A stretch of DNA of 64,000 nt from Hydrogenophaga sp. (GTDB lineage Bacteria; Pseudomonadota; Gammaproteobacteria; Burkholderiales; Burkholderiaceae_C): NCBI RefSeq assembly GCF_019635465.1, contig NZ_JAHBZK010000011.1:62001-126000 (forward strand), read 5' to 3'. Below are positions 1 through 64,000 of this stretch, piece after piece (positions within the stretch are counted from its first letter, which is position 1; each line of letters begins with the position of its first letter). The notes beneath the pieces are model-generated. The model was not told where the DNA came from. It ran no database searches and saw only the letters and a list, made by a program, of their open reading frames with translations. The position numbers and the translations under genes are program-made.

Positions 1-745
1 AACTGCCGCCCAGCGTGTGGCACAGCTTGTGGTGCAGCGCCATGCCCACCGAGCCCAGCACGATGCCGCACAGCCAGGCGCCGTAGAGCGCATCGCCGCG
101 CGCCTCAACGTCTTTGGGGTCGGCCACGATGCGTGGCAGCGCGCGCCCGATGGCGGCAATGCCTTCTTCGGCCATCAGGTCGATCACCGGGTTGCCCTCG
201 GCCGAATACAGGCCTTCGGCCGCGTGGGCAATGGCGTTGATGCCGCTGGTCACGCTCAAACCCACCGGCAGGCTCAGGGTGAGCTCGGGGTCGTAGAGCA
301 CGCTGCGCGGCAGCACCTTCATGTCCTTGCCGGTCTTCTTCAGCCCGGCCTCGGTGATGCCGTAGATCGGCGTCATCTCCGAACCCGCGTAGGTGGTGGG
401 GATGGCCAGAATGGGCAGGCCCGAGTCGAGCGCAATGGCCTTGCCCAGCCCGGTGGTGGAGCCACCGCCAATGGCCACGGCGCAATCGGCGCCCAGCGCA
501 TTGGCAACCTCGCGTGCCTCGCGGGCGGTCTCGATCGGCACGTGCATCACCGCACCGTCGAAGATGCCCGCGGCGCGATCCCCCAGCAACTGCGCCACGC
601 GCTCGGCGCTGGCGCGCTGCTCGGGCGTGCACAGCACCAGCGCGCGCTGCGCGCCCATGGCGGCGATGGCCTCAGGCAATTGCGCCAGTGCGCCGGCACC
701 AAACACCACGCGGCTGGGCAGACCCTGGTAGACGAACGATCGCAT
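1..745 (-). CDS. Maleylacetate reductase (iron-containing alcohol dehydrogenase family), 3' part missing
   Basis: Reduces maleylacetate to 3-oxoadipate with NAD(P)H in the cytoplasm, the step that feeds hydroxyquinol and chlorocatechol routes into the beta-ketoadipate pathway. The 248 visible residues begin MRSFVYQGLPSRVVFG, typical of this subfamily. They carry the nucleotide-binding GGGSTTGLGKAIA and PTTYAGSE motifs and a metal-binding HHKLCHTLGG near the window edge. The family is about 350 residues, so roughly 100 C-terminal residues lie outside the window. It is the last visible gene of a minus-strand operon with two reductases and an amidohydrolase. The pcaIJF genes 5 kb away would consume its product. 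Family call is firm; the exact substrate is inferred. Confidence 0.87.
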   Translation of the reverse strand, partial: MRSFVYQGLPSRVVFGAGALAQLPEAIAAMGAQRALVLCTPEQRASAERVAQLLGDRAAGIFDGAVMHVPIETAREAREVANALGADCAVAIGGGSTTGLGKAIALDSGLPILAIPTTYAGSEMTPIYGITEAGLKKTGKDMKVLPRSVLYDPELTLSLPVGLSVTSGINAIAHAAEGLYSAEGNPVIDLMAEEGIAAIGRALPRIVADPKDVEARGDALYGAWLCGIVLGSVGMALHHKLCHTLGGS

Positions 746-758
746 GCGCTTCCTTCTT

Positions 759-1619
759 TCAATCGGTGGGCAGTCCTGATGCGCGTTGCATCACGCGGAT
801 GATGGCCGCGTAGTCCAGTTCGCCATCGCCTTGCGCCTGCGCCGCCGCCATCAGTTGCCGCGTGGCTGCGGTCTGGGTCAGTGGCACCTGCAGGCGCGCG
901 CCCTCGCCGAGGATCAGGTCGATGTCCTTGTTCATCTGGCCGACGGTGAAGGTGGGCGTGTAGTCGTTCCTGGACAGCTGCACGCTCTTGGCCTTGACGA
1001 TGGGCGAGGCCACGGCGCTCGCGCCGATCACGGTCCACAGGTCGTCCCAGGCCAGGCCGCCCTTCTGCCCCAGGCTCAGGGCCTCGGCCAGCATGGCGCT
1101 GGTCTGCGCAATCATGAGGTTGACCACCAGCTTCATCAGCCGCGCCTGCTCGGCCTCGCCCAGCCAGAAGTGGTTGGGGCCCCAGCAGCGCAGCAGTGGC
1201 AGCAGTTGCTCATGCAGCGCCTTGGGGCCCGAGGCCATCACCGTGAGTTGCACTGCCTCAGCCATGTGGTTGTTGCCCGAGACGGTGCAACGCAGGTGTT
1301 GCACACCCGCCTTGGCGCACGCCTCGGCCACGCGCGCCGAGGCCGCGGGCGAGACCGTGCTGGTGTCGATCCAGGCCGCACCCTTTGACGCGCCGCCCGC
1401 CACGCGCTCGCCCACGGTAAGCAGCGCACCATCGTGCGGCAGCGACGAGACGATCACCTCCGCCGTTTGCAAGCCATCGCTCACCGTCAGACCCGCCTCG
1501 CGCGCCAGCGCCAGTCGCTCGGCCGATGGGTCTTCCACGCTCACCGCATGGCCCGCGGCCAGCAGGTGGCGGGCCATGGGCAGGCCCATCTTGCCGACAC
1601 CGATCACATGCACCTTCAT
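759..1619 (-). CDS. NAD(P)-dependent oxidoreductase, 3-hydroxyisobutyrate dehydrogenase family
   Basis: Predicted cytoplasmic beta-hydroxyacid dehydrogenase or reductase of 286 residues, the usual family length. The Rossmann motif GVGKMG is at residues 7-12 and a catalytic-type lysine lies in LMKLVVN. The substrate-binding TVSGNNHMAE segment replaces the more usual SGG. The start MKVHVIG was chosen because it gives the canonical N-terminus and its ATG overlaps the stop of the upstream amidohydrolase gene by the four bases ATGA, which implies translational coupling. A longer reading frame upstream is not used. It is a paralogue of the gene at 2986-3909. The substrate is unknown; tartronate semialdehyde or other small acid semialdehydes are typical for the family. 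Confidence 0.85.
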   Translation of the reverse strand: MKVHVIGVGKMGLPMARHLLAAGHAVSVEDPSAERLALAREAGLTVSDGLQTAEVIVSSLPHDGALLTVGERVAGGASKGAAWIDTSTVSPAASARVAEACAKAGVQHLRCTVSGNNHMAEAVQLTVMASGPKALHEQLLPLLRCWGPNHFWLGEAEQARLMKLVVNLMIAQTSAMLAEALSLGQKGGLAWDDLWTVIGASAVASPIVKAKSVQLSRNDYTPTFTVGQMNKDIDLILGEGARLQVPLTQTAATRQLMAAAQAQGDGELDYAAIIRVMQRASGLPTD

Positions 1620-2980
1620 GCTGGCACCCCCTGCGGCGCGCCAATGCCCATGGCACGCGTGATCTTCTCGCCCGAGGCACGCAGGGCCTGCATCTGCGGC
1701 GGCAGGTCCACGCCCAGCAGCTGGCCGCCGCGCTTGCGCCACTGGCCGGCCACCATCACGCTGTCGATGTTGGCCAGCGAGGCCTGGAACACCACCGCGC
1801 TCACAGGGTCGTGCACCGGCTGCATGTTCAAGTCATCGGCGCGGATGAGCACCAGATCGGCCTGCTTGCCCGGCGCCAGCGTGCCGATGCGATGAAGCTG
1901 TTGCAGCATGCGCGCACCTTCCACCGTGATCCAGGCCAGCGCCTCGCGTGTGGTGATGGTCGAGGTGTCGGGGATGGTGCCGTGCGCCGCGCGATAAGCC
2001 ACGTTGTCCAGGCTGCGCTGAATGCCCAGCGCAATGCGCGCCTGGCTGATCATGTCGCCGCTCATCACGCTCTCCAGGTCCACGCCCAGCGAGGGCGCGC
2101 GGCCCAGCGCACGCAAGCGCCCGGTGAGCGGGTGGCCGTGGCCTTGCGACATCTCGCTCTCGGCCGCGGCCGAGAAGCTCATGCCCAGGTCGCAGAAGCG
2201 CTTGAGTTGTTCGTCGGTGAGCGCGTGCCCATGCACGATGTTGATCTGCTCGCCGAGCAGCCCCAGGGCTTCGAGCTTCTCCCAGCCGTCGGGCGTGCGG
2301 GCCGGCCCGCCACCCTGGTGCAGCGAGGCGATCAGCCCCAGCTCCTTGGCCATGCGGAAGTCGTGCACCGCCACGTCCAGCGTGCTGTAGTGCGGGCCCA
2401 GCACCGCGGCGTGCACGCTCAGCAGCGGCTGGCCGGTGTGCGCCTTCAGCAGGCGCTCCACCTCGGCGCGCGGGTGCGGTACTTCCCAGAACGGCGTCTG
2501 GCCCGGCTTGGGGTCGGGCTTGGGTGTGCCGTGAAAGAACGCCGCGCGAATGCCGGACTTGAGCAGCCCGTCCACCGCCGCGTCGTTGTGCGCCGGTGTG
2601 GGGTTGTTGTGGCACCAGTCCACCAGCGTGGTGGTGCCGCAGTTGAGCTGGTTGAGCGCACCCACCAGCGTGGCGATGTGCAGGTCTTCGGGCGCGAACA
2701 CGGTGGCCAGGCCGGCATGCATGTTCTTGAAGTACTGCAGCAGCGTCCAGTTGGCGGCCACGCCGCGCAGCGCCGTCTGCCAGGTGTGCATGTGGGCGTT
2801 GATGAAGCCCGGCACCAGGATGCAGCCGGTGGCGTCGACCACCTGGGCGTCGTCGACCAGCAGCCGCGGTGCAATGGCTTCGATGGTGTCGCCGGCCACC
2901 AGCAGATCACCCACGGGCAGGTCGCCCTGCGCGTCCATGGTGACGATGCTGGCGCCGCGGATGAGCGTGCGCTGGGTCAT
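1616..2980 (-). CDS. Amidohydrolase / deaminase of the TRZ/ATZ family
   Basis: A 454-residue metal-dependent hydrolase of the cytosine-deaminase/atrazine-hydrolase group that removes amino or chloro substituents from N-heterocycles. The metal-binding HMH is at residues 63-65 (FINAHMHTWQ). Further histidines occur in SLHQGGG and IVHGHALTDEQ, and the late aspartate in LGVDLESVMSGD. Length agrees with AtzB or 8-oxoguanine-deaminase-like enzymes. It sits between two dehydrogenases, 5 nt after one and overlapping the next by ATGA. The setting with maleylacetate reductase suggests catabolism of a nitrogen-containing ring, but the sequence alone does not give the substrate. Confidence 0.8.
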   Translation of the reverse strand: MTQRTLIRGASIVTMDAQGDLPVGDLLVAGDTIEAIAPRLLVDDAQVVDATGCILVPGFINAHMHTWQTALRGVAANWTLLQYFKNMHAGLATVFAPEDLHIATLVGALNQLNCGTTTLVDWCHNNPTPAHNDAAVDGLLKSGIRAAFFHGTPKPDPKPGQTPFWEVPHPRAEVERLLKAHTGQPLLSVHAAVLGPHYSTLDVAVHDFRMAKELGLIASLHQGGGPARTPDGWEKLEALGLLGEQINIVHGHALTDEQLKRFCDLGMSFSAAAESEMSQGHGHPLTGRLRALGRAPSLGVDLESVMSGDMISQARIALGIQRSLDNVAYRAAHGTIPDTSTITTREALAWITVEGARMLQQLHRIGTLAPGKQADLVLIRADDLNMQPVHDPVSAVVFQASLANIDSVMVAGQWRKRGGQLLGVDLPPQMQALRASGEKITRAMGIGAPQGVPA

Positions 2981-2985
2981 GGCGT

Positions 2986-3909
2986 TCAGCTGCTCAGGCC
3001 GTCGCTGACGTCGACGTTCAGCGGCGCAATCTGCAGGCCCGCGTCGTTGGCGGTTTCCTTGAGCAGGATGGCGAAGTCCACGTCATCGTGGCCACGGCCC
3101 ACCAGCCGCGCAATGCTCTCGCGCGTGGCCGCGGCCGACGGCATGGGCACGCCGTGCGCCTTGCCGGCGCCCAGGCCCAGGTCCATGTCTTTGAGCAGCA
3201 GCTTGGGCGTGAAGGTCACCTGCTCGAAGGTGAGCTTGGTCAGCACCGGCGTCTTGTAGCGCGTGTACATGCTGCCCAGCACCGAGTCGTTGATGCTCTC
3301 GAGGAAGACGTGGCGCGGAATGCCCGCCTTCTCGGCCAGCACGGTGATCTCGCACAGGCTCTGGATGATCACGCCGAACATGGTGTTGTGCGCGATCTTC
3401 CAGACGCGCGCCAGCTCGCCCTCGCCCACCCACATGGCCTTGCGCGACATGGCGGCCAGGTACTTTTCGTTGGCGTCGTACAGCGCCTTGGGGCCCGAGG
3501 CCACCAGCAGCAGCTTGCCGGCCTTGGCCACCTTGGCGTTGCCCGACACCGGCGCGCACAGGTAGGCCACGCCCATGGCCTCCAGCTGAGCGCGGATCTC
3601 GGCGGAGCCTTCCTGCGAGATGGACGAGCTGTCGATGACGGTCCTGGGCTTCTTGGTGCCCGTCATCACGCCACCCGCACCGAACAGCACCTCTTTCAGG
3701 TCGTCGGTGGTCGAGACCATGGTGAAGATGGTGTCGCAGCCGGCCAGGTCGAGCTTGTTGTCGACCACCTTGGCACCGTACTCGGCCAGCGGGTCGGCCT
3801 TGCTGCGCGTGCGGTTCCACACCTGCACCCCGTGCCCGGCGGCCAGCAGCTTCTTGACCATGGCTTCGCCCATGCGGCCCAGGCCGATCCATCCCAGTGA
3901 TTGGCTCAC
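2986..3909 (-). CDS. NAD(P)-dependent oxidoreductase, 3-hydroxyisobutyrate dehydrogenase family (second copy)
   Basis: First gene of the minus-strand operon, 307 residues. GLGRMG is at residues 9-14, NRTRSK follows (arginines there suggest NADP preference), and a catalytic-type lysine lies in VWKIAHN. The start is taken as GTG (VSQSLGWIG) because AGGAG lies about 8 nt upstream and the Rossmann fold follows at once; the open frame further upstream to about 4068 lacks homology-like sequence. It stops 5 nt before the amidohydrolase start. It is homologous to but clearly diverged from the gene at 759-1619, so the operon holds two related reductases, perhaps for successive steps. Confidence 0.84.
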   Translation of the reverse strand: MSQSLGWIGLGRMGEAMVKKLLAAGHGVQVWNRTRSKADPLAEYGAKVVDNKLDLAGCDTIFTMVSTTDDLKEVLFGAGGVMTGTKKPRTVIDSSSISQEGSAEIRAQLEAMGVAYLCAPVSGNAKVAKAGKLLLVASGPKALYDANEKYLAAMSRKAMWVGEGELARVWKIAHNTMFGVIIQSLCEITVLAEKAGIPRHVFLESINDSVLGSMYTRYKTPVLTKLTFEQVTFTPKLLLKDMDLGLGAGKAHGVPMPSAAATRESIARLVGRGHDDVDFAILLKETANDAGLQIAPLNVDVSDGLSS

Positions 3910-4161
3910 GTGCTTGTCTCCTGTTGTGTTTGTCGAGGCGGCCGAGTGTGTGCAAGGCCACCCCCGGCCCGCAACCCGACGGGCGGAAATCAGTTTTTCA
4001 GACATCGTCTCCTGCAAGGAACAATCTGGGCCACCCCAGCAAGTCGGTGCGAACAACCGACTCGCCATCGCGATGGACGTTGCCCCTGCTCCCAGCTACC
4101 CTGACGCCCGGACAAGCGCCCCGACGCCACCTTCATCCACCCCACGACCCAGGCGACCCGC

Positions 4162-4419
4162 ATGCCCAGTCTCTATCTCGTCATGACCATTCGCACGCCG
4201 CAGTTTCAACCCTCGGTCATCGAGGCCCATGGGGCCTTTCTCGATCAACTGCGGGCGCAAGCGGTGTTAGTTCTGGCAGGCCCGTTCACCGACAAGTCCG
4301 GCGGCGCCTACGTGATCAAGGCGGCCAACCTGGACGAAGCCAGCGCGATCGCGTTCTCCGACCCCGTCCACACCACAGGATCATCGACGGTCTCCGTCCA
4401 TGAGTGGAACGCAAAGTGA
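4162..4419 (+). CDS. YciI-family protein
   Basis: An 85-residue single-domain protein of the YCII-related family, small dimeric ferredoxin-like folds sometimes acting as dehydrochlorinases or hydrolases in aromatic catabolism. The conserved histidine is at residue 23 (EAHGAFLDQL), followed by AGPFTDKSGGAYVIKA and the substrate-pocket sequence AFSDPV, all typical. It is divergent from the dehydrogenase operon across a 252-bp gap and runs toward the convergent IclR gene. The gap shows no striking repeat and presumably holds both promoters. A role in the neighbouring ring-degradation pathway is plausible from position only. Confidence 0.8.
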   Translation: MPSLYLVMTIRTPQFQPSVIEAHGAFLDQLRAQAVLVLAGPFTDKSGGAYVIKAANLDEASAIAFSDPVHTTGSSTVSVHEWNAK

Positions 4420-4455
4420 CCAGCAGCAAACACGTCCGCCCCGCGCTGCCACACC

Positions 4456-5253
4456 TCACCCTCGCCCCAGCAACCCCGACACCTCGTCCGCCGCCGCCCG
4501 CAGCTTCGGCAGCAACTGCTCCTTCATCACCGTGGCCGAGGTGCGGTTGGCCTGCCCTGACACATTGAGCGCAGCGATGACCTGCCCGGCGCGATTCTTT
4601 ACCGGTGCGGCGATGGAGATCAGGCCCTCTTCCAGTTCCTGATTGACCAATGACCAGCCCTGACGGCGCACCTGCTGCACACGGGCCAGGATCTCGTCCA
4701 CATCGGTTTCGGTGTGACGCGTGTTGGCGCGGATGTCGCTGGCCTTCAACCGCGCCTTGACCTCGGTGTCGTCCAGCCCGGCCAGCAGCACCCGGCCCAG
4801 CGAGGTGCAGTACGCCGGCAAGCGTGTGCCGACGTTGAGGTTGATGGCCATGATCTTGTGGGTGTGCACGCGAAGCACGTAGATGATGTCGCTGCCGTCG
4901 AGCACGGCGGCCGAGCAGCTCTCGCCCACCGCGTCGGCCAGGCGCTCCATCACCGGCTCGGCCAGGTTCCAGATCGGCATGGACGTGAGGTAGGCAAAAC
5001 CCAGCTCCAGGATGCGCGGGGTGAGCGCGTAGTGCTTGCCATCGGTGCTCACATAGCCCAGCGCCTGCAGCGTGAGCAGGATGCGGCGTGCGCCGGCGCG
5101 GGTCAGGCCGCTGCGCTCGGCCACTTCCGACAGCGTCTGCTGGCTGGCCTGCGCGTTGAACGAGCGGATGACGCCCAGCCCGCGGGCGAAGGACTGCACG
5201 TAGCCATCGCCAGGGGTAGGGGCGTCGGGTGCGCGACGGGCACGGGTTGCCAT
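4456..5253 (-). CDS. pcaR: IclR-family regulator of beta-ketoadipate genes (PcaR/PcaU type)
   Basis: A 265-residue transcription factor with an N-terminal winged helix-turn-helix (about residues 20-85, with SEVAERSGLTRAGARRILLTL) and a C-terminal effector-binding IclR domain. The text YVQSFARGLGVIRSF is characteristic of the PcaR/PcaU/PobR subgroup, which responds to 3-oxoadipate, protocatechuate or 4-hydroxybenzoate. Start MATRARR is preferred over an in-frame TTG 33 nt upstream. It is divergent from pcaIJF with an 83-bp gap that contains a palindrome. Assignment to pcaIJF control follows from position plus subgroup; the effector is inferred to be 3-oxoadipate. Confidence 0.82.
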   Translation of the reverse strand: MATRARRAPDAPTPGDGYVQSFARGLGVIRSFNAQASQQTLSEVAERSGLTRAGARRILLTLQALGYVSTDGKHYALTPRILELGFAYLTSMPIWNLAEPVMERLADAVGESCSAAVLDGSDIIYVLRVHTHKIMAINLNVGTRLPAYCTSLGRVLLAGLDDTEVKARLKASDIRANTRHTETDVDEILARVQQVRRQGWSLVNQELEEGLISIAAPVKNRAGQVIAALNVSGQANRTSATVMKEQLLPKLRAAADEVSGLLGRG

Positions 5254-5276
5254 GGTTGGGGGCGAGCGCCTAGAAT
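5247..5276 (+). promoter_or_regulatory. Candidate sigma-70 promoter of pcaIJF
   Basis: TTGCCA (5247-5252) and TAGAAT (5271-5276) are separated by 18 bp on the plus strand and would start transcription near 5283. The -35 box overlaps the start codon of the divergent regulator gene, so binding of polymerase here and transcription of pcaR could interfere. Seen by eye only. Confidence 0.45.
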
Positions 5277-5286
5277 GATTCGTCAA

Positions 5287-5302
5287 TCGAACAACTGTTC
5301 GA
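5287..5302. promoter_or_regulatory. Palindrome, probable PcaR-type operator
   Basis: TCGAAC and GTTCGA flank the 4-bp spacer AACT, a perfect 6+6 inverted repeat in the gap between the regulator and pcaI. A weaker GAAC half-site follows at 5308-5311. IclR-family PcaR/PcaU proteins bind 10-bp palindromic units between such divergent genes, so this is the best operator candidate. It would lie just downstream of the predicted start of transcription. Confidence 0.55.
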
Positions 5303-5336
5303 CATTAGAACATTCACTTCCGATGGAGACAAGCCC

Positions 5337-6053
5337 GTGATCAACAAGTTCGCTGCCTCGGTCGCCGAGGCGCTGCGCGGTGTGCCCGACGGCGCCACCG
5401 TGCTCATTGGCGGCTTCGGCACCGCCGGCATTCCCAACGAGCTCATCGACGGCCTGATCGACTGTGGCGCGCGCGAACTCACCGTGGTGAACAACAACGC
5501 CGGTAACGGCGACCACGGCCTGGCCGCCCTGCTCAAGGCCGGTCGCGTGCGCAAGATCGTCTGCAGCTTTCCGCGCCAGGCCGACAGCCATGTGTTCGAC
5601 GGCCTGTACCGCAGCGGCCAGCTCGAACTCGAACTGGTGCCGCAGGGCAACCTGGCCGAGCGGCTGCGCGCCGCGGGCGCGGGCATCGGCGCCTTCTTCA
5701 CGCCCACCGGCTACGGCACTGACCTGGCGAAGAACGCCGACGGCTCGCCCAAGGAAACGCGGGTCATCAACGGCCGACCCTATGTGCTGGAGTACCCGAT
5801 CCACGGCGACGTGGCGCTGATCAAGGCCGAGCGCGGCGACCGCTGGGGCAACCTGGTCTACCGCAAGGCCGCGCGCAACTTCGGGCCGGTAATGGCCACG
5901 GCGGCCAAACGCACCATCGCCAGCGTGTTTCAGATCGCCGAACTGGGCACGCTGGACCCAGAGACCATCGTCACCCCCGGCATTCACGTGAGTGCCGTCG
6001 TGCAAGTGCCGCGCACCGTCACGCAGGCCGGTGGCTTCAAGGAGGCCGCATGA
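5337..6053 (+). CDS. pcaI: 3-oxoadipate CoA-transferase subunit A
   Basis: Alpha subunit of the enzyme that moves CoA from succinyl-CoA to 3-oxoadipate in the beta-ketoadipate pathway. It has 238 residues with the glycine-rich CoA-transferase signature GGFGTAGIP at residues 25-33 and a later GDHGLAALLKAGRVRK segment. Start is GTG; GGAG lies 8 nt upstream. Its stop overlaps the start of the beta-subunit gene by ATGA. The order pcaI-pcaJ-pcaF with a divergent PcaR-type regulator is a classic arrangement. Substrate 3-oxoadipate rather than acetoacetate is favoured by the thiolase and maleylacetate reductase neighbours. Confidence 0.92.
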   Translation: MINKFAASVAEALRGVPDGATVLIGGFGTAGIPNELIDGLIDCGARELTVVNNNAGNGDHGLAALLKAGRVRKIVCSFPRQADSHVFDGLYRSGQLELELVPQGNLAERLRAAGAGIGAFFTPTGYGTDLAKNADGSPKETRVINGRPYVLEYPIHGDVALIKAERGDRWGNLVYRKAARNFGPVMATAAKRTIASVFQIAELGTLDPETIVTPGIHVSAVVQVPRTVTQAGGFKEAA

Positions 6054-6697
6054 GCCACACCCGCAGAACCAAGGACGAACTCGCGAAGCGCGTGGCGCTG
6101 GACATTCACGATGGCGCCTACGTGAACCTCGGCATCGGCCAGCCCACGCTGGTGGCCAACCACATCCCGGCCGGGCGCGAGGTAATCCTGCACAGCGAGA
6201 ACGGCATCCTCGGCATGGGCCCGGCGCCCGCCGCAGGGCTGGAGGACTACGACCTGATCAACGCCGGCAAGCAGCCGGTGACGTTGCTGGCCGGTGGTGC
6301 CTACTTCCACCACGCCGACAGCTTCGGCATGATGCGCGGCGGCCACCTCGACATCTGCGTGCTCGGGGCCTTTCAGGTCTCGGCCACCGGCGATCTGGCC
6401 AACTGGAGCACCGGCGAGCCCGGCAGCATTCCGGCCGTGGGCGGTGCGATGGACCTCGCCATCGGCGCCAAACAGACCTGGGTGATGATGGACCTGCTGA
6501 CCAAGAAGGGCGAGAGCAAGGTGGTGGCCCAGTGCAGCTACCCGCTCACCGGCATCGGCTGCGTCAAGCGCATCTACAGCGACCTGGCCACTCTCGAATG
6601 CACACCACAGGGCCTGAGGCTGATCGACGCCGTCGACGGCCTGAGCCTCGACGAACTGCAGTCCCTGATCGGCCTGCCGATCCTGCCCCCAGCCTGA
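6050..6697 (+). CDS. pcaJ: 3-oxoadipate CoA-transferase subunit B
   Basis: Beta subunit, 215 residues. It holds the catalytic glutamate that forms the enzyme-CoA thioester: E50 in the SENGILGMGP motif, preceded by NLGIGQPTLVANHIP. Length fits the family. The gene is translationally coupled to pcaI through the overlapping ATGA. After its stop comes a short gap filled with degenerate heptamer repeats before pcaF. Confidence 0.93.
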   Translation: MSHTRRTKDELAKRVALDIHDGAYVNLGIGQPTLVANHIPAGREVILHSENGILGMGPAPAAGLEDYDLINAGKQPVTLLAGGAYFHHADSFGMMRGGHLDICVLGAFQVSATGDLANWSTGEPGSIPAVGGAMDLAIGAKQTWVMMDLLTKKGESKVVAQCSYPLTGIGCVKRIYSDLATLECTPQGLRLIDAVDGLSLDELQSLIGLPILPPA

Positions 6698-6745
6698 CGC
6701 CCAACGCCGAACGCCCAACCCTCAACGCTCAACGTAGAACGACCC
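6698..6745 (+). repeat. Degenerate AACGCCC/CTCAACG heptamer repeats directly before pcaF
   Basis: The whole 48-bp gap is made of units of the type CCCAACG, CCGAACG, CCCAACC, CTCAACG, CTCAACG and TAGAACG and ends in CCC immediately before the pcaF ATG. No purine-rich ribosome-binding site is visible. The same heptamer family forms the perfect array before tctA at 41343-41447, also touching the start codon. Confidence 0.75.
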
Positions 6746-7951
<1,206 letters not shown>

Positions 7952-7963
7952 TCGCCCGACGCC

Positions 7964-8788
7964 ATGCGCCGCCTTGCCCTGCTGTTCACCCTGTTGGTTG
8001 CGGCAGGCGCCGCGCAGGCGCAAGGCTGCGGTGAGGTGCTGAGCATCAGCACCGCCAGCGCGGGTGAGTTGCGCGCGGCGTTCGTGGCACCGACCGCGCA
8101 GCCAGCCATCACCCTGGTGCTGCTGCCCGGCGGCGGAGGCCACGCCGATCTGGACGCGCAGGGTTGCGCGCAAAAGCTCACCGGCAATTCGCTCAACCGC
8201 ATGCGCCCCCTGTTCAATGGCATGGGGCTGGGCACCGTGTTCGTGGACGCGCCCTCGGCCCACCAAGGTGGCGACGGCCTGGGCGGCTACCGCATTGCGC
8301 CCGAACACGCCGACGACCTGGGTCGCCTGATCGCCACGGTGCGCCAACGCAGCGGTGGCGCGGTGTGGCTGGTGGGCACCAGCCGCGGTGCGATCTCGGC
8401 CGTCAACGCGGCGGCGCGACTCAAGGGCGACGCGGCACCGGACGGTGTGGTGCTGACATCCGCCGTCGTCCTGGGCGACCCGCGCGCGCGCAAGCCCTGG
8501 GTGGCGCATTCGGTGTTCGATCTGCCTTTGCGCGACATCGCCCAGCCCCTGCTGGTGGTGGTGCATGGGCAGGACACCTGCCTGCGCTCGCCACCCACCG
8601 AATCGAAGCGGCTCATCGCCGCCACGCGCAGCAGCCGCTCGCAAGCGGTCACCGTCACCGGCGGCCCCGGGCCGCGCACCAGCGATCGCCTGCAGGCTTG
8701 CGAAGGCCAGTCGCCCCACGGCTATGCGCAGCAGGAACAGGCGGTGGCCGACGGCATTGCGCGCTTCGTGCGCGGCGGGCGCTACTGA
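7964..8788 (+). CDS. Secreted alpha/beta hydrolase of unknown substrate
   Basis: A 274-residue protein with a clear signal peptide (MRRLALLFTLLVAAGAAQAQ, cleavage after about residue 18-20), so it is exported. Residues 48-60 (LVLLPGGGG) resemble the oxyanion-loop strand of alpha/beta hydrolases and S140 in VGTSRG is the likely nucleophile. VVVHGQDTCLRSPP near the C-terminus supplies a strand and loop where the catalytic aspartate normally sits. It follows pcaF by 12 nt on the same strand, but its export argues against a direct role in that pathway. Function unknown. Confidence 0.75.
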   Translation: MRRLALLFTLLVAAGAAQAQGCGEVLSISTASAGELRAAFVAPTAQPAITLVLLPGGGGHADLDAQGCAQKLTGNSLNRMRPLFNGMGLGTVFVDAPSAHQGGDGLGGYRIAPEHADDLGRLIATVRQRSGGAVWLVGTSRGAISAVNAAARLKGDAAPDGVVLTSAVVLGDPRARKPWVAHSVFDLPLRDIAQPLLVVVHGQDTCLRSPPTESKRLIAATRSSRSQAVTVTGGPGPRTSDRLQACEGQSPHGYAQQEQAVADGIARFVRGGRY

Positions 8789-8789
8789 A

Positions 8790-10142
8790 CTACCCGGTCC
8801 ATTCATCGAACTGCACGGCAGTGGCGATGCCCTGCTCGATCGCCAGATCGCGCAGTGGACGGCCGCCGGCCTGCGCCTCGCGGTACAGCCTGGCCGCCAC
8901 CTCGTAGCCCACGTGCCGCTGCAGCCGCGTCGCCTGCAACATGGCCGGCGACAGCGATTGCGCCATCCGGTCCGGATCGGCCGTCATGCCCTGCACGCAG
9001 TGTGTGTTGAAGCTGCGCATGCCGTCGCCCAGCAGCCGGATGCTTTGCAGCAGGTTGAGCGCCAGCAAGGGCTTGGCAGCGTGCATCTGGAACTGCGCCA
9101 GCGTGCTGCCGAAGCCGATCGCCACGTCGTTGCCCACCACCTGCGCGCAGACCATCAGCAGCGCTTCGCACTGCGTGGGGTTGACCTTGCCCGGCATGAT
9201 GGAACTGCCCGGCTCGTTGGACGGCAGGCGCCATTCGCCCAGGGCGGGGCTGGCCAGCCAGCGCAGGTCGTCGGCGATCTTGCGCAAGGCCAGCGCCAGG
9301 GTGCGCAGCGCCGCGTGCAGTTGCAGCAATGCGTCGTGCGCCGCCTGGGCCGCAAAGGGGTTGTCCGCGCGCCGAAAGCCGATGCCGGTGGCCGCCGCCA
9401 GCGCCTGCGCCACGCGCTCGCCGAACGCCGGGTCGGTGTTGTCGCCGCCGCCCACCGCCGTGCCGCCAATGGCGAGGCCTTGCACCTCGCGCATCGGGGC
9501 GTCCAGCGCGCGGCGGGCCCGGTCGAGCTGGGCCACCCAGGCGCCCACCTCATCACCCACGCTCAGGGGCAGCGCCAGCTGCAGGTGGGTGCGGCCGATC
9601 TTGGTCAGCTCGCGCAGCGCCGGCAGCTTGTCGGCCAGTGCGTCGCGCAGGCCCTGCAAGGCCGGCAGCAATCCCTGCGTGCAGGCCAGCAGCGCCGCCA
9701 CATGGATGGCCGTGGGCACCACGTCGTTGGACGACTGGCCCAGGTTGACGTGGTCGTTGGGGTGAACCGGCAAGGCCTCGGTGCTGGCCAGGTGCGCCAG
9801 CACCTCGTTCATGTTCATGTGGCTTTGTGTGCCCGAGCCGCTTTGCCAGACGCTGAGCGGAAACGCGTCCGCATGCCGCCCGGCCTGCACCGCCTCGGCT
9901 GCGGCCACGATGGCCTGCGCCCGGGCGGCGTCCAGCAGGCCCAGATCGGCGTTGACCCGCGCCGCGCAGGCCTTGATCAGCGTCATGGCCGCGATCAGCT
10001 CACCCGGCATGCGCTCGCTCGATATGGCGAAGTGCCGCAGGGCGCGCTGCGTCTGCGCGCCCCACAGGGCCTGAGCCGGGACCTCGATGGCGCCCCAGGC
10101 GTCGTGCTCGGTGCGTACACCGGTGTCTGCTGCGTTGTTCAT
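8790..10142 (-). CDS. fumC: Class II fumarate hydratase (FumC-type)
   Basis: Hydrates fumarate to malate in the TCA cycle. It has 450 residues, slightly short of the usual 460. The superfamily signature GSSIMPGKVNPTQCE is intact, as are SGSGTQSHMNMNEV and HPNDHVNLGQSSND, which separate fumarases from aspartate lyases. After the signature the sequence GFGSTLAQFQMHAAKPL differs from the common FumC pattern, so this may be a diverged copy rather than the housekeeping enzyme. It converges on the secreted hydrolase with one base between stops and is divergent from the ABC exporter operon. Confidence 0.85.
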   Translation of the reverse strand: MNNAADTGVRTEHDAWGAIEVPAQALWGAQTQRALRHFAISSERMPGELIAAMTLIKACAARVNADLGLLDAARAQAIVAAAEAVQAGRHADAFPLSVWQSGSGTQSHMNMNEVLAHLASTEALPVHPNDHVNLGQSSNDVVPTAIHVAALLACTQGLLPALQGLRDALADKLPALRELTKIGRTHLQLALPLSVGDEVGAWVAQLDRARRALDAPMREVQGLAIGGTAVGGGDNTDPAFGERVAQALAAATGIGFRRADNPFAAQAAHDALLQLHAALRTLALALRKIADDLRWLASPALGEWRLPSNEPGSSIMPGKVNPTQCEALLMVCAQVVGNDVAIGFGSTLAQFQMHAAKPLLALNLLQSIRLLGDGMRSFNTHCVQGMTADPDRMAQSLSPAMLQATRLQRHVGYEVAARLYREAQAGGRPLRDLAIEQGIATAVQFDEWTG

Positions 10143-10243
10143 AGCGGGCTCCCACGGGCAACCTGACCCGAACGGGCAGGTTACGCCGGAGCGGTTTGAC
10201 GCGCATCAAGCCCGGCGCCCCACCCTCATGCTGCAATGGCCGC

Positions 10244-10996
<753 letters not shown>

Positions 10997-11005
10997 GGGT
11001 CAGGC

Positions 11006-13375
11006 ATGCGGGCGCTCAACATCAAGCTCTGGCGCGACCTGTGGAACCTGCGCTCGCAGGTGGTGACGATTGCGCTGGTGGTGGCCATTGGCGTGGGCGG
11101 TTTCGTGGGCCTGTTCTCGGTGCACGCCTCGCTGCTGCAGGCGCGCGACGACTTCTACCGCAGCCACCACCTGGCCGATGTGTTCGTCAGCCTCAAGCGC
11201 GCGCCGCTGGCCTTGCGCGATCGGCTGGCGGCCGTCGACGGTGTGGCCGAAGTCAAGACCGGCCTGGTGTTCGACGCGCAGATCGACCTGGGCGACCCGG
11301 GCGCGCCGGTGACCGGGCGCTTTGTGGCGCTGGACCTGCGCCGCGTGTACCAGGGCACGCAGGGCCTGAACGCGGTGCAGCTGCGCGAGGGCCGCTGGCC
11401 CGAGGTTGGCAGCACGCTGGAGGCGGTGGTCAGCGAGAGCTTTGCGCGCGCACGCGGCCTGCACCCTGGCGACAGCGCGCGCGCCGTGCTCAATGGCCGC
11501 CTGCAGCCGGTGCGCATCGTGGGTCTGGCAATTTCGCCCGAGTACGTCTTTGCCGGCAGCGGCGGCGCGCCGGACGAGCACAGCTTCGGCATCTGGTGGG
11601 TGCAAGCGCAGCGCCTGAGCGAGCTGCTGGACCTGCAGGGCGCCTTCAACCAGGCCGCACTGCGCCTGCACGACGGCGCCAGCGAGCCCGCGGTGCTGGC
11701 CGCACTGGACCGCTTGCTCGAGCCCTATGGCTCGCTGGGTGCGGTGGCGCGGCGCGACCAGCTCTCGGCGCGTGTGGTGGACGACGAGCTCGATCAGCTG
11801 CAGGTCATGGGCACCGTGCTGCCGTCGATCTTTCTGGCAGTCGCCATGTTCATCCTCAACGGCGTGCTGGCGCGGCAGGTGGCCACGCAGCGCGCGCAGA
11901 TCGCCTCGCTCAAGGCGCTGGGCTATGGCGACGCGGCCATCGGCTGGCACTACATCGAGCTGGCCATGATCGTCTCGGGCCTGGGCGTGGTGGCGGGGCT
12001 GGCGCTCAGCGGCGTGATCGGCCGCTTGATGCTCGGCCTGTACGAGCCGGTGTTCCGCTTCGACGCCCTCGCCTACGAAACCACCTTGCCGCTGGTGGCG
12101 GTGGCCATGGCGGTGTCGGTGCTGGCCGCGGCGCTGGGCACCTGGTCGGCCATTCGCGCGGTGGTGCGGCTGCGCCCGGCGCAGGCCATGCAGCCACCCG
12201 CGCCACCACGCTACCGGCGCACGCTGGCCGAGCGCCTGGCACCCGGGGGTCGCGTCAGCGCGCGGCTGTTGATGATCCTGCGCGACGTGGAGAACCGGCC
12301 GTGGCGCAGCGCCTTCACCGTCGGTGGCGTGGCCATGGCCATGGCGCTGCAGATCGCGGGTGCGTTCTGGCTCGACGCCATCGCCTACATCGTGGACATG
12401 CAGTTTCGCCAGGTACAGCCCGGCAACGTGCTGCTGAGCTTTCAGCCCCAGGCCGCCGACAACGTCACTGTGGATCTGCGCCGACTGCCCGGCGTGCTGC
12501 AGGCCGAGGGTTACCGCAGTGAAGCGGTCCGGGTGCGCCTGGGCACGCGCGTGCAGGACGCGTCGGTCACCGGGCTGATGCCCCAGAGCCGGTTGCTGCG
12601 GGTGGTCGATGCGCACAGCGGTGAAGTGGCCCTGCCCGACGACGGCATCGTGTTGTCGTCGCTGCTGGCGCGCTCGGTGGGCGCACAGGTGGGCGACACC
12701 GTCACGGTGGAATTCCGGCTTGGCCACCGCGAGCGGGTGCAGTTGCCGGTGGCCGCCGTGGTGCACACCCTCATGGGCCAACAGGCCTGGATGGCCCTGC
12801 CGGCCCTGCACCGCGCCACCCGCGACGGCGCCGGCCTGTCGGACGCGGCGCTGCTGGTCGACGACGCGGCCATGCCCGCCTTCTGGGCCGCCATCAAGGC
12901 CACGCCGCGCGTGGCCGCGGTGTTCGACAAGACCTCGGTGCAGCGCGCCTTTGACGAGAGAACTTCGTACAACATGGGCGCGTTCAGCGCCATCCTCACC
13001 GTCTTTGCCATCGCCATGGCGGTGGGCATCACCTACAACGCCGCGCGCATCGCCCTGTCCGAGCGCGCGTGGGACCTGGCCAGCCTGCGCGTGCTGGGCA
13101 TGACGCGCGGCGAAGTCTCGGTGCTGCTGCTCGGGCAGCTCGCGGTCGAGCTGCTGCTGGCGTTGCCGCTGGGCATGCTGGCCGGCCGCGGGCTGGCCGA
13201 GCTGCTGATGGCGTTGATGTCATCGGACAACATCGATTTCCCGGTCGTGATCGCGCCCGCCACCTATGCGTGGGCGGCGATCATCGTGCTGGCCGCCGGT
13301 GCGGCCAGTGCCCTGCTGGTGCGCCGCCGTGTCGACCGCTTCGACCTGGTGGCCGTTCTCAAGGTGCGCGAATGA
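11006..13375 (+). CDS. ABC exporter permease with two FtsX domains
   Basis: Inner-membrane permease of 789 residues. The first membrane helix (about residues 20-40, [19 protein letters not shown]) is followed by a large periplasmic domain, then three helices around 265-385. A second copy of the same layout follows, with helices near 435-460 and 655-780. This double-FtsX form is found in MacB-like and devC-like exporters. Its last codons overlap the adaptor gene start by ATGA. Likely exports a lipid, peptide or antibiotic with its neighbours; the substrate cannot be read from sequence. Confidence 0.85.
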
Positions 13376-14565
13376 AACTTCAACGTCGCTGGATCTATGG
13401 CGGCATCGCCGCGCTGGCGGTGGTCGCCGCCCTCGCCTGGGCCCTGCGCCCGGCGCCCCTGCCGGTGCAGACGGCGCTGGCCACCCGCGGGCCTTTCGAG
13501 CAGGCCATCGAAGAAGACGGCGTGCTGCGGCTGGTGCAGCGCTACACAGTGGCCTCGCCCACGGCTGGTGAGCTGCAACGCCCCGGCCTGCGCGTGGGCG
13601 ACACGGTTTCCGCCGGTGAGGCGGTGGTGGTGCTGCGCCCCGCCGCACCCGGCCTCATCGATGCGCGCACCCGCGCCGTGCTGCAGCAACGCCTGGGCAG
13701 CGCGCAGGCCGCGCTGGCCGCGGCCGACGCACAGGTGGCGCGCCAACAGGCCGCGCTGGCGCAAGCGCAACTCGACGTGAAACGACAGGAAGAGCTGGCG
13801 CGTGCCCAGTTCGTCTCGGCCGCGGCGCGCGAGCAGGCCGAGCTCAACCGCCGTCAGGCCCAGCAGGCCGTGGCCGCCGCGCAGGCCGAACGCCGCGTGG
13901 CCGACTTTGCGCTGCACGAGGCGCAGGCCGCCCTGTCGCTGGCCGATGGCAACCGCAGTGACAACAGCCTGTGGACACTGCGCAGCCCGGTGGCCGGGCG
14001 CGTAATCGCCCTGCACAAGGAGAGTGAAGGCACGGTGGCGGCGGGCCAGCCGTTGCTGGACATTGGCGACACCGAACGCATGGAGGCGGTGGTGGACCTG
14101 CTCTCGGGCGACGCTGCGCGCGTGCCCGAAGGCGCAGCGGTGACGCTGCAGATCGGCACCGGCCTGCCCAGCCTGCGCGCCCACGTGGCGCGGGTGGAGC
14201 CGGTGGCCTTCACCAAGGTCTCAGCCCTGGGCATCGAAGAGCAGCGCGTGAACCTGCGCATCGCGCTCGACGAGCCCTGGCCCCAGCGGCGCGCGCCCGG
14301 CGACGGCTACCGCGTGGACGCGCGCATCGTCACCCTGGCCCTGCCCGACGTGCTGCGCGTGCCCACGGCTGCGCTGGTGCGGGCTGGCGAGCAGTGGCAG
14401 GTGTATCTGGTCAACGCCGACGAGCGCGTGCAGGTGCAGGCGGTCACGCCCGGGTCGCGGGGCGACGAGTTCACCGTGATCGAACAAGGCCTGCAGGCCG
14501 GCGCACGCGTGGTGCTCTACCCCGGCAACGGCGTGCGCGCGGGCCAGCGCGTGGTGGAGCGCTGA
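13372..14565 (+). CDS. HlyD/MacA-type periplasmic adaptor of the ABC exporter
   Basis: A 397-residue membrane-fusion protein with one N-terminal membrane anchor (about residues 7-24, YGGIAALAVVAALAWAL), lipoyl-like halves and an alanine/glutamine-rich coiled coil at about residues 100-190. A beta-barrel region follows. The ATGA overlap with the permease and the order ATPase-permease-adaptor make a MacAB-like pump, although here the ATPase is a separate protein. An outer-membrane channel is not encoded nearby. Start MKLQRRW is fixed by the overlap. Confidence 0.85.
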   Translation: MKLQRRWIYGGIAALAVVAALAWALRPAPLPVQTALATRGPFEQAIEEDGVLRLVQRYTVASPTAGELQRPGLRVGDTVSAGEAVVVLRPAAPGLIDARTRAVLQQRLGSAQAALAAADAQVARQQAALAQAQLDVKRQEELARAQFVSAAAREQAELNRRQAQQAVAAAQAERRVADFALHEAQAALSLADGNRSDNSLWTLRSPVAGRVIALHKESEGTVAAGQPLLDIGDTERMEAVVDLLSGDAARVPEGAAVTLQIGTGLPSLRAHVARVEPVAFTKVSALGIEEQRVNLRIALDEPWPQRRAPGDGYRVDARIVTLALPDVLRVPTAALVRAGEQWQVYLVNADERVQVQAVTPGSRGDEFTVIEQGLQAGARVVLYPGNGVRAGQRVVER

Positions 14566-14566
14566 G

Positions 14567-15481
14567 TCAGGCCACGCCGCGCTGCGTGGCGCGGATGTCC
14601 GCCACCAGCGCCTGGGCCGACGGCGGCAGCGTGCGGCCGCGCTTGGTGACCACGCAGATGTCGCGCGAGACGCGCGGCGCGGTCAGGGGCCGCACCACCA
14701 GCGCGTCGGGCGGCGCAGCGCGGGCGTAGGCCGCCGGCATGATGGCCACGGCCATGCCGGCACGCACCATCCACAGCGCCGTCGACAGAAACGTCACCTC
14801 GTGCACCACGCGCAGGCGCACGCCGGCGCGTGCGGCGTTGGCGTCGATGAGCGGGCGCACGCCATAGCCCGGACGCACGGTGATCACCGGTTGTTCGGCC
14901 AGGTCGGCCCAGCTCAGGCGCGCGCGCGCCGCCAGCGGGTGGGCCACGGGGCAGACCACCGCCAGGTGGTCGCGCACCAGGGTGACGGTGTCCACGTCGG
15001 CACCGGCCTGCTCGGGCACACCAATGCCGAAATCCACCTGCTCGCCCACCACCAAGGCCACGAACTGGTCGGGCGCACAGTCGTGCACGTCGATGTGGAT
15101 GCCCGGGTAGCGCTCGCGAAAGCGCACCACCGCGCCCGGCAGCAGCAGCTCGCCCAGGGTGGGGGTGATGGCCAGGCTCACGCGACCGCGGCGCAGCTGG
15201 GTGAGTTCCAGCGTGCCGGCCCCCAGCGATTCGGCGTCGCGCAGGATGCGCTCGGCCAGCACGATGGCCTCGTGCGCGGCCTGCGTGGGCTTGAGGGTGC
15301 GCGTGGTGCGGTCGAACAGCCGAGCGCCCAGGCCGTCTTCGAGCTGGCGCAGCGACAGGCTCACCGCCGACTGCGTGACCGACAGCTGCTCCGCCGCCGC
15401 GCTGACCTTGCGCAGGTGGTACACGGCGGCAAAGGCGCGCAACTGGCGCATGGACGGCAGGAAGCGGTTCTCCACATTCAT
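14567..15481 (-). CDS. LysR-family transcriptional regulator
   Basis: A 304-residue regulator. The helix-turn-helix lies at about residues 10-68 (MRQLRAFAAVYHLRKVSAAAEQ, SVTQSAVSLSLRQLEDGLG), followed by a LysR substrate-binding domain. The start MNVENRF gives the family's usual length. It is divergent from a Bug-type binding protein and aromatic hydroxylase operon with a 103-bp gap, the classical LysR arrangement, so control of that operon is inferred. The stop lies one base from the convergent adaptor gene. Confidence 0.88.
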   Translation of the reverse strand: MNVENRFLPSMRQLRAFAAVYHLRKVSAAAEQLSVTQSAVSLSLRQLEDGLGARLFDRTTRTLKPTQAAHEAIVLAERILRDAESLGAGTLELTQLRRGRVSLAITPTLGELLLPGAVVRFRERYPGIHIDVHDCAPDQFVALVVGEQVDFGIGVPEQAGADVDTVTLVRDHLAVVCPVAHPLAARARLSWADLAEQPVITVRPGYGVRPLIDANAARAGVRLRVVHEVTFLSTALWMVRAGMAVAIMPAAYARAAPPDALVVRPLTAPRVSRDICVVTKRGRTLPPSAQALVADIRATQRGVA

Positions 15482-15496
15482 GAGTTGAAATGATAA

Positions 15497-15506
15497 ATCG
15501 TTCGAT
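15497..15506. promoter_or_regulatory. Small dyad in the LysR/Bug divergent gap
   Basis: ATCG-TT-CGAT forms a perfect dyad inside the direct repeat GATAAA/GATAAG, in the 103-bp gap between the LysR gene and the Bug-protein gene. Position and AT-rich flanks suit a LysR binding site, but the match to T-N11-A is imperfect. Confidence 0.35.
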
Positions 15507-15584
15507 AAGTTTCGCTTTACGCATGAATGGCCTGCGGGTTGAATGCGCGCTGCCGAGTCAAGACAACACAACGGAGACACATTC

Positions 15585-16574
15585 ATGAAGTTGCGCACCC
15601 TCTGGCGTGCCCTGCCATTCGCCATGGCATTGAGCGCCGCCGCGATCACCGCCCCGGCACAGGCGGCCGACGCCGCCTGGCCCACCCAGCCCATCCGCGT
15701 GATCGTGACCTTCCCGCCCGGGGGCAGCTCGGACGCCATCGTGCGCACCATCGCGCCCAAGGTGAGCGAGCGGCTGGGCCAGCCGCTGGTGATCGAGAAC
15801 CGGCCCGGCGCCGGCGGCAACATCGGCCTGACCGCCGTGGCCAAGGCCGAACCCGATGGCCACACCATTGGCCTGGGCGCTGCGGGTGCCCTGTCGGCCA
15901 ACGTCAGCCTGTACCCGCAGATGCCGTTCGATCCGGTGAAGGACCTCAAGCCGATCTCCATGGTGGCGACCATTCCGTTCGTGATCGTGGGCCACCCCTC
16001 GGTGGGCGTGCACACCCAGGCCGAATTGATCGCGCTGGCCAAGCGCGACCCGTCGAAGCTGACCATCGGCCACGGCGGCAATGGCACCGCCATGCACCTC
16101 ACCGCCTCGCTGTTCGACCAGATGGCGGGCGTGAAGATCGTGCAGGTGGCCTACCGCGGCTCCGGCCCGGCCGCCACCGACGCGCTGGCGGGCCAGATTC
16201 CGCTGGCCGTGACCGACCTGCCGGCCGCGTTGCAGCACATCCGCGCCGGCAAGCTGCAGGCCTTCTCCGTGACCAGCGCGCAGCGCGTGCCGGCCCTGCC
16301 TGACGTGCCCACCGTGGCCGAAGCCGGCCTGCCGGGCTACGAGTCGGTGGGCTGGTTCGGCATGGTGGCGCCAGCGGGCACGCCCGACGCCATCGTGGCC
16401 AAACTCAACGCGGCCATCGTCGAGGCCCTCAACGACCCGGCCATCCAGACCACCATCCGCAACCTGGGTGTCGAGCCCGCGCCCTCCACGCCCAAGGCCT
16501 TTGCCGACTACATCCAGTCCGAGACGGTGAAGTGGGGCAAGGTGATCCGCACCGCCGGCATCAAGTTGCAATGA
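15585..16574 (+). CDS. Bug-family (TctC-like) periplasmic solute-binding protein
   Basis: A 329-residue tripartite-tricarboxylate-type receptor. A signal peptide covers about residues 1-27 (ending APAQAADA), then the Bug signature WPTQPIRVIVTFPPGGSSD and ENRPGAGGNIG. Start MKLRTLW has ACGGAGAC upstream. No tctA/tctB membrane genes are adjacent, so it is an orphan receptor, as is common in Burkholderiales. Its stop overlaps the start of the hydroxylase gene by ATGA, so receptor and enzyme are probably made together, suggesting that the bound ligand is the hydroxylase substrate. Confidence 0.88.
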   Translation: MKLRTLWRALPFAMALSAAAITAPAQAADAAWPTQPIRVIVTFPPGGSSDAIVRTIAPKVSERLGQPLVIENRPGAGGNIGLTAVAKAEPDGHTIGLGAAGALSANVSLYPQMPFDPVKDLKPISMVATIPFVIVGHPSVGVHTQAELIALAKRDPSKLTIGHGGNGTAMHLTASLFDQMAGVKIVQVAYRGSGPAATDALAGQIPLAVTDLPAALQHIRAGKLQAFSVTSAQRVPALPDVPTVAEAGLPGYESVGWFGMVAPAGTPDAIVAKLNAAIVEALNDPAIQTTIRNLGVEPAPSTPKAFADYIQSETVKWGKVIRTAGIKLQ

Positions 16575-18304
16575 CCGCTGTGCCCATGCCCGAATCCTCC
16601 GCCGACTCTCCGCCCTTCGACACCGACGTGCTCATCGTCGGCGCCGGCCCGGTGGGCCTGACGCTGGCCATGGACCTGGCCGGCCGCGGCGTGCGCGTTA
16701 CCGTGGCCGAGCTGCGCGCCTGGCTGGAGCCGCCGAGCGTGAAGTGCAACCACGTCTCGGCGCGCACCATGGAGCGCTTTCGCCAGCTCGGCGTGGCCGA
16801 CAAGCTGCGCCGCGGCGGCCTGCCCGACACACACCCCAACGACGTGGTGTTTCGCACCGCGATGACGGGGCACGAACTCACGCGCATCCCCATCCCCAAC
16901 CGGCTTGAGCGCTTCGTCGACAACGGCGGCCCCGACACCTGGTGGCCCACACCCGAGCCGCCACACCGCATCAACCAGATCTACCTCGAGCCCATCCTGC
17001 TCGAACACGCGGCCGCCCTGCCCAATGTGACGCTGCACAACCGCACCCGCGTCACCGCCTTCGAGCAGGACGCCGAGGGCGTGCGCGCCACGCTGCAGTC
17101 GCTCGACGACGGCAGCGAACGCACGGTGCGTGCGCGCTACCTGGTGGGTTGCGACGGTGGCTCATCCAGCGTGCGCAAGGCCATCGGCGCGCAGTTCGAA
17201 GGCACGGCGGTGATCCAGCAGGTGCAGTCCACCTTCATCCGGGCGCGCGACCTGCTGTCGCGCCTGCCGGGCAAGCCGGCCTGGTGCTACTACGCGGTCA
17301 ACCCGCGCCGCTGCGGCACCGTCTTCGCCATCGACGGCCACGAGACCTGGCTGGTGCACAACCACCTGCACCCGCACGAGACCGACTTCGACGCGGTCGA
17401 CCGCGACCAGAGCATTCGCCACATCCTGGGCGTGGGTGCGGACTTCGAATACGAGGTCATCTCCAAGGAGGACTGGGTCGGCCGCCGGCTGGTGGCCAAC
17501 CGCTTCCGCGACCGGCGCGTGTTCATTGCCGGCGACGCCGCACACCTGTGGGTGCCCTACGCCGGCTACGGCATGAACGCCGGCATCGCCGATGCGCTCA
17601 ACCTGTCGTGGCTGCTGGCCGCGCAGGTGCAGGGCTGGGCCGATCCGGCCATGCTCGACGCCTACGAGGCCGAACGCCAGCCCATCACCGAGCAGGTGTC
17701 GCGCTTCGCCATGGACCACGCGCAGAAGATGATCCGCGCCCGCAGCGCCGTGCCGCCCAACATCGAGGCCGATGACGACGCCGGCCGCGCCGAACGCGCG
17801 CGCATCGGCGAAGAGGCCTACCGGCTCAACGTGCAGCAGTTCTGCTGCGCTGGGCTGAACTTCGGTTACTACTACCAGGGCTCGCCCATCATCGCCGCCG
17901 ATCCCGACGACGCGCCGCCGCCGTATGCCATGGGCGACTTCACGCCGTCCACCGCGCCGGGCTGCCGCGCCCCGCACTTCTGGCTGGCCGACGGCCGCTC
18001 GCTCTACGACGCCCTGGGCCCGGGCTACACACTGCTGTGCACCCGTCCCGGTGTGGACGCGCGCGCCCTGCTGGCCGCGGCCGACGCCGCCGGCATACCC
18101 ATGCAGGGCCTGGACATCGCTGACGAAGCCGCGCGCCCACCCGAGTACCGCCACGCCTTGCTGCTGGTGCGCCCGGACCAGCACGTGGTGTGGCGCGGCG
18201 AGAAGCTGCCTGGCGACGTGCAGGTGTTGCTGGCCCAACTGCGCGGCGCAACCCCGCGCACGACGGCAAACACCGGCCAACACAGCGGTCTGGCCACCGC
18301 CTGA
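16571..18304 (+). CDS. FAD-dependent aromatic monooxygenase (phenol/3-hydroxyphenylpropionate hydroxylase family)
   Basis: A 577-residue flavoprotein hydroxylase of the UbiH/PheA/MhpA group. The FAD dinucleotide fold VGAGPVGLTLA is at about residues 21-31. GCDGGSSSVRKAIG is the middle DG motif and FIAGDAAHLWVPYAGYGMNAGIADA the second FAD motif. The C-terminal thioredoxin-like part is typical of enzymes around 550-600 residues. It would add a hydroxyl group to an aromatic ring with NAD(P)H and O2. Coupled to the Bug receptor gene. The product could enter a ring-cleavage route, but no dioxygenase is in the window. Confidence 0.85.
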   Translation: MTAVPMPESSADSPPFDTDVLIVGAGPVGLTLAMDLAGRGVRVTVAELRAWLEPPSVKCNHVSARTMERFRQLGVADKLRRGGLPDTHPNDVVFRTAMTGHELTRIPIPNRLERFVDNGGPDTWWPTPEPPHRINQIYLEPILLEHAAALPNVTLHNRTRVTAFEQDAEGVRATLQSLDDGSERTVRARYLVGCDGGSSSVRKAIGAQFEGTAVIQQVQSTFIRARDLLSRLPGKPAWCYYAVNPRRCGTVFAIDGHETWLVHNHLHPHETDFDAVDRDQSIRHILGVGADFEYEVISKEDWVGRRLVANRFRDRRVFIAGDAAHLWVPYAGYGMNAGIADALNLSWLLAAQVQGWADPAMLDAYEAERQPITEQVSRFAMDHAQKMIRARSAVPPNIEADDDAGRAERARIGEEAYRLNVQQFCCAGLNFGYYYQGSPIIAADPDDAPPPYAMGDFTPSTAPGCRAPHFWLADGRSLYDALGPGYTLLCTRPGVDARALLAAADAAGIPMQGLDIADEAARPPEYRHALLLVRPDQHVVWRGEKLPGDVQVLLAQLRGATPRTTANTGQHSGLATA

Positions 18305-18334
18305 GGGCTTGCGACCGCGGCGCGGCGGGCCGTC

Positions 18335-18362
18335 GCAGGGGCGTGTACATTGGCGCCCCTGC
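18335..18362. repeat. Inverted repeat before the thioesterase gene
   Basis: GCAGGGGCG (18335-18343) and CGCCCCTGC (18354-18362) are perfect complements around a 10-base loop containing TACATT, which resembles a -10 box. It could be an operator enclosing a promoter or a stem-loop after the hydroxylase gene. No T-tract follows. Confidence 0.4.
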
Positions 18363-18399
18363 GCCACCCTGCCCACCCCGCACCGCCTCGTAGCCCCCC

Positions 18400-18882
18400 A
18401 TGGATCTCCCCTCCCACCAGCTGAGCATGACCGTGCTCATGACGCCCGACATGGCCAACTTCTCGGGCAATGTGCACGGCGGCACCGTGCTCAAGCTGCT
18501 CGATCAGGTGGCCTACGCCTGCGCCAGCCGCTACGCCGGACGCTACGTGGTCACGCTCTCGGTCGATCAGGTGATGTTTCTGCAACCCATCCACGTGGGC
18601 GAGCTGGTGACCTTCCTGGCCTCGGTCAACCACACCGGGCGCAGCTCGATGGAGATCGGAGTCAAGGTGGTGGCCGAGAACATCCGCACCCAGGTGGTTC
18701 GCCACGCCAACAGCTGCTTCTTCACCATGGTGGCGGTCGACGACGACGGCAAACCGGTGGCCGTGCCGCCGCTGCAGCCCAACACCCCAGACGAACACCG
18801 CCGCCACGGCGCTGCGCTGATGCGCAAGCAGCTGCGCCAGGAATTTGCCGAACGCACGCGTGCGCTCACGCAGGGCAGCTGA
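18400..18882 (+). CDS. Hotdog-fold acyl-CoA thioesterase
   Basis: Hydrolyses acyl-CoA to free acid and CoA. The 160-residue single hotdog domain shows the family's NFSGNVHGGTVLKLLDQVAYACA helix region with the catalytic aspartate, and VDQVMFLQPIHVGELV, as in YciA/cytosolic long-chain thioesterases. It starts 95 bp after the hydroxylase gene and follows an inverted repeat, so it is probably a separate transcription unit. Physiological acyl substrate unknown. Confidence 0.88.
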   Translation: MDLPSHQLSMTVLMTPDMANFSGNVHGGTVLKLLDQVAYACASRYAGRYVVTLSVDQVMFLQPIHVGELVTFLASVNHTGRSSMEIGVKVVAENIRTQVVRHANSCFFTMVAVDDDGKPVAVPPLQPNTPDEHRRHGAALMRKQLRQEFAERTRALTQGS

Positions 18883-18952
18883 GGCACAAGGCAGCAGAGC
18901 CACCCGTCGGCGGCAGGCCGCGGCGGGAGGTGGCGGGAGGTGGCTGCCGGCC

Positions 18953-19273
18953 TCAGCCCGCCTTCTTCACCCAGGCACTGCACCAGCCCTTGGCCGACAC
19001 CGCCTTGCCCGGGAAGATGCCGCACGGCCCGCTGGCGTCACCCGCCTTGCCGGTGAACAGCTGGCAGGTGGCGCAAGTTTGCGACGCCGCATGCTTGGGA
19101 AACTTCTTGGCGTCGACCTTGGCACTGTCGGCCGAATAACCCAGCGCCTGGGCCTGCGGATCCTGCTCGCTCACCATGGGCGCACCCTGCGCCATGGCCT
19201 GGCGCCCGGCGACCAACACCGCCGAAGCGGCGGCGGCTTGCATGAAAAACACACGGCGATTGTTTGATGACAT
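18953..19273 (-). CDS. High-potential iron-sulfur protein (HiPIP), Tat-exported
   Basis: A small periplasmic [4Fe-4S] electron carrier of 106 residues. Cluster cysteines are C67, C70, C84 and C98, the HiPIP spacing C-x2-C-x13-C-x13-C, and the glycine/aromatic context (GWCSAW) fits. The N-terminus SSNNRRVFFMQAAAASAVLVAG has the twin-arginine pattern needed for export of a folded cofactor protein. Start MSSNNRR was chosen because the Tat motif follows directly and upstream frame is unrelated. Such proteins donate electrons to terminal oxidases or reductases. It stands alone between convergent and divergent neighbours. Confidence 0.93.
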   Translation of the reverse strand: MSSNNRRVFFMQAAAASAVLVAGRQAMAQGAPMVSEQDPQAQALGYSADSAKVDAKKFPKHAASQTCATCQLFTGKAGDASGPCGIFPGKAVSAKGWCSAWVKKAG

Positions 19274-19432
19274 GGAAAAACCTCGTGGGGTGGTGATGGG
19301 AAGCGTCGATCCGGGAAAGCCGATCGGGCCGATGAAGCCGACCCGCACACGATGCTAGGCCGGCGCAACTTAAGCAAGCCTGAAAACCCCGCGCAACCCG
19401 GCAACGATGTAACCAACCGTCACTTACACACT

Positions 19433-20701
19433 TCAATTGCGGTCCGGAGGCTGCGCGAGCTGGTCCGCCATGGACTCGATCAGCGCAAGCTGCCGTGGCA
19501 GACACACACGTCGCAGGTCATAGCGCTCCGCGACCCGTTCCCTGGCTCGCCGGCCAAGCGCTTGCCGACGCTGAGGCGCATCCAGCAAGGCGCTCACCGC
19601 GGCGGCCAGATCGGACGGCCGGAAGAAGTCAACCAGCACGCCGTGCACGCCATCCTGTATGGCTTCCCTGACCGGTGCAGTGTCGCTGGCCACGATGGCG
19701 CAACCCATGCTCATGGCTTCGAGCAAGCTCCAGCTCAATACAAAGGGATACGTCAGGTACACGTGCACGGCCGACATTTGCAGCACGCGGGTCAGGTCGT
19801 CGCGCGACAAGCGCCCCACGAAGTGCACGCGTTGCATGGCCAAGGGCGCCAAGGCTGAGCCCACTTCGGCCAGCATCCGCTCGCGCCAACTGCCGTGCGT
19901 GGCACATGCAGCCCCGTAGCTGACGCCGTCCTCCCCCACGACGATGAAATGTGCGTTGGGTCGTGCCTTCAGCAGCACAGGCAAAGCCCGCATGAAGGTG
20001 TGAAAGCCACGGTAGGGCTCCAGATGCCTCGCCACGAACGTGATCACCTCGTCGCCTCGCTGCAGTCGCGTACCGTCGGCCAGGGTGACGCGCACCGACG
20101 GATCTGGTTTCAGAACGTCTGTATCAATGCCGTCGTGAACCACATCGATGCGCTCGCGCCATGGCGGCGGAAACCGGCTTGCCTGCCAATGCGTGGGGCT
20201 GATCACCCGATCGGCCTGCGGCAACTGGGCCAGGTGGTTGAGGTTCTTCATCTGCAATCGGCACTGCAGCGCGGCTGCGTCCGGTGTGTCGAACTCTGGA
20301 TCAAACCCGGCGTCGCTGCCAGGTCCTCCATAGAAGAACTCGCCAAACAGCACCAGCTTGGCGTCAGCCCAGACCTGTTTGAGAAAGAGAGACTCACCCC
20401 ATCCCGGGTGGGCGTAGATCACATCGGGCACGAATCCCTGTGCATCCAGCGCTATGGCTGCGCGCCAGCAGGCCTCACCGCGAATCGTCTTCGTTTCCAA
20501 ATCCGCCACCCACGGGTGGATGCCCGCGCTGCTGCGTGCCTGCGGCCTATAGGTCACCACCGACACGCCACGCCACCGCAACGGCTGCGACACCTCGGCG
20601 CCAATCTTCAGTGCCCGCACCTCATGGCCACGGGCCACCAGCGCAGGGGCCAGGTGCTGAAACTGAGCGGGGAAGTTCTGGTGAACGAACAGAACGCGCA
20701 C
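19433..20701 (-). CDS. Glycosyltransferase, GT4-like family
   Basis: A 422-residue protein with two Rossmann-type halves. The N-terminus VRVLFVHQNFPAQFQHLAPAL matches group-1 glycosyltransferases. The C-terminal half holds HLEPYRGFHTFMRALP (nucleotide-sugar donor site), VHVYLTYPFVLSWSLLEAMSMGCAIVASD with the E-x7-E-like region, and PVREAIQDGVHGVLVD. GTG start is preferred, 16 nt after the RTX gene stop; a TTG 36 nt upstream would overlap that gene. It may share a transcript with the RTX gene. Transfers a sugar to an unknown acceptor, possibly for a surface polysaccharide. Confidence 0.82.
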   Translation of the reverse strand: MRVLFVHQNFPAQFQHLAPALVARGHEVRALKIGAEVSQPLRWRGVSVVTYRPQARSSAGIHPWVADLETKTIRGEACWRAAIALDAQGFVPDVIYAHPGWGESLFLKQVWADAKLVLFGEFFYGGPGSDAGFDPEFDTPDAAALQCRLQMKNLNHLAQLPQADRVISPTHWQASRFPPPWRERIDVVHDGIDTDVLKPDPSVRVTLADGTRLQRGDEVITFVARHLEPYRGFHTFMRALPVLLKARPNAHFIVVGEDGVSYGAACATHGSWRERMLAEVGSALAPLAMQRVHFVGRLSRDDLTRVLQMSAVHVYLTYPFVLSWSLLEAMSMGCAIVASDTAPVREAIQDGVHGVLVDFFRPSDLAAAVSALLDAPQRRQALGRRARERVAERYDLRRVCLPRQLALIESMADQLAQPPDRN

Positions 20702-20717
20702 GCGGCACCCGGGTGGC

Positions 20718-23700
20718 CTATTGCCAGGCCGCCGCAATCACCGGTGCGAGCGCCGATTGCTGATCCAGCGTGAGGGTGGTCTGCCCCATGGGCGGTGGCG
20801 CAAACGATGCCATGGCCTGGACCAGGGCATCGACCTGACTGGCCAGCATCAAATGCCCGTCGTCCGTCTGGAACTGCTCCACTTGGTAACGGCTGCCGCC
20901 ATACCAGTTGCCAATGGTGGCCTTGTCGCCCGTTCCGATGACGCTCACCTCGAGGTTGTTTGATTCGCGGCGGAACCAGACCTGGTCCATCGCGACACCC
21001 TGCAGCAAGCGCAACACATCGATATTGCCGGCCAGCTCGTCGTCTTCCACGATGGCATCGGACCCGTCGCCTCGACCCAGCAGATAGGTGTCATCGCCCT
21101 GTCCGCCGACCAAGGTGTCTTGGCCACCCTTCCCGTGCAGCGTGTCGTTACCTGCGTAGCCCTGCAACACATTCGCACCCGAGTTGCCCACCAGGGTGTT
21201 GTCCTCGTCGTTGCCGAACCCCTGCAGGTCCGCCGAGCCCGTGAGCCGCAACACCTCGACCGACTCGCCGAGTGTCCAGTCAATGGAAGAGCGCACGGTG
21301 TCCACGCCCTCATCGAACCACTCGATCACCTCGTCGAATGCTTGCGCAACCACATAGGTGTCATCGCCCAACCCGCCGTACATGGTGTCGTCACCCGCCC
21401 CACCATTGAGCCAGTCCGCCCCATCGCCACCTTCCAGCAGATCGCGGCCACCTGCCCCGTAGAGGCTGTCGTCGCCCGCGCCGCCGATCAGGGTGTCGCG
21501 TCCAGCCAAGCCATACAGTCGGTCATTGCCAGCGCTGCCTTGCAACCAATCCGCAGCGGCGGTGCCCTGGAGCTGGAGATCGGCAACGATCGACAGCACG
21601 AATTCGTCCGTCGCTTGCTCGCCATCACTGTCGGTGGCCTGCACGCGGATCGTCAGGTCGCTTGCATCGATCGGCGCCATCCCGCTAAATCGCATGCCTT
21701 CTTCGCTGAACGTCAGCCACGCCGGCAATGGCGATCCGTCGGCCAGCGTGGCACCCATGCTCAGCGTGTCGCCGATGTCCGGATCCATGAAGGCATCCGG
21801 TGCCAGAGAGAACGCTATGGCGTCCCCGGCGCGAACGGACTGATCCACGATGGGGTTGGCCACTTGCGGTGCGTCGTTCACATCGCCCACACGGATCACG
21901 AACGTGGTGTCCACCTCAACCCCGAAGGCATCTGCCGCGCGCAGCCGGACCAGGTAGCTCTCCCGGTGCGTCGCCCCGGGTGTGCCGGAAAAGGTGCGGT
22001 TCTGCGCGTCGAACGTCAGCCAATCGGGCCAGCCATCGCCATCGATGACCTCGGCCGAGAGCGTCAAGGCGTCGCCGTCGGTGTCCGCAAAGGTGCCCGT
22101 CGGCACGGTGAACTGGAACGCCTCACCCTGCATGGCCCATTGCTCGGCCACGGGCTCGGCCACCGTGGGTGCATGGTTCAGCATGCCCAATACCTGCGGA
22201 AGGTAGATTTCTTCACCCGACGCAAAGCGCAGATAGGACACACCCGCCAGCGATTGGTCGTTGTGAAAGATGTCAATGTTGTCGTACGCGTAGGTGACGT
22301 AGGAGACCTGCTCCCCGGTCGTCACATCGGTGAATTGATGCACCTGCGGCGTCCGTATCGACAACCAGATCTTGCCGGTGTAGGTCAGGCCGTAGCCGAC
22401 ATCGTCGGCCTCAATGCCCGCCGCAAACGCGATGGCGTTGTTCAAAAACGCCCCGGGCTTGGCAGCTCCGCCAGCGTAGATGCGGTCATAGGTGCCATCG
22501 CCACGCGCATAGTGAATGACATTGCCTTCCACGTTGAGCGTGATGCTGTCGTTGCCCTTGCCAGGGTAGATCTCCATCGGCGTGTCCACGGTGATCCAGT
22601 CGTTGCCCGACCCGCCAAAGGCATATTCGCCTTCGCTGAACCATTGCGAGTAGCCACCCGTGACGTATTGCTGCAGAAATTCGCCCATGTCTTGCGACTG
22701 CCCGCCGATGACGATGCGGTTGATGCTGCCCGCAAAGGCGTTCTTGATGACCAGATCGCCTTGCGCGTTGGAGATGCGCAGGTTGATTGAATCGTGCGTC
22801 ACCTGGAATGTGCCCGGCTGCAGCCCATTGATCTGCAGCGTGTCGAATCCGCTGGCGTCGTCGATGGTGACCGCCTGGCCACCCACCGCGGGGCGCCAAT
22901 CCACGATGTAGGTGTCGTCGCCCGAGCCGCCGTCAAGGTAGTCGGCACCGTCGGCGGACACCAGTGTGTCGGCCCCATCCTCGCCGAACAAGAAGTCGGC
23001 ACCCGCTTGCCCATCCAGCCAATCGTTGCCCGCTTCGCCCCAGAGCTGGTCGGCATCGTCGCCGCCGAGCACCGTATCGTTGCCCTCCCCGCCCAGCACC
23101 GTGTCATTGCCCGAGCCACCCAGCAAGGTGTCGTTGCCACCGTCGCCGTGAATGCGGTCATGGCCAGCGCCGCCATCAATGAAGTCGTTGCCCTCCTGTG
23201 CTGCATCGACCATTTGGCTCGTGTGCACCTGCAGCGTCGCCGACAGGGAGAAGTCCACCGGCCGCAGCAGGTAGGCCGCATGGGGGTTGGCGTCGCCGTA
23301 CAACTCGTCGTTTCCGCTGCCGCCAAACAACAGGTCGTTGCCGCCCAAGCCGCAGACCTGGTCGCTGTCGGCCCCGCCGTCCAGCACGTCGTTGCCGATG
23401 CCGCCCCAGATGGTGTCATCGCCCGCCCCGCCCGAAACGGTGTCGGCCGCCGTTGCGTCATCCGTCCACGCCTGGTACGCGCCCCCACTGAGGCGCAGGT
23501 CGTCCACCAGCAGGTTGCTCGACACCCAGTGGCCCTGGGCATCTCGGGCGATGGCCCAGGCTGGCACGCCATTGACTTCGCTGCCGATCCAGGGGGTGGC
23601 CACGATGCCGTTCTGCGCCAGCGTGCCGTAGTCGCCCGTCAGCCGCGCGGACAGCGCCGACATGATGAAGTCGTTGCCGCTGCCGCCGTCGATGCGGTCG

Positions 23701-25853
23701 CTGCCCGCGCCGCCCAGAATCACGTCGTCGCCGCTGCCGCCCGCCAGGGTGTCGTCCAGCGCGTAGCCCACCACCACGTCGTTACCGCCGCGCCCGTCGT
23801 AGTCGATGCGCTGGCGATCGGCGTAGACGCCCGCGGCGCTTTGCAGGCTGCCGGCGCGGTAGACGTCGTCCCGATCGGGCACTGGTGAGCCATGGATCCA
23901 GCTCCCGTCGGAGGCAACCATGCCTTCGGCGTACAAGGGCGCGCCGCTGTCCAGCACCTGGTCGCCGTGAAGGCGAAACACGTCGTCGGGCAGCGTCTGG
24001 GGCGGCGTGAGGGGTGCAGTGGGCAAGCGAATGCCCAGCGCGCCGTCAACCCAGCCCTGGATCACGACGGCAGCCGCGGGCGCGCCTGGGGCCTGCGCTC
24101 CCGAGTCACTGCCGCGCTGCACGATGCGCAGGCCTTCGTCCACAAGCGAGAACACCAGTCGGCCATCGGCGCTGGCCCACACACCATCGCCACCCTCGCC
24201 GCCATCACCAACCCTCACGATCACCGTCTGTGCATCCAGAACCTGCCCATCGAACACCAGCCGCCCCAGCCCGTCGGCATCAAGCACCGTGTCCATGCCC
24301 GAGGCCAGGTCGAAGCGGTATTCGTCTGTGCCCTCGCCGCCGAGCAAGGTGTCGTCGCCCGCGCCGCCGATGAGGGTGTCGGCGCCGTCTCCGCCCAGCA
24401 AAACATCTCCCAAAGCGCCCCCGTCGAGCCAGTCGTTGCCACCGCCTCCGATCAAGTGATCCCAGCCGCCACCGCCACGCAGGAAATCACTGCCCGAACC
24501 GCCCAGCGCCACGTCGTTGGCCAACTGGGATTCCGCCCAGTTCATCGAACCCGCCCCGCGCTGAATGTGCCATGCGCCGCCCTGATTGAGGACTGCGGTT
24601 TGGAATGGATCACCTCCCACGGCAGTGCTCGATACGGCGTCTCGCAGGGGGCTCAAACCTTTGAGCGAATCGCTGGCAATGTCTGCCAGATCGAAATGAA
24701 GTGCGCCGGCTTGCATACCGAACAAACCAACCTCGTTGTCGATGGGCGCGTGGTAGTGAAAGTCCATGGCCAGCGCGACAAGCGCCTTGCGGACCTCGGG
24801 CTCGGCGCTGGCACCTTCGCCTTCTTGTAGCAATGACAGGTCTTCGGTGAACCGGCTCAATGCACTGGCGTTGCCGAAGCCCTGTTGGATCTGGTCATTG
24901 ACCAGCGAGGTAATCAGGTCGCGCGTGGAGCTGTTGGGGTCAGCGGCGTACAAGTCGGTATCCAGCAGTGCCGGCAGCAGCTCTGGCATGGATTTGACCA
25001 GTTGACGCAACTGATCATTCAGCAGGAACGCAAGGTGCAGGTTCATGCTGTGCAGACCCAGTGCCAGTTCGACCGGCATGGCTTCATCACTGAGGTCAAT
25101 GCCGACGTCCTGCCCCACGACAGTGGGCAGGAACACCCGCCCGTACTGCAAGAACTCGCCCTCGTTGTAGATGTTGGTGACGCCCGCCTCACGGCGTTCG
25201 AATTCGCCCTGCAAAAAGAGCTCGCCATCCACCAGCTCGCGCAGACGGTTGACTTCTTCGAGCACCGCCAGGCTGGCACTGCCCGCCGACTGCGTGGTGG
25301 CGGCTGCGATGGCCGCGGCAATGGACAAGGGATTGGTCGCGTTGACCTCGAAGGGCGCCGCCGCAAAGGTGGTAGCGGGTTTGTCGTACCAGACGGCCAT
25401 GTTGGCGGCGAGCCCTCCGCCCAGGCTGTGACCGGTGAAGCTGATCTTGTCCGGGTCGTATCCGTTGTCCACCGCCCAGTCCTTCACGGCAAGGTAATAC
25501 GCCGACGCATTGAGTTGCTGCCCGATGCCCAGCGCCAGCCTGCCAGCAAATGCCAAACCGACGTCTGCTGCCAAATCGGCCACCGTATTCCACGCCCGGT
25601 CACTGAACTCAGCCAGGAAATCGGTGCCCTTGTAGGCCACCACTATCTCGCCGGTGGCTTCGTTCAAATACGCCCCGCCGGTAAAGCTGAAGGGGTTAAT
25701 GGCATTGAGGTTGTCGCCGGCAGGGAAACCAAGGTCAGAAATATCGCGCCATCCAGTTGGCAACTGAAGAATATTGATACTTGAATCACCTCCACCGCCA
25801 CGTTGATCATTGTAAACATATGCCGCCAATGCAGCGCGTTCAGCTATATTCAT
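20718..25853 (-). CDS. Giant RTX protein with N-terminal lipase domain
   Basis: A 1711-residue acidic, calcium-binding protein, probably exported by a type I system through its uncleaved C-terminus. Residues 1-330 form a lipase-like alpha/beta domain with nucleophile S143 in GHSLG and a candidate histidine in GLHSMNLHL. Blocks of GGxGxDxLxGG nonapeptides lie at about 450-510, 685-730, 800-855, 888-980, 1430-1510 and 1560-1605. Two Ig/cadherin-like repeats occupy about 1227-1430. The tail from about 1605 resembles the haemolysin-type calcium-binding-related domain. ATG is preceded by AGGGAGT. No exporter genes adjoin it. Likely a secreted lipase, adhesin or effector; the target is unknown. Confidence 0.88.
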   Translation of the reverse strand: MNIAERAALAAYVYNDQRGGGGDSSINILQLPTGWRDISDLGFPAGDNLNAINPFSFTGGAYLNEATGEIVVAYKGTDFLAEFSDRAWNTVADLAADVGLAFAGRLALGIGQQLNASAYYLAVKDWAVDNGYDPDKISFTGHSLGGGLAANMAVWYDKPATTFAAAPFEVNATNPLSIAAAIAAATTQSAGSASLAVLEEVNRLRELVDGELFLQGEFERREAGVTNIYNEGEFLQYGRVFLPTVVGQDVGIDLSDEAMPVELALGLHSMNLHLAFLLNDQLRQLVKSMPELLPALLDTDLYAADPNSSTRDLITSLVNDQIQQGFGNASALSRFTEDLSLLQEGEGASAEPEVRKALVALAMDFHYHAPIDNEVGLFGMQAGALHFDLADIASDSLKGLSPLRDAVSSTAVGGDPFQTAVLNQGGAWHIQRGAGSMNWAESQLANDVALGGSGSDFLRGGGGWDHLIGGGGNDWLDGGALGDVLLGGDGADTLIGGAGDDTLLGGEGTDEYRFDLASGMDTVLDADGLGRLVFDGQVLDAQTVIVRVGDGGEGGDGVWASADGRLVFSLVDEGLRIVQRGSDSGAQAPGAPAAAVVIQGWVDGALGIRLPTAPLTPPQTLPDDVFRLHGDQVLDSGAPLYAEGMVASDGSWIHGSPVPDRDDVYRAGSLQSAAGVYADRQRIDYDGRGGNDVVVGYALDDTLAGGSGDDVILGGAGSDRIDGGSGNDFIMSALSARLTGDYGTLAQNGIVATPWIGSEVNGVPAWAIARDAQGHWVSSNLLVDDLRLSGGAYQAWTDDATAADTVSGGAGDDTIWGGIGNDVLDGGADSDQVCGLGGNDLLFGGSGNDELYGDANPHAAYLLRPVDFSLSATLQVHTSQMVDAAQEGNDFIDGGAGHDRIHGDGGNDTLLGGSGNDTVLGGEGNDTVLGGDDADQLWGEAGNDWLDGQAGADFLFGEDGADTLVSADGADYLDGGSGDDTYIVDWRPAVGGQAVTIDDASGFDTLQINGLQPGTFQVTHDSINLRISNAQGDLVIKNAFAGSINRIVIGGQSQDMGEFLQQYVTGGYSQWFSEGEYAFGGSGNDWITVDTPMEIYPGKGNDSITLNVEGNVIHYARGDGTYDRIYAGGAAKPGAFLNNAIAFAAGIEADDVGYGLTYTGKIWLSIRTPQVHQFTDVTTGEQVSYVTYAYDNIDIFHNDQSLAGVSYLRFASGEEIYLPQVLGMLNHAPTVAEPVAEQWAMQGEAFQFTVPTGTFADTDGDALTLSAEVIDGDGWPDWLTFDAQNRTFSGTPGATHRESYLVRLRAADAFGVEVDTTFVIRVGDVNDAPQVANPIVDQSVRAGDAIAFSLAPDAFMDPDIGDTLSMGATLADGSPLPAWLTFSEEGMRFSGMAPIDASDLTIRVQATDSDGEQATDEFVLSIVADLQLQGTAAADWLQGSAGNDRLYGLAGRDTLIGGAGDDSLYGAGGRDLLEGGDGADWLNGGAGDDTMYGGLGDDTYVVAQAFDEVIEWFDEGVDTVRSSIDWTLGESVEVLRLTGSADLQGFGNDEDNTLVGNSGANVLQGYAGNDTLHGKGGQDTLVGGQGDDTYLLGRGDGSDAIVEDDELAGNIDVLRLLQGVAMDQVWFRRESNNLEVSVIGTGDKATIGNWYGGSRYQVEQFQTDDGHLMLASQVDALVQAMASFAPPPMGQTTLTLDQQSALAPVIAAAWQ

Positions 25854-25871
25854 TTTTTACTCCCTTTACAC

Positions 25872-26498
25872 TTATTCAGATCTATTTTTCCAGTTTGCCA
25901 GCGCCGCCATTGCATCCGCGTGTCTCTTGTACTCGCCCATGTCAATTTTTTTGGCAAATTGACCACGCTCTCCCGAGGGAGGGCACCAATTTTTCAATTT
26001 AGCCTCATGAGAAAGAAGATCAGACTTGGCTCGAAACAAACAAGAATAAATATTCTCCTCAGACAAAATGGAAGTCGGCACCGATGAGAGTGGAATCCGA
26101 GAAAGAACTCCATCACTCCATCGAAACGCAACCAGATGCATCTTCGGGTATCCATAGAAAGCCATCTGCTTAGGCCCTCGCGGCCTGCCCACTACAAACA
26201 CGACTCCGTCGATCACATCGACCCGCATCGGCATCAAATAAGAATGCCAAATCTGCCTCCCACCCAACTCGGGCAAGTCAATGGTGACCCAGCTTTGGTT
26301 GGTCCCGTAGTTGTCAAAGTACTCGCGTTTTTGATGAACAGTGATTACCCGCCCATCAGAAAGCTGCACCTCCTCGTACCAGCTTGGATAGCGTCGATCG
26401 TAATAAGACCATCCCAACCAGGAAAAAACCCCAATACCAACCGAAATCAAGAACAGCAATGGTTTATTGATTCGCATCAACCACTGAATTTGCTTCAT
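25872..26498 (-). CDS. Membrane-anchored protein of unknown function, AT-rich
   Basis: A 208-residue protein I do not recognise. One N-terminal membrane helix (about residues 11-30, INKPLLFLISVGIGVFSWLG) is followed by a soluble, probably periplasmic domain with many aromatic residues (WSYYDRRYPSWYEEV, QSWVTIDLPELGG) and two cysteines in the last third. The ATG with AGAAGGA 5 nt upstream is preferred over one two codons earlier. The DNA is visibly more AT-rich than its neighbours, a sign of transfer. It lies 18 nt upstream of the lipase-RTX gene on the same strand, so the two are co-transcribed and it may modulate or protect against that protein (inference). Confidence 0.75.
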   Translation of the reverse strand: MKQIQWLMRINKPLLFLISVGIGVFSWLGWSYYDRRYPSWYEEVQLSDGRVITVHQKREYFDNYGTNQSWVTIDLPELGGRQIWHSYLMPMRVDVIDGVVFVVGRPRGPKQMAFYGYPKMHLVAFRWSDGVLSRIPLSSVPTSILSEENIYSCLFRAKSDLLSHEAKLKNWCPPSGERGQFAKKIDMGEYKRHADAMAALANWKNRSE

Positions 26499-26692
26499 AC
26501 ACATCCTTCTTGATTATTGAATGCAATCCAGCCGATCCCACGCAACGAAGCTGCGCCGACGCCCAGTTCCAGCATCTCATCGCCCTTACAAATCCGATCA
26601 GCGTGCGCGCGTGCGTCCGGCCCCACCGCGATCAAAGCTGAACGCGGCGACGATAGTGGCTGGTTGGGGTTCGCCATACCCTCCTCGGGCAT
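26495..26692 (-). CDS. Possible small ORF coupled to the membrane-protein gene
   Basis: A 65-codon frame (MPEEGMANPNQPL to NNQEGCV) with no recognised family. Its only support is that its TGA stop overlaps the ATG of the downstream membrane-protein gene as ATGA, and that GAGGAGG lies inside its first codons just before a second ATG. Composition is mixed and the start is uncertain. It could also be the tail of a decayed gene. Confidence 0.25.
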   Translation of the reverse strand: MPEEGMANPNQPLSSPRSALIAVGPDARAHADRICKGDEMLELGVGAASLRGIGWIAFNNQEGCV

Positions 26693-26739
26693 AGCGTCAT
26701 CCCTTCGATGGGGGAACTGTGGGCGGACCATGGCCAGTC

Positions 26740-26874
26740 ATGCCCCTCCGCGCTGTTGCCATCCTCGCTGCCTTCGGTGTGCTCAGCGAGCACCTGCGCG
26801 TTGCTGTGCACGGCCTGTGCAAACAGGCGGTCGTTGCCCGCGCCGCCATCGAACAGGTCCGCACCGCCAGACAT
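26740..26874 (-). pseudogene. RTX-repeat gene relic
   Basis: The minus strand encodes SGGADLFDGGAGNDRLFAQA followed by HSNAQVLAEHTEGSEDG, two or three calcium-binding nonapeptides plus the linker that follows them in large RTX proteins. Neither side continues in RTX-like sequence and there is no plausible start, so this is a remnant of a second RTX gene. The surrounding 524-bp gap (26499-27022) otherwise holds only the doubtful small frame at its left end and, on the right, the upstream region of hpnD. Confidence 0.6.
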
Positions 26875-27022
26875 CAGAGATGGGACTGACGGCGCATGCG
26901 CTCCAGCGCCTGGCTGCGTCAGCGGGCGGACGTGCAGCCGCTCGAAGACGCGCTGGCTGGCGCCAACCCATCGCGACAACCTGATCGGGGAGTACCGCCG
27001 GTACGTACACTCCCCCCACCCC

Positions 27023-27889
27023 ATGACCCCGCAAGACTACGTCCAGCAAAAGGCCGCCGCGTCCGGCAGTAGCTTCTATTACGCGTTCCTGTTCCTGCCG
27101 GCCGAGCGGCGCGCCGCCATCACGGCTTTCTACGCGTTTTGCCGCGAGGTGGACGACGTGGTGGACGAGGTGAGCGACCCCGGGGTAGCGCAGACCAAGC
27201 TGGCCTGGTGGCGCACCGAGGTGGCACAGGCCTTCGGGGGCCAGCCGGCGCACCCGGTGACACAGGCGCTGATGCCGCTGGCCGGCAACTTTGGCATTGA
27301 GGCGCGCCACCTGCTGGCCGTGATCGACGGCTGCCAGATGGATCTGGACCAGAGCCGCTACCTCGACTACGCGAACCTGCAGCGCTACTGCCACCTGGTG
27401 GCCGGCATCGTGGGTGAGGTGGCGGCGCGCATCTTCGGCCAGAGCCAGGCGCAGACCACCGACTACGCGCACCGCCTGGGCCTGGCGCTGCAGCTGACCA
27501 ACATCGTGCGCGACGTGGGCGAAGATGCCACGCGCGGACGCATCTACCTGCCGATCGACGAGTTGCAGCGCTTCGACGTCAAGGCACACGAACTGATCAA
27601 ACGCGGCGCAGCGCCCGGTGCCGACGCCGCCGACTTCGAGCGGCGCTTTCGCGCGCTCATGGCGTTCCAGTGCGAGCGCGCCCTGCGCACCTACGACGAG
27701 GCCATCGCCTTGCTGCCCGCGGTCGATCGCCGCACACAGAAACCCGGCCTGATGATGGCCAGCATCTACCGCACCCTGCTGCAGGAGATTGCCGCCGATC
27801 CCATGGCGGTGCTGACGCAGCGCGTGAGTCTGACGCCGCTGCGCAAGTTCTGGCTCGCCTGGAAGGTGCAGGCCCTGGGGAGGTGGTGA
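27023..27889 (+). CDS. hpnD: Presqualene diphosphate synthase
   Basis: Condenses two farnesyl diphosphates to presqualene diphosphate, the first step of the bacterial HpnCDE route to squalene for hopanoids. It has 288 residues with the first aspartate-rich motif DDVVDE at residues 44-49 and the second in LTNIVRDVGEDATRGRIYLP. MTPQDYVQQKAAASGSSFYYAF is a typical HpnD N-terminus. Start ATG is chosen for that; the open frame further upstream is not conserved-looking. hpnE follows after 2 nt. hpnC and squalene-hopene cyclase are not in the window. Confidence 0.9.
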   Translation: MTPQDYVQQKAAASGSSFYYAFLFLPAERRAAITAFYAFCREVDDVVDEVSDPGVAQTKLAWWRTEVAQAFGGQPAHPVTQALMPLAGNFGIEARHLLAVIDGCQMDLDQSRYLDYANLQRYCHLVAGIVGEVAARIFGQSQAQTTDYAHRLGLALQLTNIVRDVGEDATRGRIYLPIDELQRFDVKAHELIKRGAAPGADAADFERRFRALMAFQCERALRTYDEAIALLPAVDRRTQKPGLMMASIYRTLLQEIAADPMAVLTQRVSLTPLRKFWLAWKVQALGRW

Positions 27890-27891
27890 GC

Positions 27892-29211
27892 ATGCGGCTG
27901 GCGGTGGTGGGCGCCGGCTGGGCCGGCATGGCGGCGGCTGTCGCGGCGGCAGAGGCCGGCGCGCAGGTGGCCGTCTTCGAGGCGGCGCACGCCAGCGGCG
28001 GGCGCGCGCGGCGCCTGGTGCTGCACCGCCCCGACGGCCTGTCGTGCACGCTGGACAACGGCCAGCACATCCTCATTGGCGCCTACCGCGAGACGCTGGC
28101 CCTGATGCAGCACGTGGGTGTGCCGCTCGACCAGGCGCTGACTCCCTTGCCCCTGACCATGGCCTACCCTGACGGCCATGGCCTGCGCACACCCGACTGG
28201 GCGGCCACGTGGCCCGCGCCGCTGGACCTGCTGGCCGGCATCGTCGGTGCCCGCGGCTGGACCTGGACCGACCGCCGCGCCCTGCTGGCCACCTCGCTGC
28301 GCTGGCGCCGCGATGGCTTCAGCGCCGACGCCGGTGCCACGGTGGCCGACATCTGCCACGGGCTGACCGCGCGCGTGATCGACGAACTGATCGAGCCCTT
28401 GTGCATATCGGCGCTCAACCTGCCGGGTGCGCAGGCCAGCGGTGCGGTCTTCCTGCGCGTGCTCAAGGACGCGCTGTTCGGCCCGGCGCCGTTCGGCGTT
28501 TCGCTGGCCATGGCCGCGCCGGTGCGCTCGTCCACCCTGCTGCTGCCGCGCCAGGACCTGTCCTCCCTGCTGCCCGACGCGGCCGAGCGCTGGCTGCTCG
28601 AGCGCGGGCACACGGTGCACCTGGGCAGGCGCGTGGACGCACCCGTCCGGCACAACGGCGGCTGGCACTTGGGCGACGACCCGGCGCGGGCGCCCTTTGA
28701 CCGCGTTATCTGGGCCACTGGCGCTGCGGCGGCGGCCAAGGGCCTGATGACGGTGGCGCCCAACTGGGCACGTGGTGCCGACGCGCTGGAGCACACCGCC
28801 ATCACCACGGTCTACGCCTGGGCCCCGGCGGCACGCCTGCCTTCACCCATGCTGGCCCTGAGGGGCGGCCCGGCGCAGTTCGCCTTTGACCGCGGCCAGA
28901 TCAGCCCGAACGAGCCTGGTGTGCAGGGCATCATGGCGCTGGTGGTGAGCGCCAGCCAGGGCGAGCGCCAGTGGCTGCAAACAGCCGCCATTGCCCAGGC
29001 GCAGACCCAGCTGGGCATTCGTTTGCTGCCGTTGCAGACGGTCTCCGAGCGGCGGGCCACCTTCGCCTGCACCCCCGCGGTGCGTCGCCCGGGTGCCGAG
29101 GTCGCCTCGGGGCTCTGGGCCGCCGGCGACTATGTGGACGGCCCCTACCCAGCCACGCTGGAAGGCGCTGTGCGCAGCGGCCAGGCAGCGGTCCGCGCGG
29201 CGCTGGCGTGA
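27892..29211 (+). CDS. hpnE: Hydroxysqualene dehydroxylase
   Basis: FAD-dependent amine-oxidase-fold enzyme that converts hydroxysqualene to squalene. It has 439 residues; the FAD motif VGAGWAGMAAA is at residues 6-16, followed by EAAHASGGRARR. LDNGQHILIGAY is characteristic of HpnE, and GLWAAGDYVDGPYPATLEGAVRSG is the C-terminal FAD motif. It begins 2 nt after hpnD, so the pair is translated together. Confidence 0.92.
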   Translation: MRLAVVGAGWAGMAAAVAAAEAGAQVAVFEAAHASGGRARRLVLHRPDGLSCTLDNGQHILIGAYRETLALMQHVGVPLDQALTPLPLTMAYPDGHGLRTPDWAATWPAPLDLLAGIVGARGWTWTDRRALLATSLRWRRDGFSADAGATVADICHGLTARVIDELIEPLCISALNLPGAQASGAVFLRVLKDALFGPAPFGVSLAMAAPVRSSTLLLPRQDLSSLLPDAAERWLLERGHTVHLGRRVDAPVRHNGGWHLGDDPARAPFDRVIWATGAAAAAKGLMTVAPNWARGADALEHTAITTVYAWAPAARLPSPMLALRGGPAQFAFDRGQISPNEPGVQGIMALVVSASQGERQWLQTAAIAQAQTQLGIRLLPLQTVSERRATFACTPAVRRPGAEVASGLWAAGDYVDGPYPATLEGAVRSGQAAVRAALA

Positions 29212-29364
29212 CACCTCCCACTGAAAGTCGATAAGTTGCAGTGCCGGTTTCGGCCCGACAGCGCATCGGGCTGTTACCCTTGGGCCTGTTTTCTGCCGGG
29301 AACCTCCCGCGCGCCGCGCGATCGTTCCCGGGTCGATCCGTACCGAGGAAAGGAGCCCCACCCC

Positions 29365-29826
29365 ATGCCGGTTCTCACCGTTGCACGTCACCTCCGTCGC
29401 GGCCTGCTGGCCATTGGTCTTTCAACCCTCGCACTGGCCGCCAGCGCGCAGAGCATGGTCAGCATCAGCGGCAGCACGGTGAACATGCGCGAAGAGCCCA
29501 GCCTGGACAGCACCGTGCTGTGGGAGCTGCAACGCGGCTACCCGCTGCAGGTCACCGAGCGCAAAGGCAACTGGCTGGCGGTGAAGGACTTCGAGAACGA
29601 TACCGGCTGGGTGGCCAGCTCGCTCACCTCGAAGTCGCCGCACCACATCGTCAAGAGCAAGGTGCTCAACCTGCGCAGCAAGCCCAGCACGGGCAGCGAC
29701 GTGGTGGCCCAGATGCAGTACGGCGAACTGCTCAAGACACTCGACAAGCGCCGCGACTGGGTGCAGGTGGAGCGCTACACCGGCGAGACCGGCTGGGTGT
29801 CGCGCAAGCTGGTCTGGGGCTGGTAA
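29365..29826 (+). CDS. Secreted protein with two bacterial SH3 domains
   Basis: A 153-residue exported protein: signal peptide about residues 1-29 (LLAIGLSTLALAASAQS), then two SH3b repeats at about 32-88 (SGSTVNMREEPSLDSTVLWELQRGYPL) and 97-153 (VLNLRSKPSTGSDVVAQMQYGELL). SH3b domains bind cell-wall peptides or mediate protein contacts. Start MPVLTVA has AGGAAAGGAG upstream. It stands after hpnE but with a 153-bp gap, and converges on the GST gene. Confidence 0.85.
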   Translation: MPVLTVARHLRRGLLAIGLSTLALAASAQSMVSISGSTVNMREEPSLDSTVLWELQRGYPLQVTERKGNWLAVKDFENDTGWVASSLTSKSPHHIVKSKVLNLRSKPSTGSDVVAQMQYGELLKTLDKRRDWVQVERYTGETGWVSRKLVWGW

Positions 29827-29852
29827 GCCGCCAACACGGCCCACCGCGCGTT

Positions 29853-30503
29853 TCAGCCGTCGGCGCGCACCGCGCGGTAGGCCGGGCGCGCCAGGCAGCG
29901 CTGCACCCAGGCATGAACCAGCGGGTGTGCCGCCATCAAAGGGCGCGAGGCCCGCGCCCACATCAACACGCTGGCCACGCACAGGTCGGCCACGGTAAAG
30001 CGCTCAGCCGCCAACCACGCCTGCCCTTGTGACTGCTGCGTCTGCAGGTGCGCTTCCAAGACACGCAATGGCACCGCCAGACGCCGCTCGGCGGCATCCG
30101 CCAGCGCGGGTTTGCGCCGCTCTTCGGGCATTGCCACGCGGTGCATCAGCACCGTGAGGGCATCGACCTCGCACTCGGTCACTGTCCAGAAGGACCAGCG
30201 CAGCGCCTCGGCCTCCTCGCGCGCGGTGCACGGGCTGATCGAGACGCCGTCGACCTCGCCATGCACCCGCGCCAGGTACAGCGCACAGGCCATGCTTTCC
30301 CACACGGTGACGTCGCCCTCGGGGCGCCGATCGATCAGCACCGGGATGTGGCCGTTGGGATTGAGCGCCAGGTGCTCGGGCGTGCGGGTGGCACCACCCG
30401 CAAACGGCGTCGGCACGTGCTCGAAAGCCAGCCCCAGCTCAGCGGCGGCCCACAGCGGACGCAGGGCGCGCGAGGCGGGAATGCCGTGAATGGTCAACGA
30501 CAT
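29853..30503 (-). CDS. Glutathione S-transferase family protein
   Basis: A 216-residue GST with N-terminal thioredoxin fold (MSLTIHGIPASRALRPLWAA, the serine/arginine loop, and NPNGHIPVLID with the cis-proline) and VWESMACALYLARVHG, the glutathione gamma-glutamyl site normally ES. The all-helical C-terminal domain begins near residue 90. A cytoplasmic conjugation or isomerisation role is typical. It lies 9 nt after the HAD gene on the same strand and may be co-transcribed. Confidence 0.87.
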   Translation of the reverse strand: MSLTIHGIPASRALRPLWAAAELGLAFEHVPTPFAGGATRTPEHLALNPNGHIPVLIDRRPEGDVTVWESMACALYLARVHGEVDGVSISPCTAREEAEALRWSFWTVTECEVDALTVLMHRVAMPEERRKPALADAAERRLAVPLRVLEAHLQTQQSQGQAWLAAERFTVADLCVASVLMWARASRPLMAAHPLVHAWVQRCLARPAYRAVRADG

Positions 30504-30512
30504 CGACGACGC

Positions 30513-31250
30513 TCAGGCCAGCGCGTTGCACAGGCTCATGAGATCGGCCACGGTGGCGTGCGGCTGCAGCGGTGCGTGCTCCCAGGCGTGGCCGGCGCGG
30601 TTGACCCAGGCCACCTGCAGACCCGCCACCAGGGCGCCCAACACGTCGAGCTGGGCATCGTCACCGATGTGCAGCACCTCGGCCGGCCGCACGCCGGCCA
30701 GGTCGGCCGCGGCATGGAAGATGCGCGCGTCGGGCTTGCCGACACCGAACTCGCGCGCGCTCAGCGCGCCCTTGAAATGCTGTCCCAGCCCGACGCGGTG
30801 CACATCGGCGTTGCCGTTCGACAGCGCAATGACCGGGTAGCGACTGGCCAACCACTCCAATGCGGGCAAAGCGTCGTCGAACAACTGCACCCGCTGGCGT
30901 TCGGCAAAGAAGACCTCGAAGGCGGGTTCAGCCAACGCGGGGTCGTCGCCCGCCTTGAGCAGCACGTAGCGAATGGACTCGCGTCGCAAGGCGCTCAGGT
31001 CGTGCGACAGATCGGGGCGCTTGATCTGCAGGTAGTGGCGCGCCTCGCGCAAGGCCTGGGGGTTGCCGGCCAGCGCCGCGGTGGCCGGTGCGTGCTCGCG
31101 CAGCCAGGTCGACAGCGCCGCCTCGGCGCGCTCGATGGTGGGCCAGATGGGCCACAAGGTGTCGTCCAGGTCGATGCTGACGGCCTTGACGCGGCGGGCC
31201 TCTAGGGTGGGGATGGCGGGCTCGTGAACCGGGCTCTGAGGGGTATTCAT
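30513..31250 (-). CDS. HAD-superfamily hydrolase (subfamily IA)
   Basis: A 245-residue phosphatase-like protein. Motif I is SIDLDDTLWP (nucleophile aspartate and acid/base aspartate), motif II ALSNGNAD, motif III lysine in GVGKPDARIF, motif IV HIGDDAQLD. The cap domain lies between motifs I and II. Start MNTPQSP avoids overlap with the divergent hemH gene 19 bp away. The substrate, probably a small phosphorylated metabolite, is not evident. Confidence 0.87.
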   Translation of the reverse strand: MNTPQSPVHEPAIPTLEARRVKAVSIDLDDTLWPIWPTIERAEAALSTWLREHAPATAALAGNPQALREARHYLQIKRPDLSHDLSALRRESIRYVLLKAGDDPALAEPAFEVFFAERQRVQLFDDALPALEWLASRYPVIALSNGNADVHRVGLGQHFKGALSAREFGVGKPDARIFHAAADLAGVRPAEVLHIGDDAQLDVLGALVAGLQVAWVNRAGHAWEHAPLQPHATVADLMSLCNALA

Positions 31251-31269
31251 GCTTGCGGGAGAATAGCGC

Positions 31270-32361
31270 ATGCCTTTTGCCGCCGAACCGCCCTTCGACC
31301 ATGGCCATGCGGCCCGCACGGCCGTCATCCTGTGCAACCTGGGTACGCCGGACGAGCCCACCGCCCCCGCGCTGCGGCGCTACCTGGGCGAATTCCTGAG
31401 CGATCAGCGGGTGGTGGAGATTCCACGGCTGGTGTGGCTGCCCATCCTGCACGGCATCATCCTGCGCGTGCGCCCGGCCAAATCGGCCGCCAAGTACGCC
31501 AGCATCTGGACGCCCGAGGGCTCACCACTGAAGGTCTGGACCGAGAAGCAGGCCAAGCTGCTGCAAGGGCACCTGGGCGAGCGCGGGCACGACGTGCTGG
31601 TGCGCTACGCCATGCGCTACGGCAACCCGTCGGTGGCCAGCGTGCTCGACGAGGTCAAGGCCGCCGGCGCCACCCGTGTGCTGCTGTTGCCGGCCTACCC
31701 GCAGTACAGCGGCACCACCACCGCCAGCGTGGTCGACGCCGTGTCGGCCTGGTCGGCGCGCCAGCGGCACCTGCCCGAGCTGCGCTTCGTCAACCGCTAC
31801 CACGACGACCCCGGCTACATCGCGGCGCTGGCGCAATCGGTGCGCGCGCACTGGCTGGTCAATGGCAAGCCCGACAAGCTGGTGATGAGTTTTCATGGCG
31901 TGCCCGAGCGCACCCTGCACCTGGGCGACCCCTACCACTGCGAATGCCACAAGACCGGGCGCCTGCTGGCCCAGGCCCTGGGCATTGGTGCTGACGACTA
32001 CGTGGTCACCTTCCAGAGCCGCTTCGGCAAGGCCAAGTGGCTGGAGCCCTACACCGAGCCCTCCCTGGTGGCGCTGGCCAAAGGCGGCAAGCAGCGCGTG
32101 GACGTGATGTGCCCGGGCTTCACCAGCGACTGCATCGAAACGCTCGAAGAGATCGATATGGAGGCCCGCGCGGCCTTCCTGGGCGCGGGCGGCCGCACGT
32201 TCAACTACATCGGCTGCCTCAACGACCGGCCCGAATGGATTCGCGCCCTGGCCGACGTCGCCGAGCGCCATTTGCAGGGCTGGCCCACACGTGAGCCGCG
32301 CGACGAAGACGCGCTCAGACAGCGTCGCGAGCGCGCCCTGGCCATGGGCGCGCGCACCTGA
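31270..32361 (+). CDS. hemH: Ferrochelatase
   Basis: Inserts ferrous iron into protoporphyrin IX, the last step of haem synthesis. It has 363 residues. NLGTPDEPTAPALRRYLGEFLSDQRVVE is the typical N-terminus, LPAYPQYSGTTTASV the substrate cleft, and SFHGVPERTLHLGDPYHCECHKTGRL contains the metal-ligand histidine. CPGFTSDCIETLEEID carries the conserved glutamates. Divergent from the HAD gene; its stop directly abuts that of the convergent hydrolase gene. Confidence 0.95.
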   Translation: MPFAAEPPFDHGHAARTAVILCNLGTPDEPTAPALRRYLGEFLSDQRVVEIPRLVWLPILHGIILRVRPAKSAAKYASIWTPEGSPLKVWTEKQAKLLQGHLGERGHDVLVRYAMRYGNPSVASVLDEVKAAGATRVLLLPAYPQYSGTTTASVVDAVSAWSARQRHLPELRFVNRYHDDPGYIAALAQSVRAHWLVNGKPDKLVMSFHGVPERTLHLGDPYHCECHKTGRLLAQALGIGADDYVVTFQSRFGKAKWLEPYTEPSLVALAKGGKQRVDVMCPGFTSDCIETLEEIDMEARAAFLGAGGRTFNYIGCLNDRPEWIRALADVAERHLQGWPTREPRDEDALRQRRERALAMGART

Positions 32362-33219
32362 TCAGCTCAGGAAGCGCTGCACCAGCTCCAGCTGATCGGG
32401 CACGTTGAGCGCCGGCGCGTGGCCACAGCCGGCGATGGTCACCACCAGCGCGCGCGGGCCACGGTCGCGCATGGCCTCGGCGGTGTCGGCCAGCAGCAGG
32501 TCCGAGTCGGCGCCGCGCAGGCACAGCACCGGCATGTCGATGGCGTCGAAGACTGGCCACAAGTCGTAGTCGTGCGGGTGGTGGGTGAACTGCATCACCA
32601 TCGCCGGGTCGTAGTGCGGCGTGACGCGGCCGTCGGGCAAGCGGCGCAGCGAGCTCTCGGTGAGCTGGCACCATTGCGCATCGGGCAGGTAGCCATAGGG
32701 CTGGTACACGGTGCGAAAGTACCGCTCCAGCTCGCCCACGGTGTCAAAGGCCGCCGGGTTGCCCGCGTAGCTGCGAATGCGCTGCACCGCGGGCTCGGCC
32801 AGCTGCGGGCCGATGTCGTTGAGCACCAGGCGCTGGATGCGGCCCTTGAGCGGCCCGGCCGCGCACACCATGCCGATGGCACCCCCCATCGACGTGCCCA
32901 CCCAGTGGAATTGGGTCAACCCCAGCTGGTCCACGAGCGAAGTCGCCAACCGGGCGTAGAAGTCGAGGCAGTACTCGGCCTCGGGCTGTGGGCTCCATTG
33001 CGACAGGCCCCGGCCGATGGTGTCGGGGCAGATCACGCGCCAGCCCTGTGCGCACAGGTGCGCGGCCAGCGGGTCCATGTCGCGCCCTGTGCGCGCCAGG
33101 CCGTGCCAGGCCACCACCACGTCGCCGCTGGGCTGCGCGGGCACCCAATCCATGAAATGAATCTCGCGGCCTTCGCAGGCCAGGTAGCGCGATTGCACGC
33201 TGAACGAAGCGGTGGTCAT
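32362..33219 (-). CDS. Alpha/beta hydrolase co-transcribed with an ABC transporter
   Basis: A 285-residue cytoplasmic hydrolase. Oxyanion strand VVVAWHGLARTG, nucleophile serine in WVGTSMGGAIG, aspartate region LCLRGADSDLL and histidine in IAGCGHAPALN form a complete triad. It is the last gene of the livGFHM-like operon; its ATG overlaps the livM stop by ATGA. That coupling implies the imported compound is an ester, amide or lactone that this enzyme cleaves (inference). Confidence 0.85.
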   Translation of the reverse strand: MTTASFSVQSRYLACEGREIHFMDWVPAQPSGDVVVAWHGLARTGRDMDPLAAHLCAQGWRVICPDTIGRGLSQWSPQPEAEYCLDFYARLATSLVDQLGLTQFHWVGTSMGGAIGMVCAAGPLKGRIQRLVLNDIGPQLAEPAVQRIRSYAGNPAAFDTVGELERYFRTVYQPYGYLPDAQWCQLTESSLRRLPDGRVTPHYDPAMVMQFTHHPHDYDLWPVFDAIDMPVLCLRGADSDLLLADTAEAMRDRGPRALVVTIAGCGHAPALNVPDQLELVQRFLS

Positions 33220-34319
33220 GACGGCTCCTTGTGTGCGAGGCGCGCCACCGCCGCGCGCTCGCGCAGCCGCCCGACGATGCCGGTGGGGAAGTAATAGACC
33301 GAGAGCACGAACAGCAGGCCCAGCCACAGCAGCCAGCGATCGGGCGTGAGGATGGCAGGCAGCAGCGGAACGCCGTCGACCAGGCCACCGAGCGCTCGCA
33401 GCAGGTCCTGCAGGTAGCTCTGCGCCACCAGGAACAGCACACTGCCGATGACCGCGCCATAGAGCGTGCCCATGCCGCCGATGACCACGATCAGCAGCAC
33501 GTCGAGCATGATCTCGAACGACAGCGAGGTGTCCGGCCCGTTGTAGCGCAGCCAGAGCGCGAGCAGGCAGCCCGCCAGCGTGGCGAACGAAGCCGAGATC
33601 ACGTTGGACAGCGTGCGGTACACCACGGTGCGGTAACCCAGCGCCTCGGCGCGGAAGTCGTTTTCGCGAATGGCCTGCAGCACCCGCCCGAACGGTGAGT
33701 TCACGATGCGCAGCATCACCAGGAACATGGCCACCACGGTCACGAACAGCAGGTAGTAGGTGATGAAGCGCCCGTTGAGCGCCACCGCGCCGAAGGGGCC
33801 TTCGAAGTCGTCCTCCATCAACGCGAAGCCGGGCGTCAGCAGCTCGGGCAGGCGGAAGGTGAGACCGTCTTCGCCACCGGTGATGTCCGACAGCTGCGAC
33901 GCCAGCGTGAGAAAGGCCGAGGCCACCGCCAGCGTGATCATCGCGAAGAAGATCGCCTTGACCCGCAGTGAGAACAGACCGATCAGCAGCGCCAGCAGCA
34001 GTGAGAGCAGCACGGCACCGACCGCCCCCACCGCCAGCGCCCACCAGGTCGAGCCCAGCGCCGTGACCGAGATGGCAATGCCGTACGCACCAATGCCGAA
34101 GAACATGGTGTGCGCAAAGCTCACGATGCCGGTGTAGCCCAGCAGCAGATCGAAGCTGACCACCAGCGCGATGAAGATCAGCACCTTGGCCGCCACATTG
34201 ATGGCCTTGACGCTGGGAAACAGGAACGGCGCGAACGCCAGGCCGAGCACGACCAGCACCAGCAGCACCGACAGCACACGGCTGCGCGGCAGGTCGTTGG
34301 AGAGCAAGCGAGAGGACAC
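33216..34319 (-). CDS. livM: Branched-chain amino acid-type ABC permease LivM
   Basis: Inner-membrane permease of 367 residues with about nine hydrophobic helices; the LivM/H signature appears around GLALLLRYNGPD-like positions (here ENDFRAEALGYRTVVYR) and VVIGGMGTLYGAVIGS. Of two nearby in-frame GTG codons the second (MSSRLLSNDL) is preferred because AAGGAG stands 8 nt upstream of it, while it overlaps the first. It follows livH by 13 nt and overlaps the hydrolase gene. Forms the membrane channel with LivH. Confidence 0.88.
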   Translation of the reverse strand: MSSRLLSNDLPRSRVLSVLLVLVVLGLAFAPFLFPSVKAINVAAKVLIFIALVVSFDLLLGYTGIVSFAHTMFFGIGAYGIAISVTALGSTWWALAVGAVGAVLLSLLLALLIGLFSLRVKAIFFAMITLAVASAFLTLASQLSDITGGEDGLTFRLPELLTPGFALMEDDFEGPFGAVALNGRFITYYLLFVTVVAMFLVMLRIVNSPFGRVLQAIRENDFRAEALGYRTVVYRTLSNVISASFATLAGCLLALWLRYNGPDTSLSFEIMLDVLLIVVIGGMGTLYGAVIGSVLFLVAQSYLQDLLRALGGLVDGVPLLPAILTPDRWLLWLGLLFVLSVYYFPTGIVGRLRERAAVARLAHKEPS

Positions 34320-34332
34320 GGTTGCCACTCCT

Positions 34333-35319
34333 TCAGCGGTTCGTCACGGGGTAGACCCCCTGCGGACGCCACAAAAGGATGGCGACCATGAGCGCGATGT
34401 TCGAGAACAGCGCCACCTTGGGCGCCAGAAAGCCGGTGTAGTTGGCCATCAGCCCCACCAGCAAGGCGCCCACCAGGGCACCCAGCGTGGAGCCCAGGCC
34501 GCCGATGATGATGACGATGAAGATCAGCACGTTGACCTGCGCGCCCATCTGCGGCAGCACGGTCTGCTGGTAAAGGCCCCACATCACACCGCCGAGGCCG
34601 GCCAGCGCACTGCCGGCCACGAACACGCCCACGAACAGCCGGTGGATGCGGTAGCCCAGCGACTCGACCATTTCGCGGTCCTGCACACCGGCGCGGATCA
34701 GCAGGCCGACCTTGGTGCGGTTGAGCGTCCAGACCATGATGGCGAACACCACCAGGCCGACCACCACCGCCAGCAGGCGGTACTTCTCGATGGAGGCGTC
34801 GCCGATGATGAAGCTGCCACGCAGCGTCTCGGGCAGTGGCAGCGCCAGCTGACCCGGGCCCCACACCACCTTGATCAGCTCTTCGCCGATGATCATCCCG
34901 CCCATGGTGATGAGGATCTGCTTGAGGTGCTGGCCATAGACCGGCCGCACGATCATGCGTTCAAACACCCAGCCCAGCGCGCCCGCCACCACCATCGCCG
35001 CCAGCATGGCCGGCACCAGCGCGGCCAGGTTGAGCCAGAAGCTGTCGGCGATGGCGTAGGCGTTGAGCCCGCCGAACACACTGACCGCCACGAAGGCACC
35101 GAGGGCGATGAACACGCCGTGGCCGAAGTTGAGCACGTCCATCAGCCCGAACACCAGCGTGAGGCCCGAAGCGATGACGAACACGATCAACCCCATGGCC
35201 AGGCCCGCCACGGTGAGCGTGAGCCAGGTGGACGGGCTGCCCACCGCAGGCAAGGCCAGCGCGGCCAGCAGCGGCACCAGCGCGACGGGGCGCCAGTCGA
35301 AGTCTTTCAAGAAATTCAT
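34333..35319 (-). CDS. livH: Branched-chain amino acid-type ABC permease LivH
   Basis: Inner-membrane permease of 328 residues with around eight helices and the conserved LTLVFGLMDVLNFGHG and IIIGGLGSTLGALVG loops of this family. Start MNFLKDFDW overlaps the livF stop by ATGA. Partner of LivM. The length is slightly above E. coli LivH because of an N-terminal extension before the first helix. Confidence 0.89.
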   Translation of the reverse strand: MNFLKDFDWRPVALVPLLAALALPAVGSPSTWLTLTVAGLAMGLIVFVIASGLTLVFGLMDVLNFGHGVFIALGAFVAVSVFGGLNAYAIADSFWLNLAALVPAMLAAMVVAGALGWVFERMIVRPVYGQHLKQILITMGGMIIGEELIKVVWGPGQLALPLPETLRGSFIIGDASIEKYRLLAVVVGLVVFAIMVWTLNRTKVGLLIRAGVQDREMVESLGYRIHRLFVGVFVAGSALAGLGGVMWGLYQQTVLPQMGAQVNVLIFIVIIIGGLGSTLGALVGALLVGLMANYTGFLAPKVALFSNIALMVAILLWRPQGVYPVTNR

Positions 35320-36056
35320 TGATGCGCTCCCAGCGAGAGCCCCAGCAAACGCGCTTGCAGCGCCGTGTCCTCGGCCAGTTCGGCCATGGCGCCGCTGTGC
35401 ACCACGCGGCCGTCGTCCATCACGGCCACCTGATCGCCCAGCTGGCGTGCGAAGTTGAAGTTCTGCTCGACCAGCAGGATCGTGGTCTGCGCGGCCTTGA
35501 GCTCCTTGAATGCCGCGATCATGTTCTGGATGATGGCCGGCGCCAGGCCCTTGCTGGGCTCGTCGATCAGCAGCAGGCGGCGCGGCTCGACGATGGCGCG
35601 TGAGACCGCGAGCATCTGCTTCTGTCCGCCCGAGAGCTTGCCCGCCGGGTGCAACCAGAACTTCTTCATGGCCGGGAACATGTCGAAGATCCACTCCAGG
35701 CGCTTCGTGTCCACGTCGTCGAGCGTGCGCGCGCCACGCGCGGCCAGCAGCATGTTCTCCTTGACGCTCAGGTCCGAGAAGATGCCCATGTTCTCGGGCA
35801 CGTAGGCCACACCGCTTTGCGCGATGTCGGGCGTGGCGCGCCCGCCGATGTCCTGCCCCGCCAGCGTGATCCGCCCCTGGCTGGGCTTCCACAAGCCCAT
35901 GATGGTGCGCAGCGTGGTGGTCTTGCCGGCGCCGTTGCGGCCCAGCAGCATGGTGAGCCCGTTCTCGGGCACCACCAGGTCCACGCCGTGCAGGATGTGG
36001 TACGCGCCGATGTGGGTGTGCACGCCCTCGAGCGTGAGCAAGGCGGTGGTGCTCAT
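35316..36056 (-). CDS. livF: Branched-chain amino acid-type ABC ATPase LivF
   Basis: ATPase of 246 residues: Walker A GRNGAGKTT, Q-loop YVPENMGIFSDLSV, signature LSGGQKQML, Walker B LLLIDEPSKGLAP, switch histidine region replaced by LLVEQN, as normal for LivF. It overlaps both neighbours (livG upstream, livH downstream) by ATGA, so the operon is tightly coupled. Powers uptake of the solute delivered by the binding protein at 36957-38153. Confidence 0.92.
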   Translation of the reverse strand: MSTTALLTLEGVHTHIGAYHILHGVDLVVPENGLTMLLGRNGAGKTTTLRTIMGLWKPSQGRITLAGQDIGGRATPDIAQSGVAYVPENMGIFSDLSVKENMLLAARGARTLDDVDTKRLEWIFDMFPAMKKFWLHPAGKLSGGQKQMLAVSRAIVEPRRLLLIDEPSKGLAPAIIQNMIAAFKELKAAQTTILLVEQNFNFARQLGDQVAVMDDGRVVHSGAMAELAEDTALQARLLGLSLGAHQ

Positions 36057-36817
36057 GCCACGGCCTCTTCTTCCTCGGGGTTCACGCCCAGGTAAGCCTG
36101 TTGCACCACCGGCGATGCGATCACCGTCTCTGGCTCGCCATCGGCCACCAGGTGTCCGTTGTGCAGCACGATGATGCGGTCCGAGAGCTCGCGCACCACG
36201 TCCATCTTGTGCTCGACCAGCAGGATGATCTTGGAGCGGTCTTCCTTGAGGCGGCGGATGAGGTTCAGGATCACCGGCACCTCGTCCACGCTCATGCCCG
36301 CCGTGGGTTCGTCAAACATGTAGACCTTGGGGTCGAGCGCCATGAGGATGGCCACCTCCAGCTTGCGCTGGTCGCCGTGCGGCAGACTGGCCGCGCGCGC
36401 CTCGCGCTTGTCCAGCAGCGACACCGTCTCCAGGATGTGCAGCGCGCGATCGAGCAGGTCGCGCCGATCACTCCAGATCCGGAAGAAGTCCAGCCCGGCC
36501 CCCGCCCTCGCCTGCACCGCCAGCCGCACGTTCTCGACCACGCTCAGCTGCGGGAACAGGTTGGTGAGCTGGAAGGCCCGCCCCAGGCCAGCGCGCGTGC
36601 GCAGCGGCGCGCTCAGGCGGCTGATGTCCTGACCGTCGAGCGACACGCTGCCCGCCGTGGCCTTGATCTGCCCCGAGATCAGGTTGAAGTAGGTCGTCTT
36701 GCCCGCGCCATTGGGGCCGACGATGGCCGTCAGCGTGCCCGGCGCAAACGCGCAGGAGACAGCGTTGACCGCCACGTGCCCACCGAAGCGGACCGTGAGT
36801 TCTGAGGTTTCAAGCAT
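36053..36817 (-). CDS. livG: Branched-chain amino acid-type ABC ATPase LivG
   Basis: ATPase of 254 residues: Walker A GPNGAGKTT, Q-loop RAFQLTNLFPQLSV, Walker B VYMFDEPTAGMS and LLVEHKMDVV with the switch histidine. The signature reads LPHGDQRKLE instead of the common LSYGQQR form, a variant seen in some Liv-like systems. Start MLETSEL is chosen over an upstream frame that runs through the structured intergenic repeat. Confidence 0.9.
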   Translation of the reverse strand: MLETSELTVRFGGHVAVNAVSCAFAPGTLTAIVGPNGAGKTTYFNLISGQIKATAGSVSLDGQDISRLSAPLRTRAGLGRAFQLTNLFPQLSVVENVRLAVQARAGAGLDFFRIWSDRRDLLDRALHILETVSLLDKREARAASLPHGDQRKLEVAILMALDPKVYMFDEPTAGMSVDEVPVILNLIRRLKEDRSKIILLVEHKMDVVRELSDRIIVLHNGHLVADGEPETVIASPVVQQAYLGVNPEEEEAVA

Positions 36818-36839
36818 GGAGACTCCGCAACGAGCGAGG

Positions 36840-36956
36840 GGGAGTCGGCCGCCGCCGGTGCGGCGGCCTTCGAGGGACACCGCGGAACTGGCTTCGCCAG
36901 GCCGCAGGTGTCGTCCCCCTTCTCAAGGGGGAAGCCGCATCAGCGGCGCAGGAGGT
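36840..36956. repeat. Cluster of stem-loops between binding-protein gene and livG
   Basis: Four perfect inverted repeats stand in a row: GGCCGCCGC/GCGGCGGCC (36847-36868), CTGGC/GCCAG (36888-36900), CCCCCTT/AAGGGGG (36915-36931) and GCCGC/GCGGC (36934-36947). They fill the gap inside the operon. In RNA they would make stable hairpins after the binding-protein gene, a common way to give more receptor than membrane components by stabilising the upstream mRNA or attenuating readthrough. The CCCCCTT/AAGGGGG-GCCGC pattern resembles dispersed intergenic repeats of Comamonadaceae. Confidence 0.65.
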
Positions 36957-38153
36957 TTACCGTTTATTCCGAATCGGAATGGCCATGTCTTCCGGCTTGA
37001 TCTCACGCACCAGCTCCGGCACGCCCCAGGCGAACGCCGGGTCGGCCTTGATCCGGAAGTGGTACATGCTCTGCATGGCCTGGTGGTCTTCCTTGCGGAA
37101 GGTCATGGTGCCCTTGGGCGTGTCGAAGCTCATGCCTTCCATGGTCTGGATGAGCTTGTTGGTGTTGGTGTCGCCGTTGGTCTTCTTGAGCGCAGTCACC
37201 ACGGCCATGGCCGATGCGAAACCACCCGCGGTGAAGAAGTCAGGCGGTGCCTTGTACTCGCGGTAGTGCTCCGAGACCATGTGCTCGTTGATCGGGTTCT
37301 TGGGGATGCCGAAGTAGTAGTACAGCGCACCTTCCATGCCCGGGAACTGCTTGTAGGCCACCATGGCCGGCAGGATGTTGCCGCCGGTGGCGAGCTTGAT
37401 GCCATAGCGCTTGTCCAGCTCCATCTCGGCGATCTTGGCAAACGGCGTCGGCGCGCCCGACCACACCACCGAGATGAACTTGTTGCCCGGCTGGTCCTTG
37501 AGCTTGTCCACCAGGCGCAGCAGGCCAGCGGTGAAGTCGGTGGTGCCCACGGGCAGGTATTCCTCGTGCACCACCTTGGCCTTCTTGGTGAAGTCCTTGG
37601 CGGCCTTGACGGCGTCGCGGCCGAAGGCGTTGTCGTTGGCCAGCACGCCGATCACGTTGCCCGGCTGGTCCATGGCCACGGCGTTGGCGGCGGCGTCCTG
37701 GCTGCTGTTGCGGCCGGTGCGGAAGATGTACTTGTTCCACTTGTCGCCAGTGATCGAATCGGCCACGGCGGGCTCGACCAGCAGGATCTTGCGGTACTCC
37801 TCGGCCACCGGCAGCATGGCCAGCGCCACGGGCGAAGCGGTGGGGCCGATGGCGAGGTCGACCTTGTCGTCGGCATAGGCCGCGGCCAGCAGGCTCTTGC
37901 CGATGTCGGGCTTGCCCTGGTCGTCCTTCTCGATCACCACGATCTTCTTGCCGCCGACCATCATGGTGCCGCCGGTGGCGTACTTCAGGCCCATCATCAA
38001 ACCCACCTGGGTCTGCTTGGCATAGGCCTCGAGCGGGCCGGTCATGCTGTGGATGTGGGCGATGCGGATTTCGCCTTTGTTGGCTTGGGCAAAGCCCAGG
38101 CTGGCCGTGCAGGCCAGGGCAATCACCGCCAGGCGGCGGGTGGCATTGAACAT
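36957..38153 (-). CDS. Branched-chain amino acid-type ABC solute-binding protein
   Basis: Periplasmic receptor of 398 residues, first gene of the Liv-like operon. Signal peptide about residues 1-23 (LAVIALACTASLGFAQA), then IRIAHIHSMTGPLEAYAKQTQVGLMMGLKYATGG and a type-I periplasmic-binding fold with AIGPTASPVALAMLPVAEEYRKILLVEPAVADSIT. The ligand cannot be deduced; related receptors bind amino acids, amides, urea or aromatic acids. A sigma-54 promoter and three activator palindromes lie upstream. Hairpins follow the stop. Confidence 0.9.
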   Translation of the reverse strand: MFNATRRLAVIALACTASLGFAQANKGEIRIAHIHSMTGPLEAYAKQTQVGLMMGLKYATGGTMMVGGKKIVVIEKDDQGKPDIGKSLLAAAYADDKVDLAIGPTASPVALAMLPVAEEYRKILLVEPAVADSITGDKWNKYIFRTGRNSSQDAAANAVAMDQPGNVIGVLANDNAFGRDAVKAAKDFTKKAKVVHEEYLPVGTTDFTAGLLRLVDKLKDQPGNKFISVVWSGAPTPFAKIAEMELDKRYGIKLATGGNILPAMVAYKQFPGMEGALYYYFGIPKNPINEHMVSEHYREYKAPPDFFTAGGFASAMAVVTALKKTNGDTNTNKLIQTMEGMSFDTPKGTMTFRKEDHQAMQSMYHFRIKADPAFAWGVPELVREIKPEDMAIPIRNKR

Positions 38154-38205
38154 GTCGTGTCTCCTCGATGGGTGGGTCGCGGCGCGGTGCGCCGTCGCTG
38201 TCCAT

Positions 38206-38222
38206 CGCAGACAACGTGCCAG
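38206..38222 (-). promoter_or_regulatory. Sigma-54 (-24/-12) promoter of the Liv-like operon
   Basis: Read on the minus strand, CTGGCACGTTGTCTGCG matches the RpoN consensus: GG of the -24 element and GC of the -12 element are exactly 10 nt apart. Predicted transcription start is near 38195, about 40 nt before the binding-protein ATG. A gene for a sigma-54-dependent activator lies just upstream, which strengthens the call. Confidence 0.8.
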
Positions 38223-38271
38223 ACTACAAGTGCTTGATTTATCGTGACTTTTTCAGCAGTCACTGACTACC

Positions 38272-38306
38272 TGTCTGAATTTCAGGCAGCTATCTATGTC
38301 TGAAAT

Positions 38307-38332
<26 letters not shown>
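38272..38332. promoter_or_regulatory. Three 17-bp palindromic upstream activator sites
   Basis: Three related dyads: TGTCTGAATTTCAGGCA (38272-38288), TGTCTGAAATTCAGACA (38297-38313, perfect) and TGTCTGCGTTTCAGACA (38316-38332). Consensus TGTCTGAA-N-TTCAGACA. Centres are 25 and 19 bp apart, and lie about 60-115 bp upstream of the sigma-54 promoter. The third site overlaps the last codons of the activator gene. They are the natural binding sites for the HTH of that activator. Confidence 0.8.
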
Positions 38333-39782
<1,450 letters not shown>

Positions 39783-39833
39783 GCGCCGGATGGTACCCCC
39801 GAGGGGTACCGGCGCCATCCCGCCGGCCGGCCC

Positions 39834-41342
39834 TCAGGCCGTGGCTTCGGTCGCCGCGCGCCGGCGCGCCAGCAACCGGGGCACGATCAGGATCAGCGCC
39901 ACCACGATCAGCAGTGTCAGCGACATCGGCCGGTCGATGAAGACGCGCCAGCTGCCCTCGCCGATTGCCATGGCGTTGCGCATCTGCGCCTCGGCCAGCG
40001 GGCCGAGGATCAGGCCCACGATCACCGGCGCGATCGGGAAGTCGAAGCGGCGCATGACCACACCCAGCAGGCCCAGGCCGGCCATGAGGAACAGATCGAA
40101 TGCGCTCTGGCGCATGCCGTACACGCCCACCGTGGCAAAAATCAGGATGCCGGCGTAGAGCTGCGGACGCGGCACGCGCAGCAGCTTCACCCACAAGCCC
40201 ACCAGCGGCAGGTTGAGCACCAGCAGCATGACGTTGCCGATGTAGAGCGACGCAATCAACGCCCACACCAGCGAGGACGAGGTCTGAAACAGCTGCGGGC
40301 CGGCGTTGATGCCGTAGTTCTGCAAGGCAGACAGCAGGATGGCCGCCGTCACCGAGGTGGGAATGCCCAGCGTGAGCAGCGGCACCAGCGTGGCCGTCAC
40401 CGCCGCGTTGTTGGCGGCCTCGGGTCCGGCCACGCCTTCGATGGCGCCGGTACTGCCGAAGCTGTCGCGGTCCTCGCCCTTGGCCAGCTTGCGCTCGGTG
40501 GCGTAGCTAAGGAAGGTCGGGATCTCGGAGCCACCCGCGGGAATGGTGCCGAACGGAAAGCCCAGCGCCGTGCCGCGCAGCCAGGCCGGCCAGGAGCGCT
40601 TCCACTCGTCACGCGTCATGTGCACCTTGGACAGGTGGTTCACCTCGAGCTTGACCCGACCTTCGTAGAGCGTGTTGTAGAAAGCCTCGGTCACGGCGAA
40701 CAGACCGACCGCGACCAGCACCACCTCGATGCCGTCCATGAACTCCAGAATGCCGGCGGTGTAGCGCACCTGGGCGGTGATCTGGTCAATGCCTACCAGG
40801 CCCATCGACAGTCCAAGGATCAGCGCCGTCATGCCGCGCAGCGTGCTCTGCCCCAGCACCGCGCTGACCGTGGTGAAGGCCACCAGCATCAGGCAGAAAT
40901 ACTCGGGCGGCCCGAGCTTGACCGCGTACTCCGCCAGCACCGGCGCAAAGAAGGTGACCAGCACCGTGGCCACCGTGCCCGCCACGAACGAGCCGATGGC
41001 CGAGGTGGCCAGCGCCGCCCCCGCGCGGCCGTTCTTGGCCATGCGAAAACCTTCAAGCGCGGTGACCATGGTCCCGGTCTCACCCGGGGTGTTGAGCAGG
41101 ATTGAGGTTGTGGAGCCACCGTACATGGCGCCGTAGTAGATGCCGGCGAAAAAGATCATCGACGCGGTGGGCTCCACCTGGCCGGTGATGGGCAGCAGCA
41201 TGGCCACGGTGACCGCCGGCCCCAGCCCCGGCAACACACCGATGGCCGTACCCAGCGCGCAGCCGGCCAGGGCCCACAACAGGTTGATCGGCGAGGCAGC
41301 GGTGGCAAAGCCGCCCAGCAACTGGGTGAGGATGTCGGACAT
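39834..41342 (-). CDS. tctA: Tripartite tricarboxylate transporter large permease
   Basis: Inner-membrane subunit of 502 residues with about twelve helices. Family motifs [25 protein letters not shown] and [21 protein letters not shown] are present. It couples uptake of citrate or other carboxylates to an ion gradient together with TctB and the receptor TctC. The ATG is immediately preceded by a 15-copy heptamer array and no ribosome-binding site can be seen. Third gene of tctCBA. Confidence 0.93.
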
Positions 41343-41447
41343 GGGCGTTGGGCGTTGGGCGTTGGGCGTTGGGCGTTGGGCGTTGGGCGTTGGGCGTTGG
41401 GCGTTGGGCGTTGGGCGTTGGGCGTTGGGCGTTGGGCGTTGGGCGTT
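41343..41447 (-). repeat. Perfect 15-copy heptanucleotide tandem repeat (AACGCCC) abutting tctA
   Basis: Fifteen uninterrupted copies of GGGCGTT (AACGCCC in the tctA sense) run over 105 bp and end at the base before the tctA ATG, so the leader lacks any Shine-Dalgarno purine tract. Upstream, at 41468-41496, inverted-sense units of the same type (GCGTTGAGGGTTGAGCGTTGAG in the gene sense, split over two blocks) could pair with the array in mRNA. A perfect array of this length is prone to copy-number change. Confidence 0.95.
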
Positions 41448-41498
41448 GGGCAGGGCGAGCGTGGCCGCTCAACGCTCAACCCTCAACGCACAACGCCG

Positions 41499-42011
41499 CT
41501 ATATCCAGCCGGTCCCGGTGAGCCCGGGCAGGTTCACGGCCAGCAGCTTGGTGAACAGCCAGTAGACCGGCGCGGCAATCAGCATGCCAGTGACGGCGTC
41601 ACGCACGGTGGTGGCCACGCCGCCGCCGGCCCGGCCTTCGCTCATACGCAGGCCGCGCACGGCCAGCACAAAGCACAGGGCGCAGCTGAGCACGAAGCCG
41701 ATGGTGGTGATGAGTGCGGCGTTGGCCAGTACGCCCGCGCCCACCCAGGCCATGCCGTGCCAATCCCCGGTGGCCGCGCCCGAAGGCGTCTCCACATGGC
41801 GCCAGCCGCCGTTGAAGGCCTGCCACAACAGCAGCAGGCCGCACACACCCATGGCGGCGCTCAGCAGCCAGGGCAGGAAGTCGGGGCCGACGCCCGCATA
41901 GCCGGCCTCGTGCGGAATATCGCGGGCCCCCCAGGCCAGCACACCCGCCAGGGCGAGTGCGCCAAGCCCGATGAGGACTTCGCCAGGCTTGGTGGGTGCT
42001 CGATCGCTCAT
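41499..42011 (-). CDS. tctB: Tripartite tricarboxylate transporter small permease
   Basis: Inner-membrane subunit of 170 residues with four hydrophobic segments (GEVLIGLGALALAGVLAWGA, FLPWLLSAAMGVCGLLLLW, ALITTIGFVLSCALCFVLAV, MLIAAPVYWLFTKLLAV), the TctB layout. Start MSDRAPTKPG is preferred over an upstream frame. It follows tctC by 13 nt and is separated from tctA by the repeat-filled 156-bp gap. Confidence 0.88.
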   Translation of the reverse strand: MSDRAPTKPGEVLIGLGALALAGVLAWGARDIPHEAGYAGVGPDFLPWLLSAAMGVCGLLLLWQAFNGGWRHVETPSGAATGDWHGMAWVGAGVLANAALITTIGFVLSCALCFVLAVRGLRMSEGRAGGGVATTVRDAVTGMLIAAPVYWLFTKLLAVNLPGLTGTGWI

Positions 42012-42024
42012 GCCCGGGCCGTGC

Positions 42025-42984
42025 TCAGACCATACCCGCGCGGACCATGGTGGCGCGCAGGGACGAGAAGTCGCGATCAACGAATTCCTCGAACGCCTTG
42101 CCCGACAGGAAGGCCGAAGTCCAGTTGTTCTTCTTGAGTGCCGCAGCCCACGAGGCGGTCTTGGTGGCCTTGGTCACCATGTCCACCAGCGCCGCGCGCT
42201 CGGCTGCGCTGATGCCCGCTGCGCCGTACACGCCGCGCCAGTTGCCGATTTCCACGTCGATGCCCTGCTCCTTGAGCGTGGGCACGTCGATGCCGTCGAG
42301 GCGCTTGCCCGAGGTGACCGCAATCGCGCGCATCTTGCCGCTCTCGATATAGGGCTGGAACTCGCTGTAGCCGCTGCCGCCCACGGTGACGTTGCCGCCC
42401 AGGATGGCCGCCACCGCTTCACCGCCCCCACGGAAGGGCACGTAGTTGATGCGCGCGGCGTCCGCGCCCACGGCCTGCGCGATCTGCGCCGCGGCGATGT
42501 GCTCGGTGGAGCCACGCGAGCCGCCCCCCCACTTGACGCTGCCGGGGTCCTTCTTGAGCTGGGCAATCACATCGGCCATGGTCTTCATCGGCGACTCGGC
42601 CGGCAGCACGAAGACGTTGTATTCGGAGGTCAGGCGCGCGATCGGCGTGACCTGCGTGACCGAGACCGGCGGCTTGCCGGTGATGATGCCGCCCAGCATC
42701 ACGGCGCCCATCACCATCAGCGCGTTCGGGTCGCCCTTGCTGGCGTTGTAGAACTGGGCCAGGCCGATGGCGCCGGCCGCGCCACCTTTGTTCTCGAAGG
42801 TCACCGAGGAGGCCACGCCCGACTCGCGCAGCGCTTCGCCCAGGGCACGGCCGGTGGTGTCCCAGCCGCCGCCGGGGTTGGCCGGAATCATCATCTTCAC
42901 GTTGGCCGATGCCCAGGCCATGCGCGGCAGCGCGCCGGCGGCCGCCAGTGCGGCCATGGACTTGAGGAAGGTGTCGCGACGCAT
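42025..42984 (-). CDS. tctC: Tripartite tricarboxylate transporter receptor (Bug family)
   Basis: Periplasmic solute receptor of 319 residues. The Tat- or Sec-like signal peptide MRRDTFLKSMAALAAAGALPRMAWA is followed by VKMMIPANPGGGWDTTGRALG, a typical tricarboxylate-binding variant of the Bug fold. AAGGAG precedes the ATG. First gene of tctCBA and divergent from the TctDE two-component genes, which normally activate it. Ligand probably citrate or another tricarboxylate. Confidence 0.9.
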   Translation of the reverse strand: MRRDTFLKSMAALAAAGALPRMAWASANVKMMIPANPGGGWDTTGRALGEALRESGVASSVTFENKGGAAGAIGLAQFYNASKGDPNALMVMGAVMLGGIITGKPPVSVTQVTPIARLTSEYNVFVLPAESPMKTMADVIAQLKKDPGSVKWGGGSRGSTEHIAAAQIAQAVGADAARINYVPFRGGGEAVAAILGGNVTVGGSGYSEFQPYIESGKMRAIAVTSGKRLDGIDVPTLKEQGIDVEIGNWRGVYGAAGISAAERAALVDMVTKATKTASWAAALKKNNWTSAFLSGKAFEEFVDRDFSSLRATMVRAGMV

Positions 42985-43027
42985 GCTTGTCTCCTTGGAG
43001 TGGGTGGTGTCAACGGCCGCGATCTTC

Positions 43028-43042
43028 GACAGCGGCGCTGTC
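43028..43042. promoter_or_regulatory. Palindrome between tctC and tctD, possible TctD site
   Basis: GACAGC-GGC-GCTGTC is a perfect 15-bp dyad in the 141-bp divergent gap. Farther out, GGGTGGTG and CACCACCC form a second, widely spaced inverted pair around it. Position makes it the best candidate for response-regulator binding, though OmpR-type proteins more often use direct repeats. Confidence 0.4.
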
Positions 43043-43125
43043 AGTTGGCTGTCCACCACCCTGGGGCAAACCCTGAGTTCCGACCTGCGCTTCACATCCC
43101 GCGCCGCCCATAATCGCGCTCCGCC

Positions 43126-43803
43126 ATGAAGCTGATGCTGGTTGAAGACAACGCCACCATGCGCGAGACGCTGGCGCGCTCGCTCGCCCGGCGCGGCATC
43201 GAGGTGGTGTGCTGCGACGACGGTGCACGCGCCCTGACGGTGTGGCGCGAGACGCGCCCCGACGCGGTGCTGCTCGATCTGTCGCTGCCCGGGCGCGACG
43301 GCCTGGACGTGCTGTCGGCGGCGCGCAATGACGGCCTGCGCACGCCGGTGATCATCCTCACCGCGCGCGGCACGGTGGGCGACCGCATCCTGGGCCTGAA
43401 CACCGGCGCCGACGATTACCTGCCCAAACCCTTCGACCTCGACGAACTCGAAGCCCGCGTGCGCGCGCTGGTGCGCCGCGCCAGCGGCGTGGACGCCACG
43501 CCCGCAGCGGCCAGCTGGTGCGGCCTCACCGTCGACCGCGACAGCGGCGCTGTGTACCACGATGGCCAGGCTCTGGAGCTGCCGCCGCGCGAGCTGGCCC
43601 TGCTGCGCGCACTGCTCGCGCGCCCCGGGCAGGCCATGGCGAAGGAGCGCTTGTTCGAGCTGGTGTTCCCCGGTGAAACCGACGTGCAGCCAGAGGCGAT
43701 CGAGGTCGTGGCCTACCGCTTGCGCAAGAAGATCGGCCACACCGGCGCGCAGCTGGTGACGCTGCGCGGCCTGGGCTACCTGCTCAAGGCGGGCACACCG
43801 TGA
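43126..43803 (+). CDS. tctD: Response regulator of the tricarboxylate transport system
   Basis: OmpR-family regulator of 225 residues: receiver domain with phospho-acceptor D51 in VLLDLSLPG, acidic pocket E7/D8, threonine in ILTARG and lysine in LPKPFD; winged-helix output domain from about residue 125. Its stop overlaps the GTG start of the kinase gene. Divergent from tctCBA, which it most likely activates when substrate is present. Confidence 0.9.
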   Translation: MKLMLVEDNATMRETLARSLARRGIEVVCCDDGARALTVWRETRPDAVLLDLSLPGRDGLDVLSAARNDGLRTPVIILTARGTVGDRILGLNTGADDYLPKPFDLDELEARVRALVRRASGVDATPAAASWCGLTVDRDSGAVYHDGQALELPPRELALLRALLARPGQAMAKERLFELVFPGETDVQPEAIEVVAYRLRKKIGHTGAQLVTLRGLGYLLKAGTP

Positions 43804-45224
43804 CCACGCGAACCCTCTCGCTGCGGCGCACCTTGCTGCTGGGCATCCTGGTGCCGGTGTTTGCCTACGTCGTCTTCAACACCACCATCCTCTACCGACA
43901 AGCCCTGGTGGCTGCGGACACAGCCTACGACCGCACCCTGCTGGCCACCGCCAAGTCGCTCGGCGAACAGTTGCAGGTCAGCGATGGGCCCGGCGGGCCG
44001 CAACTGCAGTCCACGCTCATCTACTCCGCACTCGAGGCCTTCGAGGCCGACAACCGCAGCCGGTTGTTCTATCGGGTGCTCGGTTTCGACGGCGAGATGG
44101 TCTCGGGCTTTCCGGACCTGCCATCGCCGCGGCGCGATGTGCCGGTGAAAGGCATCTACGCCGCGCTGGTGAACTTCTACGACGACCAGTACCGCAACCA
44201 GCCGGTGCGCATGGCCGTGCTGCTGCAGCCGGTGGCCGGCGTGCGCGGCCAGGGCATGGCCACCATCCAGGTGGCCGAGACACTTGAGCTGCGCCAGACG
44301 CTGGCGCGCCAGATCCTCACCGACACGCTGTGGCGGCAGGCCGCCATGCTCAGCGTGATTGCATTCGTGGTCATCGTGGTCGTGCAATGGGCCACGCGCC
44401 CGGTGCGCCAGATCAGCCGCGACATCACCGCGCGGCGCGAAGACGACCTCTCGCCCCTGCCCACCAGCGATGCGCCGCGCGAGCTGTTGCCCCTGCTGGA
44501 CGCCACCAACCAGCACATGCAGCGCCTGTCGCAGCTGCTCGATCACCAGAAGCGCTTCGTGCGCGACACCTCGCACCAGCTGCGGACGCCATTGGCGGTG
44601 CTCAAGACGCAGCTGCAGTCGGCACGCCGTGGCGACGTCGAACCACGGCAAGCGCTGGATGAAATCGCGCACACGGTGGACCGCGCCACCGAGCTGGCCA
44701 ACCAGATGCTGGCGCTGGCCAAGGTCGAGCAGATGCGACAGGAGCGCGACGCGCCGCTGAGCAACTGGTCGGACGCGGTGCGCACGGTGGCGCTCGACCT
44801 GGCCCCGTTGGTGGCCGAACGCAACCTGGACTTCAGCCTTGCCCTGCCCGAGAGCACACCCGTGCGTGCCCACGAATGGGCCTTGCGCGAGGTGGCGCGC
44901 AACCTGCTGCACAACGCCATCAAACACACCCCGGCGGGCGGCGCGCTGCAGGTGCAACTGGGCCACATGGGCCACGAGGCCGTGCTGCAGATCAGCGACA
45001 GCGGCCCGGGCATTTCAGACGGTTTGCGCGAGCGGCTGTTCCAGCCCTTTGCCACCGACCACCGTGCGGGCCCCAGCCAGTCCGGCTCAGGCCTCGGTCT
45101 GGCCATCTGCCAGGGCATCGTGCAGTCGCTGGGCGGTCACATCACGCTGCACAATCGCATCCTGGCCGGTGAGGTCCGGGGCCTGGACGCCCGGGTGCAC
45201 CTGCCCATGCAACGCAACGAATGA
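43800..45224 (+). CDS. tctE: Sensor histidine kinase of the tricarboxylate transport system
   Basis: Membrane kinase of 474 residues. Two helices (about 11-31 and 180-196) bound a periplasmic sensor domain, followed by a short linker, the dimerisation/phosphoacceptor helix with H259 in DTSHQLRTPL, and an ATPase domain with N-box HNAIKHTP, G1 ISDSGPGIS and G2 SGSGLGLAI. GTG start overlaps tctD. Its stop overlaps the next gene by ATGA. Confidence 0.9.
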   Translation: MTTRTLSLRRTLLLGILVPVFAYVVFNTTILYRQALVAADTAYDRTLLATAKSLGEQLQVSDGPGGPQLQSTLIYSALEAFEADNRSRLFYRVLGFDGEMVSGFPDLPSPRRDVPVKGIYAALVNFYDDQYRNQPVRMAVLLQPVAGVRGQGMATIQVAETLELRQTLARQILTDTLWRQAAMLSVIAFVVIVVVQWATRPVRQISRDITARREDDLSPLPTSDAPRELLPLLDATNQHMQRLSQLLDHQKRFVRDTSHQLRTPLAVLKTQLQSARRGDVEPRQALDEIAHTVDRATELANQMLALAKVEQMRQERDAPLSNWSDAVRTVALDLAPLVAERNLDFSLALPESTPVRAHEWALREVARNLLHNAIKHTPAGGALQVQLGHMGHEAVLQISDSGPGISDGLRERLFQPFATDHRAGPSQSGSGLGLAICQGIVQSLGGHITLHNRILAGEVRGLDARVHLPMQRNE

Positions 45225-45643
45225 ACACCAAGCCTGCGAGCGAACGCATCCGTCTGGACAAGTGGCTGTGGGCCGCGCGCTTCTTCAAGACAAGGGCCCT
45301 CAGCGCCGAGGCCATCGACAAGGGCCGCGTGAGCATCAACGGCCAGCCCGCCAAGGCCTCGCGCGAACCGCGGGTGGGTGATGTCATGGAGCTCAGCCGC
45401 GAGCAGGAGCGCCGGACCATCGTGGTGCGCGCGCTCAGCGCGGTGCGCGGTCCGGCCAGTGCCGCTGCCCTGCTCTACGAAGAAACCGCCGAATCCATCG
45501 CCCAACGCCTGGCCGCCGCCGAACAGCGCCGCCTGGCGCCGGAGCCCGCCCTGACGCAGACCATGGGCCGCCCCACCAAGCGCGACCGGCGCGACCTCAA
45601 GGCCTGGGGCGATCGCTGGAGCGCCTCGCTCGACGAGGAGTAA
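45221..45643 (+). CDS. S4-domain RNA-binding protein (Hsp15-like)
   Basis: A 140-residue protein with an N-terminal S4 fold, RLDKWLWAARFFKTRALSAEAIDKGRVSINGQPA, nearly diagnostic of heat-shock protein 15, which recycles 50S subunits stalled with peptidyl-tRNA. A basic tail with GRPTKRDRRDLKAW follows. The ATGA overlap with tctE probably reflects gene packing rather than a functional link. Confidence 0.88.
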   Translation: MNTKPASERIRLDKWLWAARFFKTRALSAEAIDKGRVSINGQPAKASREPRVGDVMELSREQERRTIVVRALSAVRGPASAAALLYEETAESIAQRLAAAEQRRLAPEPALTQTMGRPTKRDRRDLKAWGDRWSASLDEE

Positions 45644-45661
45644 AGGCCGCGGTGCGCTGGC

Positions 45662-46558
45662 TCAGCGCTTGCGCAGGCCCAGCCACATCACCGTGGCCAC
45701 CACGATCAGACCGCCCGCCACCTGGATGGCCGCGATCGACTGACCCAGGAACACCCAGGCCAGCACCAGCGCAAAGATGGGCTCGATGTTCATGATGGCC
45801 GAGTTGCCCACCACGCCCAGGCGCGGCAGCACGGTGAACATGATGGTGAAGGCCGTGCCGTAGAGAAAGGTCAGGCCGAACAGCCCCCACCAGCCCGGGG
45901 CGGCGTTCGGAAAATGCAGCCCGCCCTGCGTGGCGCTGGCCACCAGGGCCATCACCGCCACGATGGTCATGGTGGTGGCGGTGCGCAAACGGCCGTCCAG
46001 GTCGCCGGCCTCGTGCTGGGTGAAGACCAGCGCCAACCCAAAGGTGGCGGCAGCGGTCAGCGCGAAGGCCACGCCCGCACCAATGTGCGCCCAGTGCCCA
46101 CTGGCACCCAGGCCCGAGGCCGCGCCCGACACATCCAGCGCCAAGGCCAGGCCAATGAGCATCACCGGCATGGCGCGCAGCACGTGCGGCGCCGGCTTGT
46201 GGCCGTAGACCACCCGCGCCCACAGCGCGGTCCACAAGGGGTAGGTGTTGAAGGCCAGCAGCGCCAGCGCCACCGGCAGCCGCGCCACCGAGGCGTACAG
46301 GCACAGGCTCTGCACCCCCACCAACACACCAATGGCCGGCAAGGCCTTACGGTGGCGCGCCGTCAGCGCCAGCGGCACGCGATAGACCAGCAGGATGGCG
46401 GCCACCACCAGCGCCGTCACGCCGCTGCGAAAGGTGACGGCCGTGGCCACGCTCACCCCGTTGTCGAACGCCAGGCGCGCCGCCACGTGGTTGGCGCCCA
46501 TCATCAACGCGATGAGCAGCAGGGTGGCGAAGGCGGTACGCGACAGGCTGGGGGACAT
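45662..46558 (-). CDS. DMT-superfamily (EamA) transporter
   Basis: Inner-membrane protein of 298 residues with ten hydrophobic helices in two EamA repeats (about residues 8-135 and 160-295); NIEPIFALVLAWVFLGQSI is the typical end of the second repeat. Such proteins export amino acids or other metabolites. Start MSPSLSR follows from the first helix; an open frame further upstream crosses a terminator and is not used. It converges on the S4 gene. Confidence 0.87.
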   Translation of the reverse strand: MSPSLSRTAFATLLLIALMMGANHVAARLAFDNGVSVATAVTFRSGVTALVVAAILLVYRVPLALTARHRKALPAIGVLVGVQSLCLYASVARLPVALALLAFNTYPLWTALWARVVYGHKPAPHVLRAMPVMLIGLALALDVSGAASGLGASGHWAHIGAGVAFALTAAATFGLALVFTQHEAGDLDGRLRTATTMTIVAVMALVASATQGGLHFPNAAPGWWGLFGLTFLYGTAFTIMFTVLPRLGVVGNSAIMNIEPIFALVLAWVFLGQSIAAIQVAGGLIVVATVMWLGLRKR

Positions 46559-46583
46559 GGCGGGCAACGGTGGTGCAGCGGGC

Positions 46584-46610
46584 AAAACAAAGGCGCCCAG
46601 GGGGCGCCTT
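46584..46610 (-). terminator. Rho-independent terminator of the LysR gene
   Basis: On the minus strand AAGGCGCC, a 5-base loop, GGCGCCTT, then TTTGTTTT: a perfect 8-bp GC-rich stem with a T-tract. It lies about 60 nt after the stop of the LysR gene and upstream of the DMT gene start, separating the two minus-strand units. Confidence 0.8.
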
Positions 46611-46671
46611 GGCCGTGGGTTGTCAGGCGGGTTGCGCAGTCTAACGGAGCGTTGCACGACGCGCTGGCGAC

Positions 46672-47556
46672 TCACGCGACGTGGGCCAGCAGGTGATCGA
46701 TCAGGGCACGTGCCGAACGCGTCTGGTGGCGGTTGGGCATGTACAGCATGAACAGCTGGTTGCCGAAGATGCTCAGGCGCAGCCCATCGAGCGCGGTGAC
46801 GATGGCACCGCTCTCCACTGCGTCCTGAACGACGTAGTCGGGCACCAGTCCCACGCCCAGCCCGGCCAGGATGGCCTCTCGCAAGAACGGGAAATGCTCC
46901 GAGATCAGCGTGGGCTCCAGCGTCACCTCGTCGCGCTGATCGTCGCGATAGGCAGCCAGACGCAGCTCGCGCCCCACGACGCCAGAGGTAATCAGCGGGG
47001 TGTGGCGCAACTGGGCCAGCGAGGTGGGCAACCCGTTCATGCTCGCGTAGGCGGCCGAGGCACAGCACAGGTAGCGCACCCGCCCCAGGTCGCGGGCCAC
47101 CAGGGTCGGCGGCGGTGCGGCCAGGATGCGCACCGCAATATCCACCTCGTCGCGCATCAGGTCGTCGACCCGGTTCTCGAACAGCACGTCGAGCACCACA
47201 CCAGGGTGCGCGCGCTTGAATGCGATCAACCAGGGCGCCATCACCATCTGCCCGTAGCCGCTGGGCACGCTCAGGCGCACACGGCCCTGTAGCCCCTCGC
47301 CAAGCGAGCGCAAGGTCTCATGCGCCGCCTGCAACTCGTTGCGCATGGCCAGGCCGTGCTGGTACAGGCGCAGGCCAAGCTCGGTCGCCTCGACCCGCCG
47401 CGTGGTGCGCCGAAACAGCTGCGCGCCCACCGCGCGCTCCAGTTGCGCCAGCCGGTAGCTCACGTTGGCGCGGCTGGTTTTCAGGCGCCGTGCGGCCTGG
47501 CTGAGGTTGCCGGCGTCGTGGATGTCCACCAGCAGGGACAGGTCGTTGGGATCCAT
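46672..47556 (-). CDS. LysR-family transcriptional regulator
   Basis: A 294-residue regulator with the HTH at about residues 1-60 (LSQAARRLKTSRANVSYRLAQLERAVGAQLF) and a LysR effector domain of the CrgA-like subgroup (VRLSVPSGYGQMV, DVDIAVRI-like DEVDIAVRIL). Start MDPNDLS gives the family length and has AGGA upstream. Divergent from a pair of acyl-CoA dehydrogenase genes with a 114-bp gap holding a 13-bp T-N11-A palindrome, so it may control them or itself. Confidence 0.87.
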   Translation of the reverse strand: MDPNDLSLLVDIHDAGNLSQAARRLKTSRANVSYRLAQLERAVGAQLFRRTTRRVEATELGLRLYQHGLAMRNELQAAHETLRSLGEGLQGRVRLSVPSGYGQMVMAPWLIAFKRAHPGVVLDVLFENRVDDLMRDEVDIAVRILAAPPPTLVARDLGRVRYLCCASAAYASMNGLPTSLAQLRHTPLITSGVVGRELRLAAYRDDQRDEVTLEPTLISEHFPFLREAILAGLGVGLVPDYVVQDAVESGAIVTALDGLRLSIFGNQLFMLYMPNRHQTRSARALIDHLLAHVA

Positions 47557-47627
47557 GATTGGCAAATCCTGTTTGACAGTGTGTCAACCGAGAACCGGAT
47601 TGTCCTGGACAAAGACGGGTCACACAA

Positions 47628-47640
47628 TCTGCATTGCAGA
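47628..47640. promoter_or_regulatory. 13-bp palindrome TCTGCA-T-TGCAGA (site 1)
   Basis: A perfect dyad 31 bp before the first acyl-CoA dehydrogenase gene, in the gap with the LysR gene. It fits the LysR T-N11-A rule. The identical arms occur at 52866-52878 in the other divergent gap of this catabolic region, and a right half-site TGCAGA stands at 50113-50118 just before the IclR gene. Confidence 0.65.
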
Positions 47641-47670
47641 ATTTGATCCCGAATTGAACAAGGACATGGC

Positions 47671-48867
47671 ATGGATCTGAACTTCACGCCCGACGAAGAG
47701 GCCTTTCGCAGCGAAGTGCGCGGCTTCTTGAAAGCGCAGTTGCCGCAAGACCTGTCGGCCAAGGTGCGCGAGGGCCTGCGGCTGACCAGGGACGACATGG
47801 CGCAATGGCACCAGATCCTGAACCAGCGCGGCTGGCTGGCCAACCACTGGCCCGAGCAATACGGCGGGCCGGGCTGGAGCGCGGTGCAGAAGTTCATCTT
47901 CGAGCTCGAGTGCGCGCTTGCGCATTCGCCGCGCACGGTGCCGTTCGGGGTGGGCATGCTGGGGCCGGTGCTCATCAAGTACGGCAACGAGGCGCAGAAG
48001 CGCTACTGGCTGCCGCGCATCCTGAGCGGCGAGGACTGGTGGTGCCAGGGCTATTCCGAGCCGGGCGCGGGCTCGGACTTGGCGGGCGTGAAGACCACCG
48101 CGGTACGCCAGGGGGACCACTATCTCGTCAACGGCCAGAAGACCTGGACCACGCTGGGGCAGCACGCCAACATGATCTTCTGCCTGGTGCGCACCAACCG
48201 CGATGCCAAGAAGCAGGAGGGGATCAGCTTCTTGCTGGTGGACATGAACACACCCGGCGTCGAGGTGCGTCCCATCATCACGCTCGATGGCGAGCACGAA
48301 GTCAACGAGGTGTTCTTCACCGACGTGAAGGTGCCACTGGAGAACCTGGTTGGCGAGGAAGACAAAGGCTGGACCTGCGCCAAGTACCTGCTGACCTACG
48401 AACGCACCAACATCGCTGGCGTGGGCTTCTCGGTGGCCGGGCTCGAGAAGCTCAAGATCGCCGCGGCCCGCGTGATGCACAAAGGCCGGCCCCTGTCGCA
48501 GGACCCGCTGTTCGCGGCCCGCCTGGCCCGGGTCGAGATTGACCTGGAGAACATGAAGACGACCAACCTGCGGGTGCTCGCCGCCGTGGCCGGCGGTGGC
48601 GTGCCAGGCGCCGAGAGCTCGATGCTCAAGATCCGCGGCACCGAGATCCGCCAGGAGCTGCTCTCGCTCATGCGCCGCGCCATGGGGCCCTACGCCTTGC
48701 CCTTTGTCGAAGCCGCACTGCACGCCGGCCACGAGGCGCCCCCGATCGGTCCGCCCGAAGCGCGGGCCGCTGCGGCGCAGTACTTCAACTACCGCAAGCT
48801 GTCGATCTTCGGCGGCTCCAACGAGATCCAGAAAAACATCATCTCCAAGATGATCCTCGGCCTGTGA
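47671..48867 (+). CDS. Acyl-CoA dehydrogenase, pimeloyl-CoA dehydrogenase large-subunit type
   Basis: FAD enzyme of 398 residues that introduces the alpha-beta double bond into an acyl-CoA. Full ACAD layout: N-terminal helices, GYSEPGAGSDLAGVKTTA in the middle beta domain (FAD/acyl site), and C-terminal FGGSNEIQKNIISK. It resembles the large subunit of the PimC/PimD enzyme for dicarboxylyl-CoA. The partner gene follows 9 nt later, so a heteromeric enzyme is likely. Substrate inferred only. Confidence 0.88.
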   Translation: MDLNFTPDEEAFRSEVRGFLKAQLPQDLSAKVREGLRLTRDDMAQWHQILNQRGWLANHWPEQYGGPGWSAVQKFIFELECALAHSPRTVPFGVGMLGPVLIKYGNEAQKRYWLPRILSGEDWWCQGYSEPGAGSDLAGVKTTAVRQGDHYLVNGQKTWTTLGQHANMIFCLVRTNRDAKKQEGISFLLVDMNTPGVEVRPIITLDGEHEVNEVFFTDVKVPLENLVGEEDKGWTCAKYLLTYERTNIAGVGFSVAGLEKLKIAAARVMHKGRPLSQDPLFAARLARVEIDLENMKTTNLRVLAAVAGGGVPGAESSMLKIRGTEIRQELLSLMRRAMGPYALPFVEAALHAGHEAPPIGPPEARAAAAQYFNYRKLSIFGGSNEIQKNIISKMILGL

Positions 48868-48876
48868 GCGACCACC

Positions 48877-50007
48877 ATGCACTTTGAACACACCGAAGAC
48901 CGGCGCATGCTCGCCGACACCCTGGATCGCTTTCTCGCCGATCAGTACCCCATCGAGGCCCGCCATGCGGCCGCCGCCTCGGAACTGGGCTTCAGCGAGA
49001 CTGTCTGGCGCGGCCTGGCCGACATCGGCGCCATCGGTGCCCTGTTCCCGGAGGCCGTGGGGGGCTTTGGCGGCGACGCCTTTGACGTCACCGTGGTGTT
49101 CGACAGCCTGGGCAAAGGCCTGGCGATCGAACCCTTCCTGGGCGCGCTGGTGGTGGGTCAGGCCATTGCGGCGGTCGGCACCGACGAACAAAAAGCCTGG
49201 CTGAGCCCATTGCTCGACGGCAGCACCGTTGCCGCCCTCGCCCACGACGAAGCCGGCGGCCACTACGAACTGGCGCACGTGGCCCTACGGGCCGAGCGCA
49301 CCCCGGCGGGCTACATGCTCGATGGCCACAAGGGCGTGGTGGTGCATGGGGAACAGGCCGGCCTGCTGCTGGTGAGCGCGCGTACCGCGGGCGCGGTGGA
49401 CGACGAGAATGGTCTGTCCTTGTTCCTGGTGCCGGCCAACGCACCTGGCCTCACGCGCCAGGGCTATGGGCGCGTGGACGGCGGGCGCGCGGCCGAGCTG
49501 CACTTCAACCAGGTGAGCGTGCCGGTCTCCGCTTTGCTGGGTGCACAAGGCCAGGGTCTGGCGGTGCTGGAGCGAGCCGTCGGCTGGGGCGTGCTGGCGC
49601 TGTGCGCCGAGGCCGTGGGCGCCATGGACGTGGTCAAACAAATGACGCTGGACTACCTGCGCACCCGGCAGCAGTTCGGCGTGCCCATCGGCAGCTTTCA
49701 GGCACTGCAGCACCGCATGGCCGACGTGCTGCTGGAGATTGAGCAGGCGCGCTCGGCCGTCATCAACGCCGCTGCGGCCATGGGCGCCGAGCGCGGCACG
49801 CGAGAGCGCGCCTTGTCGGCGGCCAAGTACAGCATCGGGCGCATCGGCACCCGCGTGGCCGAAGAGTGCATCCAGCTGCATGGCGGCATCGGCATGACCT
49901 GGGAGCTGCCGCTGGCACACTACGCCAAGCGCTTGGTGATGATCGACCACCAGCTGGGCGACGAAGACCATCACCTGGCGCGCTACATGGCGCTGGCCGT
50001 GCACTGA
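48877..50007 (+). CDS. Acyl-CoA dehydrogenase, pimeloyl-CoA dehydrogenase small-subunit type
   Basis: ACAD-family protein of 376 residues. LHGGIGMTWELPLAHYAKR near residue 340 is the conserved C-terminal motif with the catalytic-type glutamate. The middle domain has ALAHDEAGGHYELAHV where most ACADs have TEPxAGSD, a weaker FAD/acyl motif expected for the small subunit of paired dehydrogenases. Probably forms a complex with the product of the preceding gene. Confidence 0.87.
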   Translation: MHFEHTEDRRMLADTLDRFLADQYPIEARHAAAASELGFSETVWRGLADIGAIGALFPEAVGGFGGDAFDVTVVFDSLGKGLAIEPFLGALVVGQAIAAVGTDEQKAWLSPLLDGSTVAALAHDEAGGHYELAHVALRAERTPAGYMLDGHKGVVVHGEQAGLLLVSARTAGAVDDENGLSLFLVPANAPGLTRQGYGRVDGGRAAELHFNQVSVPVSALLGAQGQGLAVLERAVGWGVLALCAEAVGAMDVVKQMTLDYLRTRQQFGVPIGSFQALQHRMADVLLEIEQARSAVINAAAAMGAERGTRERALSAAKYSIGRIGTRVAEECIQLHGGIGMTWELPLAHYAKRLVMIDHQLGDEDHHLARYMALAVH

Positions 50008-50131
50008 TGGCCGGCGCGATGGCTCATTGAGCTGGCAGCGGGGGACAGGTTTACCCTCAGGCCGCAGCCACCATGGAATCGCTGCAATCGGGGTACATTC
50101 CCAAGCTCGAAGTGCAGAACGGAATTCCATT

Positions 50132-50992
50132 TTGAGCGCAACCCCAGTCCCCACTGCGCCAGGCACGCCGGCCGGTACAGTCAGCGACCGCGCTGCCCGC
50201 GCCAGGCGCCCTGCGCCCGCGCGCAAACCCAAGGAAGACCGCCACTTTGTCACCGCTCTGGCGCGCGGGTTGGAGGTGCTGGCCTGCTTTCGCACCGGTG
50301 AAGCCACGCTGAGCAACCAGGAGCTCGCGCAGCGCTGCAAGCTGCCCAAGTCGACCGTCTCGCGCCTGACCATGACGTTGACCAAGCTGGGATACCTGAT
50401 CCATGTGGCCGAGAGCGGCCGCTACCGCCTGGGCACCGCGTGCCTGGCCCTGGGCAGTGCCCTGCTCACGCGACTGGATGTGCGCAAGGTGGCGCGCCCG
50501 ATGATGCAGGAGCTGGCCAACTTCTCTGGGGCGTCGGTGTCGCTGGGCGTGCGCGACAAGCTCTCGATGATCTATGTCGAGAATTGCCGCAGCAAGGCCG
50601 CGCTGACGCTGACACTGGACGTGGGCTCGCGCATGCCTCTGGCGGCATCGGCCATCGGCCGGGCCTGGCTGGCGGCGGTGCCGGACGCCGAGAGAGAAGC
50701 GGCGCTCGACCAGATCCGCGAACTCGACCACCTGGCCTGGCCAGGCGTGCAGGCCGGGGTCGAGAAAGCCATCGAGGACTACCGCACCCTGGGTGTGACC
50801 TGCTCGTTCGGCGACTGGAACAAGGAGGTCAACGGCATCGCGCGGGCCTTTGACCCCGGCAACGGTCTGCCCATGATGGCGGTCAACGTCGGCGGCGCCT
50901 CGTACAACCTCTCACCCGAATTCCTGCTGAAAGAAGTGCGACCACGCCTGCTCGACGTGGTGCGTGCCATCGAGGACGCGCTGCCGCGCTGA
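50132..50992 (+). CDS. IclR-family transcriptional regulator
   Basis: A regulator of about 286 residues: a proline/alanine/arginine-rich leader, winged HTH at about 40-100 (LSNQELAQRCKLPKSTVSRLTMTLTKLGYL), then the IclR effector domain (GRAWLAAVPDAER). No ATG or GTG exists upstream of the HTH in frame; TTG (LSATPVP) with GGA 9 nt upstream is the likely start. It lies inside the acyl-CoA region after the paired dehydrogenases and converges on a third dehydrogenase, so it is a good candidate for controlling the region. Confidence 0.85.
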   Translation: MSATPVPTAPGTPAGTVSDRAARARRPAPARKPKEDRHFVTALARGLEVLACFRTGEATLSNQELAQRCKLPKSTVSRLTMTLTKLGYLIHVAESGRYRLGTACLALGSALLTRLDVRKVARPMMQELANFSGASVSLGVRDKLSMIYVENCRSKAALTLTLDVGSRMPLAASAIGRAWLAAVPDAEREAALDQIRELDHLAWPGVQAGVEKAIEDYRTLGVTCSFGDWNKEVNGIARAFDPGNGLPMMAVNVGGASYNLSPEFLLKEVRPRLLDVVRAIEDALPR

Positions 50993-51007
50993 CGCGGCCC
51001 ACCTGGC

Positions 51008-52810
51008 TCAGAACCAGGCGTCGCGCATCGCGTGGTGGCTGTCGTCCACGCTGCGCAGCAAGGCCAGCTGAGGCGCCACCTTGGGCAGTTCCCAGCGGAA
51101 AAACCACTGCGCGGCCTGCACTTTGCCGCGGTAGAACGCCTCGTCTGCGTCGGTGACCGGGAAGGCGAGCATTTGCTGCGCCACGGTGGCCTGGCGCAAC
51201 CAGACCCAGGCCAGCACGGTGTGGCCAAAGGCTTCGAGAAACAGATTTGCGTTGGCCAGCACCGCCTCGCGATCGGTCCGCAGGGGTGCGCTCAGCGCCT
51301 GCACCGTGCCCAACACGTCCTGCCAGGCGGCGCGCAACGCCTGCGCATGCGTCTTCAGCAGCGGCTGCTGCATGGCGTTGTCCACCACGCCCTCCACCAA
51401 GGGTTGCATCACCGCCAGGGCGGCGCCGTCCTGCATCGCCACCTTGCGCCCCAGCAGGTCCAGCGCCTGAATGCCGTGGGTGCCTTCGTGAATCATGTTG
51501 AGCCGGTTGTCGCGCCAGAACTGCTCGACCGGGTATTCGCGCGTGTAGCCATAGCCGCCCAGAACCTGGATCGCCAGGGAATTGGCCTCCAGGCACCATT
51601 GCGACGGCCAGGACTTCACCACCGGGGTCAGCAGCTCCAGCAGCAGGCCGGCCGCCTGGCGTTGCGCCGCGTCGGTGTGCGTGCGCTGCTCGTCGACCAG
51701 CCAGGCTGCATACAGCGCCAGGCCGTAGGCCCCCTCCACATAGCACTTCTGCGCCAGCAGCATGCGGCGCACGTCGGCGTGCGCGACCAGGGGCAGCGGC
51801 GGCGAAGCCGGATCGCGGTTGGCCGGTGAGCGACCCTGGGTGCGCTCGCGCGCGTATTGCAACGAGGCTAGGTAGCCGCGGTAGCCCAGCATGATGGCGC
51901 CCATGCCGACGCCGATGCGGGCCTCGTTCATCATGTGGAACATGCACGACAGGCCATCGTTGGGCTGCCCGACCATCTCGCCCACGCAGGCGTCGTTCTC
52001 GCCAAACGACAACATCGTTGACGTGGTGCCGCGCCAGCCGCACTTGTGAATCAGGCCCGCCAGGGCCACGTCGTTGCGCTCGCCCACCTGCCCCTGTGCG
52101 TCGGTGTGGAATTTGGGCACGGTAAACAGTGAGATGCCGCGCACGCCAGCCGGCGCGTCCGCCAGCCGCGCCAGCACCAGGTGCACGATGTTCTCGCCCA
52201 GCTCGTGATCGCCGCCCGAGATGAACACCTTCTGGCCTTTGATGCGGTAGCGCCCATCGCCCATCGGCGTGGCCTGGGTGTGCAGATCGGCCAGGCTGGA
52301 GCCCGCTTGCGGCTCGGTCAGTGCCATGGTGCCGAAGAAGCGCCCGCTGCGCAGCGCCGGCAGGTAGCGCTTACGCTGCAGGTCGGTGCCGAACTTCTCG
52401 ATCACGTTGGCGTTGGAGGCCGTCAGCCCCACATACGATGTGGTGGCGACATTGGCGCTGCGAAACACCGACAGGCAGGCCTGCGTCACCAGCACCGGCA
52501 GTTGCATGCCGCCGGCCGCTTCGTCGACGCTGGCGGCCAGAAAGCCGGCATCGGCGTAGGCGCGCACCGCCGCCTTCACCCCATCGGGCAACACCACCTT
52601 GCCATCCTCTATGCGTGGCTCCTGCTCGTCGCCCAGCCGCTGGTGTGGTGCGAACAGGTCCTCGGCGATGCGCACGGCCGTATCCAGCGCCGCCTCGAAG
52701 GTCTCCCGGCTGTGCTCGCGGTAGCGCTCCCGTTGCAGCAAAGCCTGCGCCTGCAGCACCTCGAACAACTGGAATTGGATGTCGCGTCGGGCAATCAGCG
52801 GGGTTTGCAT
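51008..52810 (-). CDS. Acyl-CoA dehydrogenase with C-terminal extension (about 600 residues)
   Basis: ACAD of 600 residues, longer than the usual 380-400 and like the DmdC/AidB-type long enzymes. The acyl/FAD motif ALTEPQAGSSLADL is at about residue 160, FISGGDHELGENIVHLVLARL follows, and IQVLGGYGYTREYPVEQFWRDNRLNMIHEGTHGIQALDLLGRK is the conserved active-site region. The last 150 residues form the extra helical domain. Start MQTPLIARR is preferred over a much longer upstream frame. Divergent from the FadJ-like gene across a 135-bp gap containing a 13-bp palindrome. Confidence 0.88.
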   Translation of the reverse strand: MQTPLIARRDIQFQLFEVLQAQALLQRERYREHSRETFEAALDTAVRIAEDLFAPHQRLGDEQEPRIEDGKVVLPDGVKAAVRAYADAGFLAASVDEAAGGMQLPVLVTQACLSVFRSANVATTSYVGLTASNANVIEKFGTDLQRKRYLPALRSGRFFGTMALTEPQAGSSLADLHTQATPMGDGRYRIKGQKVFISGGDHELGENIVHLVLARLADAPAGVRGISLFTVPKFHTDAQGQVGERNDVALAGLIHKCGWRGTTSTMLSFGENDACVGEMVGQPNDGLSCMFHMMNEARIGVGMGAIMLGYRGYLASLQYARERTQGRSPANRDPASPPLPLVAHADVRRMLLAQKCYVEGAYGLALYAAWLVDEQRTHTDAAQRQAAGLLLELLTPVVKSWPSQWCLEANSLAIQVLGGYGYTREYPVEQFWRDNRLNMIHEGTHGIQALDLLGRKVAMQDGAALAVMQPLVEGVVDNAMQQPLLKTHAQALRAAWQDVLGTVQALSAPLRTDREAVLANANLFLEAFGHTVLAWVWLRQATVAQQMLAFPVTDADEAFYRGKVQAAQWFFRWELPKVAPQLALLRSVDDSHHAMRDAWF

Positions 52811-52865
52811 GGGATTGTGGTGGCCAAGGCTTCTGGCTATTATCCGCTTCGTTTTGAAATCATGT

Positions 52866-52878
52866 TCTGCACTGCAGA
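52866..52878. promoter_or_regulatory. 13-bp palindrome TCTGCA-C-TGCAGA (site 2)
   Basis: Perfect dyad with arms identical to site 1 (47628-47640), in the divergent gap between the long acyl-CoA dehydrogenase and the FadJ-like operon. The shared site suggests that one regulator, LysR (46672-47556) or IclR (50132-50992), controls both transcription units. Confidence 0.65.
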
Positions 52879-52945
52879 CTATGGTTATCCCTAGGACCAG
52901 CCTGGGGCGCGGCCTCGCCAGCGACCCCACAAGTGGAGACTCCCC

Positions 52946-55033
52946 ATGCATCCGGTGGCCCTCACCACGCAAGGCCAAGTGGCCGTGCTCACCTTTCAGA
53001 ACCCGCCGGTCAACGGCTTGGGCCATGCGCTTCGCGCGGGCATCCTGTCGGCCCTGGATCGCGCACTGGCCGATCCGGCCATAGCCGCCATCGTTTTGAC
53101 CGGCGGCGAGTCGCTCTTCTCCGGAGGAGCTGATGTGCGCGAGTTCGGCACACCGAAGTCGTCGATGTCGCCCAACCTGCCGGACGTGATCCGCGCCCTG
53201 GACGACGCCCATAAGCCCGTTATTGCAGCCATCGCAGGGCACGCCCTGGGCGGCGGTCTGGAGCTCGCGCTCGGCTGCCACTACCGGGTGGCGCGAAAGG
53301 ACGCCACGCTCGGCCTGCCCGAGGTCAAGCTCGGCCTGCTGCCGGGTGCCGGGGGCACTCAACGCCTGCCGCGAGCGATCGGTGTGGAGGCCGCACTGAA
53401 CATGATCGTCTCGGGCGCACCGCAAAAGGCCGCTGCCTTTGCCGGCACCACCCTGGTCGACGAGGTGGTGGAAGCAGATGTGGTGGCCGCTGCAATCGCC
53501 TTTGCCGCCCGGGCCGCCACCGAGCGAATGCCCCTGCGCCGCCTGCGCGACATCAAACTGCCCAGCGCCGGCACCGACGCCTTTCTGCAGTTCGCACGCA
53601 CCAGCGTCAAGGCGGCCGCCAAGGGCTTGCCGGCGCCACTGGCCTGCGTGGAAGCCGTGGCCGACAGCGTGACCCAACCCTTCGACGAAGGCCTGCGCCG
53701 CGAACGCGCGGCCTTCTTTGCGCTTATGAACACACCCGAATCGCGCGCAGCACGCCATGTGTTCGCGGCCGAGCGCGCCGCGGGCAAACTGCCCGATGTG
53801 CCGAGCGACACGCCGTTGCGACCGATCCAGCGGGTCGGGGTGATCGGCGCCGGCACCATGGGCGGCGGCATCACCATGAACTTCCTGAACGTCGGCATCC
53901 CGGTGGTGCTGCTCGAATCCAGCCAGGAAGCCCTCGAGCGCGGGCTGGCGACCATCCGGCGCAACTACGATAACAGCGCGCGCCGCGGCAAGCTCACCGC
54001 CGACCAGGTCGCGCAGCGCCTGGCCTTGATTTCGCCCACGCTGAGCTACGACGCGTTCAAGGATGTCGACCTTGTGATCGAGGCCGTGTTCGAACAGATG
54101 GACGTGAAGGAATCGGTGTTCCGCCAACTCGATGCGGTGTGCAAGCCCGGAGCCATCCTGGCCTCGAACACCTCGTACCTGGACATCAACCGCATTGCCG
54201 GCTTCACCTCGCGGCCGCAGGATGTGCTCGGCCTGCACTTCTTCAGCCCGGCCAACGTCATGCGACTGCTCGAGATCGTGCGCGGTGAGCAGACCGCCAA
54301 AGATGTGATGGCCACCGCGCTGGCCTTGGGCAAAAAGATTCGCAAGGTCTCGGTGGTCTCGGGTGTGTGCGACGGCTTCATCGGTAACCGCATGGTGGCA
54401 CGCTACGGCGCCGCCGCGAACGCGCTGATCGTGGCGGGCGCCTCACCGCAGCAAATCGACAAGGCGCTGGAGCGCTTCGGCTTTGCCATGGGTCCGTTTC
54501 GCATGGGCGACCTGGCGGGGCTGGACATCGGCTGGGCCACGCGCAAGCGCCGCGCTGCCGAAGCGGGCGTGCCGCACGAGCCGACCGTTGCCGACAAATT
54601 GTGCGAGCTGGGCCGCTTTGGCCAGAAGACCGGCGCCGGCTGGTACCGCTACGAGCCCAGCGCGCGCGACGCCCTGCCCGACCCCGTTGTGGAACAACTG
54701 GTCAACGAGTACCGCGCGGCCAAGGGCGTGACCCCGCGCAAAGTGAGCGATGAAGAGGTGGTGCAACGATGCGTGTTCGCGCTGGTCAACGAAGCGGCGC
54801 GCATTCTGGAAGAAGGCATCGCGGTGCGCGCCTCCGACGTCGATCTGGTCTACCTCAATGGCTACGGCTTCCCTGCCCATCGCGGTGGGCCCATGTGCTA
54901 TGCGAACGAGGTCGGCCTGTTCAACGTGGTGCGTGCCCTGCGTGGTTTCGCCAGCGAACCGGGCGCGTTCGATTGGTGGCAACCCGCTCCCCTGCTGCGC
55001 AAGCTGGCCGAAGAGGGTCAGCGCTTCGCCTGA
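52946..55033 (+). CDS. Bifunctional enoyl-CoA hydratase / 3-hydroxyacyl-CoA dehydrogenase (FadJ/PimF-like)
   Basis: A 695-residue beta-oxidation enzyme. Residues 1-190 are a crotonase domain ([20 protein letters not shown], the [19 protein letters not shown] loop with the catalytic-type glutamate). The NAD-binding 3-hydroxyacyl-CoA dehydrogenase domain starts near 293 ([20 protein letters not shown]), with [11 protein letters not shown] (catalytic histidine) and a duplicated C-terminal domain. GTGGAG stands before the ATG. First gene of a plus-strand operon with thiolase, SDR, kinase, dehydrogenase, ligase and alcohol dehydrogenase. Confidence 0.92.
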
Positions 55034-55059
55034 ACACAAGAACACCGAGGAGCCATTTC

Positions 55060-56238
55060 ATGATCGACGCCGTCATCGTCTCCACCGCGCGCACCGGGCT
55101 GGCCAAGAGCTGGAAGGGTGCCTTCAACATGACCTATGGCGCCACGTTGGGTGGCCACGCGGTGCAACACGCGGTGCAGCGCGCCGGCGTGGACCCGGGC
55201 GAGATCGAGGACTGCATCATGGGCGGCACTTTCGGCGAAGGCACCACCGGCGGCAACATCGCGCGCGCGATCGCCCTGCGCGCGGGCCTTCCTGTCACGG
55301 TGGCAGGCATGACGGTCAACCGCTTTTGCTCGTCGGGCCTGCAGACCATCGCCATGGCCGCCCAGCGCGTGATGCTCGAAGGTGCGCCCGCCATCGTGGC
55401 CGGGGGGGTCGAGAGCATCAGCTGCGTGCAAAACGAGGCCAACACCCACATGCGTCGTGACCCCTGGTTGGTGGAGCACAAACCCGAGCTGTACTGGAGC
55501 ATGCTGCAGACGGCCGAGACCGTGGCCCAGCGCTACGGCATCAGCAAGCTCGCGCAGGACGAGTACGGCGTGCGCAGTCAGCAGCGCGCCGCCGCGGCGC
55601 AGGCAGCCGGTCGCTTCAAGGACGAGATCGTGCCCATGACCACCACCATGGGCGTGGTGGACAAGGCCAGCGGACGGGTCACCACCCAAGCGGTGACCAT
55701 CGACAGCGACGAAGGCATCCGACCCGACACCACGCTGGCGGGGGTACAGAAGATTCGCGCTGCCCTGCCCGGTGGCGTGGTCACCGCGGGCAACGCCAGC
55801 CAGTTCTCTGACGGGGCATCGGCCTGTGTCGTCATGAACGGCAAGCGCGCCGAGCAACTGGGCCTGCAGCCGCTGGGCATCTTTCGCGGCTTCGCCGTCG
55901 CCGGTTGTGAGCCCGACGAGATGGGCATCGGGCCGGTGTTCGCGGTGCCGCGCCTGCTGCAGCGCGCCGGCCTCAAGGTCGACGACATCGGCTTGTGGGA
56001 ACTCAACGAGGCCTTTGCCTGCCAGGTGATCTACAGCCGCGACAGGCTGGGCATTCCCGATGAACTGCTCAACGTCAACGGCGGCGCCATCGCGGTGGGT
56101 CACCCCTATGGCGTCAGCGGTGCGCGCCTGACCGGCCACGCGCTGATCGAAGGCAAGCGGCGCGGCGCGAAGTACGTCGTGGTGACCATGTGCATCGGTG
56201 GCGGCCAGGGTGCCGCCGGGCTGTTCGAAGTCTGCTGA
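55060..56238 (+). CDS. Acetyl-CoA acyltransferase (thiolase)
   Basis: Thiolase of 392 residues that cleaves 3-ketoacyl-CoA. Acyl-accepting cysteine in [11 protein letters not shown] (about residue 88), catalytic histidine in [12 protein letters not shown] and second cysteine in [14 protein letters not shown] replaces the more frequent HPLG. Start MIDAVIV has CGAGGAG upstream. It lies 26 nt after the FadJ-like gene and 11 nt before the SDR gene. Confidence 0.92.
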
Positions 56239-56249
56239 AGGAGACGCCC

Positions 56250-57023
56250 ATGAGCGTGAAGCAACTGTTTCAACTGGACGGCCAGGTGGCCCTGGTCACC
56301 GGAGGCTCGCGGGGGCTGGGCCTGCAGATGGCCCAGGCCCTGGGCGAGATGGGCTGCAAGGTCGCCATCAGCGCGCGCAAGGCCGACGAGCTGGCCGAGG
56401 CCAGGCAGCACCTGCAGGCGCTCGGCATCACGGTGCAGACCGTGGTGAGCGACCTGCAAAAGACCGACCGCGTACCGGCCCTGGTCGACGAAGTCGTCAG
56501 CGGGCTCGGGCCCATCGACATCCTGGTCAACAACGCTGGCGCGACCTGGGGCGCACCCGCCGAGGACTACCCCGACGAGGCCTGGCACAAGGTGATGAAC
56601 CTCAACATCAATGCGCCCTTCTTCCTCTCGCGCGAGGTGGGTCGGCGCTGCATGATCCCGCGCCAGCACGGCAAGATCATCACCATCGCCTCGGTGGCCG
56701 GCCTCAAGGGCATGGGGCCGGGCGTGCACACCGTGGCCTACAACACCTCCAAGGCGGCGGCCATCAATTTCACGCGTGCGCTGGCCAGCGAATGGGGGCG
56801 CTACAACATCAACGTCAACGCCATATGCCCGGGCTTCTTCCCCTCGAAGATGTCCGAAGGCCTGCTCGAGAAAATCGGCGACGCGGTGACGGCGCGCACG
56901 CCGCTCAAGCGTCTCGGCGGCGACGAGGACCTGATGGGCACGGTGGTGTTCCTGGCCAGCGAGGCCTCGCGTCACATCACCGGGCAATACATCGCGGTCG
57001 ATGGGGGCTCGTCCGCCATCTGA
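56250..57023 (+). CDS. Short-chain dehydrogenase/reductase
   Basis: Classical SDR of 257 residues. Cofactor motif TGGSRGLG at about 16-23, NNAG at about 91-94, catalytic serine in IASVAG, and YNTSK with catalytic tyrosine and lysine. ARKADEL after the second strand suggests NADP(H) use. AAGGAG precedes ATG. In the levulinate-type pathway an SDR reduces or oxidises a hydroxyacyl-CoA intermediate; a similar role here is inferred from the following kinase and dehydrogenase. Confidence 0.9.
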   Translation: MSVKQLFQLDGQVALVTGGSRGLGLQMAQALGEMGCKVAISARKADELAEARQHLQALGITVQTVVSDLQKTDRVPALVDEVVSGLGPIDILVNNAGATWGAPAEDYPDEAWHKVMNLNINAPFFLSREVGRRCMIPRQHGKIITIASVAGLKGMGPGVHTVAYNTSKAAAINFTRALASEWGRYNINVNAICPGFFPSKMSEGLLEKIGDAVTARTPLKRLGGDEDLMGTVVFLASEASRHITGQYIAVDGGSSAI

Positions 57024-57051
57024 CGCGAATGCTTGCCGCAGACCCGATCGC

Positions 57052-58122
57052 ATGAGCGACCCGCAGGCCCTTTTCACCGGCACTCAGCCGGTGGCACCGG
57101 CGCACCAGTTCGACGAAGACCGCCTGGCGGTCTGGCTGCAACAGCATGTCGCCGCCTTCGACGGTCCGCTGTCGGTGGCGCAATTCAAGGGGGGGCAATC
57201 CAACCCGACCTTTCTGCTGCAGGCCGGGGAGCGGCGCTACGTGCTGCGGCGCAAACCCATGGGCGAGTTGCTGCCGTCGGCGCATGCGGTTGACCGCGAA
57301 TTCCGCGTGATCCGCGCCCTGGCGAACACCGAGGTGCCGGTGGCCACCGCGCACGCGCTGTGCGAGGACCCAAGGGTCATCGGTTCGGCCTTCTACGTGA
57401 TGGACCACGTCAGCGGCCGCATCTTCTGGGACCCCACCCTGCCCGGCGAAACGCCGGACGCGCGCGCCGCCATCTACGACGAACTCAACCGCGTGCTGGC
57501 CGCCCTGCACCGGGTGAACCCGGCCGCGGTTGGACTGGCCGACTTCGGGCGCCCCGGCGCCTACCTGCAGCGCCAGGTGGCGCGCTGGACGCGCCAGTAC
57601 AAGGCCGCGCAGACCGAGACCATCGATGCCGTCGAGCGCTTGATCGACTGGCTGCCACAGCACATGCCGCCCGAGGGTGAGACCCGCATCGTGCATGGCG
57701 ACTACCGCATCGACAACGTGATCTTCCACCCCAGCGAGCCGCGCATCCTCGCGGTCCTCGACTGGGAGCTGGCCACGCTGGGTGATCCCCTCGTCGACTT
57801 CGCGTACCACGCCCTGACCTGGCGCATGCCGCAGGGCTCTCGCGGCCTGGCGGGCGTGAACACCGCCGCACTGGGCATCCCGGGTGAGGCGCGCTACCTG
57901 GCGAGCTACCTGATGCGCACCGAGCGCAAGCAGCCCGTGCCCGGTCGCGACTGGGCCTACTACCTGGTGTTCAACATGTTTCGACTGGTCGGCATCCTGC
58001 AAGGCATTGCCCACCGCGCACAGCTGGGCAATGCGTCCAATGCCACGGCCGTGCAGACCGGTCGTCGCGCGCGCCCACTGGCCGAGCAGGCCTGGGCGCT
58101 GGCGCAGTCGATCAATCACTGA
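57052..58122 (+). CDS. APH-type phosphotransferase, ACAD10/11-kinase-like
   Basis: A 356-residue kinase fold: FKGGQSNPTFLL is the nucleotide loop, VLRRKP carries the phosphate-binding lysine, IVHGDYRIDNVIF is the catalytic loop with Brenner motif aspartate, and VLDWELATLGDPLVD the metal-binding DWE motif. This subgroup is homologous to the kinase part of ACAD10/11 and to LvaA, which phosphorylate the 4-hydroxyl of 4-hydroxyacyl-CoA. It lies directly before an acyl-CoA dehydrogenase gene, as in those systems. Weak ribosome-binding site; start MSDPQAL chosen by homology-like length. Confidence 0.87.
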   Translation: MSDPQALFTGTQPVAPAHQFDEDRLAVWLQQHVAAFDGPLSVAQFKGGQSNPTFLLQAGERRYVLRRKPMGELLPSAHAVDREFRVIRALANTEVPVATAHALCEDPRVIGSAFYVMDHVSGRIFWDPTLPGETPDARAAIYDELNRVLAALHRVNPAAVGLADFGRPGAYLQRQVARWTRQYKAAQTETIDAVERLIDWLPQHMPPEGETRIVHGDYRIDNVIFHPSEPRILAVLDWELATLGDPLVDFAYHALTWRMPQGSRGLAGVNTAALGIPGEARYLASYLMRTERKQPVPGRDWAYYLVFNMFRLVGILQGIAHRAQLGNASNATAVQTGRRARPLAEQAWALAQSINH

Positions 58123-58152
58123 CGTTCCCTCTCGATCCCACACGGAGACCCC

Positions 58153-59379
58153 ATGGATTTCGACCATTCCCCCAAGGTCAAGGACCTGCAAGCGCGCGTG
58201 CGCGCCTTCATGAACGAACACATCGTGCCGGCCGAGCCCGTGTTTGAAGCGCAGATGAAAGCGTTTCGTGCGGCCGGCAATCCCTGGCAGGAGCCACCGG
58301 TGATGGAAGCGCTCAAGCACAAGGCCAAGGCGGCCGGGTTGTGGAACCTGTTCCTGCCGGACTCGCCGCTGGGCGCGGGCCTGAGCAATCTGGAGTACGC
58401 CCCACTGGCGGAAATCATGGGTCGTTCGCCGATCGGCTCGGAGCCCTTCAATTGCTCGGCCCCCGACACCGGCAACATGGAAACCATCGTGCGCTACGGC
58501 ACGCCCGAGCAGCAGGCGCGCTGGTTGCCGCCCTTGCTCGACGGCAGCATTCGCTCGGCCTTTGCCATGACCGAACCCGCGGTGGCCTCCAGCGACGCGA
58601 CCAACATCGAGGCGCGCATCCAGCGCGACGGCGACCACTACCGAATCAATGGCCGCAAGTGGTGGACCAGTGGCGCCAACGACCCGCGCTGCAAGCTGCT
58701 CATCTTCATGGGCAAGACCGACCCCGAGGCGCCCAGGCATTCGCAGCAGTCCATGATCCTGGTGCCGATGGACACCCCGGGCGTCGAGGTGCTGCGCTCG
58801 CTGCCGGTGTTTGGTTACGACGACGCGCCACACGGTCACGCCGAAGTGCAGTTCACCGACGTGCGCGTACCGCTCGAAAACATCCTGCTGGGCGAAGGCC
58901 GTGGCTTCGAGATCGCCCAGGGCCGCCTGGGCCCGGGACGCATCCACCACTGCATGCGCGTGATTGGCCGCGCCGAGCGTGCACTGGAGGCCATGTGCCA
59001 ACGCGCCAACCAGCGCACCGCGTTTGGCCGCAAACTTGCCGACCAGGGCGTGACCCGCGAGCGCATCGCGCAGTCGCGCATCCTGATCGATCAGGCGCGC
59101 TTTCTGGTGTTGCACGCGGCCTGGAAGATGGACAAGGTCGGCAACAAGGCTGCCAGGCAGGAGATCGCCATGATCAAGGTGGCGGCGCCCTCAATGGCGC
59201 TGCTGGTCATCGACTGGGCCATGCAGGTGCATGGTGGCGCCGGCGTCAGCGACGACTTCGGACTGGCGCGCGCCTACGCGTCCACCCGCACGCTGCGCTT
59301 TGCCGACGGCCCCGACGAAGTGCACCGCAACGCCATCGCCAAGGAAGAAATCGCCCGCGTGCTGGCGCCATCGTCATGA
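58153..59379 (+). CDS. Acyl-CoA dehydrogenase, ACAD11-like
   Basis: A 408-residue [24 protein letters not shown] replaces the common TEPxAGSD and is typical of the ACAD10/11 branch, as are [18 protein letters not shown] and [19 protein letters not shown]. In that branch the enzyme eliminates phosphate from 4-phosphoacyl-CoA made by the partner kinase. CGGAGA precedes ATG. Its stop overlaps the ligase gene by ATGA. Confidence 0.9.
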
Positions 59380-61079
59380 ACACCGCTCCTCATCACAGTC
59401 ACTGGCCCGCCGGGCTGCCCCACCACCTGACGCTTCCCGAGACCAGCCTGTGGTTCAACGCCGAGGTCTCGGCACGGCGCTACCCCGACAAGCCCTACAT
59501 CGTCTACTACGACACACCGCTGAGCTTCGGGCAGTTTCGCGATCAGGCCGAGTGCCTGGCTGGCCACTTGCAGCAAGTGTGCGGCGTGAAGGCCGGCGAC
59601 CGCGTACTGCTGTACCTGCAGAACAGCCCGCAATGGGTGATCGGCTACTACGCCATCCTGCGTGCCAACGCGGTGGTGGTGCCGGTCAACCCGATGAACA
59701 TGACCGAGGAACTGGCGCACTACGTGGCCGACAGCGGCGCCAGCGTCGCCATCACCGCGCAAGACCTGCTGCCCCAGTTGCTGCCGCTGCACCGCGGCCA
59801 TGGCGGCAGCAGCGACCGAACGCTGGTCCACGTGGTGGTGGCCACCTACAGCGACTACCTGCAGGGCGAGTCGACGCTGCGCCTGCCCCCGTTTGTGACG
59901 GCGCCCCGTCAGCCTGTCGAGGGCGACGGCCTGCACGCCTGGAGCGACGTGCTGGCCGCGCGCCCGGTGCCCGAGCACCACACCGTCGGCCCAGACGACC
60001 TGTGCGTGATGCCCTACACCTCGGGCACCACCGGCCACCCCAAGGGCTGCATGCACACACACCGCAGCGTGCAATGCACCGCCATTGGTGGCATGCAGTG
60101 GTTTGCGCGCAGCCAGGACGCGGTGATGCTGTCTGTACTGCCCTTCTTTCACGTCACCGGCATGGCTGGCGGCATGAACGGACCGCTGTATCTGGGCGCC
60201 ACCATCGTGGTCATGTCGCGCTGGGACCGTGAGACCGCCGCCGAGCTGATGCAACGCCACGGCGTGACCAGTTGGCAAGCGATCAGCACCATGGTGGTGG
60301 ACTTTCTGGCCAATCCGCGAATTGGCGAGTACGACCTGTCCCGGCTGGTGGGCATCCGTGGCGGAGGCGCTGCCATGCCGGCCGCCGTGGCGCACAAGCT
60401 CAAGCAGTTGCTGGGCCTGGACTATGTCGAAGGTTATGGCATGTCAGAGACCATGGCCGCCACCCACATCAACCCGCCGCAGCGCCCCAAGCCGCAATGC
60501 CTGGGGATTCCAGTGTTCGACGTTGATGCCCGCGTCATCGATCCGCAGACCCTGCAGGAATTGCCAGCGGGCGAGACCGGCGAGATCGTGGTGCACGCGC
60601 CGCAGGTGATGCAGGGCTACTGGCGCAACGACGCGGCCACGGCCGAGGCCTTCATCGACCTGGCGGGCCGGCGGTTCTTGCGCACCGGCGATCTGGCGCG
60701 CATCGACGAAGACGGCTATTTCTTCATGATGGATCGGCTCAAGCGCATGATCAACGCCAGCGGCTACAAGGTCTGGCCGGCCGAGGTCGAGACGCTCATG
60801 TACCAGCACCCGGCCATTCTGGAAGTCTGCGTGATCGGCGCGCTCGATGCCAAGCGAGGTGAAACCGTCAAAGCGGTGGTGGTGCTCAAGCCCGAGCAAA
60901 AGGGACAAGTCAGCGAGGGCGACATCATCGAATGGTCGCACCAGCACATGGCCGCTTACAAAAGCCCACGCATCGTCGAGTTCACCAACGCACTGCCCAA
61001 ATCCGGCACCGGCAAGATCATGTGGCGCCACCTGCAGGAGCAGCAGAGCCGGATCGACAGCGAAGGGGTGCGTGCATGA
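59376..61079 (+). CDS. Acyl-CoA synthetase (AMP-forming)
   Basis: Activates a carboxylic acid to its CoA ester using ATP. It has 567 residues: P-loop [11 protein letters not shown] at about 210, GYGMSET at about 354, [37 protein letters not shown] (hinge and A8 motif), and the catalytic C-terminal lysine in [13 protein letters not shown]. It belongs to the medium- or long-chain group. ATGA overlaps on both sides tie it to the dehydrogenases, so it is the probable entry enzyme of the pathway. Confidence 0.92.
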
Positions 61080-62191
61080 GCGAGAAGCGCAAGGCGCGGG
61101 CCGTCCTGGCGCGTGCGCACGGTGCGCCGGTCACCGTCGAGGACGTGTGGGTCGACCCACCGCGTACAGGCGAGGTCATGCTGCAGATGTCGGCGTGCGG
61201 CGTGTGCCACAGCGACCTGTCGGCCGCGCAAGGGATCATTCCGCTGCCGCCACCGGTGGTGCTTGGTCACGAGGGTGCAGGCACGGTGATCGCCGTGGGC
61301 GACGGCGTGCATCAACTGGCCGTGGGCGACCGCGTGGTGACCTCCTTCGTCAGCATGTGCGGCCATTGCCGCTACTGCAGCACCGGTCGGCCCCAGTTGT
61401 GCGATCAGGCGGTCAAGGCCACGTACACCTTGCCCGACGGCACGACACGTCTGCACGACATGGCGGGCAATCCGCTCAACATTTTCTCGGGCTGCGGCGT
61501 CATGGCCGACATGGCCACGCTGCACCAGGACAACGTGGTGAAAATCGAACAGGCGGTTTCCATGGAATGCTGCGCCCTGGTCAGTTGCGGTGTCATGACC
61601 GGCGTTGGCGCGGTGGTCAACGCAGCGCGTGTGCAACCCGGGTCGACCGCCGTGGTATTCGGCGCCGGCGGTGTCGGCCTCAACGCCATCCAGGGCTGTC
61701 ACATCGCGGGTGCGGCCATGATCGTGGCAGTCGATCGCGCTGACAGCAAGCTCGAGCTGGCGCGCCTGTTCGGTGCCACGCACACCGTCAACGCCAGCCA
61801 CGACGACAACCTCGTCAAGACGCTGCGCAAGCTCACCGGGGGCGGCGCCGACTATGCGTTCGAATGCGTCGGGCTTGGCGAGGTCGTGGCACAGGCCTAC
61901 GGCTGCCTGCGCAAAGGCGGCACCGCCGTGGCGGTGGGTGTGGCCAGCGTCAAGGACACCACCACCCTCAAGACACTCACACTCTCTCTCGAAGAGAAAA
62001 CACTGACGGGCTGCTACTACGGTTCGGGTCGCCCGCGTGAAGACTTTCCGCGCCTGATCGCCCTCTACCGGGCGGGCCGCCTCAAGCTCGACGAACTCAT
62101 CACACACCGCTACCGCATCGACGAGGCACCCCAGGCCTTTGCCGATCTGTCCGCCGGGCGCAATGCGCGCGGCATGATCGTCTTTGACTAG
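61076..62191 (+). CDS. Zinc-dependent alcohol dehydrogenase
   Basis: Class-III-like ADH of 371 residues. Catalytic zinc ligands C41 (CGVCHSD) and H65 in GHEGAG; structural-zinc cysteines in CGHCRYCSTGRPQLC; Rossmann motif FGAGGVGLNAI followed by VDRADSKLELA, indicating NAD. The sequence fits aryl- or primary-alcohol dehydrogenases. Last gene of the operon, overlapping the ligase by ATGA. It could oxidise a precursor alcohol or an omega-hydroxy acid. Confidence 0.9.
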   Translation: MSEKRKARAVLARAHGAPVTVEDVWVDPPRTGEVMLQMSACGVCHSDLSAAQGIIPLPPPVVLGHEGAGTVIAVGDGVHQLAVGDRVVTSFVSMCGHCRYCSTGRPQLCDQAVKATYTLPDGTTRLHDMAGNPLNIFSGCGVMADMATLHQDNVVKIEQAVSMECCALVSCGVMTGVGAVVNAARVQPGSTAVVFGAGGVGLNAIQGCHIAGAAMIVAVDRADSKLELARLFGATHTVNASHDDNLVKTLRKLTGGGADYAFECVGLGEVVAQAYGCLRKGGTAVAVGVASVKDTTTLKTLTLSLEEKTLTGCYYGSGRPREDFPRLIALYRAGRLKLDELITHRYRIDEAPQAFADLSAGRNARGMIVFD

Positions 62192-62196
62192 GGCCT

Positions 62197-62262
62197 GTTC
62201 ACACTGTTTTTCCAAGTGCGAACGGGGTGAAAACAGCGGCTCGCGTCGTCTGCGCAGGCGAC
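62197..62262. terminator. Hairpins between convergent genes, possible bidirectional terminator
   Basis: Two inverted repeats fill the 73-bp convergent gap: GTTCACACT/AGTGCGAAC (62197-62223, one mismatch) with a loop containing TTTTT, and GTCGTCTGC/GCAGGCGAC (62245-62262, one mismatch). No clean terminal T-tract is present, so rho-independent function is doubtful. Confidence 0.35.
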
Positions 62263-62264
62263 CT

Positions 62265-63122
62265 TCAGGGCAGGCCAGCGTGGGGCACGTCGACCCGCAA
62301 GGTCTGGATACGCCCTTCCCGGCGTGCACCTTGCACCGGCCCGATGCCTGGCGCGGTGCAGACAAACAAGGTGCGGCCATCGTGCCCACCGAGCATGCAG
62401 GCATAGCTGTTGTGCGCGCCGCTGGACACCCTGCGCACAATTTCGCCGCCCGGCGCGACCCTGAGCACCTGCTGCCCGCGCGCGTCCGCCACCCAGATGG
62501 CCCCCTCGGCATCAAGACACAGGCCGTCGACGAACACACCGGGCAGATCCGCCCAGATGCGCCGCCGCAACAAGGCTCCGGAGGGTGCAATGTCAAAGGC
62601 GCTGAGCCGGTGCACGTGGGTCTCGGCCACAATGAGCGTGCCGCCATCGGGTGTGATGGCCATGCCGTTGGGAAACACCATGTCATCGGCCACCACGTGC
62701 ACACTGGCATCGGGGTCCACGCGCAGCAGGCGGGTTGGCCGCAGCGGTTCGCCCGCATAGAGATCGAACCCGAAATTGCCCACATAGGCCCGCCCTTGCG
62801 CGTCGACCACCATGTCGTTGCAATGGCCGCCAGTCAGCGGTGTCAGGTCGACCAGGGTCTGCAGTTGGCCGTCGCGCTGAATGAGCAGGCGCCGGTCCTG
62901 CATCGAGACCACCAACAAGTGGCCATCGGGGCGCCACCCCAGTCCACTGGGATGGGCTGGCACTTCACATTCCGCGCGCAGGTCTCCCTGCTCACTGGCA
63001 GAGAAGACCTTGGCATGGAAGAAGTCGGAGAACCACAAGCGACCGTCGCGCCAGCGCGGCGCTTCGGCGAAGCACAACCCGTCGATCAGGGGTGTGAGCG
63101 CCGAAGCAGGTGCTTTGCTCAT
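62265..63122 (-). CDS. SMP-30/gluconolactonase-family hydrolase
   Basis: A six-bladed beta-propeller lactonase of 285 residues. Metal-site residues appear as CFAEAPRWRDG (glutamate), GHCNDMVVD (asparagine/aspartate), FPNGMAITPDG (asparagine) and VFVDGLCLDAEG (aspartate), the full family set. It opens sugar or 4-hydroxyacid lactones. It converges on the alcohol dehydrogenase and is followed upstream by a solute-binding protein gene on the same strand. A gamma-lactone substrate would fit the nearby 4-hydroxyacid-type genes. Confidence 0.87.
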   Translation of the reverse strand: MSKAPASALTPLIDGLCFAEAPRWRDGRLWFSDFFHAKVFSASEQGDLRAECEVPAHPSGLGWRPDGHLLVVSMQDRRLLIQRDGQLQTLVDLTPLTGGHCNDMVVDAQGRAYVGNFGFDLYAGEPLRPTRLLRVDPDASVHVVADDMVFPNGMAITPDGGTLIVAETHVHRLSAFDIAPSGALLRRRIWADLPGVFVDGLCLDAEGAIWVADARGQQVLRVAPGGEIVRRVSSGAHNSYACMLGGHDGRTLFVCTAPGIGPVQGARREGRIQTLRVDVPHAGLP

Positions 63123-63169
63123 CGCCGAATGCAGCGATCAGGTCGCCCAATCGAGGAGTGGCTGGCCCG

Positions 63170-64000
63170 TCAGTTGAAGCTGGCCAGCGTGACTTCCTTG
63201 ATCTTGCCGTTCTCGACCACGGCCACGCGGGTCTTGGCCGTCGAGCCGCCACGCGCATCCACCCCGTCCAGGTTGTGCGGATTCTGGCTGCCCTTGAGGT
63301 TCTTGAAGGCCTTGTCGAGATTGGCGCGAATGGCCATTGCATCGGTCGTCGTGCCAGCGAGCTTCATGGCTTCGGCGGTGGCGAGCATCGCGGTGTAGTT
63401 CAGTGACATTTCCGAGGCCGGATCGCGGCCCGGATAGGCCTTGAGCCAGGTGCCTACAAAGGCCTTGGCGCCGGCAGTGCCGTCGTCGATCAGCGGAAGC
63501 ACGCCGATGGCACCTTCGAGCATGGCGTAGTTGCCACCCAGGATGGGTTTCATCTGGTCCATCTTGGCCTGGTCGATGATGATGAAGCCGCCTTTGAAGC
63601 CCAGTTCACGGGCCTGCTTGACCACCAGCGCCGTGGGCTCGGACGCGCCGCCGATGAACAGCACATCAGGCTTGGCCGCGAGTACCTTGCTCACGCCACT
63701 GTAAAAGTCGGTGGCGCGGTTGTAGCTCATGGGGTTTTCGGCCACGACTTCGCCACCGGCGGCCGTCCAAGCCGGCACGAACGCCTTGGTCCAGGCCTTG
63801 GCGTAGTCGTGGTCGGCGTTGGCGATCGCAACCTTCTTGCCGAACGCGGACATGGCGTGCTTGACGAAGGCCGGAATGTACGAGGTGAACTCGGGCGGAA
63901 TGCGCAGCGTCAGCGGGTTGCCGCGCTCGGTGATCTGCGGCACGCTGGTGTACGACAGCAGCAAGGTCTTGGTCGCAACGTTTTTGGTCTGGATGGCGAA
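63170..64000 (-). CDS. ABC transporter solute-binding protein, LivK type, N-terminus missing
   Basis: C-terminal 276 residues of a type-I periplasmic binding protein; the frame is open to the window edge (FAIQTKNVATKTLLLSY onward), so signal peptide and first lobe lie outside. Visible second-lobe features are KVAIANADHDYAKAWTKAFVPA, PDVLFIGGASEPTALVVKQARELGF and the C-terminal ARGGSTAKTRVAVVENGKIKEVTLASF. It is a different receptor from that at 36957-38153. A Liv-like transporter may lie beyond 64000. It precedes the lactonase gene by 47 nt on the same strand. Confidence 0.87.
   Translation of the reverse strand, partial: FAIQTKNVATKTLLLSYTSVPQITERGNPLTLRIPPEFTSYIPAFVKHAMSAFGKKVAIANADHDYAKAWTKAFVPAWTAAGGEVVAENPMSYNRATDFYSGVSKVLAAKPDVLFIGGASEPTALVVKQARELGFKGGFIIIDQAKMDQMKPILGGNYAMLEGAIGVLPLIDDGTAGAKAFVGTWLKAYPGRDPASEMSLNYTAMLATAEAMKLAGTTTDAMAIRANLDKAFKNLKGSQNPHNLDGVDARGGSTAKTRVAVVENGKIKEVTLASFN

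Follow-up and report, generated by a model that had tools for sequence, protein, structure and literature searches.

Genes and control elements at the locus

The window, the whole 64-kb stretch of DNA analysed here, lies on contig C3 of a Hydrogenophaga draft genome of 3.9 Mb that is 88% complete. In minus-strand order, a tricarboxylate-type transporter set, tctCBA (43017–39834), is followed by the gene of a sigma-54 activator, three dyads, an IHF consensus, a sigma-54 promoter and then, across 38153–32362, the genes for a periplasmic binding protein, LivG, LivF, LivH, LivM and an alpha/beta hydrolase. The predicted features are as follows.

38307..39782, minus strand: activator gene (491 aa), PAS – sigma-54 AAA+ (GAYTGA loop) – Fis-type HTH, with Pfam matches to PF00158, PF25601, PF02954 and PAS_4
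38316..38332, minus strand: distal enhancer dyad, TGTCTGAAACGCAGACA in minus-strand letters, wholly within the activator's last codons
38297..38313, minus strand: middle enhancer dyad, TGTCTGAATTTCAGACA, perfect, overlapping the activator stop codon
38272..38288, minus strand: proximal enhancer dyad, TGCCTGAAATTCAGACA, from a motif match
38227..38239, minus strand: IHF consensus, AATCAAGCACTTG, a perfect match 18 bp before the -24 box
38206..38221, minus strand: sigma-54 (-24/-12) promoter, TGGCACGTTGTCTGCG, with a GG-N10-GC core
36957..38153, minus strand: periplasmic binding protein, Peripla_BP_6, 64% identical to RPA4397 (PDB 3n0x)
36053..36817, minus strand: ABC ATPase of LivG type, from profile matches
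35316..36056, minus strand: ABC ATPase of LivF type, from profile matches; its start overlaps the preceding stop by 4 bases
34333..35319, minus strand: ABC permease of LivH type, from profile matches
33216..34328, minus strand: ABC permease of LivM type, GTG start, from profile matches
32362..33219, minus strand: alpha/beta hydrolase with a G-T-S-M-G box, from profile matches

The preliminary description of this DNA, made from the letters alone, had proposed an adjacent PAS-AAA-HTH activator, and Pfam profiles (AAA+ domain, PF00158, E 1.9e-66; Fis-type HTH, PF02954, E 4.1e-13) and conserved motifs bear this out: in an alignment of 11 homologs, one row of which is a truncated copy, GAYTGA (a variant of the GAFTGA loop) and GETGTGKE are invariant and GGTLFLDE is invariant or nearly so. 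For the start of the gene we take the ATG at 39782: the open frame extends further, to 39818, but 39782 is the position from which orthologs align. The genome also contains rpoN (TIGR02395, 378.4 bits, above the cut-off). Matches to rpoN lie at two places, G000:C17:33905-35032 and G000:C14:1-1182, one of which abuts a contig end and falls short of the cut-off, so there are either two rpoN genes or an assembly artefact.

By Pfam profiles, the Liv/HAAT-type importer set is complete, with a Peripla_BP_6 binding protein, two ATPases and two BPD_transp_2 permeases, and the closest named relatives of the binding protein come from Hydrogenophaga and then from other Comamonadaceae. Four-base overlaps at the LivG/LivF, LivF/LivH and LivM/hydrolase junctions suggest one transcript. 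A terminator scan of the minus strand found no site in 38150–36800 and one weak site within LivM; its totals were not above those for shuffles (7 vs 6.2).

Directly upstream of the activator, on the same strand, is tctCBA, with a divergent TctDE-like two-component system beyond (39834–45224 for both). Since only 51 bp separate tctA from the activator gene, the activator may be co-transcribed with tctCBA in the Hydrogenophaga strain studied. Could the activator then serve the tricarboxylate-type transporter, with the nearness of the Liv operon being incidental? Of 25 same-genus loci, 15 have TctA ahead of the activator, and contig ends truncate some of the remaining ten; however, TctA was not seen upstream in seven loci with more than 4 kb visible in each (L038, L049, L050, L051, L052, L054 and L056), where the Liv operon stays and dyads lie before the binding-protein gene (weak in L054). 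We thus reject tctCBA as the activator's target and regard this reading as very improbable. Two repeat tracts in the window deserve mention in their own right: a TGGGCGT heptamer repeated in tandem 15.7 times with 100% matches between tctA and tctB (41342–41451), which is a candidate slippage-prone tract, and two 27-bp tandem repeats (23061–23138 and 24330–24401), whose reverse strand, judged by eye, may encode glycine/aspartate-rich calcium-binding repeats.

The three 17-bp dyads reported at first sight are confirmed. With up to 3 mismatches allowed, the window contains three (no mismatch at 38297–38313, one at 38272–38288 and two at 38316–38332), whereas 0.07 are expected and none of 100 dinucleotide shuffles reached three; in the whole 3.9-Mb draft genome, the three at the operon are the only dyads with up to 2 mismatches, and four more appear at 3 mismatches. 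The preliminary description had placed only the third site in the activator's coding end. That placement is right for the distal dyad, but the activator stop codon (38309–38307) falls within the middle dyad, which brings the number of dyads overlapping the coding end to two.

The promoter, too, is where it had been described (38221–38206), with GG at 38220–38219 and GC at 38208–38207 of the minus strand and an exact GG-N10-GC spacing. Taken alone, it is a 2-mismatch site at chance level (46 such sites in the window vs 49 expected); in other words, it is convincing because of its position and conservation and not because of its motif score alone. Between the dyads and the promoter lies the IHF consensus, which was absent from the earlier sequence-only account: AATCAAGCACTTG fits perfectly to WATCAANNNNTTR, the sequence that we take to be the IHF consensus.

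Conservation and geometry of the control region

Activator orthologs with at least 76% identity are found in 25 of 36 same-genus genomes, the studied one included. In the 23 same-genus loci whose activator region stays on one contig, three dyads are present in 21 and two dyads in the other two (up to 5 mismatches), and 22 have the promoter (up to 3 mismatches). The dyad pattern itself (up to 2 mismatches) occurs in 48 of 60 same-genus genomes and the reversed pattern in 5 of 60.

For a wider view, 79 distinct activator-to-binding-protein gaps were collected across the family, after 6 of 85 had been dropped as identical or as falling outside 0–800 bp. The sigma-54 site (up to 2 mismatches) is conserved in 74 of the 79 gaps vs 2.7% of shuffles. 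With up to 3 mismatches allowed, one or more dyads are present in 56 gaps (0.18% of shuffles) and two or more in 45 (0.00% of shuffles); 23 gaps have no dyad at this threshold. An IHF consensus with up to 1 mismatch appears anywhere in 46 gaps (12% of shuffles), and it clusters 17–19 bp ahead of the -24 box, where 41 of the 74 promoter-bearing loci have it and 33 do not.

These 74 loci also served for the analysis of spacing and for building the dyad matrix, whose consensus is YGTCTGAAWTTCAGACR. The three best matrix sites per locus were taken, however weak, and no spacing was imposed beyond at least 15 bp between sites and a position 60–140 bp before the promoter. Dyads 1 and 2 are 18–20 bp apart in 73 of 74 loci (19 bp in the window), and dyad 3 lies 65–69 bp from the promoter in 64 of 74 (67 bp in the window). 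Between dyads 2 and 3, the spacing is 23–26 bp in 37 loci (25 bp in the window) and 33–35 bp in 35, with none at 27–32 bp. As the two classes are about one helical turn apart, helix faces are kept. The claimed order and spacing of the module are thus upheld, the spacing being near-fixed in the 74 family loci. The one variable spacer of this enhancer, which shifts by about a whole helical turn, is a clean experiment of nature in how sigma-54 activation depends on geometry. In the Rubrivivax-like loci L128, L132, L133, L137 and L167, the activator is apart from the operon and the dyads are weaker or differently spaced.

Could the inverted repeats simply be the transcription terminator of the activator gene? 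They span its stop codon and can fold. However, the terminator scan finds none at the dyads, the site is present threefold with conserved spacing, and a copy precedes a depolymerase gene far from any activator gene (see below). Additionally, in two loci (L017 and L020) the activator stop comes 19 bp earlier and the mutual spacing of the dyads is unchanged; what is under selection would thus seem to be the DNA and not the protein tail. The terminator scan and these stop-codon shifts lead us to reject the terminator reading, to which we assign a negligible probability.

What ties this particular activator to the module? Among loci with no adjacent activator and at least 1.6 kb of upstream sequence (n = 7; L127, L130 and L154, which are cut by contig ends, are excluded), activator and module agree in 7 of 7. 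L110, L138, L169, L101 and L141 have no promoter and no dyad above a weak matrix score ahead of the binding-protein gene, and their genomes are without the activator at E 1e-90. L155 and L115 have promoter and dyads without an adjacent activator, and the activator is found elsewhere in the genome; L155 has one strong dyad upstream at an unusual spacing, and the dyads of L115 (the same stretch as L220) are weak. These are draft genomes, which makes single absences soft; the agreement over the seven loci is nonetheless complete. Additionally, the binding-protein gene is tandemly duplicated in L126, L134, L153 and L163, and in 4/4 of these loci every copy carries a promoter and two or three dyads. 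At L144:6285-7247, the activator match stops early (~321 aa) with dyads and promoter present, possibly a broken activator or an assembly error.

The pairing of dyads and activator rests on inference, and the dyads might instead bind another regulator, such as a repressor, with the activator acting elsewhere. Set against this alternative are the joint loss of module and activator and a position and phasing that fit an enhancer, and we give it very little weight. The preliminary description had put a Liv-like ABC/hydrolase operon under this sigma-54 module, an assignment that profiles and conservation in relatives support at the level of sequence, and we hold it highly probable that the operon is controlled by a conserved sigma-54 regulatory module made up of the dyads, the IHF site, the promoter and the adjacent activator.

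Cargo of the transporter and linkage to PHB enzymes

PHB, poly(3-hydroxybutyrate), is a natural polyester and a commercial bioplastic, and its biodegradation is known mainly from secreted depolymerases. To our knowledge, how PHB fragments are taken up and how such a system is switched on are much less clear than the depolymerases themselves.

The Liv label leaves the substrate of the present importer unsettled, because the binding protein fails the NCBIfam cut-off for branched-chain amino acid binding proteins (NF011933, 65.4 bits vs 477), which rules out a branched-chain amino acid transporter proper (LivK/LivJ), and because a search of open-licence papers found no ligand for RPA4397, the nearest solved relative (PDB 3nnd is identical in sequence to 3n0x over the aligned part). 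A ligand screen of R. palustris does not name RPA4397 in its main text, and according to the same study the Liv-type binding proteins of this species often bind fatty and dicarboxylic acids (PMC3223731). A role in fatty or dicarboxylic acid uptake modelled on R. palustris RPA3723–3725 was first weighed, since 3n0x is from the same species, and was dropped because 3n0x is RPA4397. In the titles and opening lines of abstracts of open-licence papers, none of the matches listed concerned this operon, the dyad or ABC-type import of 3-hydroxybutyrate (3HB) oligomers.

The relatives are more informative. In some of them, a type 2 extracellular scl-PHA depolymerase is encoded between the binding protein and LivG (NF050059, 378–401 bits against a cut-off of 280 in the three tested; the one in L054 is related to PDB 2d80), and in some, a 3HB-oligomer hydrolase (PF10605, >1000 bits in the three tested) is encoded either between the genes for LivM and the hydrolase or at the operon end. 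One or both of these enzymes are in the operon in 26 of 103 loci and 77 show neither, a count in which some loci are cut by contig ends and some genomes are counted twice.

The linkage is also visible across 200 genomes of the family, 101 of which have the activator at E 1e-150. Of the 43 genomes with both activator and 3HB-oligomer hydrolase, 26 have the hydrolase gene on the activator's strand and less than 15 kb downstream of it; for the depolymerase, the same holds in 25 of 31. Fisher tests of co-occurrence with the activator, uncorrected for kinship, give p = 5e-5 for the oligomer hydrolase and 0.0035 for the depolymerase. The PF10605 count drops the four weakest genomes (G133, G145, G197 and G256) of 63, and the depolymerase count keeps, out of 103 genomes with some match, the 44 that passed the cut-off.

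The module is also found before a depolymerase gene that stands alone. In genome G205, a depolymerase gene (L206:2765-1287) lies ~52 kb from the activator, by eye between a CaiB-type gene and typA, and has its own promoter, TGGCACGGAGCGTGCA, with three dyads that lie 110, 91 and 67 bp ahead of this promoter. The score of this module is 39.7, whereas the best among 354 promoter-like sites in mononucleotide shuffles is -23.7. A weaker mirror-image match on the opposite strand, pointing at the typA end, is probably an effect of dyad symmetry. A chance origin of the dyads and module is ruled out by the shuffles, the genome scan, the conservation and spacing in the family and this stand-alone copy. 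Among depolymerase or oligomer-hydrolase genes away from the operon (20 stretches), the module precedes 1 of 13; for the 3HB-oligomer hydrolases away from the operon, it precedes none of the nine examined. In L208, L209, L210 and L212, the oligomer-hydrolase genes off the operon adjoin other Liv-type ATPases that are ~38–43% identical to those of the operon, a hint that other Liv-type transporters, too, have a link to 3HB oligomers.

In the genome studied, at 88% completeness, no type 2 depolymerase and no 3HB-oligomer hydrolase were found by the same searches that find both in other family genomes; it has three type 1 depolymerase-like matches, the best at 133 vs a cut-off of 150. With neither PHB enzyme found, this species may be a scavenger.

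Might the same sigma-54 switch serve a different cargo, such as a medium-chain acid (fatty, hydroxy- or dicarboxylic) or an ester of one, the depolymerases having joined secondarily in some lineages? The many loci that show no PHB enzyme in the operon, the studied genome among them, would be expected under this alternative, as would the acids often bound by R. palustris Liv-type binding proteins (PMC3223731); what weighs against it is that two unrelated PHB-specific enzyme families are found within the operon in several genera, at positions that differ, and that one off-operon depolymerase bears the module. We consider such other cargo unlikely, if still to be reckoned with. The reading that we favour, at a probability of roughly 0.7, is that sigma-54, the activator and IHF together switch on the uptake and cleavage of 3HB oligomers from extracellular PHB. 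The 'nitrogen or carbon source' first proposed for the operon was vague; the context in relatives favours carbon, in the form of PHB breakdown products.

The wider activator family is not tied to PHB, as distant homologs lie beside TRAP-transporter genes. Homologs with ~50% identity adjoin a uxuA/TRAP-transporter cluster on two annotated Azospirillum plasmids (L230 and L231), and TRAP-type genes were seen by eye beside distant activators in some other genomes, which suggests that the wider family is paired with different solute transporters. In L060, a 50%-identical activator homolog is, by eye, ~3 kb from an apparent 3HB-oligomer hydrolase.

A proposed switch and its known counterparts

The mechanism that we infer, in its activator binding, its signal, its transported compound and the substrate and activity of its hydrolase, starts from a basal supply of activator, which would be made together with its own upstream genes. 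The activator would bind the three 17-bp dyads, ~85–130 bp upstream of the expected start, and IHF would bend the DNA between dyads and promoter, bringing the activator to the promoter. The PAS domain would sense a PHB-derived signal, presumably 3HB or an oligomer, and free the AAA+ ring, which would then contact the sigma-54 polymerase at the -24/-12 promoter and open the promoter. The resulting transcript would encode the periplasmic binding protein, the Liv-type importer and the hydrolase. The binding protein would capture 3HB oligomers, the Liv pump would import them, and the hydrolase would cleave them to 3HB inside the cell. The alpha/beta hydrolase has no obvious signal peptide when judged by eye, and we propose that it is a cytoplasmic 3HB-oligomer esterase, both location and role being predictions.

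A broader proposal, which we would put at about even odds, is that the locus encodes an import route devoted to 3HB oligomers, in which a Liv-type ABC importer and a cytoplasmic oligomer esterase form their own sigma-54 regulon, with a widespread core, a patchy depolymerase and scavenger species. The importer core occurs widely across the family, whereas some species have the secreted depolymerase and others do not. If the proposal is true, species such as this one would be scavengers of oligomers freed by their neighbours. The type of switch is a familiar one; what is new is the predicted role in PHB-oligomer import, and the phase-locked enhancer adds to the interest of the module. The locus offers a concrete candidate uptake system together with its regulator, and a motif with which Comamonadaceae can be searched for PHB-degradation regulons.

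By description rather than by sequence, the nearest known analogue in function is HbcR (PA2005) of Pseudomonas, which one report presents as a sigma-54 activator of (R)-3HB catabolism with a single N-terminal PAS domain at 17–123 (PMC8694187) and another describes as activated by (R)-3HB (PMC10482368). On these descriptions, the two activators would share the PAS-AAA-HTH layout, the dependence on sigma-54 and a 3HB-related function; however, HbcR governs 3HB catabolism, whereas the Hydrogenophaga activator adjoins a Liv-type importer operon. The best NCBIfam match of the activator is PrdR (NF041552), which covers residues 34–490, from PAS to HTH, but scores 354.7 bits against a cut-off of 795, and hence the activator is not PrdR. 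Genes for extracellular PHB degradation lie inside the orthologous operon of some relatives, whereas none were found in the Hydrogenophaga genome studied. A last counterpart is NifA, whose enhancer is TGT-N10-ACA. The Hydrogenophaga dyads resemble it in having TGT...ACA upstream of a -24/-12 promoter with IHF, and they differ from it in their N11 spacing, where NifA has N10, and in their longer conserved core.
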